From assembly GCA_024688365.1 (NCBI GenBank), contig JAILEG010000046.1:1-64000 (forward strand): DNA of 64,000 nucleotides, given 5' to 3'. Below, in pieces: positions 1-64,000 of the stretch; the stretch's first letter is position 1; every line of letters starts with the position of its first letter. Below the pieces are notes generated by a model, which was given only the letters and a program-made list of their open reading frames with translations, was not told the origin of the DNA and ran no database searches. The stretch comes from Prevotella sp. (GTDB lineage: Bacteria > Bacteroidota > Bacteroidia > Bacteroidales > Bacteroidaceae). The translations under genes were made by a program, and so were the position numbers.

Positions 1-23
1 GCCCCCACATTTTTTATGGGGGC

Positions 24-497
24 TCATATATGAATTAAAACACATACAAGAACCGCCCCCACTATCATGTCAGCAATCGCAAACAACAAGCATTGATAAC
101 GCCATTTTTTTATATTGATGTCACGTATGCTTTCGAAGTACTCAAAATAGCAATGGTCATATTTTGATATGGACATAATATAAAGCGACAAACAAAAGAA
201 TATCAATACAATATAGCAGGCCATTATTTTGTGCCCTAGAAAGAGGCTAACTAGAACCATAAACAACAAGGCTATAGGTGCAGAAAGAACACCAATTATA
301 GCGATTGAATGATTGTTAGCCACCCATAGCGAATCACGTCTTAATCGCTTTTTATCATAATGCCTTAGTATGTTTTTGCCAAATGTTATCTTTGCGTCTA
401 TTGCCAAATCCCATTGGGAAAGCATATCGCTTATAACATAATTTAGAATATTGTAATAATAGACAAATGTTCCCAGATAATTTCTTTTCTTCATCAT
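24..497 (-). CDS. hypothetical membrane protein
   Basis: 157-aa ORF with several hydrophobic segments (IAIIGVLSAPIALLFMVLVSLFLG, ACYIVLIFFCLSLYIM, CLLFAIADMIVGAVLVCVLI); no family recognised. Confidence 0.6.
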   Translation of the reverse strand: MMKKRNYLGTFVYYYNILNYVISDMLSQWDLAIDAKITFGKNILRHYDKKRLRRDSLWVANNHSIAIIGVLSAPIALLFMVLVSLFLGHKIMACYIVLIFFCLSLYIMSISKYDHCYFEYFESIRDINIKKWRYQCLLFAIADMIVGAVLVCVLIHI

Positions 498-542
498 ATA
501 TTATTTTCTCGAATGTCTATGCGGCTTTTGCTGCAAATATGG

Positions 543-1268
543 TCAGTCTGCAGTCTGAGACATCCACTCCAAAAGCTCTTCCCAACTGTCTGCAAACTCA
601 CGGATAGTGGGAAAGAGAAGGTTGGCTCCCTCATTCAGCAGGGCGGCATCAGGCAGGGGACCGCTGTTGATGGCCACTGTGAAGCAGCCTGCTGCAACAC
701 CCGCATGGACTCCAAGCGGAGCATTCTCAACGACAATCCCTTCATTTGGGGCATAGTTACCCGCCTTCTGAAGTCCCATCAGATATGGGTCAGGATTAGG
801 CTTGCCCCGTTTCACGTCAAAGGCCGTGGTTATCTGGTCACGGGAGACGAAATGGCCGAAGTCGCTGGTGACCCGTTCGATGAGCGGACGCTGCGCGCTG
901 CCTGTCACAATCCCAATCTTAAGTCCGCTGTTCTTTATCTTCTGCATGAGGTCTTTCACGCCATCAAAGATTCCAGCTTCCGGCATTTCATGGAAGTAAC
1001 GGGCCTTGACATCATACATCAGCTGTGCTTCCTCCTCGGTGAGAGTCCTTCCTAACTGCTCTTTGGCATATTTACGGATGGTGTCAACCCCCCGTGCGCC
1101 TTCAGTGGCATAGGAGTCTTCCACGGTAAAGTGGATGCCGAACTCACTCATGGCACGCTGCCAGGCTATGCCGTGATTGGGCATGGAGTCGTAGAGTACA
1201 CCGTCCATATCGAAGAGAACAACCTTTGGTGTGAAAGGACGGATAGGTGATTTGATAATGTCAAGCAT
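543..1268 (-). CDS. HAD-superfamily hydrolase, beta-phosphoglucomutase-like
   Basis: VVLFDMDGVLYDSMP motif I, GIVTGSAQ motif II, KRGKPNPDPYL and VVENAPLGVHAG motifs. Confidence 0.93.
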   Translation of the reverse strand: MLDIIKSPIRPFTPKVVLFDMDGVLYDSMPNHGIAWQRAMSEFGIHFTVEDSYATEGARGVDTIRKYAKEQLGRTLTEEEAQLMYDVKARYFHEMPEAGIFDGVKDLMQKIKNSGLKIGIVTGSAQRPLIERVTSDFGHFVSRDQITTAFDVKRGKPNPDPYLMGLQKAGNYAPNEGIVVENAPLGVHAGVAAGCFTVAINSGPLPDAALLNEGANLLFPTIREFADSWEELLEWMSQTAD

Positions 1269-1438
1269 AATTTCTGGAGATAAGTGGTGATGAACGGTAA
1301 TAAATGATGACGGAGATGAAAGAATAAAGGTAAAACGGCCAAGGCAGACTGCTCCACCTTGACCGATATACCTGCGGATACTCCCTTTTGTTCAGACTTG
1401 CTTTCCCCACTCTTGGGAGGGAAGCAGGGAGCTTTCAG

Positions 1439-2797
1439 TTACTTCTCCTTAGTCAGTCTTTCCTGGATGGCTTTGCTCTCAGCCTCATAGCCTGGTTTGT
1501 TCAGAAGGGCAAACATGTTCTTCTTGTAAGCCTCCACACCTGGCTGGTTGAAAGGATTGACCTCCTGGATAAGACCGCTGATGCCGCAAGCCTTCTCGAA
1601 GAAGTAGATAAGCTGGCCGAGATAGTACTCGTTCAGGACAGGAACGCTGATGCGGATGTTGGGCACACCGCCGTCAACATGTGCCAGTCGGGTGCCAAGC
1701 TCAGCCATCTTGTTGACCTCGTCCACACGCTTGCCCTCAAGGAAGTTGAGGCCATCGAGGTTCTCGTCATCGTGCGGGAAGAGCAGCTTGCTGTTTGGCT
1801 CCTCCACAGAGATGACCGTCTCGAAGATGGAACGCTCGCCTTCCTGAATCCACTGGCCCATAGAGTGCAGGTCAGTAGTGAAGTCGCAGGCAGCAGGGAA
1901 GATGCCCTTGTGGTCCTTACCCTCACTCTCACCGTAGAGCTGCTTCCACCACTCAGCCATGAAGTGGAGCTTCGGCTGGAAATTGGCCACAATCTCAATC
2001 TTCTTGCCAGCCTGGGAGTAGAGCCCCTGACGCACGGCTGCATAACGGGCAGAGATGTTGCTGGAGAACGGAACGTCATTGGCAGTCTCCTTCTCCATGA
2101 CCTGTGCGCCCTCAACGAGTGCCTTCACGTCAAATCCGGCTACTGCGATTGGCAGCAGGCCCACTGGAGTCAGGACGGAGAAACGGCCGCCTACATTGTC
2201 AGGGATGACGAATGTCTTGTAACCCTCCTTCGTTGCGGCTGCACGGGCAGCACCCTTCGTTGCGTCAGTGATGGCAACGATGACATCCTTGGCTTCCTCC
2301 TTGCCCAACTGCTCCTCACACTGCTTCTTCAGCAGGCGGAAGGCCAGGGCCGTCTCTGTGGTGGTTCCTGACTTGGAAATATTGATGACACCGAACTTCT
2401 TACCCTGCAGATAAGCAGTCAGCTCAGAGAGATAGTCCTCACCGATATTGTTTCCAGCGAAGAGGATTGTAGGGTTCTTCTTGTCATTTACGAGCCATGC
2501 GAAGCTGTTTCCCAAAGCCTCAATGACGGCACGTGCGCCGAGGTAAGAGCCTCCGATGCCGGCAACGACAACCACCTCACACTTCTCTCGGAGCGTATTG
2601 GCCACGGCCTGGATCTCACCGAGGAATTCCGGTGTTATGCTTGATGGCAGGTGCAGCCATCCCAGGAAATCATTTCCGGGGCAAGTACCCTTCTCCAGAG
2701 CTTCCTGAGCGGCAGCCACATGAGGAGCGTAAGCCTCTACTGCGCCCGGATTCAAGAACTGGGCGGCTTTCGTAATGTCTAACTTGATACTTTCCAT
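1439..2797 (-). CDS. pgi: glucose-6-phosphate isomerase
   Basis: 452 aa; [77 protein letters not shown]. Confidence 0.97.
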
Positions 2798-2803
2798 TTG
2801 TCT

Positions 2804-3799
2804 TTATCTGAATGAATCTGTTAATAATTTTATTTCTATCTGTGGGCTGATACGCTCATAGAGAATGTTGTAGACGGCATCGAGGATGGGCATGTTGACG
2901 TGTAGATGCCGGTTTATCTCCTTCATGCACTTGGTGCCGAAGTAGCCCTCGGCAATCATCTCCATCTCTATCTGTGCCGACTTCACGCTGTAGCCCTTGC
3001 CAATCATCGTCCCGAAGGTATGGTTGCGGGAGAACTTGCTGTAGCCTGTGACGAGCTGGTCGCCCAGGTAGACGCTGTCAATGATGGATCGCTCTATCGG
3101 GTTGATGGTGCAGAGGAACCGCTCCATCTCCTGCATGGCATTGGAAATCAGTACCGCCTGGAAGTTGTCACCATACTTCAGCCCTGAGCAGATGCCGGCC
3201 GCGATGGCATAGACATTCTTCAGGACGGAGGCATATTCGATGCCAAGGACATCAGGTGAGGTCTTGGTCTTGACGTAAGCGGAGGTCAGCACCTCGGTGA
3301 AGGCCCGTGCCTTATCGGTATCAGAGCAGCCAACGGTGAGATAGGTCAGCCGCTCCATAGCCACCTCCTCTGCATGCGACGGTCCACCGATGACTGCAAG
3401 GTTCTCCTCGGGCACACCATAGACCTCATGGAAGAATTCCGAGCAGACCAGGTTCTCGTCAGCCACAATGCCTTTGATGGCTGTGACGACAAACTTGGAG
3501 CTGAGCTTGTGTCTCAGCTTCTTCAGCAGCGGTTTCAGATAAGGCGATGGCGTGACGAAGACCAGTGTGTCATAGTCCTGCACGATGCGGTTGATGTCGG
3601 ACGAGAAGGCGATCTCCCTCATGTCAAACCTGACACTTGTGAGGTAAGCCGGGTTATGCCCTATCCGCCTGAAAGCCTCAATCCTGTCATCCTTACGGAA
3701 GAACCAGCCGATGTGGTGCGTATGCTCGACGATAATCTTGGCGATAGCCGTTGCCCAGCTGCCGCTTCCGATGATTGCTATTTTACCGAGATTGAACAT
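2804..3799 (-). CDS. gpsA: NAD(P)H-dependent glycerol-3-phosphate dehydrogenase
   Basis: N-terminal GSGSWATAIAK, VTAIKGI, GGPSHAEEVA and LKNVYAIAAGICSGLKYGDNFQA. Confidence 0.95.
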   Translation of the reverse strand: MFNLGKIAIIGSGSWATAIAKIIVEHTHHIGWFFRKDDRIEAFRRIGHNPAYLTSVRFDMREIAFSSDINRIVQDYDTLVFVTPSPYLKPLLKKLRHKLSSKFVVTAIKGIVADENLVCSEFFHEVYGVPEENLAVIGGPSHAEEVAMERLTYLTVGCSDTDKARAFTEVLTSAYVKTKTSPDVLGIEYASVLKNVYAIAAGICSGLKYGDNFQAVLISNAMQEMERFLCTINPIERSIIDSVYLGDQLVTGYSKFSRNHTFGTMIGKGYSVKSAQIEMEMIAEGYFGTKCMKEINRHLHVNMPILDAVYNILYERISPQIEIKLLTDSFR

Positions 3800-3849
3800 A
3801 ATGGTACCCCTCGCTCCTATCCCCCAAGGGAAGGGGGAGGGATGATTTT

Positions 3850-5583
3850 TTATCTGTTTGCACCGTCAATCCACTTCTGAATCTCGTCAACAGAAGGTTT
3901 CTCGTAGCCGAGCTTGTACTTCTTGTTGATCTCACCGAGCTTCTGCTGCAGGCCCTGTGCCTTCTCGTCCTTGATGTCAGAGATGAGGTTGAAGCCCGCC
4001 TTGCGCAGGACGTAGACCCAGTCCTCAGCCACACCAAGCTCAGCCCATTCCTTGAAAGAACTCTGCGGAATCTTCGGTTCAGGCTTCATCTGCGGGAAGA
4101 GCATCACCTCCTGGATGTACTCCTTACCCGTCATGAGCATGACAAGGCGGTCAATGCCGATGCCGATGCCTGACGTAGGCGGCATACCATACTGCAGGGC
4201 ACGCAGGAAGTCCTGGTCAATGATCATTGCCTCATCATCGCCCTTGTCAGCCAGGTGCATCTGGTCCTTGAAGCGTTCCTCCTGGTCAATCGGATCGTTC
4301 AGCTCAGAGTAGGCATTGGCCAGCTCCTTGCCGTTGACCATCAGCTCGAAACGCTCAGTCAGTCCGGGCTTTGAGCGGTGCATCTTCGTCAGTGGCGACA
4401 TCTCTACAGGATAGTCGGTGATGAAGGTCGGCTGGATGTAAGTGCCCTCGCAGAACTCGCCGAATATCTCGTCAATGAGCTTGCCCTTGCCGAAGCTCTC
4501 GTCAATGGTCTCCATCTTCAGATCGTCCAGGGCAATGCTGCGGATCTCATCCTCGCTCTTGCCGCTGAGGTCGAAGCCCGTCTTCTCCTTGATGGCATCA
4601 AGGATGGGCAGGCGGCGGAAAGGAGCCTTGAAGCTGATGACCTTGTCGCCCATCCGCACCTCCGGCTTCCCATTCACCTCCGTGCAGATCTTCTCCAGCA
4701 GCTGCTCCGTGAATGACATCATCCAGTTGTAGTCCTTATACTGTACGTACAGCTCCATGCAGGTGAACTCAGGGTTGTGGAAACGGTCCATACCCTCGTT
4801 GCGGAAGTTCTTGCCAATCTCGTAGACACCCTCAAAGCCGCCTACGATGAGCCTTTTCAGATACAGCTCAGTGGCGATACGCATGTACATATCCACGTTG
4901 AGCGCATTGAAATGGGTGATGAACGGACGTGCGCTCGCACCGCCAGGGATGCTCTGCAGCGTCGGGGTCTCCACCTCGGTGTAACCAGCCTCATCAAAGA
5001 ACTGGCGCATGGTGCGCAACACCGTTGCCCGCTTGAGGAAGGTGTCCTTCACACCCTCGTTGACAACAAGGTCAACGTAACGCTGGCGGTAACGCTGCTC
5101 AGGATCCTCGAACTTGTCGTAAGCCTCACCGTCCTTGTACTTGACAACCGGCAGCGGCTTGAGGCTCTTTGACAGGAGCGTGATTTCCTTGGCATGGACT
5201 GAGATCTCGCCCATCTGCGTCTTGAAGACGAATCCCCTGATGCCGATGAAGTCGCCAATGTCAAGCAGTTTCTTGAATACTTTGTTGTATAGTTCCTTGT
5301 CCTCGCCCGGACAGATGTCGTCACGGGTGATGTAGACCTGGATTCTTCCTTTGCTATCCTGTATTTCTGCGAATGATGCCTTGCCCATGACACGGCGGCC
5401 CATCATACGTCCGGCGATGACAACCTCACGTTGCTCGTCTTCCCGGAATTGCTCTTTTATGTCAACAGAGTAAGCATTGGTTGGAAACTCTGCTGCCGGA
5501 TAGGGATTGATTCCCATCTCACGCAATTCCTGCAGGCTCTGGCGACGGCCAATCTCCTGCTCCGATAATTCTAAAACGTTCAT
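3850..5583 (-). CDS. lysS: lysyl-tRNA synthetase (class II)
   Basis: 577 aa; OB-fold [53 protein letters not shown]. Confidence 0.97.
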
Positions 5584-5791
5584 ATTTAAATAAAATCGAA
5601 TATATTCTTATAGGTTGCAAATTTAATAAATTATTCGCAAACTATGGCGGTTTTTGCCTTTTTTATCCTATCAGCACCCTTTTGGCAAGCCCTTCCCGCC
5701 GTTCGGGCGGCAGCCCTTGCAGGCAGCTGGCACGCTTCCTGTCCATCAATCCCGGACAGGGATGGAAACACCCGGTGCCGAATCGGCCCAG

Positions 5792-5857
5792 TACTTCACA
5801 TGAAGTAGTCGGATACTTCAGCTGAAATACTCAAGTACTTCACGACAAGTACTGCGC
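5792..5857. repeat. 22-bp-period palindromic array, locus A (3 units)
   Basis: TACTTCACATGAAGTAGTCGGA / TACTTCAGCTGAAATACTCAAG / TACTTCACGACAAGTACTGCGC; unit starts at 5792, 5814, 5836. Confidence 0.85.
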
Positions 5858-6010
5858 AGCTGGATGCCTGTTGCCGGACTGGAGCTGCTGCTGGGATGCA
5901 CAGGCCATCCTTCCCAGCGGAGTTTATTGGCTCATCCCATGCTAAAAAGGGCGGGAAACTGACGTGGAATCCGTGGTTTTTGTTACCTTTGCATCCCAAA
6001 CGGTACATTC

Positions 6011-6949
6011 ATGCAATACATCGGTGAGATAATCTCCATTGGCGTGGCCTTCTCCTGGACGCTTACGGCAATGGCAAGCGAGGTGGCCTCCAAGCGGCTC
6101 GGTGTCGTGGTGGCCAATGTCTGGCGCATGCTTTTTGCCGGGCTCTGCTCGGCAGCCCTGTGCTGGCTGCTGCTGGGCAACGCGCTGCCCGTCTATGCCG
6201 ACGCACGGGCATGGGGATGGCTGCTGCTCTCAGGTGTGGTGGGCTATTTCTTTGGCGACTGGTGCCTCTTCAACTCCTATCTGTGGATAGGGTCCCGCTA
6301 CGGCCAGCTCTTCATGACGCTGGCACCGGTGTTCTCTGCCTTTGCGGCATGGATAAGCCTTGGGCAGAACCTCTCACTGAAGGATCTCCTGGCTATGGCG
6401 GTGACCATCTCCGGCATTGCCCTCAGCATCCTCAACCGTGGCAGTGGGCACCGTGTCTCCATGCAGCTGCCCTGGCAAGGGGTACTCTTCGGTATCGGGG
6501 CCGGTGTGGGACAGGGTGTTGGCCTGGTGCTGAGCAAGATTGGCCTGGATGCCTATACGGCCGGTGTACCATCGGGCGTGCTTCCACACATAGCCAACTA
6601 TCTCCCCTTCTCAGCCAATCTCATCCGCTGCGTGGCGGGCTTCGCCTGTTTCTCCGCCTGGATGCTGCTGCGTGGGCAGGGACGTGCCTTCCGCGCAGGT
6701 TTTCATAACCGCCGTGGCATGGGCATGCTTGGTGTGGCCGTCATCTTCGGCCCGTTCCTTGGTGTGGGCTTCTCGCTGCTGGCGGTCCAGCACGTTGCGG
6801 CAGGCATCGCCTCAACACTGATGGCAACCACCCCTATCATCATCCTTCTCCCCTCCTGGTATTTCTTCCATCAGAAGATAACGGTGAAGAGCGTCTTGGG
6901 TGCGGTCATATCAGTGATGGGAGCCTCGCTGTTCTTCCTTTCAGTTTAG
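6011..6949 (+). CDS. DMT-superfamily (EamA-like) transporter
   Basis: about ten hydrophobic helices in two halves; promoter-like TACCTTTG at 5985-5992 upstream. Confidence 0.88.
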   Translation: MQYIGEIISIGVAFSWTLTAMASEVASKRLGVVVANVWRMLFAGLCSAALCWLLLGNALPVYADARAWGWLLLSGVVGYFFGDWCLFNSYLWIGSRYGQLFMTLAPVFSAFAAWISLGQNLSLKDLLAMAVTISGIALSILNRGSGHRVSMQLPWQGVLFGIGAGVGQGVGLVLSKIGLDAYTAGVPSGVLPHIANYLPFSANLIRCVAGFACFSAWMLLRGQGRAFRAGFHNRRGMGMLGVAVIFGPFLGVGFSLLAVQHVAAGIASTLMATTPIIILLPSWYFFHQKITVKSVLGAVISVMGASLFFLSV

Positions 6950-7027
6950 GCAGGCTTGATAAAGCAGCTTTATTTTTGCAGTCTATGTACTTTTTACTAT
7001 CTTTGCATGACATTAGACTACAGTATT

Positions 7028-7447
7028 ATGAATATAGAGAAGATATGGAATAGCAAGACTGAACAGGAGGACGGACTCAGCCGCACGCTGGGCATGGAGT
7101 TTGTCTCCACACCCGAGCCTGACACGCTGATGGCGCGCATGGCGGTTGACGACCGTAACAAGCAACCCTTTGGATTCCTTTCAGGGGGAGCCTCTCTGGC
7201 TCTGGCTGAGAATCTTGCAGGAGTTGGCTCAATGGCCGCCTGCCCAGGAATGATGGCTATGGGCATCAACGTCAGCGGAAACCATGTCAAGGCTATGCCA
7301 TACGGCGGCATGGTGACGGCTTACGGCCGGCTGGTTCATAAGGGACGGACGCTGCACGTGTGGCATATAGACATCAAGAATGACCAGGGCGACCTCATCT
7401 CTACCGTACAGGTGACCAATTACGTCATAGCGCCGCAGGAGGGATAA
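7028..7447 (+). CDS. hotdog-fold thioesterase (PaaI type), probable DHNA-CoA thioesterase
   Basis: PFGFLSGGASLALAENLAGVGS and GINVSGNHVKAM hotdog motifs; first in the men cluster; start placed at MNIEKIWNSK. Confidence 0.88.
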   Translation: MNIEKIWNSKTEQEDGLSRTLGMEFVSTPEPDTLMARMAVDDRNKQPFGFLSGGASLALAENLAGVGSMAACPGMMAMGINVSGNHVKAMPYGGMVTAYGRLVHKGRTLHVWHIDIKNDQGDLISTVQVTNYVIAPQEG

Positions 7448-8505
7448 TGGAACCGTTTTTCATTTATCGTGAGCCTTTCGCTGACGTGTGTCACTGCTAC
7501 AGGCAGGCGGAGGAACCCGAACGGCTGATGACGCTGGCCGACCTTGACGGTCATAGGGGGCTTGTCATAGCTCCCTTTGCTGATGACGGCGACTGCCACC
7601 TCTATCTGCTGAATGGTGCGAGTGGGCATACTGTCGACCTGCCTATGGATGGCCGAGAGGGGTTTCAAGCCATCCCGGACTGGGAGGACGACAGGCACCT
7701 GGAGGCTGCGGACAATGACCTGCGGAGAGCTTATCATGAAGACTTCGTACGTTTCCATGCCGAACTGGAGCGGGAAACATTCCGCAAGCTGGTGCTTGCC
7801 CGTTCAGTCACGGAACGAAAGTCAGCGGAGATGACTCCCCGCAACATCTTCCTGAATGCCTGCAAGATGTATCCCCGCCAGTATGTGGCCCTGTTCTATA
7901 CACGACAGACGGGAATGTGGCTGGTCGCCAGCCCTGAGATTCTGCTGAATGGCGACAGGGATGGCTATCGGACGATGGCACTCGCAGGAACAATGAGGTA
8001 CGATGGTGAGGGCGACATGGTGTGGTCTGACAAGAACAAGGAGGAACAACGGCTCGTAGCCGACTATATCCGTACCGGTCTTCAGCCCTTTGCCACGGAA
8101 CTGACTGAGAGCGCACCCTTCACGGCGCAGGCAGCTGACCTTGCACATCTGCGCACTGACTTTGCGTTCAGCCTGCGTGACAGCCACCACCTTGGCCATT
8201 TCCTTGCGTCATTCCATCCCACACCAGCTGTCTGCGGTATGCCCAAGGATACCGCCAGGCACTTCATTCTCAGCTACGAGCATCTCCGTCGAGGCTATTA
8301 CAGCGGGTTCACTGGCTTGCTTGGCAGCAACGGCGAGGCGAGACTTTACGTCACCCTCCGCTGCATGCAGCTCACCCAAAGCACCTGCTGCCTCTATGCA
8401 GGTGGCGGTTTGCTGAAAGGAAGTATTGAGGAGAATGAGTGGCAGGAAACGGAGGCAAAACTCGCCACCATGCGTAAGCTGCTCAGGAATCATCCTTCAC
8501 CTTAG
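7447..8505 (+). CDS. menF: isochorismate synthase
   Basis: chorismate-binding enzyme; FRKLVLARS, LALAGTMRY, HLRTDFAFSL, HPTPAVCGMPK, SGFTGLLG; TAATG overlap with the upstream gene. Confidence 0.93.
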   Translation: MEPFFIYREPFADVCHCYRQAEEPERLMTLADLDGHRGLVIAPFADDGDCHLYLLNGASGHTVDLPMDGREGFQAIPDWEDDRHLEAADNDLRRAYHEDFVRFHAELERETFRKLVLARSVTERKSAEMTPRNIFLNACKMYPRQYVALFYTRQTGMWLVASPEILLNGDRDGYRTMALAGTMRYDGEGDMVWSDKNKEEQRLVADYIRTGLQPFATELTESAPFTAQAADLAHLRTDFAFSLRDSHHLGHFLASFHPTPAVCGMPKDTARHFILSYEHLRRGYYSGFTGLLGSNGEARLYVTLRCMQLTQSTCCLYAGGGLLKGSIEENEWQETEAKLATMRKLLRNHPSP

Positions 8506-8525
8506 CGTGGTTGTCTGTCACAGCT

Positions 8526-8575
8526 TATTATCGCCTATTCCCACCTATCATCGCCTATCATCACTGATCACCCAA
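8526..8575. repeat. 10-bp-period degenerate repeat upstream of menD
   Basis: TATTATCGCC TATTCCCACC TATCATCGCC TATCATCACT GATCACCCAA. Confidence 0.75.
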
Positions 8576-8583
8576 TCCCTATA

Positions 8584-10245
8584 ATGTACAGCACCAAAGA
8601 AAACGTAAACATTCTCACGGCACTGCTCGTGAAGTTCGGAATCACCAAGGCAGTCGTCTGTCCTGGGTCACGCAACTCCCCCATCGTTCATAATCTCTGC
8701 GCCTGCCCCGACATTGAGTGTTACCCTGTGACTGACGAGCGGTCAGCAGGATTCTTCGCCCTTGGCATGTCGCTTGCCGACAATGAGCCGGTAGCCGTTT
8801 GCGTCACGTCAGGCTCTGCCCTGCTGAATACGGCACCTGCCGCAGCAGAGGCTTATTATCAGAACAGGCCACTCATCATCATCTCCGCCGACCGTCCAGT
8901 CCAATGGATCGGGCAACAGGATGGACAGACCCTACACCAGCATGGGGCATTGGAGCCTAATGTCAGAAAGAGCGTCACCCTGCCCGAGCCTCATGAGGAC
9001 GAGGAGCGATGGTTCTGCAACCGACTGGTCAATGAGGCTCTGAACGCAGCAGTCAACTGTGGCGGTGGTCCCGTACATATAAATGTGCCGATCAGTGAAC
9101 CTCTCTTCGACTACACCGCCATGCAGCTGCCCGATGAACGGCGGATAACCGTACATGGCGCGATAGCTGATGACGCAGCCTGCTATCAGCTTGCGGAGAA
9201 TTTCTTCCGAGGGGGCAAGCCCATGATAGTCCTCGGGCAGATGCTGCCTGAGGTAGCGGGTGATGCACTTGAGTCCATCCTGTCGTTACGCCGTGTGGCC
9301 GTTGTGCTACAGGAGAAGCTGGCCGATGATGACATCTGCCCCTCACAGCCTATTGACGAGGTGTTGACATTGGCTGAAGGAAATGAGACTTATCGCCCTG
9401 ACCGTATCATATATATAGGTGGGACACTGGTCAGCAAACGACTCAAGCGCTTCCTGCGTACTTGCCAGGACGCTGTCTCTGTAGCCGTTAACGAGCGGGG
9501 GGAGTGCTGTGACACGTTCATGAACCTTACGGATGTGATCACGGGCTCAGCCTCTGACGTCCTTTCCCTGCTTGCCACTGAGGCTGATGAGGCCTGTGAC
9601 AACTCCTTTGTGCAGTTATGGGACCAGGCTTTAGCCAAGGCCGCAGCCCTCCGGAAGCAGTTCCAGCCCCGATATTCACAGATGCTGGCTGTGAAGCGTT
9701 TCCATGAGATGATGCAGGAGCAGGAGATTGACGGAGAACTGTTCTATGGCAACAGTTCTGCTGTACGTCTGGGCAACATCTTCTCCAATCAGTATATCTA
9801 CGTAAACCGGGGAGTGAACGGCATAGAAGGTTCGCTGTCAACGGCAGTAGGTTATGCGGTGGCACACCAGGACGAGGAGGATGTCTACTGCGTCATCGGC
9901 GACTTGAGCTTCTTCTATGACCAGAATGCCCTGTGGAACCAAAGTCTCACACCCAACCTGGGCATCCTTCTGCTCAACAATGGCGGTGGTGGCATTTTCC
10001 ATCAGTTGCCCGGCCTGGAGCGTTCGCCCTATCGGGACACTGCTGTGGCGGCAGGGCATGCCACGACGGCAAAGGGCATCTGCGAGGAAAATGACATAGT
10101 CTACCTCACTGCCCACAATGCACAGGAACTGGAGAAGGGACTTGATGCTTTCTTCAATGCTGAGGAAGGACCTGTCCTCTTGGAGGTGTTCACACACGCT
10201 GACGTGGATGCGCAAGTCATGCGGGACTATTATCAGAGCTTTTAG
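8584..10245 (+). CDS. menD: SEPHCHC synthase
   Basis: 553 aa ThDP enzyme; VVCPGSRNSPIVHN, VTDERSAGFFALGM, SADRPVQWIGQQDGQT, NNGGGGIFHQLPG. Confidence 0.97.
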   Translation: MYSTKENVNILTALLVKFGITKAVVCPGSRNSPIVHNLCACPDIECYPVTDERSAGFFALGMSLADNEPVAVCVTSGSALLNTAPAAAEAYYQNRPLIIISADRPVQWIGQQDGQTLHQHGALEPNVRKSVTLPEPHEDEERWFCNRLVNEALNAAVNCGGGPVHINVPISEPLFDYTAMQLPDERRITVHGAIADDAACYQLAENFFRGGKPMIVLGQMLPEVAGDALESILSLRRVAVVLQEKLADDDICPSQPIDEVLTLAEGNETYRPDRIIYIGGTLVSKRLKRFLRTCQDAVSVAVNERGECCDTFMNLTDVITGSASDVLSLLATEADEACDNSFVQLWDQALAKAAALRKQFQPRYSQMLAVKRFHEMMQEQEIDGELFYGNSSAVRLGNIFSNQYIYVNRGVNGIEGSLSTAVGYAVAHQDEEDVYCVIGDLSFFYDQNALWNQSLTPNLGILLLNNGGGGIFHQLPGLERSPYRDTAVAAGHATTAKGICEENDIVYLTAHNAQELEKGLDAFFNAEEGPVLLEVFTHADVDAQVMRDYYQSF

Positions 10246-10330
10246 TCTTGCCCACTCAGGTTTATTGCAGCCCGACTTGCCAGTAACCATTTCCTATTAT
10301 CACAGGCCATAGTCTCTTCTCCCCTCATCA

Positions 10331-10400
10331 TCTATCGTTGATTGCCATCGCCTATCATCGCCTATCATCGTTTATCATCGTTTATCATCGCCTATTCATC
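10331..10400. repeat. 10-bp-period direct repeat upstream of menB
   Basis: TCTATCGTTG ATTGCCATCG CCTATCATCG CCTATCATCG TTTATCATCG TTTATCATCG CCTATTCATC. Confidence 0.9.
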
Positions 10401-10424
10401 AATCCTAAAAGAAAAAAAATAAAT

Positions 10425-11252
10425 ATGCAGAAAAGAGACTGGAAGCCCATAGAAGGCTTCAACTTTGAGGAAATCCTTTTTGAGGAATTCAATCACATAG
10501 CAAAGATCACCATCAACCGCCCCCGGTACCGCAATGCCTTCACGCCACGCACGGTATGGGAGATGTCGCAAGCGTTCAGCTACTGTCGGGAAGCTCTCGA
10601 TATACGGGTGGTCATCCTGACCGGTGCCGGTGACAAGGCATTCTGCTCCGGTGGAGATATGCACGTCAAGGGACGTGGCGGATATGTGGGGGGCGACGGT
10701 GTGCCCCGTCTGAATGTCCTCGATGTGCAGATGCAGATACGCCGCCTGCCCAAGCCCGTAATAGCAATGGTCAACGGATATGCCATTGGAGGTGGACACG
10801 TGCTGCACGTGGTCTGTGACCTCAGCATCGCCTCGGAGAATGCCATCTTCGGACAGACAGGACCGAAGGTGGGCTCTTTTGATGCCGGCTTTGGAGCCTC
10901 TTATCTTGCCCGTATCGTAGGACAGAAGAAAGCCCGTGAGATTTGGTTTCTCTGCCGGCAGTACTCTGCCCAGGAAGCGGAGCGCATGGGACTTGTCAAC
11001 AAGGTCGTCCCACTTGACCAACTGGAAGACGAATGTGTGGATTGGGCTGAGACCATGATGGAGCGGTCACCCTTGGCACTCCGCATGATGAAGGCTGGCT
11101 TCAATGCCGAACTGGATGGCCAGGCTGGCATACAGGAGCTGGCAGGTGATGCCACCATGCTCTACTATACCCTTGACGAGGCACAGGAAGGCGGCAAGGC
11201 TTTCCTTGAAAAGCGCAAGCCCGACTTCGACAAGTATCCTCAGTTTCCCTGA
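10425..11252 (+). CDS. menB: 1,4-dihydroxy-2-naphthoyl-CoA synthase
   Basis: crotonase fold; [65 protein letters not shown] at 10425, the longer ORF reads through the repeat. Confidence 0.97.
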
Positions 11253-11414
11253 CAAAGAAGAAAAAACACATGGGCTGAGTCCTGTAAGAATAGTTTTAAG
11301 GCAGAATAAAATGAGACTTGGCATAAGCAAGATACAGAAGCCTGCCCTGCCCCAAGCTGTTCTGTCAGCAGAACGCTAAGCAACAATGAACCAGCCCTGA
11401 CTCAAAAGTTTATT

Positions 11415-12455
11415 ATGTATAAAACTGAAATATCCTCCCGTCTCCTTCACTTCCGCCAGCCAGCAGGCACCTCACGTGGTGTCTACACCACACGGCGCAG
11501 CTATTACATTACGCTGACGAGTGGAGAGCTGCCGGAGGTGAAGGGGGTTGGGGAGTGCGCCACATTGCCCGACCTGTCGTGCGATGCCCTGCCCGATGAT
11601 GCGTATGAGCTGACGCTTCGCCAGTTCTGTGACGACTTCTGTCGGACAGGACAGATTGATACTGAGGCGATGAGACCTTACCCTTCCATGCTCTTTGGAC
11701 TTGAGACTGCGAAAGCACAGCTGGATGCCTGTGGCAGCCTCAACCTTTTTGATACCCCTTTTGGACGTGGCGAGGAGGGAATCACCATCAATGGGCTGGT
11801 ATGGATGGGCTCTTTCAACGAGATGTACCAACGGCTGGAGGAGAAACTGCAGGCTGGATTCCACTGTGTCAAGCTGAAGATTGGTGCCATTGACTTTCAG
11901 CGGGAACTCGACCTGATCCGCCACATCCGCAGTGCCTTCACCCCTGACCAGGTGGAATTGCGGGTGGATGCCAATGGTGGATTCATGCCGGAGAATGTCA
12001 TGCAGCGGCTGGAAGCCTTGGCGCAATATGACATCCACTCCATCGAGCAGCCCATCCGGCAGCACCAGTGGAAGGAGATGGCACGGGTCTGTGCCAACGC
12101 TCCTCTGCCAATAGCCTTGGACGAGGAGCTGATTGGCATCAATGACCCTAAGGAGAAGGAAAGGCTGCTCGATACTGTTCGCCCACAATACATCATCCTT
12201 AAGCCAAGCCTGCATGGCGGTATGGCTGGCACAAGGGAGTGGATTGCGCTGGCCGGAGAGCGGGGCATCGGCTCATGGATTACCTCTGCACTGGAAAGCA
12301 ATATAGGGCTGAATGCTATCGCCCAGCTGGCTGCCGACATCTATGGCCCTCATGTCACAATGGCACAGGGCTTGGGAACGGGACAGCTCTTTACTGATAA
12401 TGTCCCCATGCCATTGCAAATCAGGGGTGACCAACTATGGATTACACGACAGTAA
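11415..12455 (+). CDS. menC: o-succinylbenzoate synthase
   Basis: enolase superfamily; VKLKIGAIDF, ELRVDANGGF, IEQPIRQ, IALDEELIG, LKPSLHGG. Confidence 0.93.
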   Translation: MYKTEISSRLLHFRQPAGTSRGVYTTRRSYYITLTSGELPEVKGVGECATLPDLSCDALPDDAYELTLRQFCDDFCRTGQIDTEAMRPYPSMLFGLETAKAQLDACGSLNLFDTPFGRGEEGITINGLVWMGSFNEMYQRLEEKLQAGFHCVKLKIGAIDFQRELDLIRHIRSAFTPDQVELRVDANGGFMPENVMQRLEALAQYDIHSIEQPIRQHQWKEMARVCANAPLPIALDEELIGINDPKEKERLLDTVRPQYIILKPSLHGGMAGTREWIALAGERGIGSWITSALESNIGLNAIAQLAADIYGPHVTMAQGLGTGQLFTDNVPMPLQIRGDQLWITRQ

Positions 12456-12495
12456 AGGCCTGCCAGACTTATCTGGCCTGTAATCATGCACGGAA

Positions 12496-13545
12496 ATGAC
12501 AATCAAACGAACAACAATGACTCTACAGGACTTTCTTTCTGAATGGCACAATGCTGATCCCCTGCTGCTGGTTCATACCAGTGGCTCAACAGGCAAGCCA
12601 AAGCCTTTGTGGGTGGAGAAGCAACGCATGATGAACTCTGCCCGCATCACCTGTGACTTTCTTGGGCTCAAGGCTGGTGATACAGCCTTGCTCTGTATGC
12701 CACTCGATTTCATTGCTGGGAAGATGATGGTAGTGAGAAGTCTGGAGAGAGGACTGCGGCTGATGTCCGTGCAGCCATCGGGCCACCCACTGTCTGATGC
12801 CTCTCTCAGCAATCTGGGCACCTCCACGGAAGAGATAACCTTTGCGGCAATGGTTCCCCTACAGGTATATAACTCCCTGCAAGTACCTGAGGAACGGGAG
12901 CGGCTGCGGAGAATACGGCATCTGATTATCGGTGGCGGTGCCGTTGATGACAGACTTGCCGATGACTTGAGACGGTTTCCAAACGCAGTCTGGAGTACAT
13001 ACGGTATGACAGAGACGCTTTCGCATATTGCCCTCCGCCGTCTCAATGGCCCCTCTGCCAGCGAGTGGTATAAGCCGTTTGAAGGTGTCAGAATAGGACT
13101 CAGCGAGGAAGGCTGCCTGGTCATTGATGCCCCAGCTGTGTGTGACCATCCTTTGGTCACTAATGACAGGGCCGTACTCCGGACAGTAGAGGAAGAGGGA
13201 AAAGCCGCCTGCACCAGTTTCCGCATTATCGGAAGGAAAGACAATGTGATTGATTCCGGCGGAATCAAGATACAGACAGAAGAGGTGGAGCATACCTTGA
13301 AGCCCCACCTCGCAGGTGACTTTGCCATAACAGGCTGCCCCGATGAGAAATTCGGTGAGGTGGTTGCGCTACTGACCACGCAGCCTGATATCGCTGCCGT
13401 AGAAGCTGTATGCCGCCAGTACCTGCCAAAATTCTGGCAGCCTCGCCTCATTCTCCATGCAGATGTCATTCCGCAGACGGCGACGGGCAAGCCAGCACGG
13501 GCTGAAATAACGCAGATAGCGCGCACATTGAGCAAGTCAACATAA
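12496..13545 (+). CDS. menE: o-succinylbenzoate-CoA ligase
   Basis: AMP-binding motif VHTSGSTGKPKPLWV, STYGMTETLSHIALR, GRKDNVIDSGGIKIQTEEVE; short form. Confidence 0.93.
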   Translation: MTIKRTTMTLQDFLSEWHNADPLLLVHTSGSTGKPKPLWVEKQRMMNSARITCDFLGLKAGDTALLCMPLDFIAGKMMVVRSLERGLRLMSVQPSGHPLSDASLSNLGTSTEEITFAAMVPLQVYNSLQVPEERERLRRIRHLIIGGGAVDDRLADDLRRFPNAVWSTYGMTETLSHIALRRLNGPSASEWYKPFEGVRIGLSEEGCLVIDAPAVCDHPLVTNDRAVLRTVEEEGKAACTSFRIIGRKDNVIDSGGIKIQTEEVEHTLKPHLAGDFAITGCPDEKFGEVVALLTTQPDIAAVEAVCRQYLPKFWQPRLILHADVIPQTATGKPARAEITQIARTLSKST

Positions 13546-13854
13546 CTATAAAAGATTGCCCGTGAGAGTGCGAAGGCACAACACCTTCCTAAAATTACGC
13601 TGTCCACATGACAAAAATCAGCATCAAGACAAGCCAAAAACTGTCCTACCTGCTGGAGCAGTCACCTTCACCTGCCCCACTCATGGAACGCCCATGCAGA
13701 AGAGGATGGCTGTTGCACAAAGACAGGATGCTGCCTGGGCAGAGACAATAGAGGCAGAGTGATGCCAAGGGAAGCCTGAGGACCGCGTCGTTCCAATGCT
13801 TGACAGGTTACCCTAATGACTGAATTCTGAGTAGACAATGATGTAAGGAGAGCC

Positions 13855-14844
13855 CTATAGGGCGAAGTGCCATGCCACATTTTCAGTAGTCATCTCCCCA
13901 GTCTCCTCATTCAGTCCGATACCTCTCGGCTTGGGGCCTTCCACTGACACATCAATCACAGTCATGATGTTGCGCTTCAAGTTTATGAGCTTACTGTCCT
14001 TCTCAACAGTTCCATCATCCTTTACCCATTCCAGCTCAAGCGTCACGTGGCCTTGATAATCATTCATACAGGCCGCATCAACCATGTTGAAGGAGTAGGT
14101 TGAGGCATGGTCATACGCAGGATCGGAAGCCTTGACACTCAAAGTCTGATACAGATATTTGATGTTAAGCGTTCCTTCCTCCGGTGGTGTAATCCTGAAG
14201 TGAAGTCCGAATACGGCACGCTTCATGTCAATGGTCAGCTCGTCAGTTGTTGAAGGGTTGAAGTCTTCCACCGTACCATATAACTTTACCAGTTTGGGGT
14301 ACATCGTCTTGTCCGTGGCTGTCACATTTGTCTCTCCTTTCTGAATAAAGCCAAGATTCTCGCTGGTCGACATCGTGAAAGCGTTTTCAGCCATAGTAGC
14401 TTTGCCTGTCCCGTGCAGGAATGGTGCGAGATACTCACCGTTTTTGTTGTATATAGTGTCCTCGCCCTCCTCAGCTATCAGGCACTGTATCCTGTAAAGA
14501 TTGCCTTCGGTCATCCTGATGGCTATCTTTGATGGGTCAGTAAACAGTCCGTAAGCATATTTTGAGTAGGACTCGACTCCTTTCTTCTTTTCATATACGT
14601 TTACAGCATACAGTTTCTTTGCAGCCCTCGGGCTTTCGGGAGCAGAAAAACCAAAAGGTTTAGCTCCTTGCACAATAGGTTCCTCCATCGTCTCCACGTG
14701 CAATTCCATAGGGTGTATGGTGACCATTCTTGTTACCTTGTTCTCTTTCCCATTGTTCTCACCGCCTTCCAAGACAGCTTTCTCGCACGATACAAATACT
14801 AAAGGCAACAGCAGAGCCCCAAGCCACATAATTTGTTTCTTCAT
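13855..14844 (-). CDS. hypothetical lipoprotein
   Basis: lipobox-like signal LLLPLVFVSC; 329 aa, fimbrillin-like spacing possible but not certain. Confidence 0.75.
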   Translation of the reverse strand: MKKQIMWLGALLLPLVFVSCEKAVLEGGENNGKENKVTRMVTIHPMELHVETMEEPIVQGAKPFGFSAPESPRAAKKLYAVNVYEKKKGVESYSKYAYGLFTDPSKIAIRMTEGNLYRIQCLIAEEGEDTIYNKNGEYLAPFLHGTGKATMAENAFTMSTSENLGFIQKGETNVTATDKTMYPKLVKLYGTVEDFNPSTTDELTIDMKRAVFGLHFRITPPEEGTLNIKYLYQTLSVKASDPAYDHASTYSFNMVDAACMNDYQGHVTLELEWVKDDGTVEKDSKLINLKRNIMTVIDVSVEGPKPRGIGLNEETGEMTTENVAWHFAL

Positions 14845-15086
14845 AATTTGTCAGTATTCAAGACGTTTAGATTTTATGAGACGAAAATAAAAAATCCGTG
14901 TAAGAAAAGCAAGTGGCTGACAGAAGATGTAACTTTAATTAAACTTACAATAATGTCTTTCACACTTTTTTACCTTACATCCAGCACGTAACTATGAAAG
15001 ACTTATACACATGTGCCATGCGGCTCGTGTGATTCTTGCAGAGCTAAGAAAGACCGTCACGTTCCTCTACCTTTCCCTGTATCGCC

Positions 15087-16046
15087 CTAAAACGCCTCGC
15101 GATACTTATTTTCCTCCTTGTCCTCCAACATTGAAAGGTAACTGCTGTAACGGCTCTCTGAGATATAATGCTCCTCCACAGCCTTACGCACAGCACACCC
15201 TGGCTCATGCGTATGCGTACAATCAGAGAAGCGGCAGTCCTTGGAGAACTTGAAAATCTCGCGGAAATAGCTCGTCAGCTCTTCCCGTTCTATATCGAAA
15301 GTGCCGAACCCCTTGATGCCCGGCGTGTCAATCAGGTATCCTCCTCCCGGCAGCTCCAGCATCTCACTGAACGTTGTCGTGTGCATACCCGTGTTGTGGG
15401 CATCGGAGATGTCTGCCGTACGGAGGTTCACATGAGGCAGCAGACCATTGATGATTGTCGACTTCCCCACCCCGCTGTTACCACTCAGCAATGTGATTTT
15501 TCCTGCCAGCAGCGGTTTCAGCGTCTCCACGCTCAATGCCTCGGGCGCACCTTCACCAGCCTGCAGCTCTACACATCTGTAGCCGATGGTATCATAAAGA
15601 TTCATCACGGCATGCTGATAACGCAGTTCTTCGTCCGAAAGCAGGTCATGCTTGTTGAAGACCAGCGTGACAGGAACCCTGTAAGCCTCAGCACCGGCCA
15701 GGAAACGGTCAATGAAAGTGGTGGAAGTCTCCGGATAGTTCACGGTGACAACCAAGAAAGCCTGGTCAATATTGGCTGCGATGATATGGCTCTGCTTCGA
15801 CAGGTTGGGCGACTTACGGATGATGTAATTTCTCCTGTCCTCAATCTCCGTGATGAAGGCAGTCCCCTCCTGGTTGGGCACGATAACGACATGGTCGCCC
15901 ACAGCCACAGGATTAGTGGAGCGTATTCCCTTCAAGCGGAAGTTGCCCTTGATCTTGCTCTCAATCGTATTGCCGTCCTCGGTCTTCACCGTGTACCAGC
16001 TGCCTGTGTTCTTGATTACTAAACCGCGCATAACATAAAAAGACAA
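15087..16046 (-). CDS. rsgA: small-subunit-dependent circularly permuted GTPase
   Basis: [33 protein letters not shown]-terminal [16 protein letters not shown] zinc motif. Confidence 0.96.
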
Positions 16047-16097
16047 AAGCCTGTCCCCGGCACATCATCAAATGAGAGATGCCGGGAGATGAGGCTT

Positions 16098-16658
16098 CTA
16101 TACTGTCATGATTTCTTTCTGCTTTTCCTCCAGCAAGCCTTCCACACGCTTGATGTACTTGTCATGGATTTTCTGCAGACTCTCCTCAGCATCCTTCTCA
16201 TTATCCTCAGAGAGCCCATCCTTGATGGCCTTCTTCAACTTCTCCTTGATATCGGCACGCACGTTGCGGATCTCAACCTTCGTACGCTCCCCTATCTTGT
16301 TGCACTGCTTCACCAGATCCTTTCGGCGCTCTTCCGTCGGCTGTGGCAGGTTCAGCCGGATCAGCTCACCATTGTTCTCAGGCGTGATGCCCACATCCGA
16401 ATCCATGATAGCCTTCTCAATGTCACGAATAGCCTTCTTGTCCCACGGCTTGATGGCGATGGTACGTGCATCAGGCACCATGACTGTAGCAACCTGGTTC
16501 AAAGGCACCTTTGAACCGTAAGAATCAACTCGCACACCATCCAGGATGGCTACGTTTGCCCGTCCGGCACGGATGCGCTGCAGCTCGTCATCGAGGTACA
16601 TCGCTGCCATTTCCATGCGCTCGCTGGCATCACTTAATGTCTGCTTTACGTCTAACAT
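16098..16658 (-). CDS. frr: ribosome recycling factor
   Basis: IRAGRANVAILDGVRVDSYG, NGELIRLNLPQPTEERRKDLVK, VRNVRADIKEKLKK. Confidence 0.97.
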   Translation of the reverse strand: MLDVKQTLSDASERMEMAAMYLDDELQRIRAGRANVAILDGVRVDSYGSKVPLNQVATVMVPDARTIAIKPWDKKAIRDIEKAIMDSDVGITPENNGELIRLNLPQPTEERRKDLVKQCNKIGERTKVEIRNVRADIKEKLKKAIKDGLSEDNEKDAEESLQKIHDKYIKRVEGLLEEKQKEIMTV

Positions 16659-16725
16659 ATTTCGTAATATTAAATTTATCTGTTACAAAAATAGGGATTA
16701 ATTCGGATATTCACAAGATTTCACC

Positions 16726-17214
16726 TTACTTTTTCTCTAACAGATCCTCTATTTCCTCCATCAGCACGGCGATGATACGCTCCAGCCCTTCCTTGTCATC
16801 GGCATCAAAGTCATCGAGACGCGTACTGTCTATATCGAGGACACCATGGAAGCCACGGGAAGAGTCATACATCGGCACAACTATCTCGCTGCGTGAGAGA
16901 CTGCTGCAGGCAATGTGACCTGGAAACTGCTCAACGTCAGGGACTATGATGGTGCATCCTTCCTCCCATGCCTTGCCGCAGACTCCCTTGCCATATGGGA
17001 TTGAGTAGCAAGCCACAGAACCCTGGAACGGACCCAAGGCAAGTGCCGATTCACTTTGTCTCAAGTAAAAGCCTGCCCAGAAAAAGCGGTCAGGAAAAGC
17101 CTCACGCAATGCCGCCGACACATTTGCCAGCACACCTACCACATTTGTCTCACCCCTGACCAGCCCCGCAATCTGGGGTATCAACTGCTCATACTGTTCT
17201 TTTCTCGTCATCAT
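16726..17214 (-). CDS. GAF-domain protein, probable free methionine-R-sulfoxide reductase
   Basis: GPFQGSVACYSIPYGKGVCGKAWEEG, GHIACSSLSRSEIVVPM, GVLDIDS. Confidence 0.9.
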   Translation of the reverse strand: MMTRKEQYEQLIPQIAGLVRGETNVVGVLANVSAALREAFPDRFFWAGFYLRQSESALALGPFQGSVACYSIPYGKGVCGKAWEEGCTIIVPDVEQFPGHIACSSLSRSEIVVPMYDSSRGFHGVLDIDSTRLDDFDADDKEGLERIIAVLMEEIEDLLEKK

Positions 17215-17271
17215 ATTCCATTATTCCTTTATTGTTCAGACACCAGGGCAACCACACAGCCATTGCCCTTG

Positions 17272-18075
17272 TCACTGTCCTAAGGCAGCCAACTGGGCAG
17301 CAACCATATTGGTAAGCTCCACAAACTGCGGAATGGAGAGCTGCTCAGGCCGCTGCGTCATAATCTCCTGCTCATAGAAGCCATCGGCAGGCTTGCCTCC
17401 CTGGAACATCTGGCGCAGGCTGACCCGCAGCATCTTGCGCCGCTGATTGAACACCGCCTTCACCAACCGCTTGAACAGACGCTCGTCACAGCCAAGGTCG
17501 GTCACATCATTACGGCTCATACGGATGACGGCACTCTTCACTTTTGGCGGCGGATTAAACACGCTCTCATCCACGGTGAAGAGATATTCAACGTCATACC
17601 AAGCCTGCATCAGCACCGAGAGGATGCCGTATGTCTTCGATCCTGGCTCCGCAGCCATACGTAAGGCGACCTCACGCTGTATCATACCCGTGCAGCAGGG
17701 GATAAGATCCTTGAAGTCGAGCATCTTGAAGAAGATCTGCGATGAGATGTCATAAGGGTAATTGCCCGTCAGCACAAACTGCCTGCCACCGAACACCTGC
17801 GTCAGGTCCATGCGCAGGAAATCCTCTCCGAGAATGTTCTCCCGCAGCTTGGGAAACCGCTCATTGAGGTAGGCAACGCTCTCAGAGTCAATCTCCACAG
17901 CTTTCACTTCCCGCGGTTTCTCAACAAGATACTGTGTGAGGACACCCATTCCCGGCCCTATCTCCAGTACGGGGATGCCAGGACAGGCATCAACCGTATC
18001 GGCAATCCGCCTGGCTATACCCAAATCGGTCAGGAAGTGCTGACCCAGATTCTTCTTTGGCTTGACTGATTTCAT
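17272..18075 (-). CDS. rsmA: 16S rRNA dimethyladenosine transferase
   Basis: KKNLGQHFLTD, VLEIGPGMGVLTQYL, LTGNYPYDISSQIFFKML, FNQRRKMLR. Confidence 0.97.
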   Translation of the reverse strand: MKSVKPKKNLGQHFLTDLGIARRIADTVDACPGIPVLEIGPGMGVLTQYLVEKPREVKAVEIDSESVAYLNERFPKLRENILGEDFLRMDLTQVFGGRQFVLTGNYPYDISSQIFFKMLDFKDLIPCCTGMIQREVALRMAAEPGSKTYGILSVLMQAWYDVEYLFTVDESVFNPPPKVKSAVIRMSRNDVTDLGCDERLFKRLVKAVFNQRRKMLRVSLRQMFQGGKPADGFYEQEIMTQRPEQLSIPQFVELTNMVAAQLAALGQ

Positions 18076-18152
18076 AATTTTTCTTTATTTGGCTACAAAG
18101 ATAGGCATTTTATTTTGCATTTAAAAGCATTTTAAGTATCTTTGCTCATCAA

Positions 18153-19211
18153 ATGAAGACGAAGAAACTGCTCAACAATATCGTGAAGATTGCACTGCCG
18201 CTATTGCTGGGCAGCGCAATCCTCTACTGGATGTACAGGGGCTTCGACTTCTCCAGCATCAGCCACGTGCTGCTTTACGAGATGGACTGGACGTGGATGC
18301 TGCTTTCCCTGCCCTTTGGCATCCTTGCACAGGCCTTCCGGGGCTGGCGGTGGAAACAGGCACTGGAACCTATCGGCGAGCATCCCAGGACATCGGTCTG
18401 CGTCAACTCCATCTTCCTTTCCTATGCCGTCAGCCTGCTCATCCCCCGCATTGGCGAGTTCGCACGGTGTGGAGTTCTGAACCGGTACGACAAGGTAGCC
18501 TTCCCAAAGGCCATAGGGACGGTAGTCACGGAGCGGGCCGTCGACACGCTCATCGTCCTGCTTATCACCACCACCGCCTTTCTCATGCAGATAAGGGTCT
18601 TTGGCAATTTCTTCTCAAAGACGGGCACACGCATTGACGACATCTTCCGGATGTTCTCGCCTATGGGATGGATGGTGACCGGCATCTGTGCCGCCGCCGC
18701 CCTCATACTGTTCTACTTTGTCCTCCGCCGACTTGCCATATACAATAAGGTAAAGGAGATGCTGACGGGCATCTGGCAGGGCATCAGCTCACTGCGCAGC
18801 GTGAAGAACATCCCACTGTTCATCTTCTACAGTCTGGCAATCTGGGGCAGCTACTTCCTGCACTATTACCTGACGTTCTATTGCTTTGATGCCACCATGC
18901 ACCTCGGGCTTTCCTGCGCCCTCGTGAGCTTCGTTGTCGGCTCCATAGCCGTCATCGTCCCCACACCGAACGGTGCAGGGCCCTGGCACTTCGCCGTCAA
19001 GACAATGCTCATCCTCTACGGTGTGGCCGACACGCAGGCTCTCTTCTTCGTCCTGATCGTCCACACCGTCCAGACCTTCCTGGTCATCCTTCTGGGTGTC
19101 TACGCATGGATTGCCCTCAGCTTCACCAGTACACCCGTGGCACTTGACAGCCCAGCCGGACTGACAAGACCCGCCCTGGATACAGAACAAACCACAAAAC
19201 AGAATCAATAA
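18153..19211 (+). CDS. lysylphosphatidylglycerol synthase TM-domain / UPF0104-like membrane protein
   Basis: polytopic; YAVSLLIPRIGEFARCGVLNRYD, VVGSIAVIVPTPNGAGPWHFAV. Confidence 0.88.
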   Translation: MKTKKLLNNIVKIALPLLLGSAILYWMYRGFDFSSISHVLLYEMDWTWMLLSLPFGILAQAFRGWRWKQALEPIGEHPRTSVCVNSIFLSYAVSLLIPRIGEFARCGVLNRYDKVAFPKAIGTVVTERAVDTLIVLLITTTAFLMQIRVFGNFFSKTGTRIDDIFRMFSPMGWMVTGICAAAALILFYFVLRRLAIYNKVKEMLTGIWQGISSLRSVKNIPLFIFYSLAIWGSYFLHYYLTFYCFDATMHLGLSCALVSFVVGSIAVIVPTPNGAGPWHFAVKTMLILYGVADTQALFFVLIVHTVQTFLVILLGVYAWIALSFTSTPVALDSPAGLTRPALDTEQTTKQNQ

Positions 19212-19229
19212 CCTTTTAAGAACAACATT

Positions 19230-20684
19230 ATGAGTGAAATCAGAAATCTCAAGCCGGAAGGCCTTTGGAGAAACTTCGACGACCTGACACAGGTTCCCCG
19301 CCCATCAGGCCACGTAGAGAAAGTACAGCAGTTCCTGCTCGACTTCGCAGAGAAAGCTGGCGTGGAGGCTTTCAAGGATGCCGGTGGCAACATCATCATG
19401 CGCAAGCCTGCCACACCAGGATATGAGAACCGCAAGACCGTTCTCCTGCAGGCGCACATGGACATGGTCCCCCAGAAAGCTCCTGACAGCAAGCATAACT
19501 TCGAGACTGACCCTATAGAGACCCGTATCGTGGACGGATGGGTATATGCCAACAACACCACCTTAGGCTCTGACGATGGAATCGGGGTTGCCGCCATCAT
19601 GGCTGTGATGGAGGATAAGACGCTGAAGCACGGACCTATCGAGGCTCTCATTACCCGAGATGAGGAGACAGGCATGTATGGTGCCAACGAACTGCCTGAG
19701 GGTATCCTGCACAGCGACATCCTCATGAACCTCGACTCTGAGACATGGGGTAAGTTTGTCATTGGCTCAGCTGGTGGAGTTGATGTAACCTCCACCCTGG
19801 AGTACAAGGAAGTCGAGAACGATCAGGAGGCTGCCGTGAAGGTAACGCTGAAGGGACTGCGTGGAGGACACTCAGGCCTGGAAATCAATGAGGGCAGAGC
19901 CAATGCCAACAAGGAGATGGTCCGCCTCGTGCGCAAGGCCGTATCCGACCTTGATGCCCGCCTGGCTTGCTGGCAGGGTGGCAACATGCGCAATGCCATC
20001 CCGTTCAAGGCTGAGGTGGTGCTTGCCCTGCCTGAAGAAAACGTTGCCGCACTGAAGGAACTGGTGGCACAGCAGAAGACTGCCATCGAGGACGAGTTCA
20101 AGACCATCGAGTCAGGGATTGAGTTCTTCACCGAGGACGTTGAGAAGCCACAGGCACTGGTGCCAGTGGAGATTCAGGACAACCTCATTGATGCCATCTA
20201 TGCCTGCCACAATGGTGTGCTGCGCATGATTCCGGTCTATCCTGACGTTGTAGAGACCTCATCCAACCTCGCCATCATCGACATTGAGCCCACCAAGGCC
20301 GCCATCAAGATTCTTGCCCGTTCGAGCCGTGAGGACATGAAGGAGTATATCGCCACACAGCTGGAGAGCTGCTTCAACATGGCTGGCATGAAGACCACGC
20401 TCAGCGGAAGCTACGGAGGCTGGGACCCGAACCCGGACAGTGAGATTCTCGGCTTGCTGAAGAAGGTGTACAAGGAGCAGAACGGCAAGGAGGCCATCGT
20501 ACAGGTCGACCACGCAGGCCTGGAATGTTCCGTCATCCTTGACAAGTACCCTGGCATGGATGTTGTCAGCCTCGGTCCTACGCTCCGCAGCCCGCACACG
20601 GCAAGTGAGCGTTTCGAGATTGCCACAGCTGAGCCGTTCTGGAAGCTGCTCGTACAGGCACTGGAGGAGATTCCTGCCAAGTAA
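19230..20684 (+). CDS. pepD: aminoacyl-histidine dipeptidase
   Basis: VLLQAHMDMVPQK, TTLGSDDGIGVAAIMAVME, LITRDEETGMYGA, GLRGGHSGLEINEGRAN. Confidence 0.95.
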   Translation: MSEIRNLKPEGLWRNFDDLTQVPRPSGHVEKVQQFLLDFAEKAGVEAFKDAGGNIIMRKPATPGYENRKTVLLQAHMDMVPQKAPDSKHNFETDPIETRIVDGWVYANNTTLGSDDGIGVAAIMAVMEDKTLKHGPIEALITRDEETGMYGANELPEGILHSDILMNLDSETWGKFVIGSAGGVDVTSTLEYKEVENDQEAAVKVTLKGLRGGHSGLEINEGRANANKEMVRLVRKAVSDLDARLACWQGGNMRNAIPFKAEVVLALPEENVAALKELVAQQKTAIEDEFKTIESGIEFFTEDVEKPQALVPVEIQDNLIDAIYACHNGVLRMIPVYPDVVETSSNLAIIDIEPTKAAIKILARSSREDMKEYIATQLESCFNMAGMKTTLSGSYGGWDPNPDSEILGLLKKVYKEQNGKEAIVQVDHAGLECSVILDKYPGMDVVSLGPTLRSPHTASERFEIATAEPFWKLLVQALEEIPAK

Positions 20685-20705
20685 GACCGCTTACAGAGAA
20701 CACAC

Positions 20706-20764
20706 AAAGGCAGCAGGCCTATCGGTGCAATGGTTCACCATTCACCGGGCCTTGCTGCCTTTTC
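20706..20764 (+). terminator. hairpin terminator after pepD
   Basis: AAAGGCAGCAGGCC...GGGCCTTGCTGCCTTTTCC with inner CGGTG/CACCG. Confidence 0.8.
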
Positions 20765-20909
20765 CTGTACCCAAACTGCCACACGGCAGCACGGCCTCCC
20801 CTTCACCAGCCACCTGCAGGCAAAGCAAATTGGCATCACACACCGCTTTCCCGACCTTGACCAGCCGGATCATGCCCAGCTGAAAACTGACACATGCCTT
20901 CCTGCAAAG

Positions 20910-20975
20910 TACTTTACGTGAAGTACCTGACTACTGCACGTAAAGTATCACAGTACTTCACGAGAAGTACTGCCC
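20910..20975. repeat. 22-bp-period palindromic array, locus B (3 units)
   Basis: TACTTTACGTGAAGTACCTGAC / TACTGCACGTAAAGTATCACAG / TACTTCACGAGAAGTACTGCCC; unit starts at 20910, 20932, 20954. Confidence 0.88.
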
Positions 20976-21056
20976 CTAAACCGTACTTGCAGGCAACAAA
21001 CTGGTTGTCAACAAGACAGCCTTATCACTCGTAAAATTTCATATACTTGCCTTCCC

Positions 21057-21623
21057 TCAGCCGGGAAGGATAATCACGCCGATAACGGGAGAGAGGATAA
21101 GGGTGACCAAAATTTGAAAAGACGTCAACAGCAGACGGTCAGTATAGACCGCAAGGCTGTCTTCCTTTGCAAACATTGTGACTGGGGACAGGATGGCTAC
21201 ATACATGCCCTTGTTGACACATTCCGACGTAAGATTGTAAAAACGGGAGATGGTGAAGCCCCGCCATTTGTAGAAGCCGGCATATTCGTCTGGTGTCGGA
21301 CAGGACAGCCCGACCGTGTCTCGGTCAAACCTTGTCAGGTGTTGTATAGTCCTGCCCATAAAGACCACTGCCGTGTCTGGCATCTACAGTTCCTCGTCAT
21401 CAGTCTGCCTTACAGCCTCAACGCTGTCCGTTACAGTGCATTCGGTTGTATCAGCAGCTACAGAATCCTTGATGTCTGCAAATGCTGGAAATACAGCCAA
21501 CAACGTAAGGCATGACAGCGTCCCCACCTCACAACCATGATATGCCCGAGGACGAGTGTGAGAATGGAATAGTTCATAAGCTTGCAATGGTTTGTCTTGC
21601 TGCGAAGATAGGAGAAAAGTCAT
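21057..21623 (-). pseudogene. small exported-protein-like ORF split by an in-frame TAG
   Basis: ORFs 21384..21623 and 21057..21383 are in the same frame and abut at a TAG (...TDDEEL*MPDTAVVFMGR...); upstream part has signal-peptide-like LSCLTLLAVFPAFAD. Confidence 0.45.
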
Positions 21624-21637
21624 TGGCCGACAGGCTG

Positions 21638-22273
21638 CTAAAAGGCCCAGCCAAATCCTAAATAAGGATAAAGAAGGCTCTTTACAATAGCGTGACTGTC
21701 ACTGAAATGGAACGATGGACTGACACCCACCCGGAAGAGAAAGCCCTTACGGGAGACGTGCCGATAACCGATGTTCCCGAAGAAGAAATAGCCTAAGGCA
21801 TTACGGCGTTGCTCATAGGCCAGCACGGTAAAGGGTCCGTCAGGTGCCTCGCCTTCCCCAATGGCATGTGCCTGTTGATCCTGCGGCAGTGAAGCTATCG
21901 GACCAGGCAAGATGGCTGTCACACGCTCATGGATGTTATAGATACCCACGCTGGCTCCCACACCAATCTCCAGATTGTTCTTCTGGCTTCCCAAGAGATA
22001 GTTCACCTCCAACGGGACAGCATAGCCACGCACATCGCTATGGTCTCCGAACAATCCAGAGTCATGTCCATAGCCAAAACTCACACCGGCCCGCCAACCA
22101 AAACGGGTATGGTCATTGAAACGTGCGTCATAATTGATACCCACGAGATTGGAAGCTCCCATAAGTTCCATGTAGATAGTTTTGTCCTTCTCAAGCCCTT
22201 CCACAGCCGGGGTTTGCGCCATCATGGCAGCAGACAAGCCAAGAGCCAGGGCTGATGCAAGATAATTTTTCAT
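21638..22273 (-). CDS. outer-membrane beta-barrel-like hypothetical protein
   Basis: signal peptide MKNYLASALALGLSAAMMAQ; alternating pattern and C-terminal PYLGFGWAF. Confidence 0.75.
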   Translation of the reverse strand: MKNYLASALALGLSAAMMAQTPAVEGLEKDKTIYMELMGASNLVGINYDARFNDHTRFGWRAGVSFGYGHDSGLFGDHSDVRGYAVPLEVNYLLGSQKNNLEIGVGASVGIYNIHERVTAILPGPIASLPQDQQAHAIGEGEAPDGPFTVLAYEQRRNALGYFFFGNIGYRHVSRKGFLFRVGVSPSFHFSDSHAIVKSLLYPYLGFGWAF

Positions 22274-22653
22274 GATTCTCTTTATTATGTTATTAATCAG
22301 ATTTCGCCGCCAAAGGTATGAAAATTATAGCAGTTATCCCGCACACTACAATTATTTTTTCCAATGCCAGTCAAAATCCATTCAGAAAAAGCTCGGTGCT
22401 GACAGCAAAACATGCTTGCCACTACTTGGTAAATCACAGTATATTGACCACAAAAAATAAATCCCGAATAAATACCGTCTTGCCGACACGAAAACAAAGC
22501 AACTGGATATCAAGTACTTGCAGGACGGGAAACACAAGATATTGATTCTGTCTATCTGCCTATAGATTTTTTCATGTGCCGCATCAGACAGCCAGCTGTA
22601 CCTTTGCAATCAGAAATCAAAAACAAACATCAAAACAATTTTAACAAAACATT

Positions 22654-23217
22654 ATGAGAAGTATCACATCATTCGACCTCCAGTACGCACACCGCTTCTA
22701 TGGCTTCAAAGGCGAGGCGCAGTATCTTCACGGACACACAGGCGTGCTGACCATTGAGGTAGAGGACACTGTCAACGAGGGGGTTAACATGGTTTATCCC
22801 TGCAACGAAATCAAGAAAGTCGCATGGGGAGTACTCCAGAACTTTGACCACGCTCTCGTCCTCCGACAGGATGACCCACTGGTGCCAGCTATCCTTGGCG
22901 TGTATGAGCAGCAGGGTATCAAGAACAGACACCCACAAAACAAGATGAAAGGGGAGGCATTCCAGTCAGAACTGGCAACTGCGTATCCGGACAGCCGTCT
23001 CGTTGTCACAAAGGAGACGATGACCGTCGAGGGCATGATCAAGATTGTCTATGATCTGCTGAAAGACAAACTCAACATCGTCAAGCTGACCTTCACCAGC
23101 GGCGTGAACGCAGCAAGTGCCGAGTTCGAGTCCCGCAAGAGCATTGACCGCTGCCCACTCTGCGGTGTAGAGTTGAACGAGGACGGTGTCTGCCCCAAGT
23201 GTGGCTACAGGCACTAA
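22654..23217 (+). CDS. queD: 6-carboxytetrahydropterin synthase / PTPS-like protein with C-terminal zinc ribbon
   Basis: QYAHRF..LHGHTG histidine motifs and C-terminal CPLCGVELNEDGVCPKCGYRH. Confidence 0.8.
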   Translation: MRSITSFDLQYAHRFYGFKGEAQYLHGHTGVLTIEVEDTVNEGVNMVYPCNEIKKVAWGVLQNFDHALVLRQDDPLVPAILGVYEQQGIKNRHPQNKMKGEAFQSELATAYPDSRLVVTKETMTVEGMIKIVYDLLKDKLNIVKLTFTSGVNAASAEFESRKSIDRCPLCGVELNEDGVCPKCGYRH

Positions 23218-23246
23218 TCCGCTAACAGACCACAAGAAAAACCAGA

Positions 23247-23432
23247 GAAGAGGGTGTGTCAAAACTAAAATGGAGGCAGCCAAAAGTTACGGTTTATAAC
23301 TTAAAAATGAAAGAGCCATATCAAACTCGGTGTTCGAGTGCTGATATGGCTCTTTTTATGGCCTTTAAGAGTGGGCAAGTTTCAATTTGTAAGCTCGTGT
23401 TTATCGAAATTGAGTTTTGACACACCCTCTTC
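23247..23432. mobile_element. MITE-like element or IS end remnant (186 bp)
   Basis: 20-bp perfect terminal inverted repeats GAAGAGGGTGTGTCAAAACT (23247-23266) and AGTTTTGACACACCCTCTTC (23413-23432); no transposase ORF inside. Confidence 0.7.
23311..23356 (+). terminator. intrinsic terminator-like hairpin inside the MITE-like element
   Basis: AAGAGCCATATCA ... TGATATGGCTCTTTTT, 13-bp stem followed by T tract. Confidence 0.7.
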
Positions 23433-23661
23433 CCGTCTTGTCCCAACCGCTGTTCCCCCTCCATCTTGTTGCTTGCTGACACGTAAAAACTTATCCTTTT
23501 GCTTGCCACTACCGATTTTTTTACCTAATTTTGCAGCCACGAAACCAATATTCAATCAATAAATGGACGATTATCACGCGGAATTTTTCACTCTGTAGGC
23601 GTGAGGATTGCAACAAGATTGCTAATCCCCACCCCCTATCTAACGTTTTGGAGATTAGCAA

Positions 23662-24588
23662 ATGAAGACATATTGGAACATTAGCGGAAACCTGAATGTC
23701 ATAAAAGAATGGCAGCCTAATTGCTGGATTCAGGTGACTTGCCCCACGGAGCAAGACCAGCAGGAACTTGAAGATACCTTCCACATCCCCGATTACTTCC
23801 TGTCGGATATCAGCGATACCGATGAGCGTGCCCGTTACGAGTATGATGACGGCTGGATGCTCATTATCCTCCGTATCCCCTACGTCAAGGAGATACGCTC
23901 ACGCACACCGTACACTACCGTCCCACTGGGTATCATCCACAAGAAGGACGTGACCATCACCGTGTGCAACTTCGAGACGAACATGATGATCGACTTCGTG
24001 AGCTATCAGCAGAAACGGGGCGAGGGATTCACCGACTATGTTGACCTCATCTTCCGGCTCTTCCTGTCGTCTGCCGTATGGTACCTGAAACGGCTCAAGC
24101 AAATCAACACGCTTATCGAGAAAGCCAAGCGTAACCTCGACAAGGGGGTGAACAACGAGAGCCTTATCGGACTGAGCCGCCTGCAGGACTCACTCACCTA
24201 CTTCATCACCTCCATCCGTGGCAACGAGAACCTGCTGGCAAAACTGAAGTTCAAGCTACAGGTGGATGAGCTGGACGCTGACCTCATTGAGGACGTCAAC
24301 ATCGAGATGTCGCAGGCAAGGGAGACCACCAACATCTACTCTGACATCCTGGAGTCGACGATGGACACGTACTCCAGCATCATCAACAACAACATGAACA
24401 CCGTGATGCGTACACTCACGTCAGTCTCAATCATCATGATGTTGCCGACACTCATCTCCTCCCTCTTCGGTATGAACCTTATCAACGGAATGGAGAACAA
24501 CCGCTGGGGCTTCCTCATCGCACTGCTCCTGTCAGTGGTTGTGTCAGGTGCATCATGGTGGATTTTACGCCACAAACGCCTGCTTTAG
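23662..24588 (+). CDS. corA: CorA-family divalent cation transporter
   Basis: two C-terminal TM helices with LISSLFGMNLINGMENNRWGF, a GMN motif. Confidence 0.93.
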   Translation: MKTYWNISGNLNVIKEWQPNCWIQVTCPTEQDQQELEDTFHIPDYFLSDISDTDERARYEYDDGWMLIILRIPYVKEIRSRTPYTTVPLGIIHKKDVTITVCNFETNMMIDFVSYQQKRGEGFTDYVDLIFRLFLSSAVWYLKRLKQINTLIEKAKRNLDKGVNNESLIGLSRLQDSLTYFITSIRGNENLLAKLKFKLQVDELDADLIEDVNIEMSQARETTNIYSDILESTMDTYSSIINNNMNTVMRTLTSVSIIMMLPTLISSLFGMNLINGMENNRWGFLIALLLSVVVSGASWWILRHKRLL

Positions 24589-24756
24589 AATCCCTTTAGA
24601 AACAGGAAACGAAAAAAAACACTATAAAATTAGGTACATTCAAACTTTTTATATAAGTTTGCACTTGATATATTAGTAATTGTCAGCACCTGTGCGGTCA
24701 TCCGTCACAAGTGCTGACAGACATGCAAAAACCCGAATCATAAACTAAAAAGTGAA

Positions 24757-26652
24757 ATGATGGACTCTCAAGAGAATACCCTGAACCAGGGTGCAGAAGA
24801 AGTAAAGCTGTCAGAGGAAGTAAACAACAATGCCGCACCAGCCGACGACAATGCCGCGGTGCAGCCCGTTACAGCCGAGACAGCAACCGAAGACCTGAAC
24901 AAACCTGCCGAGGAGCAGCCTAAGGACAAGACTGAGAACCTTGCTGCCAAGGCTTACAGCACAAAGAAGGAAATCATAGAACGGCTGAAAGCTATTGTTG
25001 ACAGCGAGGAGACACCGGGAAAAGCCGAGGTTGACCACCTGAAGACAGTTTTCTACAAACTGCACTTCGCCGACCGAGAGGCACAGCAGAAAGCCTATCT
25101 TGAAGCCGGTGGCGACCCGGAGAAATATCAGGTACTGCCTGACGAGGACGAAGAGACCTTCAAGGCGGAGATGACCATCATCAAGGAGAAACGGCAGAAG
25201 GCTTTTCTTGCACTTGAAGAGGAGAAACAGGAGAATCTCAGGAAGAAGGAAGCCATCATCGAGAAAATAAAGACAATGGCCACAACACCCGAGGAAGCCA
25301 ACAAGAACTTCCCCGAGCTGAAGGCTCTCCAGCAGGAATGGAAAGAGATAAAGGCCGTGCCCGCAGAGAAAGCCAATGAGCTGTGGCGCAACTACCAGCT
25401 CTACGTTGAGCAGTTCTACGACCTGCTGAACCTCAACCGTGAGGCACGCGAATACGACTTCAAGAAGAATCTTGAGAAGAAGACCCGTCTCTGTGAGGCC
25501 GCTGAGAAGCTGGCTGAGGAGGAAGACATCATCAGTGCGTTCCATCAGCTGCAGGAGCTGCACCAGGAATACCGGGAGACAGGCCCTGTCGCCAAGGACT
25601 TGCGTGAGCAGGTCTGGGCACGGTTCAAGGCTGCCAGCACAGTCATCAACAAGCGGCACCAGCAGCATTTTGAGGCAATACGTGCCCGTGAAGAGGAGAA
25701 TCTCACAAAGAAAACCGCACTTTGCGAGCGGGTTGAGGATATTGTCAAGCAGGAGAACAAGACTTCTGCCGACTGGGAGAAGCGTACCAAGGAGATCATC
25801 GCCATCCAGCAGGAGTGGAAGACCATTGGCTTTGCACCGCAGAAGATGAACGTAAAGATATTTGAGCGCTTCCGTGCTTCCTGTGATGACTTCTTCGCAC
25901 GCAAGGGTGAGTTCTTCAAGCAGATGAAGGCACAGTTCGCCGAGAACGCTGAGAAGAAGAAGATTCTCGTTGAGAAGGCGCAGGCCCTGACTGACTCTAC
26001 TGACTGGAAAGCTACATCCGACAAGCTCATCGCCCTGCAGAAGGAATGGAAAACCATAGGAATGGTGCCAAAGAAACTCGGCGACCAGCTATGGAACGAC
26101 TTCCTCGCCGCATGCAACCACTTCTTCGAGGCACGTAATGCCGTACATGCCGGCACACGCAACGAGGAACATGAGAACCTGGCCAAGAAGCGCGATGTCA
26201 TCGCACAGCTGCGGGAGCTGGTTGAGAACGCAAGCGACGGCATCCAGGAGAAGGTACAGGAGCTTACCGAACAGTACAACAAGATCGGGCATGTTCCCTA
26301 CAAGGAGAAGGATAAGCTCTACAAGGAGTACCACGATGTACTTGACAAGCTCTACAAGGATCTCCACATCAGCGCAGCCCGCAAGCGTGTTGACAACTTC
26401 CGCAACAACCTCAAGAAGGTTGCCGACCGTGGTACTGATGCCCTCGACAACGAACGTGGCAGGCTCATGCACCGCTTTGAGCAGCTGAAGCAGGAAGTAA
26501 ACACCTATGAGAACAACCTTGGATTCCTCAACATCAGCTCAAAGAAAGGCAACAGCCTTATTGACGAGATGAACCGCCGCATCCAGAGACTGAAGGACGA
26601 CATGGAGGAAGTAAAACAGAAAATCAAGGCTATCGACGCTGAGAACAAGTAA
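24757..26652 (+). CDS. DUF349 repeat protein
   Basis: repeated LQ.EWK.IG.VP.K...LW..F coiled-coil units (QQEWKEIKAVPAEK, QQEWKTIGFAPQK, QKEWKTIGMVPKK). Confidence 0.92.
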   Translation: MMDSQENTLNQGAEEVKLSEEVNNNAAPADDNAAVQPVTAETATEDLNKPAEEQPKDKTENLAAKAYSTKKEIIERLKAIVDSEETPGKAEVDHLKTVFYKLHFADREAQQKAYLEAGGDPEKYQVLPDEDEETFKAEMTIIKEKRQKAFLALEEEKQENLRKKEAIIEKIKTMATTPEEANKNFPELKALQQEWKEIKAVPAEKANELWRNYQLYVEQFYDLLNLNREAREYDFKKNLEKKTRLCEAAEKLAEEEDIISAFHQLQELHQEYRETGPVAKDLREQVWARFKAASTVINKRHQQHFEAIRAREEENLTKKTALCERVEDIVKQENKTSADWEKRTKEIIAIQQEWKTIGFAPQKMNVKIFERFRASCDDFFARKGEFFKQMKAQFAENAEKKKILVEKAQALTDSTDWKATSDKLIALQKEWKTIGMVPKKLGDQLWNDFLAACNHFFEARNAVHAGTRNEEHENLAKKRDVIAQLRELVENASDGIQEKVQELTEQYNKIGHVPYKEKDKLYKEYHDVLDKLYKDLHISAARKRVDNFRNNLKKVADRGTDALDNERGRLMHRFEQLKQEVNTYENNLGFLNISSKKGNSLIDEMNRRIQRLKDDMEEVKQKIKAIDAENK

Positions 26653-26697
26653 TCCCAAACGCTTATGGGGAGGCATCCGCCTCCTCCATATACCAAA

Positions 26698-26741
26698 GAG
26701 GCGCATCAATATTCCTTATCATAAGGACATTGATGCGCCTC
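26698..26741. terminator. bidirectional terminator hairpin
   Basis: GAGGCGCATCAAT...ATTGATGCGCCTC 13-bp stem plus inner TCCTTAT/ATAAGGA, between convergent genes. Confidence 0.85.
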
Positions 26742-26802
26742 TGTCTGATTTATCCGCTACCCTTTTCATGCTCTGAAAGAGCAAAGGCCACGGATGGCAT
26801 TA

Positions 26803-27189
26803 TCATTCTTTCACCGTAGCTTTCCCTGCCTCCTCCCAGGCAATGATTCCCCCAAGAAGGTTTGAGATGTCGATACCCTCAGCTGAAAGGATGGCAGCAG
26901 CCATAGCCGACCGCTTGCCCGACCGACAATAAACGGCACATGGCCGGCTCCTGTCAATCTTGGAAAGAGCCTGCTCACGGAAGGTTGAGTCCTTCACATT
27001 CACATTGACAGCGCCCTTGATGTGCCCTACAGCATATTCTTCCGGTGTGCGGACATCAATAACCTGCACAGAGTCGGACGAGATCAACTCCTCAAAGCCC
27101 CTCACATCAACATTTCTCACAACGTTCTGTGACGATGCACTCATGCTTATTCCCAATGCTGCCAATATGGCTGCAAACATCTTCTTCAT
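26803..27189 (-). CDS. exported rhodanese-like domain protein
   Basis: VIDVRTPEEYAVGHIKGAVNVNV, CAVYCRSGKRSAMAAAIL; N-terminal signal peptide. Confidence 0.93.
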   Translation of the reverse strand: MKKMFAAILAALGISMSASSQNVVRNVDVRGFEELISSDSVQVIDVRTPEEYAVGHIKGAVNVNVKDSTFREQALSKIDRSRPCAVYCRSGKRSAMAAAILSAEGIDISNLLGGIIAWEEAGKATVKE

Positions 27190-27288
27190 TTTCCTTATTA
27201 TTATAACTGTAAACTATCCCAACACCGCCATGATGCCAAGACACGAGTAAAACAAAAAAAGAGAGCCGAATATCGACTCTCTCACTTG

Positions 27289-27359
27289 TTGGGATACCCG
27301 GATTCGAACCAGGAATGACAGGACCAGAATCTGTAGTGTTACCATTACACCATATCCCA
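27289..27359 (-). tRNA. tRNA-Gln (CTG anticodon)
   Basis: TGGGATATGGTGTAATGGTAACACTACAGATTCTGGTCCTGTCATTCCTGGTTCGAATCCAGGTATCCCAA folds as cloverleaf; loop TTCTGGT. Confidence 0.93.
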
Positions 27360-27662
27360 ATAACCTGACAATTCATCGCTGAATTGCGGATGCAAAGGTA
27401 CAGCTTTTTCCCGAATCACCAAAACATTTTCTCATTTTTTTCATAAAAAGTTTATAAATGAACTGTTTTCCGGCCGGATGCAGAACCGCCTTACGCATAG
27501 TCTGCCTTCATAACCACTACTCACCATCCCCTCATCTTCCATCTACCGACAGCCCTCACTCTGGCCAGTCCTGGCCACAAAATGCAAAATAAAACAAATT
27601 TATTTTGTGCTTCATCCGTTTTGCGCTACCTTTGCACATCTTATATAATATAAAGCAACTGA

Positions 27663-28022
27663 ATGGAAGAAACAAAGAAATTAGTAGAGTTAATAACAAA
27701 GGGAATTCAAGATAAGAAAGGACATGGCATAGTTATTGCAGACCTGTCCGAGATCGACGGCACCATCTGCCGCTATTTTGTCATCTGCCAGGGCAACTCC
27801 CCGCAGCAGGTTGAGGCCATAGCCGAGTCGGTAAGCGACTATGTACGTGAGACCATCGGCGAGAAGCCCGTCAACTGTGCCGGACTTGGCAACGACCAGT
27901 GGGTAGCTATGGATTACGTGGATGTCATCGTCCATGTGTTCCTTCCCGAGACACGCGAGTTCTATGACCTCGAACATCTGTGGGAAGATGCCAAGCTGAC
28001 CCGCCTGCCCGACATAGACTGA
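27663..28022 (+). CDS. rsfS: ribosome silencing factor
   Basis: DLSEIDGTICRYFVICQGNSPQQVEAIAESV, WVAMDYVDVIVHVFLPETREFYDLEHLWEDA. Confidence 0.95.
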   Translation: MEETKKLVELITKGIQDKKGHGIVIADLSEIDGTICRYFVICQGNSPQQVEAIAESVSDYVRETIGEKPVNCAGLGNDQWVAMDYVDVIVHVFLPETREFYDLEHLWEDAKLTRLPDID

Positions 28023-28075
28023 GAAAGATGGAGCCAGGTAATCGCCTTTACACATCATAACTTTCAAACTTCAAA

Positions 28076-30145
28076 ATGGACAATCCAAACCCCAACAACA
28101 AGCCGAATATGCCAAAGATGCCAAAGTTCAACATGAACTGGCTCTACATATTTGTCATTCTTGCACTCGCTGTGGCTTTCCTTACCGGAGGAAACGGTCT
28201 CATGTCGTCCAGCGCCGGAATAGAGAAAGACTACACCACCTTCAAGCAATACATAGCCAAAGGCTACGGCACAAAGGTCATCATCAATAAGGATGAGAAC
28301 ACGCTGCGCATGTTCGTCACCCCAGAGCACATCCGTGACATCTTCAAACAGGGCACGCAGCAGGTGGGCACAGCCCCTTACGTGACCGTGCAGATTGGCT
28401 CGGTTGAGAAAGTGGAGGACTACCTCAACCAAGCGGTGGCACAGAAGAAAATAGCAGGCTACAGCTACGAGAACAAATCGGGCAACGCCCTGACTGACAT
28501 TCTCATCTCCATCCTTCCCTGGGTTCTCATCTTCGGATTCTGGTACCTCATCATGCGCCGCATGGGTGGCGGTTCCAGTGGTGGTGGCGGTGTCTTCAGC
28601 GTTGGCAAGTCAAAGGCAAAGCTCTATGAGAAAGCCAATGAGATGGGCATCACCTTCAAGGATGTCGCCGGACAGGCTGGTGCCAAGCAGGAGGTGCAGG
28701 AGATAGTGGAATTCCTGAAGAACCCGAAGAAATACACTGACTTAGGTGGTAAGATCCCCAAGGGTGCCCTGCTCATCGGTCCTCCGGGAACAGGTAAGAC
28801 CCTGCTTGCCAAGGCCGTGGCAGGTGAGGCTGGCGTGCCCTTCTTTTCCATGAGTGGCTCCGACTTCGTTGAGATGTTCGTCGGTGTCGGTGCCAGCCGT
28901 GTGCGTGACGTGTTCCGCCAGGCAAAGGAGAAGTCGCCCTGCATCATCTTCATTGATGAGATAGATGCCGTCGGGCGTGCCCGCTCGAAGAACCCGGCTA
29001 TGGGAGGTAATGACGAGCGCGAGAACACCCTCAACGCGCTGCTGACTGAGATGGACGGCTTCGGGACCAACTCCGGGGTCATTGTCCTTGCGGCAACCAA
29101 CCGTGTCGACATGCTTGACAAGGCACTGCTGCGCGCTGGACGCTTCGACCGCCAGATACATGTTGACCTGCCTGACCTTCCTGAGCGCAAGGAGATTTTC
29201 CTTGTCCACATGCGGAACCTGAAGCTGGACAAGAACCTTGACATTGACCTGCTGGCACGGCAGACACCAGGCTTCTCCGGTGCCGACATAGCCAACGTCT
29301 GCAACGAGGCAGCCCTCATCGCCGCCCGCCATGACAGCAAGGAAGTGGGCAAGCAGGATTTCCTCGATGCCGTTGACCGTATCATCGGCGGCCTGGAGAA
29401 GAAGACCAAGGTGATGACAGCTGCCGAGAAGCGCACCATCGCCCTGCATGAGGCCGGCCATGCCACCATCAGCTGGTTCTGCGAGCATGCCAACCCGTTG
29501 GTGAAGGTCAGCATCGTGCCGCGTGGCCAGGCCCTGGGGGCGGCATGGTATCTGCCTGAGGAACGTCCTATCACCACCAAGGAGCAGATGCTTGACGAGA
29601 TGTGCTCGCTCTTAGGAGGACGTGCCGCCGAGGAGCTGTTCACCGGACATATCTCAACAGGGGCCATGAACGACCTTGAGCGTGCCACCAAGAGCGCATA
29701 CGGAATGATTGCATATGCCGGGATGAGCGACAAGCTGCCCAATATATGCTATTACAACAATGATGAATACAATTTCCAGAAGCCCTACTCCGACACAACC
29801 GCCAAGACGATTGATGAGGAAGTGCTGAAGATGATCAACGGACAGTATGACCGGGCAAAGCAGATCCTGCTGGAGCATAAGGAGGGACACAACCGCCTGG
29901 CACAGCTGCTCGTCGAGCGTGAGGTCATCATGGCTGAGGACGTGGAGGAAATCTTCGGCAAACGTCCTTGGGTAAGCCGCACGCAGGAGCTGATGGAGCT
30001 GGAGGAGAAGGCACAGCCCAAACTGGAGGACATGCCCGATGCCGTGAAACAGGCACAGGCCGAGCATGAGGCAGGACTGAAAGCCCTCGAAAACGGACAG
30101 GAAGGCAAGCCATCAGACTATTCCGAGACAACAACAGCAGAATAA
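28076..30145 (+). CDS. ftsH: ATP-dependent zinc metalloprotease FtsH
   Basis: [49 protein letters not shown] zinc motif. Confidence 0.98.
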
Positions 30146-30152
30146 AGCGAAC

Positions 30153-31022
30153 ATGACTGAGAAACAAAAGAATCTGATTGTAAGAGCCATCACCGGTGTA
30201 CTCTTTGTCGCCATCATGGTGGCTGGCTTCCTGCGTCCCCACTACATGGTTGGCCTCTTCGCCATCATCACGGGCATGACCCTGTGGGAATACACGGGCC
30301 TGGTCAATGACATTGAGGGGGTGAAGGTAAACCGGTTCATATCAACCGTGGCAGGAGTCTACTTCTTCCTCGCACTGGCCGGGCAGCGGCTGGGCTTCGT
30401 GGAGGGCTTCAGTATCTTCGTGCCCTATCTGCTCACCATCATTTACCTGTTCGTCTCCGAACTCTATCTGAAGAACGAGAACCCCATCAACAGCTGGGCT
30501 TACACCATGCTGGGGCAGATGTACATCGCCCTGCCCTTCTCTATGATAAACGTCCTTGCCTTCCAGTCCAGCGACCGAGGCGAGATGACCATTGACATGT
30601 TACTGCCACTGAGCATCTTCATCTTCCTTTGGACCAATGACACGGGGGCCTATTGCAGTGGATCACTCCTTGGCAGGCACAAGCTCTTCCCACGCATCAG
30701 CCCGGGCAAGAGCTGGGAGGGGAGCATTGGCGGAGGCATCCTCGTCCTTATCGTGGCTGCCATTATCGGCTATCTCACCAACACCAGCGCCGACCCGCAC
30801 ATGCTGAGCATTCCGGCATGGATAGGCTTAGGCTTGGTCGTTGCTGTATTCGGCACGTGGGGCGACCTCGTCGAGAGCCTTTTCAAGCGCACTCTGGGCA
30901 TCAAGGACAGCGGCAACATCCTGCCGGGACACGGCGGAATGTTAGACCGCTTCGACTCATCGCTGCTGGCAATACCGGCAGCCGTGGTCTACCTCTACAC
31001 ACTAACACTCTTCCAGGGCTGA
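30153..31022 (+). CDS. cdsA: phosphatidate cytidylyltransferase
   Basis: polytopic; GRHKLFPRISPGKSWEGSIGG and LPGHGGMLDRFDSSLLAIP signature. Confidence 0.95.
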   Translation: MTEKQKNLIVRAITGVLFVAIMVAGFLRPHYMVGLFAIITGMTLWEYTGLVNDIEGVKVNRFISTVAGVYFFLALAGQRLGFVEGFSIFVPYLLTIIYLFVSELYLKNENPINSWAYTMLGQMYIALPFSMINVLAFQSSDRGEMTIDMLLPLSIFIFLWTNDTGAYCSGSLLGRHKLFPRISPGKSWEGSIGGGILVLIVAAIIGYLTNTSADPHMLSIPAWIGLGLVVAVFGTWGDLVESLFKRTLGIKDSGNILPGHGGMLDRFDSSLLAIPAAVVYLYTLTLFQG

Positions 31023-31203
31023 TTCTCCACAGGAGCTGAAGAATGAAAGTATAAGGCTGTAGGGACAGAAGCCCTCACCTTCCCGTCCCTTAATAGGGAG
31101 AACGGGCAGGAGAAGGCAACTGTCCCTACTGGCGTTTTCACCCATCCACCACCCCTCAGCCTTTATCAGAAAGAAATAAGACAACGCACAAAAACCGAAC
31201 GAT

Positions 31204-32157
31204 ATGAAAAAGATCATCCTTACCCTTATCTGCATGCTGGCATTCGCCACAAGCCACGCAGCAAATCCTGTAAGACGACATGGACAACTGCGAGTTGACG
31301 GGACGCAGCTGATTGACAGCCATCACCGTCCCGTCCAGCTTCTGGGTGTGAGCCTTGGTTGGCACAACTTCTGGCCCCGGTTCTACAATCCAGGTGCCGT
31401 GAGATGGCTTGCCAAGGACTGGAAAGCCACTGTCATCCGTGCTGCAATGGGCGCAAAGATAGAAAAAGGCTATCTTGACAATCCCCAGTTTGCCCTCTCC
31501 TGCATTGAGCCCGTGGTGGAGGAAGCCATCAGGCAAGGCATTTACGTCATCATCGACTGGCACTCACACGACCTGCTCACCGAGCAGGCCAAGGAGTTCT
31601 TCAGCCAGATGGCACAGAAGTATGGCAAATACCCCAACGTCATCTACGAGCTTTACAACGAGCCAGTCAACGACAGCTGGCATGACCTGAAGACTTACCA
31701 CAAGACCATCATTGACGAGATTCGCCGCCATGATCCTGACAACATCATCCTCTGCGGCTGCCCACACTGGGACCAGGACATTGACCAGGTAGCAGCCAAC
31801 CCCATTGAGGGTGTGGAGAACGTGATGTACACCGTCCATTTCTACGCAGCCACTCATAAGGACTACCTCCGCGAGAAGACCCAGGAAGCCATCAATAGCG
31901 GTCTGCCGGTATTCATCAGCGAGTGCGCTGGCATGGAAGCATCAGGAGACGGCCCGCTGAACCCCACCGAATGGCAGAATTGGCTCGACCTCATCAACCG
32001 CAACCGCCTCAGCTATATATGCTGGTCGGTATCCGACAAGGACGAGACCTGCTCCATGCTTCTCCCACAAGCTGCCCCTGATGGCAAATGGAGAGCCGAG
32101 GTGATGAAAACGTGGGGCAGAATGGTCAGGGAGACACTCCGCAAGACACGGAGATAG
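31204..32157 (+). CDS. glycoside hydrolase family 5 (endoglucanase-like)
   Basis: signal peptide; VIRAAMG, GIYVIIDWHSHD, NVIYELYNEPVND, MYTVHFYA, GLPVFISECAGM. Confidence 0.93.
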   Translation: MKKIILTLICMLAFATSHAANPVRRHGQLRVDGTQLIDSHHRPVQLLGVSLGWHNFWPRFYNPGAVRWLAKDWKATVIRAAMGAKIEKGYLDNPQFALSCIEPVVEEAIRQGIYVIIDWHSHDLLTEQAKEFFSQMAQKYGKYPNVIYELYNEPVNDSWHDLKTYHKTIIDEIRRHDPDNIILCGCPHWDQDIDQVAANPIEGVENVMYTVHFYAATHKDYLREKTQEAINSGLPVFISECAGMEASGDGPLNPTEWQNWLDLINRNRLSYICWSVSDKDETCSMLLPQAAPDGKWRAEVMKTWGRMVRETLRKTRR

Positions 32158-32336
32158 CCGGGGAACGACAGAATGCCCAGCCGTGGGCTCACCATGTAAA
32201 AACATCACTACTTTTCCCTGATTTGATTTTGTCCTGTACAACTTGTTTTGTACCTTTGCGCTTATATCATACAAAGGCAACGTAGGCTGAACGAAGCCCA
32301 CACACAGGCAAGACAACCTAAAAAAATCATATCACA

Positions 32337-33023
32337 ATGAAGAAACTCCTCTATCTCGCAGCCCTGCTCCTCATGCCGTGGACTGCATCCGCACAGGACA
32401 ACGGCAGTAAGATTACACTGACCCCACGCGTCGGCATGACCGTTGCTGGATATTCCTATGCCCACAATCCCGATGAATATGATCCAAAGGTCAACATCAC
32501 TTTCGGTGCAGATGCAGAATACCGAATCAGCAGGCTCTTCGGACTTTCCGCAGGAGCTTACTATTATGCCGCAGGCGCAAAGGGCAACATTGAAGCCTTG
32601 GGCTCCTATATGCGTCAACATCCTGGTGAATACATATCACCCGACAATTTACAGGAATTGAGGATAAACCAATATTACGTCAGTATCCCCATCATGCTAC
32701 AGGCACACGTGTGGAAAGGACTGACCCTGAAGGCCGGCTTACAGTGGGATCACCTGGTGACAGCACGCTTCAAAGTCAAGATGAGAGCGAATGACAACGG
32801 AAACGTTCTGCATCTACGGAAGTCATTTCCCATCAAGGATCTGTTCCATGACGACACAGCCACCGTACCCGTCGGCATCTCCTATAGCTATAAGAACCTT
32901 GAACTGGATGCACGCTATCTCTTCGGCATAACGTCCCTCGGATCGTCCAGGGCCTTATATCCCGACAACGACATGCGCAATGAGGCGTTCATGCTGACCC
33001 TTGGGTGCAACTTCCGTCTCTGA
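32337..33023 (+). CDS. outer-membrane beta-barrel (PorT-like) protein, paralog 1
   Basis: signal peptide MKKLLYLAALLLMPWTASAQ; GMTV...DAEYRISRLFGLSAGAYY; C-terminal aromatic strand. Confidence 0.85.
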   Translation: MKKLLYLAALLLMPWTASAQDNGSKITLTPRVGMTVAGYSYAHNPDEYDPKVNITFGADAEYRISRLFGLSAGAYYYAAGAKGNIEALGSYMRQHPGEYISPDNLQELRINQYYVSIPIMLQAHVWKGLTLKAGLQWDHLVTARFKVKMRANDNGNVLHLRKSFPIKDLFHDDTATVPVGISYSYKNLELDARYLFGITSLGSSRALYPDNDMRNEAFMLTLGCNFRL

Positions 33024-33103
33024 GACAACAGGCAACACCATTGGGAACAAAGAAGAGACATCCATATAACACTGACAAGACAACCTAAAAAAATCATATC
33101 ACA

Positions 33104-33871
33104 ATGAAGAAACTCATTTATCTCGCAGCCCTGCTCCTCATGCCGTGGACTGCATCCGCACAGGAGAAAAGCAGTAAGATTACACTGACCCCACGCGTCG
33201 GCATGACCGTCTCCGACTTCGCATGCAGCCTGGTTCACGAGCTGTACACCCCCAAGACAGGCTTCACAGTCGGTGTCGATGCCGAATACCGCATCAGCAA
33301 GCTCTTCGGAGTGTCAGCCGGGGTGTTCTACAATATGCAGGGAGCAAAGGAACACGCAGCCTTGTATATTCCCCTCCTACCCCCTTCCGGCAATCCCGAT
33401 ATTATCTACACCTCTCCTTCAGACTTTCCATCTATGACAAGCGTCATTGGCAAGGGCGCACACATAGATTTCGACCGTAACGGCTACGACTATTACTATA
33501 TGTATGAGCCTAAAGTCGAACTCCATTACCTCAGCATCCCCATCCTTGCCCAGGCCCACGTGTGGAAAGGGCTAACCGTGAAGCTCGGAGTGCAGTGGGA
33601 CCATTTGGTAAGCGCACGCGCGAAGGGGCAAAAGGAGTCCAAACTGGACGGTACAATCTCCTACGGCACCTTTGACATGGGCATCAAGAGCCAGTTTCAC
33701 AATGACGCACTCGCCATACCTGTGGGAGTCGCCTACAGCTACAAAAACATTGAGCTGGATGCCCGTTACCTATGGGGCATCACAAAGATTGCTGCCAATG
33801 CAGACAACGATGACAAGGACGTGATGAACAGCACCTTCGCCATCACCTTGGGCTACAACTTCCATCTCTGA
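33104..33871 (+). CDS. outer-membrane beta-barrel (PorT-like) protein, paralog 2
   Basis: near-identical N-terminus to the 32337 gene; DAEYRISKLFGVSAGVFYNM, AHVWKGLTVKLGVQWDHLV. Confidence 0.85.
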   Translation: MKKLIYLAALLLMPWTASAQEKSSKITLTPRVGMTVSDFACSLVHELYTPKTGFTVGVDAEYRISKLFGVSAGVFYNMQGAKEHAALYIPLLPPSGNPDIIYTSPSDFPSMTSVIGKGAHIDFDRNGYDYYYMYEPKVELHYLSIPILAQAHVWKGLTVKLGVQWDHLVSARAKGQKESKLDGTISYGTFDMGIKSQFHNDALAIPVGVAYSYKNIELDARYLWGITKIAANADNDDKDVMNSTFAITLGYNFHL

Positions 33872-33974
33872 GAACCTCCCTCACCAGCAGCCACCGATGT
33901 ACCGCCAGGCAGACCCATCCCCATCCTCAGCCCTCTCTCCTGCCCCCTCTGCCACAAGCAGGGAGGCGGGAGAA

Positions 33975-34598
33975 ATGAGCCTGACTGACCGCTTCAACAA
34001 GTACAATGCCCTCATCTTTGACGGCAGACTGCCCATACCTAAGCTGAAGTGGTCACGTGCCAGAACCCGGCTGGGACAGATGGCATGCAGGAGGAAGAGC
34101 AGCTGGGGACGGACGAGATACTATGACTTCACCATCTCCGTCTCAACCTACTACAACCTCACGCAGGATCAGATTGACGACGTGCTTATCCACGAGATGA
34201 TCCACTATTCCATCGCCTATACGGGACTGAAAGACACCTCAGCCCACGGCACCGTCTTCCAGGGAATGATGGACAGCATCAACCGCCGCTTCGGCAGGCA
34301 CATCACCATATCCGCCCGCACCCGCAACATGGAGCCACGTCAGGCACAGCCCCCCAAGGACTACCTCGTCCTGGCCCTGGAGATGAGGGACGGAAGCCAT
34401 TACCTGTCATCGGTCAGCCCATCGGCAGCCGGGAAGCTGGCCCTCATGCTCACCCGTGTGCGTGAGGTAGCCTCCTACGGCTGGTACCGGACGCAGGACG
34501 AATACTTCCGCAACATGCCCCGTGTCCGCTCCCTGCGTGGCCGTCGTGTCTCACCCGAGGTCTATCGGACCATGACCGGGAAGATGAGACGATGCTAA
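33975..34598 (+). CDS. SprT-like zinc metallopeptidase-domain protein
   Basis: DDVLIHEMIHYSIAYTG HExxH motif; FNKYNALIFDGRLP; start placed at MSLTDRF. Confidence 0.85.
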   Translation: MSLTDRFNKYNALIFDGRLPIPKLKWSRARTRLGQMACRRKSSWGRTRYYDFTISVSTYYNLTQDQIDDVLIHEMIHYSIAYTGLKDTSAHGTVFQGMMDSINRRFGRHITISARTRNMEPRQAQPPKDYLVLALEMRDGSHYLSSVSPSAAGKLALMLTRVREVASYGWYRTQDEYFRNMPRVRSLRGRRVSPEVYRTMTGKMRRC

Positions 34599-34621
34599 AA
34601 AATCCTTTACATTATACAAGT

Positions 34622-34753
34622 CCAATATACCTTTCCCCAAAAAGGTATATACGTTTTACCGAAAAGGTATATACATTTTCACCAAAAAGTATATACGTTT
34701 TGCCCAAAAGGTATATACCTTTTTCCCGAAAGGTATAATCGTTCTCCAAAAAA
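34622..34753. repeat. 22-bp-period array, locus E (6 units, ends degenerate)
   Basis: CCAATATACCTTTCCCCAAAAA / GGTATATACGTTTTACCGAAAA / GGTATATACATTTTCACCAAAA / AGTATATACGTTTTGCCCAAAA / GGTATATACCTTTTTCCCGAAA / GGTATAATCGTTCTCCAAAAAA. Confidence 0.9.
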
Positions 34754-35036
34754 GACTGCATGATTCTGTATAACACTGATAATCAGTCAGTTTACACAAA
34801 ACACACTTTTTCCACCACAGAAGTCTCCTCCCTGCGCGCAACAGAGCTGAAATATATTACACTCAGCAACTTCTCCCTGACGCTTTTCCAGTTCCCGTCC
34901 ACTGCCCATCAGCCAGCATCCTGCATCAGAATCATCCGAAACCGATTACGAAAACCGATGCGGACGGAATGTTTCTTTAGTCCATGACGAGAAATCCCTT
35001 GCGACGTGTACACAACTTCCCGTTTATCTTCATAGC

Positions 35037-35582
35037 TTATAAATCCTCCCCGTTGGCTTCATTAAACACATTATCGTAATAAATAGAGATGCTGTATTCC
35101 CCGAGCCTTCTATTGATACAGAACCACACCTGTCTTTTCATGAGGTTACCATCATCTGGCAATTGTGCATAGCAAGCTTGAAATTCCTTGTTATTCACCG
35201 TCATCTCATAGCTTATATCTTTGCTGTCCGGCAGCTCATCAACATAAACTTCCTTATATCTCGGATTGTTAGCAAACTGACGGCAAAGCGTGTTATATCT
35301 AATCTTAATCTGCGCCTCGTCACGAGTGGACTTGTCTGCCACAGCTATCCGACGCACCTTATTGTTATCTGTTACAACATACACTTCGACATTTTCCCCA
35401 TTGAACTCTCCTTCCAAACATTTAAACAGATTGTTATACACAAAGCCCTTGCCTTTTAGCTTTTGAATCATCGAAGCCTTGCTCCCATCAACAGGGATGC
35501 CTAAGAACTTTGTAACATCCTTCTGCGCGTATAAGGCGACAGACAACATCAAGAACAGTGCAACTGATAAAATCTTTCTCAT
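35037..35582 (-). CDS. hypothetical secreted protein
   Basis: signal peptide MRKILSVALFLMLSVALYAQ; 181 aa, LGIPVDGSKASMIQKLKGKGF. Confidence 0.8.
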   Translation of the reverse strand: MRKILSVALFLMLSVALYAQKDVTKFLGIPVDGSKASMIQKLKGKGFVYNNLFKCLEGEFNGENVEVYVVTDNNKVRRIAVADKSTRDEAQIKIRYNTLCRQFANNPRYKEVYVDELPDSKDISYEMTVNNKEFQACYAQLPDDGNLMKRQVWFCINRRLGEYSISIYYDNVFNEANGEDL

Positions 35583-35642
35583 AATCTACGATATTTAAGT
35601 TTTTAATTAAATCCAGACTAAAATAATAGCATTGCTACACAA

Positions 35643-35815
35643 CAAAAAGGCGCAGACTTTCACCATACGCCTCACGGTTCACCACAAACCACAACTGTAT
35701 ATGGGAAAACCTGCACCTGTATGGTGCAAGTCCCAATAACAGTTGTTTGCTCCGTTCCCGTGTGGTGATTATGAGGCTATTGAGCAAATAAATCCTGTGT
35801 CCCCCGAAGAGACAC
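35643..35815 (-). ncRNA. probable structured RNA (rod-like, possibly 6S-like) or long structured leader
   Basis: minus-strand -33 TTTG (35847-35850) and -7 TATCTTTG (35820-35827); 5' hairpin GTGTCTC-TTCGG-GGGACAC; rod formed by CCTCA/TGAGG, CACCAC/GTGGTG, CAACTGT..TGGGA and TGCACC/GGTGCA pairings; 3' hairpin AGGCGTA...TGCGCCTTTTT. Confidence 0.6.
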
Positions 35816-35949
35816 GATGCAAAGATAGTGCTTTTTATCGGGATTTCAAATGTATGGGGGGATAATTTGTGAAAATCAACAACTACTTACTTGTAATTAT
35901 GAGCGAGGAGAGACTTTACTGCGTGGTCACAGTAGGCTTACCATACGAT

Positions 35950-35986
35950 TACAGGGACTTTGCAACTCAGTTGCAAAATCCCTGTA
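35950..35986. repeat. near-perfect inverted repeat downstream of the beta-galactosidase
   Basis: TACAGGGACTTTGCAACT-C-AGTTGCAAAATCCCTGTA; one mismatch (G-U in RNA). Confidence 0.8.
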
Positions 35987-36020
35987 CATTCCTGCGACAA
36001 GCAAAATGGATAGGATCTAC

Positions 36021-39293
<3,273 letters not shown>

Positions 39294-39312
39294 TCATGAA
39301 AAAGGTGTATAT

Positions 39313-42057
39313 TTGCTGAATCTAAGAACGTATAACTCTATTATTGCCGCCATGACTGAACGATACTCCATAATGCGCCTGGCAGCCTGTTGCCTGTTGG
39401 CAGCAGGCATAGGCACCACGGTGAGGGCACAGCACCTGCCCCTGATTCCCCTCAATGACACCATTCCCGTCATCGGCTCCATGAGCAAGGTGGGCGAGAA
39501 ACAGATGAACAAAGGACTTGTCAATTCAGCACTCGAAGCCCTATCGGGACAGGCGGCAGGTGTCAACGTGGCATCGAACGGGCAGGACAGGATGGCCATG
39601 CTCAACAGCGTGCGTGTGCGCGGCACCACATCGCTCACCGGAGGCAATGACCCGCTCGTCATCATCGATGGTGTGTCGGCCGACCTGGCCACGCTCTCCA
39701 CCATCTTCCCAGCCGACATAGAGAGCTTCACCATTCTCAAGAATGCCGCAGAGACATCGAAGTACGGCTCACGCGGTGCCTCGGGTGTCATCGAGGTGAG
39801 GACAAAGCGGGGCAACGGGGGCACGTTCCACATCTCCTATGACGGCACATTCGGCTTCGAGACCGTCTACAAACGGCTCCAGATGCTGCATGCAGCAGAA
39901 TACATCAGTGCGGCGCACGCCTTGGGCATGGACTGTAACGACAAGGGCTTTGACACTGATTTCCAGAAGGAGATGGTACGCACAGGGCTGGTACACAACC
40001 ACCACGTGGCATTCAGCGGCGGGACAGAGAAGTCGAACTATCGTGCCTCTCTCGCCTTCATGCAGGGCCAGACGGTCATCCGGACTAAGGACTACAGCAG
40101 CTTCATCTCCAAGCTCGACATCTCGCAGTTTGCCTTTGACGGGAAACTCAAGATTGACTTCGGTGTCTTCGGCTCCTCGCAGAAGGACAACAACATCTTC
40201 GATCCGCAGGCTCTCTTCTACTCAGCCGCCGCCATGAACCCCACCTTTCCCTATCACAGGCTCAACGGCAGCTGGGTGAAGAACGGGAATGCCTCGCAGA
40301 TAAACCCGCCTGAAGCCCTGCTGAACGAGCGGAACGACACGAAGAACCTGAACTTCAACACTCATCTGCAGCTCTCCCTGCAGCTCCCATACGGCTTACG
40401 CCTCTCAGCCCTGGGCTCCTATTCGTACACATCCACAGAGAACGGCAGGTTTGCCCCCACATGGGTATGGGCGCAGGGACTGGCCTACCGGGGAGAACAC
40501 AAGGCTGAGGAAATGCTCGCCAACGTCTCGCTCGACTGGCAGCACCACTGGGGTATCCACCAGCTGGATGCCACCCTGCTGGCCGAATACCAGAAGGGCC
40601 GCCGCACCGCCTTCTGGACAGAGGTGAAAGGACTTACCAACAATGACTTCACCTACCACAACCTCGGCGCTGCCTCAGTCCGCCCCTACGGCGGAACGGG
40701 CAGCAGCTATGCCGATCCGTCCCTCGGCTCCTTCATGGGGACAATCACCTATACCCTGCTCGACCGCTACACGCTGAACCTCACCACCCGTGCTGACGGC
40801 TCGTCAATGGTGGGAGAGGACCACACATGGGGCTTCTTCCCCTCCGTATCAGCCACATGGGATCTCAAGAAGGAGCGTTTCCTGCGGGACGTGCGCCCCA
40901 TCAGCCTGCTCAAGCTGCGGACCGGCTACGGGCGGACGGGTAATCTGGGAGCCGTCAGTGCCTATCTGACGCGCAAGCAGATAGTGCCCATAGGTCTGGT
41001 TTCCTATGATGGCAGCCCCACCATCACGATGGGAACACTGCGCAACAGCAACCCTGACCTGCGCTGGGAGACCCGCAGCACGTTCAACATCGGTACTGAC
41101 CTTGGCCTCCTCAACAACCGCCTGCTGCTCACGGCCGAGTATTACTATTCCAAGACCACTGACATGCTCTACGAATATGACGTTCCCGTACCGTCATTTG
41201 CCTTCGACAAGCTGCTGGCAAACATCGGATCGATGTCAAACAGCGGGTTTGAGCTGGGACTCGGCATCGTCCCCATTGCCAAGAAGGACATGGAGCTGAA
41301 CATCAACGTCAACGTATCGTGGCAGAAGAACAGGCTGCTCTCGCTCAGCGGCAACTATAATGGGCGGGAGATGACCGCGTCAGCCATCACCCCGATGGGA
41401 CGGCTGACGGGCGCAGGATTCCACGGTGGCAACAGCAACATCCTCTACCAGATTGTCGGACAGCCCCTGGGTGTCTTCTATCTGCCCCACTGCAAGGGTA
41501 TCATTGACAATGGGCATGGCCACAACAAGTATGACATTGCCGACCTTGACGGCAACGGGACCATAGACCTCAGCGACCACGGCGACCGGTACATTGCCGG
41601 ACAGGCGACACCGAAGATGACGCTGGGCTCAAACATCAGCTTCCGCTACAAGGATTTCGACGTCTCACTGCAGATGAACGGAGCCTTCGGACACAAGATC
41701 TACAACGGTACGGCCCTGTCATATCTGAACATGTCGAGCTTCCCTGACTATAATGTGCTGCGGGAAGCCCCCACACGCAACATCGTTGACCAGAACGTGA
41801 CCGACTATTGGCTGGAACGGGGCGACTACCTGAATCTCGACTATCTCACCATAGGATGGAACGTACCCATCAGAAGCAGGTACGTCAGCGGCTTGCGCCT
41901 GTCAGTCAGTGTCAACAACCTCGCCACCATCACCAGCTACAGCGGGCTGACACCAATGGTCAACAGCTATATCGTTGACAGCACGCTGGGCATTGACGAC
42001 AAGCGCACCTACCCTCCTTACCGCACTTACTCCCTTGGGGTAAGCATCCAGTTCTGA
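39313..42057 (+). CDS. SusC/RagA-family TonB-linked outer-membrane protein
   Basis: SALEALSGQAAGVNVASNG, VRVRGTTSLTGGNDPLVIIDGV, FTILKNAAETSKYGSRGASGVIEVRTKRG; start uncertain. Confidence 0.93.
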   Translation: MLNLRTYNSIIAAMTERYSIMRLAACCLLAAGIGTTVRAQHLPLIPLNDTIPVIGSMSKVGEKQMNKGLVNSALEALSGQAAGVNVASNGQDRMAMLNSVRVRGTTSLTGGNDPLVIIDGVSADLATLSTIFPADIESFTILKNAAETSKYGSRGASGVIEVRTKRGNGGTFHISYDGTFGFETVYKRLQMLHAAEYISAAHALGMDCNDKGFDTDFQKEMVRTGLVHNHHVAFSGGTEKSNYRASLAFMQGQTVIRTKDYSSFISKLDISQFAFDGKLKIDFGVFGSSQKDNNIFDPQALFYSAAAMNPTFPYHRLNGSWVKNGNASQINPPEALLNERNDTKNLNFNTHLQLSLQLPYGLRLSALGSYSYTSTENGRFAPTWVWAQGLAYRGEHKAEEMLANVSLDWQHHWGIHQLDATLLAEYQKGRRTAFWTEVKGLTNNDFTYHNLGAASVRPYGGTGSSYADPSLGSFMGTITYTLLDRYTLNLTTRADGSSMVGEDHTWGFFPSVSATWDLKKERFLRDVRPISLLKLRTGYGRTGNLGAVSAYLTRKQIVPIGLVSYDGSPTITMGTLRNSNPDLRWETRSTFNIGTDLGLLNNRLLLTAEYYYSKTTDMLYEYDVPVPSFAFDKLLANIGSMSNSGFELGLGIVPIAKKDMELNINVNVSWQKNRLLSLSGNYNGREMTASAITPMGRLTGAGFHGGNSNILYQIVGQPLGVFYLPHCKGIIDNGHGHNKYDIADLDGNGTIDLSDHGDRYIAGQATPKMTLGSNISFRYKDFDVSLQMNGAFGHKIYNGTALSYLNMSSFPDYNVLREAPTRNIVDQNVTDYWLERGDYLNLDYLTIGWNVPIRSRYVSGLRLSVSVNNLATITSYSGLTPMVNSYIVDSTLGIDDKRTYPPYRTYSLGVSIQF

Positions 42058-42087
42058 CCTTCATTTCTTCCTAAATCCCATCGCCCT

Positions 42088-43722
42088 ATGAGACATATAT
42101 CCCGTTTCCTGCTCATCCTGCCCCTCCTCACACTGGTGGGCTGCCTGGATGAGAATCCTAAGGACAGCCTCGACGAACAGCAGGTGTACACCTCCGCCAA
42201 GGATGTCTATGTCAATGCTGTCGCCACACTGTACAATTATGTCGGAGGCAATTCCGACAGCCAGGGACTGCAAGGCACTTACCGTGGTGTGTATGACTAC
42301 AACACCTTCACCACCGATGAGGCCATCATCCCCATCCGGGGTGGCGACTGGTATGACGGAGGCTTCTGGCAGAACCTCTACCAGCACACGTGGGCTGCCG
42401 ATGACGAGTCGCTCTATGACACATGGAAGTATCTTTACAAGGTGGTCGTCTTCTGCAACGAGGCACTGGCCACCATCGACAAGCACAAGGCCCTGCTCAC
42501 TGACGGCCAATACACCGCCTACAGGGCTGAGGCAAGAGCAGTCCGCGCCCTCTTCTATTACTACCTGATGGACATGTATGGCAATATTCCGCTGGTAACG
42601 ACCGTAAAGCAGAATGACAGGAATGCCATCCAGACAGCCCGCCCTGATGTATTCGCCTTCATCGTCAAGGAGTTGCAGGACGTGGAACCACTCCTGCCTC
42701 AGGGACACAGCAACCGGGAAGGAGAATCCTACGGACGGGTGACACGTTCCGTGGCCAACTTCCTCCTCGCCAAGCTGACTCTCAATGCTGAAGTCTACAC
42801 CGATGCCGACTGGACCGATGGACAGCGGCCTGACGGCAGGCTGATCTTCTTCACCGTAGACGGCAGGAAGCTCAATGCCTGGCAAGCCTGCCAGGCTTAC
42901 TGCGACAAAGTGACGGCCGACGGATTCAGCCTTGCGGGCGACTATGCCAGCAACTTCTCCGTCCACAACGAGACATCAGTGGAGAACATCTTTGTCATAC
43001 CGATGGACAAGCTGGTCTACAAGAGCCAGTTCCAATACCTCTTCCGCTCCCGCCACTATGCCCACGGCGATGCTCTCTCGGCTGGTTCCGAGAACGGATC
43101 CTGCGCCACCATCTCCACCGTGCGCGCCTATGGCTATGGGGCAAAGGGCATTGACAGCCGCTATGCCGTCAACTTCTTCTCTGACACCGTCCGGGTGGAT
43201 GGCAAGACGGTACGGCTGGAGAATGGCGAGCCACTTGTCTATATGCCACTGGCAGTGGAGGCGAACCTGACCTACAGCCCTTACATCAAGACCGCCGGGG
43301 CAAGAATGGCAAAATATGAGGTCGACCGCAATGCCTTCTCGGATGGGAAAAGCTGCGACAATGACATCGTCCTCTACCGATATGCCGATGTCCTGCTGAT
43401 GAAAGCTGAGGCGAAGGTACGCAACGGGGAGGACGGCGACGCAGAGCTGAATGTCGTGCGCAGCCGCAGCGGAATGGGCTACCGGAAGGCCACCCTTGGC
43501 AACATCCTTGCCGAGCGGCTCCTGGAACTGATGTGGGAAGGCTGGCGGCGCAACGACCTCGTCCGATTTGACCGCTTCCATCTGCCGTATGACCTGCGTG
43601 AAGCCACAGCCGGTGAGGCTGACCGGCACACGACTGTATTCCCCATTCCGTCACGTGCCATTGAGCTGAACAGCAGCTTAACACAAAACAACGGCTACAG
43701 GAAACAACAGACCAAACAATAA
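42088..43722 (+). CDS. SusD/RagB-family lipoprotein
   Basis: LPLLTLVGCLDENPKDSLDEQQVYTSAKD; AEARAVRALFYYYLMDMYGNIPLVTT; follows SusC. Confidence 0.94.
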   Translation: MRHISRFLLILPLLTLVGCLDENPKDSLDEQQVYTSAKDVYVNAVATLYNYVGGNSDSQGLQGTYRGVYDYNTFTTDEAIIPIRGGDWYDGGFWQNLYQHTWAADDESLYDTWKYLYKVVVFCNEALATIDKHKALLTDGQYTAYRAEARAVRALFYYYLMDMYGNIPLVTTVKQNDRNAIQTARPDVFAFIVKELQDVEPLLPQGHSNREGESYGRVTRSVANFLLAKLTLNAEVYTDADWTDGQRPDGRLIFFTVDGRKLNAWQACQAYCDKVTADGFSLAGDYASNFSVHNETSVENIFVIPMDKLVYKSQFQYLFRSRHYAHGDALSAGSENGSCATISTVRAYGYGAKGIDSRYAVNFFSDTVRVDGKTVRLENGEPLVYMPLAVEANLTYSPYIKTAGARMAKYEVDRNAFSDGKSCDNDIVLYRYADVLLMKAEAKVRNGEDGDAELNVVRSRSGMGYRKATLGNILAERLLELMWEGWRRNDLVRFDRFHLPYDLREATAGEADRHTTVFPIPSRAIELNSSLTQNNGYRKQQTKQ

Positions 43723-43729
43723 GAGAGAG

Positions 43730-44971
43730 ATGAAAACAAAACTACAGGAGCTGCTAATGCCCACCCTCTTCTTCGCCTTACTGCTCATCCTGCCTGATGT
43801 ATATATTTGGTGGAGGTACATCCGGCCGGCCGACTCCGTATGGCTCAACGCCATCTGGTTCCTGCCATCAGCGGGAATCATCGCCACGTTTGTCATCTTC
43901 CGAATGGGCATCTATCACAACACCTTCCTGCGCACCTTTATCGGGATGACGCTCTGCATAGGGATGCCGAAGCTGCTATTCTCTCTTCTGCAGTTCATCC
44001 TGCCAACGGCCGCAGCCCTCATCTGCGCCCTGCTGCTGATCGCAGCCTTCATCTACGGCTTCTTCTTTGGCTGGCGGCGGATTGTCGTGCGCACGGCAAC
44101 CTGCGAGTCAGCACTGCTCCCACAGTCGTTCGACGGCTACCGTATCCTGCAGATGAGCGACCTGCACATCGGCACATTCCGCCAGAACCCATCGTTCATC
44201 AGGAAATTAGTGCGAGTGGTCAATGAGCAGAAGCCTGACATGGTGGTCTTCACAGGCGACCTTGTCAACGTGCATGCCGATGAGGTGCTGCCCTTCATCT
44301 CTGACCTCAGTCAGATAAAGGCTCCCGATGGCGTGTTCAGCATCATGGGCAACCATGACTATTGTGAATACGGAATGGAAGCCACACCAGGCTCCAGGCG
44401 CACGGCCCGTAAAGGAGCCTTCGCCAAAGAGCCAACAGCCAAGCGCAACCAGCGGGTGCTGGAGTACCTGCAGGAGAAAATAGGCTGGCGGCTGCTGATG
44501 AACGAGCATGTGAACATCGTGCGCATAAGGCAGGAAGAGGGAGTGAACAAGAGTGAGTCAATATCCCTGATAGGTGTTGAGAACATTGGACAGCCGCCTT
44601 TCAAGAACATGGGCGACCTGAAGAAAGCCATGGAAGGGCTGGTCAGCGGCACGTTCAAGGTGCTTCTGAGTCATGACCCCACCCACTGGAGGCGCGGTGT
44701 GCTGCACAAGACCGACATTGCTCTCACGCTCTCCGGGCACACCCATGCCGGACAGCTGAAGATTGGCAGGTTCTCGCCGGCCAAATGGGCTTACAACGAG
44801 TGGGGTGGCAAATATACCGAGGATGGCTCCATGCTCTATGTCTCCCTGGGATTGGGCGGCACCGTTCCCTTCCGGTTCGGAGCCTGGCCGGAGGTGAATG
44901 TGATCACGTTAAGGAAAGAAAAAAAACACAGTCACTCACAAGGAGGAGAAAAGTCTCTTCCCCGTGAATGA
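43730..44971 (+). CDS. metallophosphoesterase, membrane-anchored
   Basis: LQMSDLHIGTF, VVFTGDLVNVHADE, SIMGNHDYCEYG, LSGHTHAGQLKIG. Confidence 0.95.
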   Translation: MKTKLQELLMPTLFFALLLILPDVYIWWRYIRPADSVWLNAIWFLPSAGIIATFVIFRMGIYHNTFLRTFIGMTLCIGMPKLLFSLLQFILPTAAALICALLLIAAFIYGFFFGWRRIVVRTATCESALLPQSFDGYRILQMSDLHIGTFRQNPSFIRKLVRVVNEQKPDMVVFTGDLVNVHADEVLPFISDLSQIKAPDGVFSIMGNHDYCEYGMEATPGSRRTARKGAFAKEPTAKRNQRVLEYLQEKIGWRLLMNEHVNIVRIRQEEGVNKSESISLIGVENIGQPPFKNMGDLKKAMEGLVSGTFKVLLSHDPTHWRRGVLHKTDIALTLSGHTHAGQLKIGRFSPAKWAYNEWGGKYTEDGSMLYVSLGLGGTVPFRFGAWPEVNVITLRKEKKHSHSQGGEKSLPRE

Positions 44972-44976
44972 CTGTG
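44926..44976. terminator. bidirectional terminator-like hairpin overlapping a coding 3' end
   Basis: ACACAGTCA(CTCAC)...(GTGAA)TGACTGTGT between convergent genes, inside the last codons of the phosphoesterase ORF. Confidence 0.6.
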
Positions 44977-44988
44977 TGAGTGAGGACT

Positions 44989-46389
44989 TCAATCCTCCTG
45001 GAACAGCGGATCCTCAGGCATGACCATGACAGGCTTCTGCTGCTCAGCCTTCAGGATGTTCTCCGGAACGTACTTCTTGTCAACAACCAGGCGGAACATA
45101 TACTCATTGAACCAGCGGTTGGTCATAATCAGACAACCCTTCTGCCCATAGTCAGCCCCCCATGAGTTCTCCACTTTCCACTTCCGTGGCTGCCCATTCC
45201 CGTCAAGGTCGACGGCGGTGAGCGTCATGGCATGGGTTGAGCCACTGTCGAAGGTGGCAATGCGGTCAGCCTTTGTCATGGGAAAAGACGTGCCGTAGAG
45301 CGTTCCGTAGTCATAGTTCTCCGTGTCAAGGAAGCCACGCTTACGGTCGAGTTGCTTGCCGACATCATAGCTGGAGTACATCTTTGCCGAGTCCTTCAGT
45401 GCGGCAATCGCCATCCGGGCTATATCCTCCATCGGCAGGTTCACATATTTCCAGTTGTGCCCGTCATAGGTGTGACGGTCATACTCCACCTCATAGGTCT
45501 TGTAATAAGGACGGCGTGGGTCATTCATCGCCATGATGAACGTGCCATTGAGCGGACCACCCACCGTAGCCTGATAGAATTCCTGCGGCGTGTAGGTTCT
45601 TGCCTTGCCCACCTGCTTTCCGTTCTTATCCTTGAAAGCATACTCAAAACTCCTCACAGGCTCGCCCAGGGAGAGCGTCAGGATGTGGTAGATGCTGCCG
45701 AGCATCTCCGCCTTGCGTGCCTTTACGGCTGACCTCGGCCTCTTCTCAGCCACCATCCGGCGCAGCTCCAGGCCATACTCCCGCAGCTTGGATGAGAGGA
45801 TCCTCGCCATGCGCGACGTGTTCTCAGCCGAATACGTCTCCGGCATCACCTCCATCGGCACCAAACCGTATTTCTCTGCCAAGTCGGCCACACCGCAAAA
45901 GGTGCCCCCATCCCCTATCGGGCTCTTGAAGAAGAACTGCACACGGGTGTCGTCCATCGGCTTCCCGGCATTGTCAATCACCCCTTGCAGCATCAGATTC
46001 GCCTTCTCCAGCTGGTCGTAGAAGGAAAGATAGACCTGTGAGAACTCCACCCGCAGAGAGTCGCCATGCTGACGGGCGAAGCGTGAGCGCAGCACGTTCA
46101 GCCCTGAAAAGAGCCAGCAGCGCCCGGAACTCTTCTGGTCATGGATGCTCTGGCGAGGAGTCTCCACGCTGAAATAGGTATCCACAGGCCCGGCATTGCG
46201 GAAGTTGCGCGCCAGGTCATCAATCGAGTTGGCCGCTATGGCATTTGAGAGGGCACGGTCGGCCGTGGTCAGTCCAGCCTTCTGAATCTGCTGCAGCATC
46301 TGGCTGTCAATGCCTCCGTCTTTCGTCTGTGCCTGAAGGGCGAGCGCACAGCTCAGCAGCCCACAGGCTATCCAAATTTTCTTTTCCAT
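44989..46389 (-). CDS. pepC: C1-family cysteine aminopeptidase (bleomycin hydrolase-like)
   Basis: DQKSSGRCWLFSGLNVLR active site; HAMTLTAVDLDGNGQPRKWKVENSWGADYGQKG. Confidence 0.95.
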   Translation of the reverse strand: MEKKIWIACGLLSCALALQAQTKDGGIDSQMLQQIQKAGLTTADRALSNAIAANSIDDLARNFRNAGPVDTYFSVETPRQSIHDQKSSGRCWLFSGLNVLRSRFARQHGDSLRVEFSQVYLSFYDQLEKANLMLQGVIDNAGKPMDDTRVQFFFKSPIGDGGTFCGVADLAEKYGLVPMEVMPETYSAENTSRMARILSSKLREYGLELRRMVAEKRPRSAVKARKAEMLGSIYHILTLSLGEPVRSFEYAFKDKNGKQVGKARTYTPQEFYQATVGGPLNGTFIMAMNDPRRPYYKTYEVEYDRHTYDGHNWKYVNLPMEDIARMAIAALKDSAKMYSSYDVGKQLDRKRGFLDTENYDYGTLYGTSFPMTKADRIATFDSGSTHAMTLTAVDLDGNGQPRKWKVENSWGADYGQKGCLIMTNRWFNEYMFRLVVDKKYVPENILKAEQQKPVMVMPEDPLFQED

Positions 46390-46547
46390 TGATTCCGTAT
46401 ATAATTTGTTTTATCTTATCTGATTGGTTTATCTGATATGATTGATTTATTCTATCTAATCTGATTTTATTGATTTGATTTATGGGCCTGTTTTATTGGT
46501 TAGCTTTATGGGGCTGTTTTATAGATTAGCCTTTATCGCTAATCCTC

Positions 46548-46579
46548 AACACCCAACATTCAACACTCAACACCCAACC
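46548..46579. repeat. 7-bp tandem repeat
   Basis: AACACCC AACATTC AACACTC AACACCC AACC. Confidence 0.8.
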
Positions 46580-46648
46580 CCGCCCACAAAGATACGATTT
46601 ATTTCTCAATTTTCCTCGTTTATACTTGCAATCCGCCCTCAAATGTAT

Positions 46649-46656
46649 TATCTTTG
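46649..46656 (+). promoter_or_regulatory. -7 box TATCTTTG upstream of the HU-like gene
   Basis: matches Bacteroidetes TAnnTTTG; predicted start about 46662, immediately before array C. Confidence 0.6.
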
Positions 46657-46672
46657 CACTGTGATGACGGAT

Positions 46673-46760
46673 TTCCATACGTGTATGGAAATTCGTTTTT
46701 ACATGTAAGGAAATATTTTTCTACACGTAAGGAAATCTGTCCTTACACGTAAAGACACCT
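46673..46760. repeat. 22-bp-period palindromic array, locus C (4 units)
   Basis: TTCCATACGTGTATGGAAATTC / GTTTTTACATGTAAGGAAATAT / TTTTCTACACGTAAGGAAATCT / GTCCTTACACGTAAAGACACCT. Confidence 0.9.
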
Positions 46761-46878
46761 GCCGGAAGCCTACGATGGCAACAGACGAGAAGCATACCGG
46801 CAGCCCTCATACAGGATAACAAGGACAGGATAAGACCGCTAAAAGACACATTTCAAACCAAACAATCAGATAAAGACA

Positions 46879-47481
46879 ATGACAGCATTTTACAAATTAG
46901 TCAAGACCAGTGGCGCCATCCGCCACAACGCAGAGTTCAGAGCCATCACCGTTGAGAACGAGACCGTTGGGATGAAACGGATCCAGCAGCGCATCGGGCA
47001 GTCAACCACACTTACCCCTGCCGACATCACCGCAGCCATCACGGCACTCAAGACCGAGATTGCCGATGAGCTGAAGATGGGCAACAAGGTGCATCTCCCG
47101 GGCATCGGTTTCTTCTCGTTAGGTGTGAAGGGGGAACTATATGAGGACCCGCAATCACACAACCACCGTCTACGGAACGCACGGGTGCGGACTGTGAGAT
47201 TCAATCCTGACACCGAGTTCCGACTGGCCTTGGCTGATACTAAGTTCACAAACAGGACTGATGTGCTGGGAAAATCGTCAGTCCCGACAGCCGATGAGGT
47301 AAAACTGACGCTCGACAGCCTTTTTGCCAAGAGCCCGGTCATCACCGTGAATGACCTTTGCCGACAGATGCCCCTCTCCAGATCGTATGCCTACAAGCTG
47401 GTAAAGCAACTGGAGGAGAATGGAAAATTGCGCAATATAGGCACTCGCTACAGAAAGCTCTATATAAAAGGTAAGGCATAA
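46879..47481 (+). CDS. HU-like DNA-binding protein with C-terminal helix-turn-helix-like extension
   Basis: KTEIADELKMGNKVHLPGIGFFSLGVKG HU-like core; C-terminal VNDLCRQMPLSRSYAYKLVKQLEENGKLRNIGTRYRKLYIKG. Confidence 0.85.
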   Translation: MTAFYKLVKTSGAIRHNAEFRAITVENETVGMKRIQQRIGQSTTLTPADITAAITALKTEIADELKMGNKVHLPGIGFFSLGVKGELYEDPQSHNHRLRNARVRTVRFNPDTEFRLALADTKFTNRTDVLGKSSVPTADEVKLTLDSLFAKSPVITVNDLCRQMPLSRSYAYKLVKQLEENGKLRNIGTRYRKLYIKGKA

Positions 47482-47781
47482 GCCACAACAGCAGCCAGCG
47501 GGAAGGCTCTGTCCCCCCTCACGAGTCATCGTACCCTTCCCTCCCCTACCGAAACGGGGAGGGAGGGCTAAGACATCAAGAGCTGTCATACCATGCCTGA
47601 GCGACAAGGGATTTCCCTTAGCAACCATCAGAGGCAAGGAAACCATATTCCTGAACATGAAAAACAGTCCTTGAAGACGCTGGAAGCAACTGATTTGTAA
47701 ACAAACAAGAAAAAATCACCCCTCTTTCATCATTTTCCTGCCAATTCATTTGCAAGTAAACAAGAATTGATATACATTTGC

Positions 47782-47805
47782 AGTGTACTATAAACGTAGT
47801 ACACT
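47782..47805. promoter_or_regulatory. GntR/YtrA-type operator overlapping the transcription start
   Basis: AGTGTACTA-TAAACG-TAGTACACT, 9-bp perfect arms, just downstream of -7 box TACATTTG (47773-47780). Confidence 0.8.
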
Positions 47806-47871
47806 ATAACAGGGCGATAATCAACAGATAAAATACATAAAAAGCAACAACCCCTTAAAAAGGAAAAGACT

Positions 47872-48693
47872 ATGATTCAAGTCAATGATCTCACATTCAG
47901 CTATCCCGGCAGCAAGCACAAGGTGTTTGAGGGACTGAACCTGCAACTGGAAAGAAACTGCATCTACGGGCTGTTAGGCAAGAACGGCATGGGAAAGAGT
48001 ACCCTGCTCTATCTCATCTCCGGCCTCCTGCGCCCCAAGAAAGGCAGCGTTATGGTTGACGGCTACACTGCCTCATCCCGCTATCCGGAGATGTTGCAGG
48101 AGACGTACATCGTGCCTGAGGAGTACAACCTGCCTGACATGTCACTGGAAAGCTACACGGAAATCCATGAGAACTTCTATCCCCGCTTCAGCCGGGAAAC
48201 CCTGAGGAAATGCCTTGGCGACTTCGAGATGCCCACCGATGTGAAGATGAAACAGCTCTCAATGGGACAGAAGAAGAAGGTGTACATGAGCTTCGCACTG
48301 GCAACAGGCTGTCACCTCCTGCTCATGGATGAGCCTACCAACGGACTTGACATCCCCTCCAAGGCTCTCTTCCGCAAGGTGGTGGCAGGCAACATGGCTG
48401 ATGACTCCTCGCTGATTATCTCCACCCATCAGGTGCATGACATCGAGCAGCTGCTTGACCACATCCTCATCCTTGACCATTCACAGTTTCTGCTCAACGC
48501 ATCGACCGAACAGGTCACCCAGGAGTATGCCTTCGGCTTCCGCCAGCCTGACGGGATGGACGGCAGCGTACTCTATTCTGAGCCATCCATCCAGGGCAAT
48601 GCCGTCATCAGCCAACGGCAGAAAGGTGATGCCGAGACGACTATCAACCTGGAACTTCTCTTCAATGCCGTCACATCAGGTAAACTGAAATAA
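47872..48693 (+). CDS. ABC transporter ATP-binding protein
   Basis: Walker A GLLGKNGMGKST, LSMGQKKKVYMSFAL signature, LLLMDEPTNGLD. Confidence 0.96.
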   Translation: MIQVNDLTFSYPGSKHKVFEGLNLQLERNCIYGLLGKNGMGKSTLLYLISGLLRPKKGSVMVDGYTASSRYPEMLQETYIVPEEYNLPDMSLESYTEIHENFYPRFSRETLRKCLGDFEMPTDVKMKQLSMGQKKKVYMSFALATGCHLLLMDEPTNGLDIPSKALFRKVVAGNMADDSSLIISTHQVHDIEQLLDHILILDHSQFLLNASTEQVTQEYAFGFRQPDGMDGSVLYSEPSIQGNAVISQRQKGDAETTINLELLFNAVTSGKLK

Positions 48694-48712
48694 AAACAAG
48701 GAGGACAAAATA

Positions 48713-49444
48713 ATGAAAAAGATATTCTCAAACGCAATCATCATCAACATCGCCATCTGCATGATCGGCCTCACATCCTGCATCCGCAAGAAGCCCGACT
48801 ATGGCAAAGAGGTGACAAGAACCGTAAAGGTGAGCGAGTTTCAGCAGATAAAGTTAGACGGCAATGCCATCGTACATATCGCCCAGGGCAATAAGTATGG
48901 CGTGACCATAAAAGTAAAGGAAAAGCTGCTCCCTTACATCAAGGTGACGGAGAAGGACGGTGTACTGACCGTATTCCAGGATGATGTCCCCATGCAGCAG
49001 GCAAGCGGGGCCATCCACATCAATGACCTCGGAACCAACAACGGCACTGTGGCCAATGTCTATATCACCGTCAAGAACATCAAGTCGCTTGTCCAGCAAG
49101 GGAATGCCAGCATCGACATCGCTGAGCCTATGAGCCTGGATAGCCTGTACATGGGTATTGGGGGCAATTCGTCCATTGACATCAACCAGCTGACTGTCAA
49201 GGGCCTCAATGTGGTCATCCTGGGAAATGCCTCAGTCGACTTCAATAGTCTGACAGCTGACAAGGCCGCCTTCGGCATCAGTGGCAATGCCGACATGGAT
49301 GTTATCTTCAAGAATACAGGCGCAGCAATTGTCAAGGTACTGGGCAATGCCAGCATCAGTCTCAGCGGGACAACACAGAAGGAGATAGAACAGCACGTGA
49401 CAGGCAATGCCAGCATCACGGACAACACAACAAGAACAAAATAA
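48713..49444 (+). CDS. GIN-domain (DUF2807-like) lipoprotein
   Basis: lipobox MIGLTSC; head-to-tail beta-helix repeats (GNASVDFNSL, GNADMDVIF, GNASISLSG). Confidence 0.9.
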   Translation: MKKIFSNAIIINIAICMIGLTSCIRKKPDYGKEVTRTVKVSEFQQIKLDGNAIVHIAQGNKYGVTIKVKEKLLPYIKVTEKDGVLTVFQDDVPMQQASGAIHINDLGTNNGTVANVYITVKNIKSLVQQGNASIDIAEPMSLDSLYMGIGGNSSIDINQLTVKGLNVVILGNASVDFNSLTADKAAFGISGNADMDVIFKNTGAAIVKVLGNASISLSGTTQKEIEQHVTGNASITDNTTRTK

Positions 49445-49462
49445 AGAAGGAGGACACAACGT

Positions 49463-50266
49463 ATGAAAAAGTTTGATATCAACCGTTTCTTGCAGGTAAT
49501 GAAGCGTCTTGCGATGGTCCGTCAACGCGCTATCAAGCAAGTTTTCCTCGTCTTTGCAAGTTCCTTTCTCGTTTACGGGATCATGGTCTGTAACCCATTT
49601 ACATGGACCGCACGCACGAACGGGGAACTCACCACTGCCCTGGCAGCCAATTTCTCCGCAATGATAGTCGCTTCAGCGATAGCTTTCATGGTCTACAGCA
49701 GCTATGTCATCAGTGACTTAAAAGACCGACAGAGCCGTATCAGCGAGAGTATGCTGCCTGCAACCAACCTGGAGAAGTTCCTGGCACGGATCTTACTCGT
49801 ATTGGTAGTCTTTCCAATGCTTGCCTTTGCCGGCTTCCTGACAGCCGATATAGGGCAGCAAGCAGTCTCCATGCTCATTCACAGCGGTGGCAGAGCCTCC
49901 ATGCTGGGCATTATGACACAGGTTGACTCACAATCTTTTGAAGGACATCCCATACTTTTCACATCAGAACTGGTGCTGTTAGTCAATTCTTTCTTCGTTC
50001 TGAATGGCATGCTCTTCCGCAAAGCACCTTGGCTGAAGGCTATCATCGTCCTGATAATCATCGGTTTGCTGATGGCAGCAGGTGTCTCTGCACTGGCTTA
50101 TATGCTGGAAGTGCATACCACGTATGAGCTTTACATACCCAAGCAACTTAGTGACGGAGTCATTGGCGACCTGCTTAACTGGGCCTTGATTCTGCTGATG
50201 TACTGGGGGGCCTACAAGCTCTATACCCGCCTGCAGGTCATCAACAACCGCTGGATAAACATTTAA
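49463..50266 (+). CDS. hypothetical membrane protein, probable partner of the ABC ATPase
   Basis: multiple TM segments; in operon between the ABC/GIN genes and a GntR regulator. Confidence 0.8.
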   Translation: MKKFDINRFLQVMKRLAMVRQRAIKQVFLVFASSFLVYGIMVCNPFTWTARTNGELTTALAANFSAMIVASAIAFMVYSSYVISDLKDRQSRISESMLPATNLEKFLARILLVLVVFPMLAFAGFLTADIGQQAVSMLIHSGGRASMLGIMTQVDSQSFEGHPILFTSELVLLVNSFFVLNGMLFRKAPWLKAIIVLIIIGLLMAAGVSALAYMLEVHTTYELYIPKQLSDGVIGDLLNWALILLMYWGAYKLYTRLQVINNRWINI

Positions 50267-50279
50267 GAAAGGAGAGCCT

Positions 50280-50672
50280 ATGAACTTTAACGATAACAAG
50301 GCAATCTACGAGCAGATGGCTGACCGTCTTTGCGATGAGATCATAGCCGGGACATACAAGGCTGACGACCGCATCCCCTCCGTCCGCGAGTATGCTGTCA
50401 CGCTGCAGGTGAACACCAACACAGCGGTTAAGGCTTACGACCTGCTCTCCCGCGAGGAGATAATCTACAACCGTCGCGGATTAGGTTACTTCGTCGCAGC
50501 TGGCGCACGGGAGCAAATCATGGCTACCCGACGCAGGACTTTCCGCTCGCAGACTCTCCCCGCCCTCTTCCGTGAGATGCGCCTGCTGGGGATCAGCATT
50601 GAGGAAGTAGAAGAGGAATGGGATAAGAAACAACGGGCAGGAGACAACCAAGGTGCTGCAAGTGTTCCTTAG
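50280..50672 (+). CDS. GntR-family regulator (YtrA-like short form)
   Basis: IYEQMADRLCDEIIAGTYKADDRIPSVREYAVTLQVNTNTAVKAYDLLSREEIIYNRRGLGYFV. Confidence 0.94.
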   Translation: MNFNDNKAIYEQMADRLCDEIIAGTYKADDRIPSVREYAVTLQVNTNTAVKAYDLLSREEIIYNRRGLGYFVAAGAREQIMATRRRTFRSQTLPALFREMRLLGISIEEVEEEWDKKQRAGDNQGAASVP

Positions 50673-50822
50673 GCTGGACTTGTCAGAACACAACAAAAGG
50701 GCGGAACGGCCCTACAAGTCCACTCAAAGGATAGCAATAAATATAAATTCTCTCTTGACGGCAGAGTTGGGGCAGCGGTCCCGCTCTGCCGTCTCTTGCG
50801 TAACGGGCAGACTGCAGCCCGC

Positions 50823-51533
50823 CTACTGCTGCACTTTCCTGAAGATGAGCGGCAGACTCTCAGGTGCCATCTGCCGCATGTCAACAAGGTCAAGGTGCTT
50901 CACCATGTGAAGCGTTCCCTGCTTATAGGCCTGGAAATGAGCCGTCCGGATGTGGTGCTGGTATGCCTCCTGTGAGGCATAGATCTCAAGTATGCGTATC
51001 CGGCAGTCATTCCGCAGCTGCTGCATGGGGTAGATACAGATGACTCCCGGCTCTTCCCTTACGGAGGTGGCACCCACATTATGGGCAAACTCCAGGTATT
51101 CCTTCAGATATTTCGGGTAGACTTCGATCTCGCTGATCCGCACAATCATGGAGCTGTCGGGACTGACTGCTGACTGACCGCTGAGAGACGGACGCATGGG
51201 GGTGAACACCTCCGCCTTCCGCTCCAGCCTGTACTTGGCACGAAGAGCCTCAGCCTGCTTCATGACAGCCGACTGATGATACCGGCGCAAGGCGGCCTCA
51301 TCTTCCCAACGGTCAATGAGCAGCACACCCTGTGGATTGTCCTGAGGAATAAAATAGTCATAAAGCAGGCAGCCAGGGATGGCCCTGATGGAGTCGGCCA
51401 GTCCGGTCCTGGTCATTTCCTCCATATATTTGAGGGCATTACCGTCAGGTGCATTGTAACGGATGTTGATGGTGATCTGCGCCTGGCTGGCTACAGAGAC
51501 CAGGAACAAAGCAATCGCAATAATCTTCTTCAT
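50823..51533 (-). CDS. exported two-domain antibiotic-biosynthesis-monooxygenase-like protein
   Basis: two ABM-like halves (ITINIRYNAPDG..IDRWEDEAALRRYHQS and VRISEIEVYPKYL..LEIYASQEAYQHHI); signal peptide. Confidence 0.85.
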   Translation of the reverse strand: MKKIIAIALFLVSVASQAQITINIRYNAPDGNALKYMEEMTRTGLADSIRAIPGCLLYDYFIPQDNPQGVLLIDRWEDEAALRRYHQSAVMKQAEALRAKYRLERKAEVFTPMRPSLSGQSAVSPDSSMIVRISEIEVYPKYLKEYLEFAHNVGATSVREEPGVICIYPMQQLRNDCRIRILEIYASQEAYQHHIRTAHFQAYKQGTLHMVKHLDLVDMRQMAPESLPLIFRKVQQ

Positions 51534-51701
51534 ATCTTATCTATCTGGTTTTTGGGAATGTCTTACTGGTATGCCTGACGGCATCACCAGGATTACCCTA
51601 CAAAGTTAGGCATATTACCCATAAGACACCATACCGCAATCTTGGTAATTTATACCTTTATTTCGGGTTCCGCTAACAAGGAAGCCTGGTCAGCCGCTGC
51701 A

Positions 51702-52004
51702 TCAAAATGCCTTCACATCATCATAGGCGGCCGACCTTCGGAACTTTGCCACCACGAAGGAGCATACGGCATGGATCTTCTTGCCATTCTCACGGGCATA
51801 ATCAGCGGCACTGTCCAGCAGTGCCGCAGCAATACCCTTTCCCTGATGGGATGGCTCCACAACGGTATGGGTGATGGCAAACCGGCTGTCATCCTCCCAT
51901 TCATAGGACATATAGCCCATGCGCTCCTCACCCTCATATGCCTCAAAGAGACCGCCTTGGCCTTGCTCTGTCTGTTTTATTTCCATCATCTTGTGCTGTT
52001 TCAA
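51702..52004 (-). CDS. GNAT-like N-acetyltransferase (YjdJ type)
   Basis: ITHTVVEPSHQGKGIAAALLDSAADYARENGKKIHAVCSFV. Confidence 0.9.
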   Translation of the reverse strand: MKQHKMMEIKQTEQGQGGLFEAYEGEERMGYMSYEWEDDSRFAITHTVVEPSHQGKGIAAALLDSAADYARENGKKIHAVCSFVVAKFRRSAAYDDVKAF

Positions 52005-52852
52005 ATGTCTGAATATTCAATTTTCTGCTTAATAAATGTCCCATCATTCAACTCACGTAGGGCAGTCCGCAGCTCACTCTGCGTATTCATCACGATGGGA
52101 CCATACCATGCGATGGGCTCTCCTGTTGGAGGGGCTGACATCAACATCACCTCAGCACCATCCTTTCCTGCCTCAATGGTGACAGAATCACCCTCCCCCA
52201 GCCGCGCAGCCGTCTTCTCGGGCACACTGCTGCCACCTGACACCACATCGCCTACAAGCGTGAACAACATCACCGTATTCTCCTCCTTCACCTTTAGTGT
52301 GATGCTGGCATGGGCATCCAAGTGGATGTCATAATAATCAAGGGGAAGATACTTACCCTGCCAGCCCCTATGCCCCTCATACTCTCCGGTAATCAGGCGG
52401 AGCATTCCACCCTTGAAGGGAAACTCCTGAATCTCATCACGTGTTATTCCGTGATACGCTGGAGCGGCTTTCATCTTAGCATTCTTGGGCATGTTGAGCC
52501 AGAACTGCAGCCCCAAAAGGCTGTCACCTGCCGGCAATTCAGAGTGGAAAGCCCCTGAGCCAGCCGTGAGCCACTGCGCCTCACCATTGCTGATTGTCTG
52601 CCTGGTTCCCAGGTGGTCGCCATGCGTCATGCTTCCTTTGGCTATATAGCTTACAGTCTCTATACCACGGTGTGGATGGGTCGGGAACCCAGCCTGATAA
52701 TCCCTTGGATCTTCGCTGTCAAACGAGTCGAGCATCAGAAAGGGATCAAAGTTATATACATTATCGTGCCCCAGCACTCTCACCAGGCTTACTCCTGCGC
52801 CGTCAGTAGCCCGTACACCCTGTACTTTCTCTATGACTTTCCTTATCTTCAT
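52001..52852 (-). CDS. pirin family protein
   Basis: FDPFLMLDSFDSEDPRDYQAGFPTHPHRGIETVSYIAKGSMTHGDHLG; 4-bp overlap with the GNAT gene; start set at MKIRKV. Confidence 0.95.
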   Translation of the reverse strand: MKIRKVIEKVQGVRATDGAGVSLVRVLGHDNVYNFDPFLMLDSFDSEDPRDYQAGFPTHPHRGIETVSYIAKGSMTHGDHLGTRQTISNGEAQWLTAGSGAFHSELPAGDSLLGLQFWLNMPKNAKMKAAPAYHGITRDEIQEFPFKGGMLRLITGEYEGHRGWQGKYLPLDYYDIHLDAHASITLKVKEENTVMLFTLVGDVVSGGSSVPEKTAARLGEGDSVTIEAGKDGAEVMLMSAPPTGEPIAWYGPIVMNTQSELRTALRELNDGTFIKQKIEYSDI

Positions 52853-53549
52853 TGTCTGTTTTCCTTTCTTCATATAGTTGATTATACTCATGCCGCTGCA
52901 AGATAAATGCCAACTGACAGGCGGCAGGACGCTTCTCAGTCGCACACGACAGGTTGGCAGTGCTTGTCAGTCGTCCTTTGTTTTAATGACAACGTTACAG
53001 TTCCCAGGCAACCAAGGACTCCCCTTGCATCAATTTTATCATGTCAGCATAAATTTGAATCACACCATACCTGACCAATGACAATCCCGCCTATCCACTC
53101 GTCTTCCCTACTTATGGTGAGACAAGTACAGAACATGTATCATAGGGTTTTCCATATCACCTTATTATATTACAGCAGCACTCATAGACGTGCTGACATG
53201 CTGATTATACAGAGATGGAAAATACCTTAAATTGAGTATTGCAATATTTCCACTGTCTTCCTACCTTTGCACTCGAAATCTACATAATGAGTAAGATCAT
53301 AATTGGCTGAGCTTAGTCTGCAAACCTTTCAGCACAAATTAACTGCAAACAGCCTGCAGCTGTCAGGCTTTTGCTGTAAGTCATAGGACCAGAACAGGCT
53401 ATGAGTCAGTACTGGGATAAAATCATTCTCTTATCCTGTCATGCCCACTCCCTAACTTAGGAAAAATCCTGTCAGGTGGAGGGACTCAGATAAAAGACCC
53501 ACATCACACATATAATATAAACAGTATTTACAACCTGATTTTTAAGACA

Positions 53550-55895
53550 ATGAGACAAACCTTACGACTCTCCCTGAGTTTTTTCATCGTCCTCCTCTAC
53601 AGCGCGACAATCACTTTGGCACAGCCACGGAACGGATTGCGTGTCAAAGTAGCTGAGGAACTGACCAAAGAGCCAGTTCCTGGTGCAGTGATAAAATGTG
53701 GAAAGAGCCTCTATGTCACCGATGAAAACGGATCCTGCACCCTTCCCAATGTGTCCTCACCCCTGATAACCCTCTCGGTAAGAGCCATTGGCTATGAGGA
53801 AATCGCAGACCGCAGCTATCCTACGGGGAAGGTCACTGGACTTACCATCCTACTGAAGGAGTCGGTGAACATGTTGGGCAATGTGACCGTAAGCACCCTG
53901 CAAAAGCACACCAATACTCTGCAGCAAGCGGTGACAATAGACAGGAAAGTGTTGGAGAAATATTCCGCTCTCTCCCTCGGACACCTTCTTGAGCTTGTTC
54001 CAGGTATGAGCAGCATCAGTTCTGGCAGTACAATCGCCAAACCCGTCATACAAGGTATGTACGGTAGCCGTATCCTATTGATTAATGAAGGTGTACGGTT
54101 GGAAAGCCAGAGCTGGGGAGATGACCACACACCAGAAATTGACCACACAGGAGCAAGTATCATTGAGGTCATCAAAGGAGCAGAGGCTGTTCGCTATGGA
54201 TACGGGGCTATGGGCGGTGTGGTACTATTCAACCAGGCTCCGCTGCCTTATGGCAACCAAAGTCTGAAGGTGAACGGAACCATCAACATGGGCTACTCCT
54301 GTAACGGAAAGGGCTTTGACGGTGCCGGGTCAGTGGAGATGGGCTACCGCAACATCGGGCTGCGGCTGCACGGACTATATCAAAGGGCGGGAGACTACCA
54401 TACGGCAGACTATATGCTGAACAACACGGGGTATAGCCGCATCAGTCTCTCCAGTCTTATAGGATACCATAGCCGCAGACTAACTGCAACACTCTTTGCC
54501 AGCCTGTATTCCTCACGTGACGGGTTCTACTATGCCAGCAACATTTCAGACATCAACCAGCTGTTGGCCCGTTTTGAGGCTGGTCGTCCTGATGAGGAGT
54601 CTATCCACCCCTTTTCCTATCGAATCAAGCCACCTTTCCAACAGTCACAACATCTCACACTGAAGGGTGAGATGAAATATGTGTTCAGTCAAAGTCAAAG
54701 CCTTGCACTGAAATTATCCTACCAAAACAACCTACGCGAGGAGTTTGAGAACCGTAAGCAGGAAAAATACAGCTGGCTACCTGTACAGGACCTTCAGCTG
54801 AGTACCTACAGCTCAGAGGTTGTATGGGATGGGAAATGGAAGCCTTTCTGCATGCACTCCCAGGTTGGTCTCACGACTATGTACCAGCGCAACCATAACA
54901 TTCCCGGTACAAAACAACCAGCTTTCATCCCCAACTACAGTGCCTTGACCACGGGGGTCTTTGCCATGCACAAGGCAACTTTCCACAAAATGACCTGCTC
55001 TGCAGGCATACGTTATGATATCCGTGCCATGAGTGTGGATGGTTACACGGCATTGCAAAGCTTCAAATACTTCAGCGGCTTCCGCCTGTACCGAAATTTC
55101 ACCAGTATGCTTGCGACCCATTATCAGTTCAATAACAATCTTGAGGCACGTATCAACTTTGGTTGGGCATGGCGTCCGCCAGATGTCAACGAACTGTATG
55201 CCACAGGACTGCATCACGGAATCTACTGGGTAGTGGGCAATAAGAAGCTCACATCCGAGCATGGCTACAAGACGGTATTAGGCGGGAAGTACCATAACAA
55301 GTGGTTATCCATAGAGCCAAGTATCTTCTTCCAGTACGTGAACAACTACATCTATGACAACATAGGCCAGGGACTGGACCGTTTTCATAACCACCCGACG
55401 GGCAAGTACCCGAAGTTCATCTATGAACAGGACAATGCCCGCTTCCTCGGAGGAGATCTCACAGCCTGTGTCGTGCCTATAAAGGGATTCACACTCTCAG
55501 CCAAAGGCGAATGGATCAACGCACGCAACGTGAGCCAGGGGGCTTGGCTGCCATTCATGCCATCAGACCGTTATGGCATGGGACTCAACTACGCTGTGGA
55601 TCTCGGACGGCAGAACAACTGGCACGCAGCCTTATCCCTCGAAGGCTCCTATGTCACCAAGCAACGCCACTTCGACCCGGAAAAAGACCTCGTACCCGAT
55701 TCGCCTCCAGCATATGCCCTGCTGAAGGGTTCAGCAGAGCTGACAGTGGACTTGCCACACGGGCGCAGCATGAAGCTGATGCTGTTGGGCGACAACATAA
55801 CCAACAACCTCTACAAGGAATACACCGACCGCTTCCGCTTCTACGCACATGCCCGTGGAGCGCAATTCACACTGAGAACTATCATAAAATTCTAA
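53550..55895 (+). CDS. TonB-dependent receptor
   Basis: carboxypeptidase-like N domain, plug VPGMSSISSGSTIAKPVIQGMYGSRILLINEGVRLESQSWGDDHTPEID, C-terminal strand GAQFTLRTIIKF. Confidence 0.95.
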   Translation: MRQTLRLSLSFFIVLLYSATITLAQPRNGLRVKVAEELTKEPVPGAVIKCGKSLYVTDENGSCTLPNVSSPLITLSVRAIGYEEIADRSYPTGKVTGLTILLKESVNMLGNVTVSTLQKHTNTLQQAVTIDRKVLEKYSALSLGHLLELVPGMSSISSGSTIAKPVIQGMYGSRILLINEGVRLESQSWGDDHTPEIDHTGASIIEVIKGAEAVRYGYGAMGGVVLFNQAPLPYGNQSLKVNGTINMGYSCNGKGFDGAGSVEMGYRNIGLRLHGLYQRAGDYHTADYMLNNTGYSRISLSSLIGYHSRRLTATLFASLYSSRDGFYYASNISDINQLLARFEAGRPDEESIHPFSYRIKPPFQQSQHLTLKGEMKYVFSQSQSLALKLSYQNNLREEFENRKQEKYSWLPVQDLQLSTYSSEVVWDGKWKPFCMHSQVGLTTMYQRNHNIPGTKQPAFIPNYSALTTGVFAMHKATFHKMTCSAGIRYDIRAMSVDGYTALQSFKYFSGFRLYRNFTSMLATHYQFNNNLEARINFGWAWRPPDVNELYATGLHHGIYWVVGNKKLTSEHGYKTVLGGKYHNKWLSIEPSIFFQYVNNYIYDNIGQGLDRFHNHPTGKYPKFIYEQDNARFLGGDLTACVVPIKGFTLSAKGEWINARNVSQGAWLPFMPSDRYGMGLNYAVDLGRQNNWHAALSLEGSYVTKQRHFDPEKDLVPDSPPAYALLKGSAELTVDLPHGRSMKLMLLGDNITNNLYKEYTDRFRFYAHARGAQFTLRTIIKF

Positions 55896-55905
55896 CGACA
55901 AAAGA

Positions 55906-57168
55906 ATGAGACATACAAGAAACTTTCTACCACTGATAGGGCTGCTCCTGACCTGGAGCTGCTCTGACGACAAGCTGGGCGACCTGATGAAATCACTGGT
56001 CAAGGCTCCGCCTGCATCTATTGAGCATATAGTAAAGGGACATGAGCAGATTCATTCCGTGCAGGCCATCCTGCGGTTGTCTCAACTAAACGACAACGGA
56101 ACCTACACTGCATACGACATTAGCCAGAGTGTCACACCCATACCAGTCTATCAGGAGATAAATTTCAGCAAGGACATCCAAGGCAATATATCCATCACTT
56201 CTCCACGAAAGGCTTTTGATGTCGTGAAAAGCAGGGAATTCCTTTACGCGCTGGAATTAAAATACTACGATGTGAACGGCCAGCTCATCAATCATCAGTT
56301 CTCCAACTATGATCCCGAGGATGAGGAAGAATCAACACTCACTGTACACCAGCACTTCTTCACCATTCAGAACTATACGCTTGACGGCAACAAGCCACTC
56401 ACTTATCCCATGACGCTTGACAGCCTATACTATGACCGCTACCTCTATGATACTGACGACACGGGGCAGCGTGTTCAAGCGACCCGTTACTCTCCAAGCG
56501 GAATCTATGCTCCGATTGACAACCACAGAGCTAACCAACTGCACTATGACCTGCCGTTGGCTGTGATGGCCTCAGAGGCCGCAATGAAGAAAGAGGCAGA
56601 GAACATAGTAGAGAAAGACGGACAGAACTACCGCCTTTTCCGCACCATTGACATAGCCCAGCTGAACGGACTGACAAATGAGATATTCTCCTATGAATAT
56701 AGAGACACCGACCCAGTGGAAGAGACTTTGGGAAAGGAGCTGTCAGGTTATGACGATTTGGGGCGCATACGTACGGGGACAACCGTCATCCGACTGCATC
56801 AGAAGCGCAGCCTCAATGCCGGAGAGCCCATCGATGCCCTGGGGTTCAAGGGAATGCTGTGCTTCCACCAGGCTGACATCTGCTTCCAAATGCGCGTATG
56901 CATCTGTCATATAATCACGTCACATGGCAAATATATTGAAGGAATGAGGCCACGCACGCATGCCTTCAATGACATATCGCCAGCATGGAACAGTTTTGAC
57001 ATAGACTACCCCATCCCCTTCCGTGTCATTGCTGATGCCGATGCCAATCACACACAATGCCTGAGAGCCATTCAGCGTTTCTATCCCAACGCTCAAGAAG
57101 ACGACCTGCGGGAAATGCTTTGGGGCGGAACAACATATTTCAGGCGCATGCCACACGTAATAATGTAA
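55906..57168 (+). CDS. hypothetical lipoprotein
   Basis: lipobox GLLLTWSCSDD; in operon with the TonB receptor. Confidence 0.85.
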   Translation: MRHTRNFLPLIGLLLTWSCSDDKLGDLMKSLVKAPPASIEHIVKGHEQIHSVQAILRLSQLNDNGTYTAYDISQSVTPIPVYQEINFSKDIQGNISITSPRKAFDVVKSREFLYALELKYYDVNGQLINHQFSNYDPEDEEESTLTVHQHFFTIQNYTLDGNKPLTYPMTLDSLYYDRYLYDTDDTGQRVQATRYSPSGIYAPIDNHRANQLHYDLPLAVMASEAAMKKEAENIVEKDGQNYRLFRTIDIAQLNGLTNEIFSYEYRDTDPVEETLGKELSGYDDLGRIRTGTTVIRLHQKRSLNAGEPIDALGFKGMLCFHQADICFQMRVCICHIITSHGKYIEGMRPRTHAFNDISPAWNSFDIDYPIPFRVIADADANHTQCLRAIQRFYPNAQEDDLREMLWGGTTYFRRMPHVIM

Positions 57169-57179
57169 GATAAACAAAA

Positions 57180-58478
57180 ATGATGAAAAAAACATTAGCA
57201 CCCCTGCCTGTATTGATAATCCTACTGACTGTCTTATGCTCCTGCAATGACTTCGTATTCTTCGACGTGACGGTTGATGACAACGAGAACCCTCTCAAGC
57301 AGCTTAAAACACCTACGACAAGTGCCGACCTCTACAAGGCTCCTGTAGTCACCAATGCCAACCTGCCCAACCCTGATGCTACAGGAGCCTTTGCCAACTG
57401 GGCTACCTGTCTGGTAATGATTAAAGAAGGACACCCACATGGAAACGGTAAGATGCACGGCAACTATGTCTACAAGGATGCACCGTGGAAACAGGAGGAA
57501 TTCGTCATCATCCACAACACCCCTGATGGTATCAAGGTTGAGACTGACAGGGAAAGTACTGCCACCGCCATTGAGAAAGAAGAGGGAAGAGAAGGGCCCG
57601 CATACCTCCGTATAATAGGTGGTAAAAGTAAGCTGTGGGGGCTGTGCCTCTATTTCTTCGACAGGGATGGGCGACTCATCAACGATGCTATTCTTAACCA
57701 ATCAGACCAGTATCAGATATTCTTCACCGTCAGCGATGTCGATGATAAAGGACAGCCCTACAGCGTGATGGATGTCCGCTATCATGGCAGTGACGGCGAT
57801 GGCAATCCCCTTCCGCCAGTACCCGCGGCCTCATTCGATGGCAAGGACAGCTTTGAGGAACGCCGTGAGATGACCCCAAAACTGCTCGATTACGTCTATC
57901 GTGACACATGGACGCATGACGACATGGGCGATGGTGTGCGTGACCTCTTCAATATCCGCCTGCTTCCGCCCTATTCCCGTACAGATTTCCATACAGCCAA
58001 AGACTCCGACAAAGACTGCGTTGGGCTGAAAGGGCATCTGAGGTTTGATAACACCGAGTCGCCCCTCCCCTGGCCAATGAAACTGACAAATGGACTGACC
58101 TATCGCCGTAACACTTATCTGCTACCTCAGTTCTACCTGGCTGTAAGGGTGATGAAGTGTGCAAAAGGGAAAAAAAGCGTGATTTTGCTTCCTGAGGATC
58201 AGCAGACCAAGCTGCGCAAGTACATGTGTGCCGATTTCTTCGCCCCGAAGGAGACATCAGGATGGAAGGAAGTGATACGCTTCAACCTGCCCATGAAAGT
58301 ATATGCCAGTTCCTTTGACAGTGACCCAACCAACCCTGATGCCTATGAACCTTACTATTACAGCATTGCCCGTGAGATTGGTATGGGGAAAGACGTGAGA
58401 GCCGCCTTCGAGCTGGTAAAGAACATCAAGGTACATGGCAATGGCGGCGGACTGGGGTACGGCTCATGGTTCTTATAG
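57180..58478 (+). CDS. hypothetical lipoprotein, same general type as the upstream gene
   Basis: lipobox ILLTVLCSCNDF; similar layout to 55906..57168. Confidence 0.85.
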   Translation: MMKKTLAPLPVLIILLTVLCSCNDFVFFDVTVDDNENPLKQLKTPTTSADLYKAPVVTNANLPNPDATGAFANWATCLVMIKEGHPHGNGKMHGNYVYKDAPWKQEEFVIIHNTPDGIKVETDRESTATAIEKEEGREGPAYLRIIGGKSKLWGLCLYFFDRDGRLINDAILNQSDQYQIFFTVSDVDDKGQPYSVMDVRYHGSDGDGNPLPPVPAASFDGKDSFEERREMTPKLLDYVYRDTWTHDDMGDGVRDLFNIRLLPPYSRTDFHTAKDSDKDCVGLKGHLRFDNTESPLPWPMKLTNGLTYRRNTYLLPQFYLAVRVMKCAKGKKSVILLPEDQQTKLRKYMCADFFAPKETSGWKEVIRFNLPMKVYASSFDSDPTNPDAYEPYYYSIAREIGMGKDVRAAFELVKNIKVHGNGGGLGYGSWFL

Positions 58479-58518
58479 AAAGCTATTCTACAAACAATTA
58501 TAAATAAACAAGAAGAAA

Positions 58519-59562
58519 ATGAACAGACGATTGAAAAACGCCATCTACATGGCTACAGCACTCATGGCACTGGCAAGTTGCCAAGGAACGGAAATTGCGG
58601 AGGACTCAACACCTGGAGGCAAGCTGCCCGTCCCTGACAAGAGGACAGAAATCAAGCACCTGCTGCTGCAGGAGATATGTTATGCTGGGACGGAGATAAC
58701 CTACGGTGAGGGCAAGAAGATCCGTTCGCTGCCCTATACCTATGACAGCTACATCAGGATAGTCAATCCGTCCAAGGAAAGAATATATCTGGATGGACTG
58801 GCATTGGCAACCTCAGCCTTCTCAAGCGGGGTGAACTGGCAGTTCTCTGGTGACACACGCAAGGTTATCAAGGAGAATTTCTGTACCAACAACATGGTGC
58901 AGTTTCCAGGCACAGGAAAGGATTACCCCATAGAGCCCGGACAGTCTGTCCTTATCACTGCCGCCGCACTCAACCACCAGCTTGAACGTGAGGATGCCAT
59001 CGTTGGCAATAACCCAAACTCATACGACCTGTCACACCCCGATTTTGAATGGATGACCAAGGAGCAGATGATGGACGAGTGGGATGAACTGGAGGATGAC
59101 AACACCATCCCGAACATGCTCCCGATAGTGAAGGACGATGAATTCTCCAACCCATCCTGCTCCAGCTTCATGAACTCAACCATCAACTCCTCAGCACTTG
59201 CGATCATCAGGCTCGGCACACCAGTCGATTCACTCTCGAAGGATGAGTTCCGGCACACTTATGTCGCCATGGAGGGCAGCAGCCACAGCCATCAGATGGA
59301 CGAGGGCACCTGCGTGAAAATTCCCAATGCTTGGGTGATTGATGCCGTGTCTATCTGCCCTGAAGAGGAATTCAAGGCATATAACATCTCAGAGAAACTT
59401 GACAAAGGCTACCGGGGTGTACGGAAGAGACGGAATGAGGACATACACCTCTATGCCGGGAAAGCCCTCTTCCGCAAGAATGACGGGCGTAACTTCATTG
59501 ATACAGACAATTCTGCTGTTGACTTTGAAGTGAAGGCGGCATCAATGGGCGGAAATCAATGA
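58519..59562 (+). CDS. lipoprotein, probably DUF4876-like
   Basis: lipobox MALASCQGTE; LLLQEICYAGTEI, YIRIVNPSKERIYLDGLALA. Confidence 0.75.
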   Translation: MNRRLKNAIYMATALMALASCQGTEIAEDSTPGGKLPVPDKRTEIKHLLLQEICYAGTEITYGEGKKIRSLPYTYDSYIRIVNPSKERIYLDGLALATSAFSSGVNWQFSGDTRKVIKENFCTNNMVQFPGTGKDYPIEPGQSVLITAAALNHQLEREDAIVGNNPNSYDLSHPDFEWMTKEQMMDEWDELEDDNTIPNMLPIVKDDEFSNPSCSSFMNSTINSSALAIIRLGTPVDSLSKDEFRHTYVAMEGSSHSHQMDEGTCVKIPNAWVIDAVSICPEEEFKAYNISEKLDKGYRGVRKRRNEDIHLYAGKALFRKNDGRNFIDTDNSAVDFEVKAASMGGNQ

Positions 59563-59706
59563 AACACGACCTGGCACCATGCCTGAGGCATTGGGGTAAT
59601 TCCATGCGTTGTCAGACTATGCTCGGCGGCCTGACAAAAGTGGCAACCTGACTTGCACGGCAAGCAACACCCGCCTCCGGACAAAAGCCCAGACCGAACA
59701 CAACAA

Positions 59707-59767
59707 GGGGCATATCGTTTTGTATACCTGGCCTGACCAGACTGTGACGCACAAGACGGTATGCCCC
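59707..59767. terminator. long imperfect hairpin between convergent genes
   Basis: GGGGCATATCGTTTTGT...ACAAGACGGTATGCCCC, 17-bp stem with two wobble positions. Confidence 0.65.
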
Positions 59768-59825
59768 TATTTATGTCGCTTAATCCTATTTGTCACTTAT
59801 ATGGGAAACAGCTGGGCAGCCATTT

Positions 59826-60164
59826 CTACACCAGGCCGTCCAGCTGCTTCTTGAGATCCTTCAGCTGGTCACGCACTGACATGAGCGTCTCCATGACCTT
59901 CTGGCTCTTGTCGGCACCGCTGCGGTTCTCCTGCAGCATCTTGCGGGCAGCCGCAATCTTGAAGCCACGCACCTTCACAAGGTTGTAGATGACCTTGATT
60001 TGCTCAATATCCTTCTCCGTGTACTGGCGCACACGGTTGCCCGTCGTCTTCGGACGGAGGTGCGGAAACTCTGTCTCCCAGTATCTGAGCAGACTCTCCG
60101 TCACGTTAATCTGCTGTGCCACTTCCTTGATAGAATAATACAGTTTATGCGGATTCTCTGCCAT
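59826..60164 (-). CDS. MerR-family transcriptional regulator
   Basis: YYSIKEVAQQINVTESLLRYWETEFPHLRPKTTGNRVRQYTEKDIEQIKVI. Confidence 0.94.
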   Translation of the reverse strand: MAENPHKLYYSIKEVAQQINVTESLLRYWETEFPHLRPKTTGNRVRQYTEKDIEQIKVIYNLVKVRGFKIAAARKMLQENRSGADKSQKVMETLMSVRDQLKDLKKQLDGLV

Positions 60165-60339
60165 GTTTAGTTACTTTTATATCAATCATTTACACTGTCA
60201 TGCCGCCCAAACAGCCCAAGGGGGCTTCCGCAAACACAAGTTTTTGCGTATTCAGCAGCTTAATTGTTTGCAAAAATACTCAAAAGTCAGTATCTTTGCA
60301 ACACTTTTAAGCGAAATTTAGAATTAAAATCAAAATAAG

Positions 60340-63006
60340 ATGATGACAGCAAACGAAATCCGCGACTCATACTTGAAATTCTTTGAGTCGAAGGGACACG
60401 TCATCGTACCGTCCGCCCCCATGGTTATCAAGGACGACCCTACGCTGATGTTTACCAATGCTGGTATGAACCAGTGGAAAGATATTATCCTCGGAACAAA
60501 GGAACCGAACCCCAGACGTCGTACCGACTCGCAGAAGTGCCTGCGCGTGAGCGGCAAGCACAATGACCTGGAGGAGGTGGGACGCGATGCCGCACTGAGC
60601 CACCACACCATGTTTGAGATGCTCGGCAACTGGAGTTTCGGCGACTATTTCAAGAAGGAGGCAATCGATTATGCCTATGAGTACCTGGTCGATGTGCTGC
60701 ACCTTGACCCGAAGGACCTCTATGTCACCGTATTTGAGGGTGATCCCTCAGAGAACATCAGCCGGGACGATGAGGCTGCCAGCTACTGGGAGAAGCACTT
60801 CCCAAAGAACCATATCGTGAACGGAAACAAGCATGACAACTTCTGGGAGATGGGCGACACAGGTCCTTGCGGTCCCTGCTCGGAGATTCATATCGACTTC
60901 CGGACTGAGGAAGAAAAGGCCAAGGTGCCTGGCGAGGAGCTGGTCAACAAGGACCACCCGCAGGTCATTGAGATCTGGAATGTGGTCTTCATGCAGTTCA
61001 ACCGCAAGGCTGACGGCAGCCTGGAGCCACTGAAGATGCACGTCATTGACACGGGCATGGGCTTCGAGCGGCTGGTTCGACTCATGCAGGGAAAGAACTC
61101 CAACTACGACACCGACATCTTCGCGCCGGTCATTGCTGAGATTGAACGGCTGTCAGGCAAGACCTACCACCACACCTTCCCTGAGGGCCCGAACGGCGAA
61201 GGCACCAATGAGGAGCAGAAGGTCGACATCGCCATGCGTGTCGTGGCCGACCACCTGCGCGCCGTGGCCTTCTCCATTGCCGATGGCCAGTTGCCAAGCA
61301 ATGCCAAGGCGGGCTACGTCATCCGCCGCATCCTGCGCCGTGCCGTACGCTATGCGTACACATTCCTCGACCAAAAGGAGGCATTCATGTTCAAGCTCCT
61401 CAATGTGCTGGTACACGAGATGGGGCAGGCTTACCCCGAGCTTGCCGCACAGCGTGAGCTGATTGCACGTGTGATGAAAGAGGAAGAGGACTCTTTCCTC
61501 CGCACACTGGAGAAGGGAATCTCCCTGCTCAACGGTGCGATGGACGAGCTGAAAGCGCACGGAAAGACCGAGCTTGACGGCAAGGAGGCTTTCCGCCTGT
61601 TTGACACTTACGGCTTCCCACTCGACCTGACCGAGCTTATCTGCGGGGAGAATGGCTACACCGTTGACGAGAAACAGTTCAACGAGGAGATGGCACAGCA
61701 GAAAGCACGTGCCCGCAATGCCGCCGTCGTTGAGAATGGCGACTGGGTTGTGCTGAAGGAAGGCGAGCAGGAGTTTGTCGGCTATGACTATACTGAATAC
61801 GAGTGCCATATCCTCCGATACCGCAAGGTGACACAGAAGAAGAGCAGCTTCTTTGAGCTGGTACTCGACCACACACCATTCTATGGCGAGATGGGCGGAC
61901 AGGTCGGTGACCAGGGAGTGCTGGTCAGCGAGGACGAGACCATCAGCGTCATCGACACCAAGCGTGAGAACAACCAAAGCATACACATCGTCAAGGAACT
62001 GCCGAGGAACGTTGAGGCTGACTTCATGGCTTGCGTTGACACTGACAAACGTGATGCCTCAGCCGCCAACCACACCGCAACCCACCTGCTGGACTATGCG
62101 CTGAAGCAGGTTCTGGGCGACCATGCCGAGCAGAAGGGATCATACGTCAGCCCTGACACGCTGCGCTTCGACGTGTCCCACTTCCAGAAGATTACTGATG
62201 AGGAACTGCGGCAGGTGGAGCTGATGGTGAACGAGATGATCCGCAAGGACTATCCTATTGACGAGCATCGCGACATGCCTATGGAAGAAGCCAAGAAGAT
62301 GGGGGCCGTGGCCCTCTTCGGGGAGAAGTATGGCGACAAGGTCCGTGTGGTCAGCTTCGGACCAAGCTGCGAGTTCTGCGGCGGTATCCATGCCACATCA
62401 ACGGGCCGCATTGGCTTCTTCAAGATTGTAGGCGAGAGCAGCGTCGCTGCCGGTGTGCGCCGCATCGAGGCCATGACTGGGGAAACCTGCGAGAAAGCCA
62501 TCTATGCCCTCGAAGACACCCTGCGTGACCTCAAGGCCATGTTCAACAATGCCAAGGATCTGAAGGCAGTCCTCACAAAGTATGTTGAGGAGCATGATGC
62601 CATGAAGAAAGAAGTTGAGAGCTTCCGCCAGCAGGCTGTCGACCGCACCGCCAAGGGCCTGACCGAGCGTGTGCAGACGGTCAATGGTGTGAACGTGGTC
62701 AAGGCGGTTCTTCCTGTTGACCCGGCATCAGCCAAGGACATCGTGTTCAAGGTGCGTGAGGCCATACCGGAGAAACTCGTCTGCGTACTTGGTTCTGTCC
62801 ATGAGAACCGTCCCCAGCTCTCCATCATGCTCAGTGACGACATGGTGAAGGAGCATGAGCTGAATGCCGGCAAGATTATCCGTGAGGCAGCCAAGATCAT
62901 CAAGGGTGGCGGTGGCGGCCAGCCACACTACGCCCAGGCTGGCGGCAAGGATGCCGATGGGCTCAATGCCGCTGTAGAGAAGGTCATTGAGCTTGTAAAC
63001 CTGTAA
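60340..63006 (+). CDS. alaS: alanyl-tRNA synthetase
   Basis: [68 protein letters not shown]. Confidence 0.98.
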
Positions 63007-63027
63007 AGAATTGACAAATCACATATA

Positions 63028-63064
63028 AGCCGCCTGGTGCCTATGGGCACTGGGCGGCTTTGTT
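63028..63064 (+). terminator. alaS terminator
   Basis: AGCCGCCTGGTGCCTATGGGCACTGGGCGGCTTTGTTT. Confidence 0.85.
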
Positions 63065-63170
63065 TATGGCTGGCCCATAAGCCGGACAGACAGCCTATCG
63101 AACTGGGACATGGCTGCAGACACACCTCAAACAACAGCTTCTCGCATCGCCCCCCAGCCCAACCTTGAAA

Positions 63171-63258
63171 TTCTCTACACGTAAGGAAATTCGTCCTTAC
63201 ACGTAGAGAAATATTTTCCTACGTGTAAATAAATTCTTCCATACGCGTAAGGACATTC
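63171..63258. repeat. 22-bp-period palindromic array, locus D (4 units)
   Basis: TTCTCTACACGTAAGGAAATTC / GTCCTTACACGTAGAGAAATAT / TTTCCTACGTGTAAATAAATTC / TTCCATACGCGTAAGGACATTC. Confidence 0.9.
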
Positions 63259-63444
63259 ATAAAAACATTGGTTTTCCATGTCAGGGCACCCCCATCCACA
63301 GGCCTGCAGCCCCTCACCCACACACAGGGGACGATGCCCATCAGCTGACAGCCACGACTACGAATCGGCAACTGTCATCCCCCTACTGCCAAAAAACAAT
63401 CCTTTTATTTTGCACTTCGCCCGATTTAGTGTATCTTTGTGGCT

Positions 63445-64000
63445 ATGAACGCACAAGAAGCACAGAACATAAAATGGAGCGAAAACATCATCATCGCAGA
63501 TGGTGACTACATAGACCGTGTGACCTTCGACCTCATCGTCAACTTTGAGCGGATGCTGAACCGCCGCATCCCTGCTGCTGACCTCAGCCAATGGATTGTG
63601 GACATCGCCCTTGACGGACGGCTGAAGCCTGGAGAACACGAGACACAGGTCATACTCCTGCACGACAGAAAGAACCACAAGCTGGAGAACTTCGCCCCCG
63701 CCGGATACGACAGTGAGCTGAACGGACAGGCTTTCCAGGATCCACAGCTCGGCGAGTTCATCATCAATGCCATACCCACCGGAGAGGAGGCAAGCAACAA
63801 GGAAGAGGTATTGCTCGACCTCCTGAAGACGCTTCTCAGCCACGAGGAGGTAAGGAGGATCATGATTGTGCCGGACGGTGAGGACAACGACACACTCCAC
63901 CCCATCAGGAACACCCTGAGAGATGCGGATGACGAGCAAAAGCACATCACGCTCTTTGCCATGCAGCCCCTTGAGGGCGGCAACTTCAAGCAGGCGATTC
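63445..64000 (+). CDS. hypothetical protein (DUF6621-like), truncated by the window end
   Basis: ATG at 63445 (MNAQEAQNIKWSENIIIADGDYIDRVTFDLIVNFER...); open to the window end; -7 box TATCTTTG just upstream. Confidence 0.65.
   Translation, partial: MNAQEAQNIKWSENIIIADGDYIDRVTFDLIVNFERMLNRRIPAADLSQWIVDIALDGRLKPGEHETQVILLHDRKNHKLENFAPAGYDSELNGQAFQDPQLGEFIINAIPTGEEASNKEEVLLDLLKTLLSHEEVRRIMIVPDGEDNDTLHPIRNTLRDADDEQKHITLFAMQPLEGGNFKQAI

Follow-up and report, generated by a model that had tools for sequence, protein, structure and literature searches.

Four palindromic units at the promoter of a Prevotella HU-HIG gene: a probable operator whose sites recur along the genome

The window analysed here is a 64,000-nucleotide stretch of a Prevotella sp. 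genome (G000; 2.4 Mb in 54 contigs, assembly 82% complete). It carries a gene coding for a protein of the HU-HIG family. The gene is preceded by array C, four palindromic units of 22 nt that occupy positions 46672-46757 and lie 16 nt 3′ of the -7 box TATCTTTG (Table 1). A preliminary description of the locus had placed this box, as well as a four-unit array in the predicted 5′ leader of an HU-like gene. Both had been located correctly: the box was found again together with a -33-like motif, and the spacing of the units proved to be exactly 22 nt. The transcription start of the HU-HIG gene is predicted from the position of the -7 box. The stretch separating the C1-peptidase gene from the HU-HIG promoter also contains AT-rich tandem repeats of 18 and 26 nt, at 46406-46536.

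Table 1. Features of the HU-HIG locus and of a dispersed array in the window
Feature	Position	Strand	Basis or remark
-33-like element CTTGC	46625..46629	+	Sequence; TTG kept in aligned leaders
-7 box TATCTTTG, Bacteroidota TAnnTTTG	46649..46656	+	Sequence, register, leader alignment
Array C unit 1, TTTCCATACGTGTATGGAAA	46672..46691	+	Dyad centre 32.5 nt from first base of -7 box
Array C unit 2	46694..46713	+	
Array C unit 3	46716..46735	+	
Array C unit 4	46738..46757	+	
Remainder of predicted 5′ leader	46758..46878	+	Sequence; length differs among homologues
HU-HIG protein gene, 200 aa	46879..47481	+	PF18291; P. falsenii orthologue 60% identical
HU-like domain, residues 1-124	46879..47250	+	Pfam and model
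C-terminal winged-helix domain, about residues 137-198	47287..47472	+	Model and Foldseek
Array D, dispersed four-unit copy	63170..63255	+	3′ of alanyl-tRNA synthetase gene; lacks an adjacent -7 box

The product of the gene matches the Pfam HU-HIG family PF18291 over residues 1-124 (E 7e-24, 84.7 bits for a curated cut-off of 26.2). Its last 60 residues or so give weak Pfam matches to HTH domains. In a structure model built from a 27-sequence alignment (mean pLDDT 78), the HU-like part is followed by a C-terminal winged helix, with three helices (138-151, 157-163 and 168-180) and a wing within residues 138-197. Foldseek searches likened the C-terminal part to MarR/ArsR-type winged helices and the HU part to IHF, with weak E-values (0.01-0.07). 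The family match and the modelled winged helix bear out the HU-like core with a C-terminal HTH-like extension that had been read from the sequence. No effector domain was detected by Pfam.

Array C is not isolated. The core of its unit is matched 12 times in the window for 2.2 matches expected, a value reached in none of 100 shuffles. In the whole of G000, the unit pattern gives 73 matches, 41 forward and 32 reverse, as compared to 9 for a reversed-pattern control. Combining pattern searches with the examination of stretches around arrays, we counted 16 arrays of this unit type in the stretches of G000 covered, array D among them, and 35 in P. falsenii (G017). Exactly four units were present in 15 of the 16 arrays, in 33 of the 35 and in most of the 14 arrays considered in P. 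vespertina (G003), with a spacing of 22 nt save for one of 21. P. vespertina has about 14 dispersed arrays; for one genome that is complete, the figure is on the order of 100. Two other arrays were seen in the window. One, at 20910-20970, is a 22-nt dyad array of about 2.8 units (TACTTCACGTGAAGTACC...) without adjoining HU-HIG gene, and no protein corresponding to it was found. The other, at 34625-34752, is a 22/44-nt array of about 5.9 units (ATATACCTTTTCCCCAAAAGGT) beside an SprT-like gene, and belongs to a family distinct from that of array C.

Homologues were searched in contigs with a seven-sequence alignment, a single-protein query having given no match, and gene calls were simple open reading frames. 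The 31 named homologues retained come from oral Prevotella, Hoylesella, Segatella and Alloprevotella, and do not represent independent observations. A phased-dyad array (score of at least 1.1) was called in 27 of the 31 HU-HIG leaders; the same loci supplied 112 leaders as controls, none of which had one. Some homologues (L184, L200, L204, L206) have no array at the leader position. L184 (P. falsenii) and L200 (P. vespertina), the latter also lacking a promoter, are second gene copies and possibly correspond to moved or decaying ones.

We then compared how far the first dyad centre lies from the -7 box, counted from its first base, in 26 leaders with a measurable box, namely 25 of the 27 array leaders and that of the window. 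This distance is 32.5 nt in 17 leaders, 32.0 in four, 31.5 in four and 33.5 in one. The array period is 22 nt in 23 of these leaders and 21 nt in three, and the distance from the end of the array to the ATG ranges from 46 to 252 nt. The TTG of the -33 element is conserved in the aligned leaders (92/87/77%), 22-24 nt 5′ of the -7 box. Despite the shared register, the units themselves are unrelated in sequence (TTCCATACGTGTATGGAA, GTCTCATAATAGTGAGAC, TTCCCAACGGGTTGGGAA, TTTTCATCACGATGATAA, GTCCCTTCGGGAAGAGAC). In P. histicola and P. veroralis (L199, L201, L207), the leader arrays have a 21-nt period and a fourth unit with an inverted core. Three further HU-HIG genes of G000 (L002, L003 and L005, on contigs C54, C7 and C47) have different 22-nt units near their promoters, in smaller number; the L005 unit, CAGTCGACAG, sits immediately 5′ of the promoter.

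The same layout of box and four-unit array was observed for Parabacteroides distasonis, Bacteroides finegoldii (three genes) and Phocaeicola massiliensis, whose homologues are only 24-31% identical; the register, counted by hand, is 32.5-33.5 nt. Most of the distant Bacteroidales homologues examined have four-unit dyad arrays upstream, with a period of 22 or 23 nt. For several distant HU-HIG genes the array is placed elsewhere relative to the promoter, and the register is not always kept. Some of the sequences (L239-L242) are PLSDB records of B. finegoldii and P. distasonis TSDC17.2 labelled as plasmids. The P. distasonis record is probably chromosomal, because rpsL and rpsG adjoin its HU-HIG gene.

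The unit sequence of a leader is private to the genome or to the paralogue, and is common to the dispersed arrays of the same genome. At least 20 matches to the window's unit type were found in only three of 399 genomes of the genus: G000 (52), G017 (148) and G100 (153). All three belong to the 18 genomes with a close homologue and all three have the window's leader type. In one sample drawn from the genus, the other 22 genomes gave at most two stray matches. P. vespertina has four homologues, 44-50% identical, three of which have differing arrays 3′ of a TAnnTTTG box; the paralogue leaders carry TTTCATCATGAAGAGAC and TTCACCATGGTGAAA. Its dispersed arrays use its own leader sequences and not that of the window, TTCAYCAYGRTGARA giving 83 matches as compared to 3 for the control. 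Similarly, TTTCCCAACRGGTTGRGAAAT is matched 51 times in G270, twice in one of 17 other genomes and not at all in the other 16, while TTWTCATGAAAAGAAATATTT is matched 444 times in G327 and 173-192 times in three genomes with the same leader. The correspondence holds in the four genomes with the TTTTCATGAAAAG leader. It was also seen in H. marshii and in G224 with few copies, H. marshii having almost no dispersed ones. In Mantel tests, distances between arrays rose with those between proteins (r 0.35-0.37, p about 0.001), a signal that could reflect shared descent; these tests did not single out the winged helix as the domain setting specificity. Overall, the comparison suggests that each HU-HIG protein binds landing sites on the chromosome that are private to it, and controls its own level through one of these.

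We then considered where the dispersed arrays lie. They are intergenic, about 200 nt from genes, and are spread along contigs, with roughly one array per 30 kb over 1.3 Mb of contig C1 of G327. One could imagine the HU-HIG protein as a conventional transcription factor, with the dispersed arrays as the operators of its regulon, in line with the operator-like site at its own promoter. However, of the roughly 60 dispersed arrays compared in three genomes, none had a TAnnTTTG box oriented towards it within 60 nt. Moreover, divergent intergenic regions hold slightly fewer arrays than expected (4/51, p 0.047) and, in tandem ones, the arrays lie nearer the stop of the upstream gene; these p-values are modest, and the background contains the very gaps that hold arrays. 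Chromosomal position is hardly conserved between species, with two flanking-gene matches between G000 and P. falsenii. A regulon appears unlikely, and this placement is more in keeping with architectural sites or with a dispersing element.

A dispersing element could be a selfish one. The arrays would then be a MITE or minisatellite resembling the BrickBuilt repeats of Porphyromonas gingivalis, which lie in a MITE (PMC4596501), and their copies at HU-HIG promoters would be chance insertions. The dispersed intergenic copies, the positions mostly not kept between species and the array flanks, symmetric and conserved in P. falsenii and P. vespertina and weak in G000, are in line with such an origin. 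Yet chance insertion cannot explain why 26 leaders whose units are unrelated share the 32.5-nt register, or why none of the 112 controls has an array, and the number of units is nearly always four, as against 1 to 22.8 for BrickBuilt (PMC4596501). We therefore give this explanation a low probability. In P. vespertina (L099 4204-4538, and the flanks of L102-L113), degenerate 22-nt repeats extend beyond the four-unit core in both directions, in some cases by more than 100 nt.

The preliminary description had also suggested that the units could act as RNA, forming serial hairpins in the leader that would control the mRNA. The leader indeed folds far more strongly than shuffled sequences (z -5.2), because its units are palindromic, as would be the case for any palindromic array. 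Each genome uses a limited repertoire of half-site sequences. However, the arms within one unit resemble each other no more than expected by chance, and less so in P. falsenii (7.05 matches out of 9 within a unit for 7.31 expected). Among whole-array hairpin pairings, none showed positive covariation and several pairs were depleted for complementarity, which argues that RNA hairpins are not what is selected. In addition, the array is fixed relative to the promoter and not to the ATG, most copies are dispersed without adjacent promoter, and an Rfam scan gave no family at gathering score, with sub-threshold miRNA matches only. A function as RNA hairpins is consequently very improbable. The lack of covariation and the promoter register point to double-stranded DNA sites.

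The array keeps a constant distance from the promoter that drives the gene for its candidate binding protein, as would be expected of an autoregulatory operator. We consider it likely that array C serves as operator for the HU-HIG gene and belongs, like the dispersed copies, to the genome-wide binding sites of its product. The earlier proposal, in which the protein would bind the arrays and regulate its own gene, has gained strong comparative support, at the level of sequence, from the fixed register, the private shared units and the 0/112 controls. In the proposed mechanism, the protein would combine an HU-like DNA-bending core with a sequence-reading winged helix, presumably with one dimer per dyad. 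It would occupy the four dyads, phased at 22 bp or roughly two turns of the helix, and bend or wrap some 88 bp so that a single nucleoprotein unit results. In the array at its own promoter, the first dyad would be centred at about +20, within the space needed by RNA polymerase, and occupancy is therefore proposed to repress initiation. The operator copy would in this way sense free HU-HIG protein. Since the same sites are dispersed elsewhere, the amount of free protein, and hence repression, would depend on the number of sites filled, resulting in a titration feedback. This feedback would not be universal, because a few genomes such as H. marshii are almost without dispersed copies. The dispersed arrays, located between genes and without promoter, would most likely be architectural or boundary sites rather than operators.

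The protein-array pairs might also distinguish self from invading DNA, HU-HIG proteins recognising the arrays in order to mark or police DNA. A role in conflicts was reportedly proposed by Burroughs and colleagues in 2017 for the HU-HIG expansion in Bacteroidetes, and the rapid, genome-private divergence of the pairs is what a conflict predicts. Against this, the protein has no effector domain and no homologue was found in viral contigs, so that we hold a policing role to be improbable. A phage origin is likewise unsupported, with only two phage-labelled contigs whose labels are putative.

Coming back to the operator model, it is conceivable, though we put it forward tentatively, that HU-HIG proteins, together with their four-dyad arrays, make up a modular system that marks the chromosome throughout the order Bacteroidales. 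It would comprise many pairs diverging independently, several in each genome and each with its private specificity; the array-bearing promoter would act as a level sensor, and the dispersed arrays would provide architectural nodes. Proteins of the HU superfamily are known mainly for packing DNA without specificity, IHF being a partial exception; here, a widespread HU branch appears to have precise, fast-changing, genome-private sites and a built-in level sensor. A large and largely uncharacterised protein family would thus gain a candidate ligand open to test, and short intergenic repeat arrays in Bacteroidales an explanation, possibly including BrickBuilt. The dozens of natural protein-site pairs would also be of use for studying specificity change.

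Within known systems, the window's protein is a member of the HU-HIG family, with an HU core fused to a winged helix; a partial coverage of the literature gave no report of a cognate DNA array for this family or of a link between HU-HIG and a repeat. REP/BIME elements of enterobacteria, bound by IHF and gyrase, are also dispersed intergenic palindromic repeats tied to a protein of the HU/IHF superfamily. In the present case, however, the array changes from species to species along with the protein, whose own gene bears the array at its promoter. Iteron-binding Rep proteins, TubR/tubC and ParB/parS are autoregulated phased-repeat systems in which the arrays mark an origin or a centromere. As with HU-HIG, the gene of a DNA-binding protein adjoins an array of phased sites for it, but here the arrays are spread through the chromosome and the protein belongs to the HU superfamily.

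The nearest described repeat is BrickBuilt of P. gingivalis. In the passages of its description used here (Klein et al. 2015, PMC4596501), it is a spacer-less 23-nt tandem repeat with about 19 dispersed intergenic copies, its units being enclosed in a MITE whose leader and tail have IS5-like terminal inverted repeats; the same passages contain no proposal by the authors that it is a protein-binding site. Its shortest copy, BrickBuilt_14 (84 nt), adjoins PGN_0872, a gene for an HU-family (PF00216) DNA-binding protein (PMC4596501). Both repeats are dispersed, intergenic and in tandem, with a copy beside an HU-superfamily gene. In contrast to the 23-nt unit and variable unit number of BrickBuilt, the unit is here of 22 nt, the number is fixed at four (15 of the 16 arrays of G000) and the sequence is matched to the HU-HIG leader. 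As unit length and number differ, the arrays were not counted as BrickBuilt members. Judged from the published description, BrickBuilt looks like the same principle.
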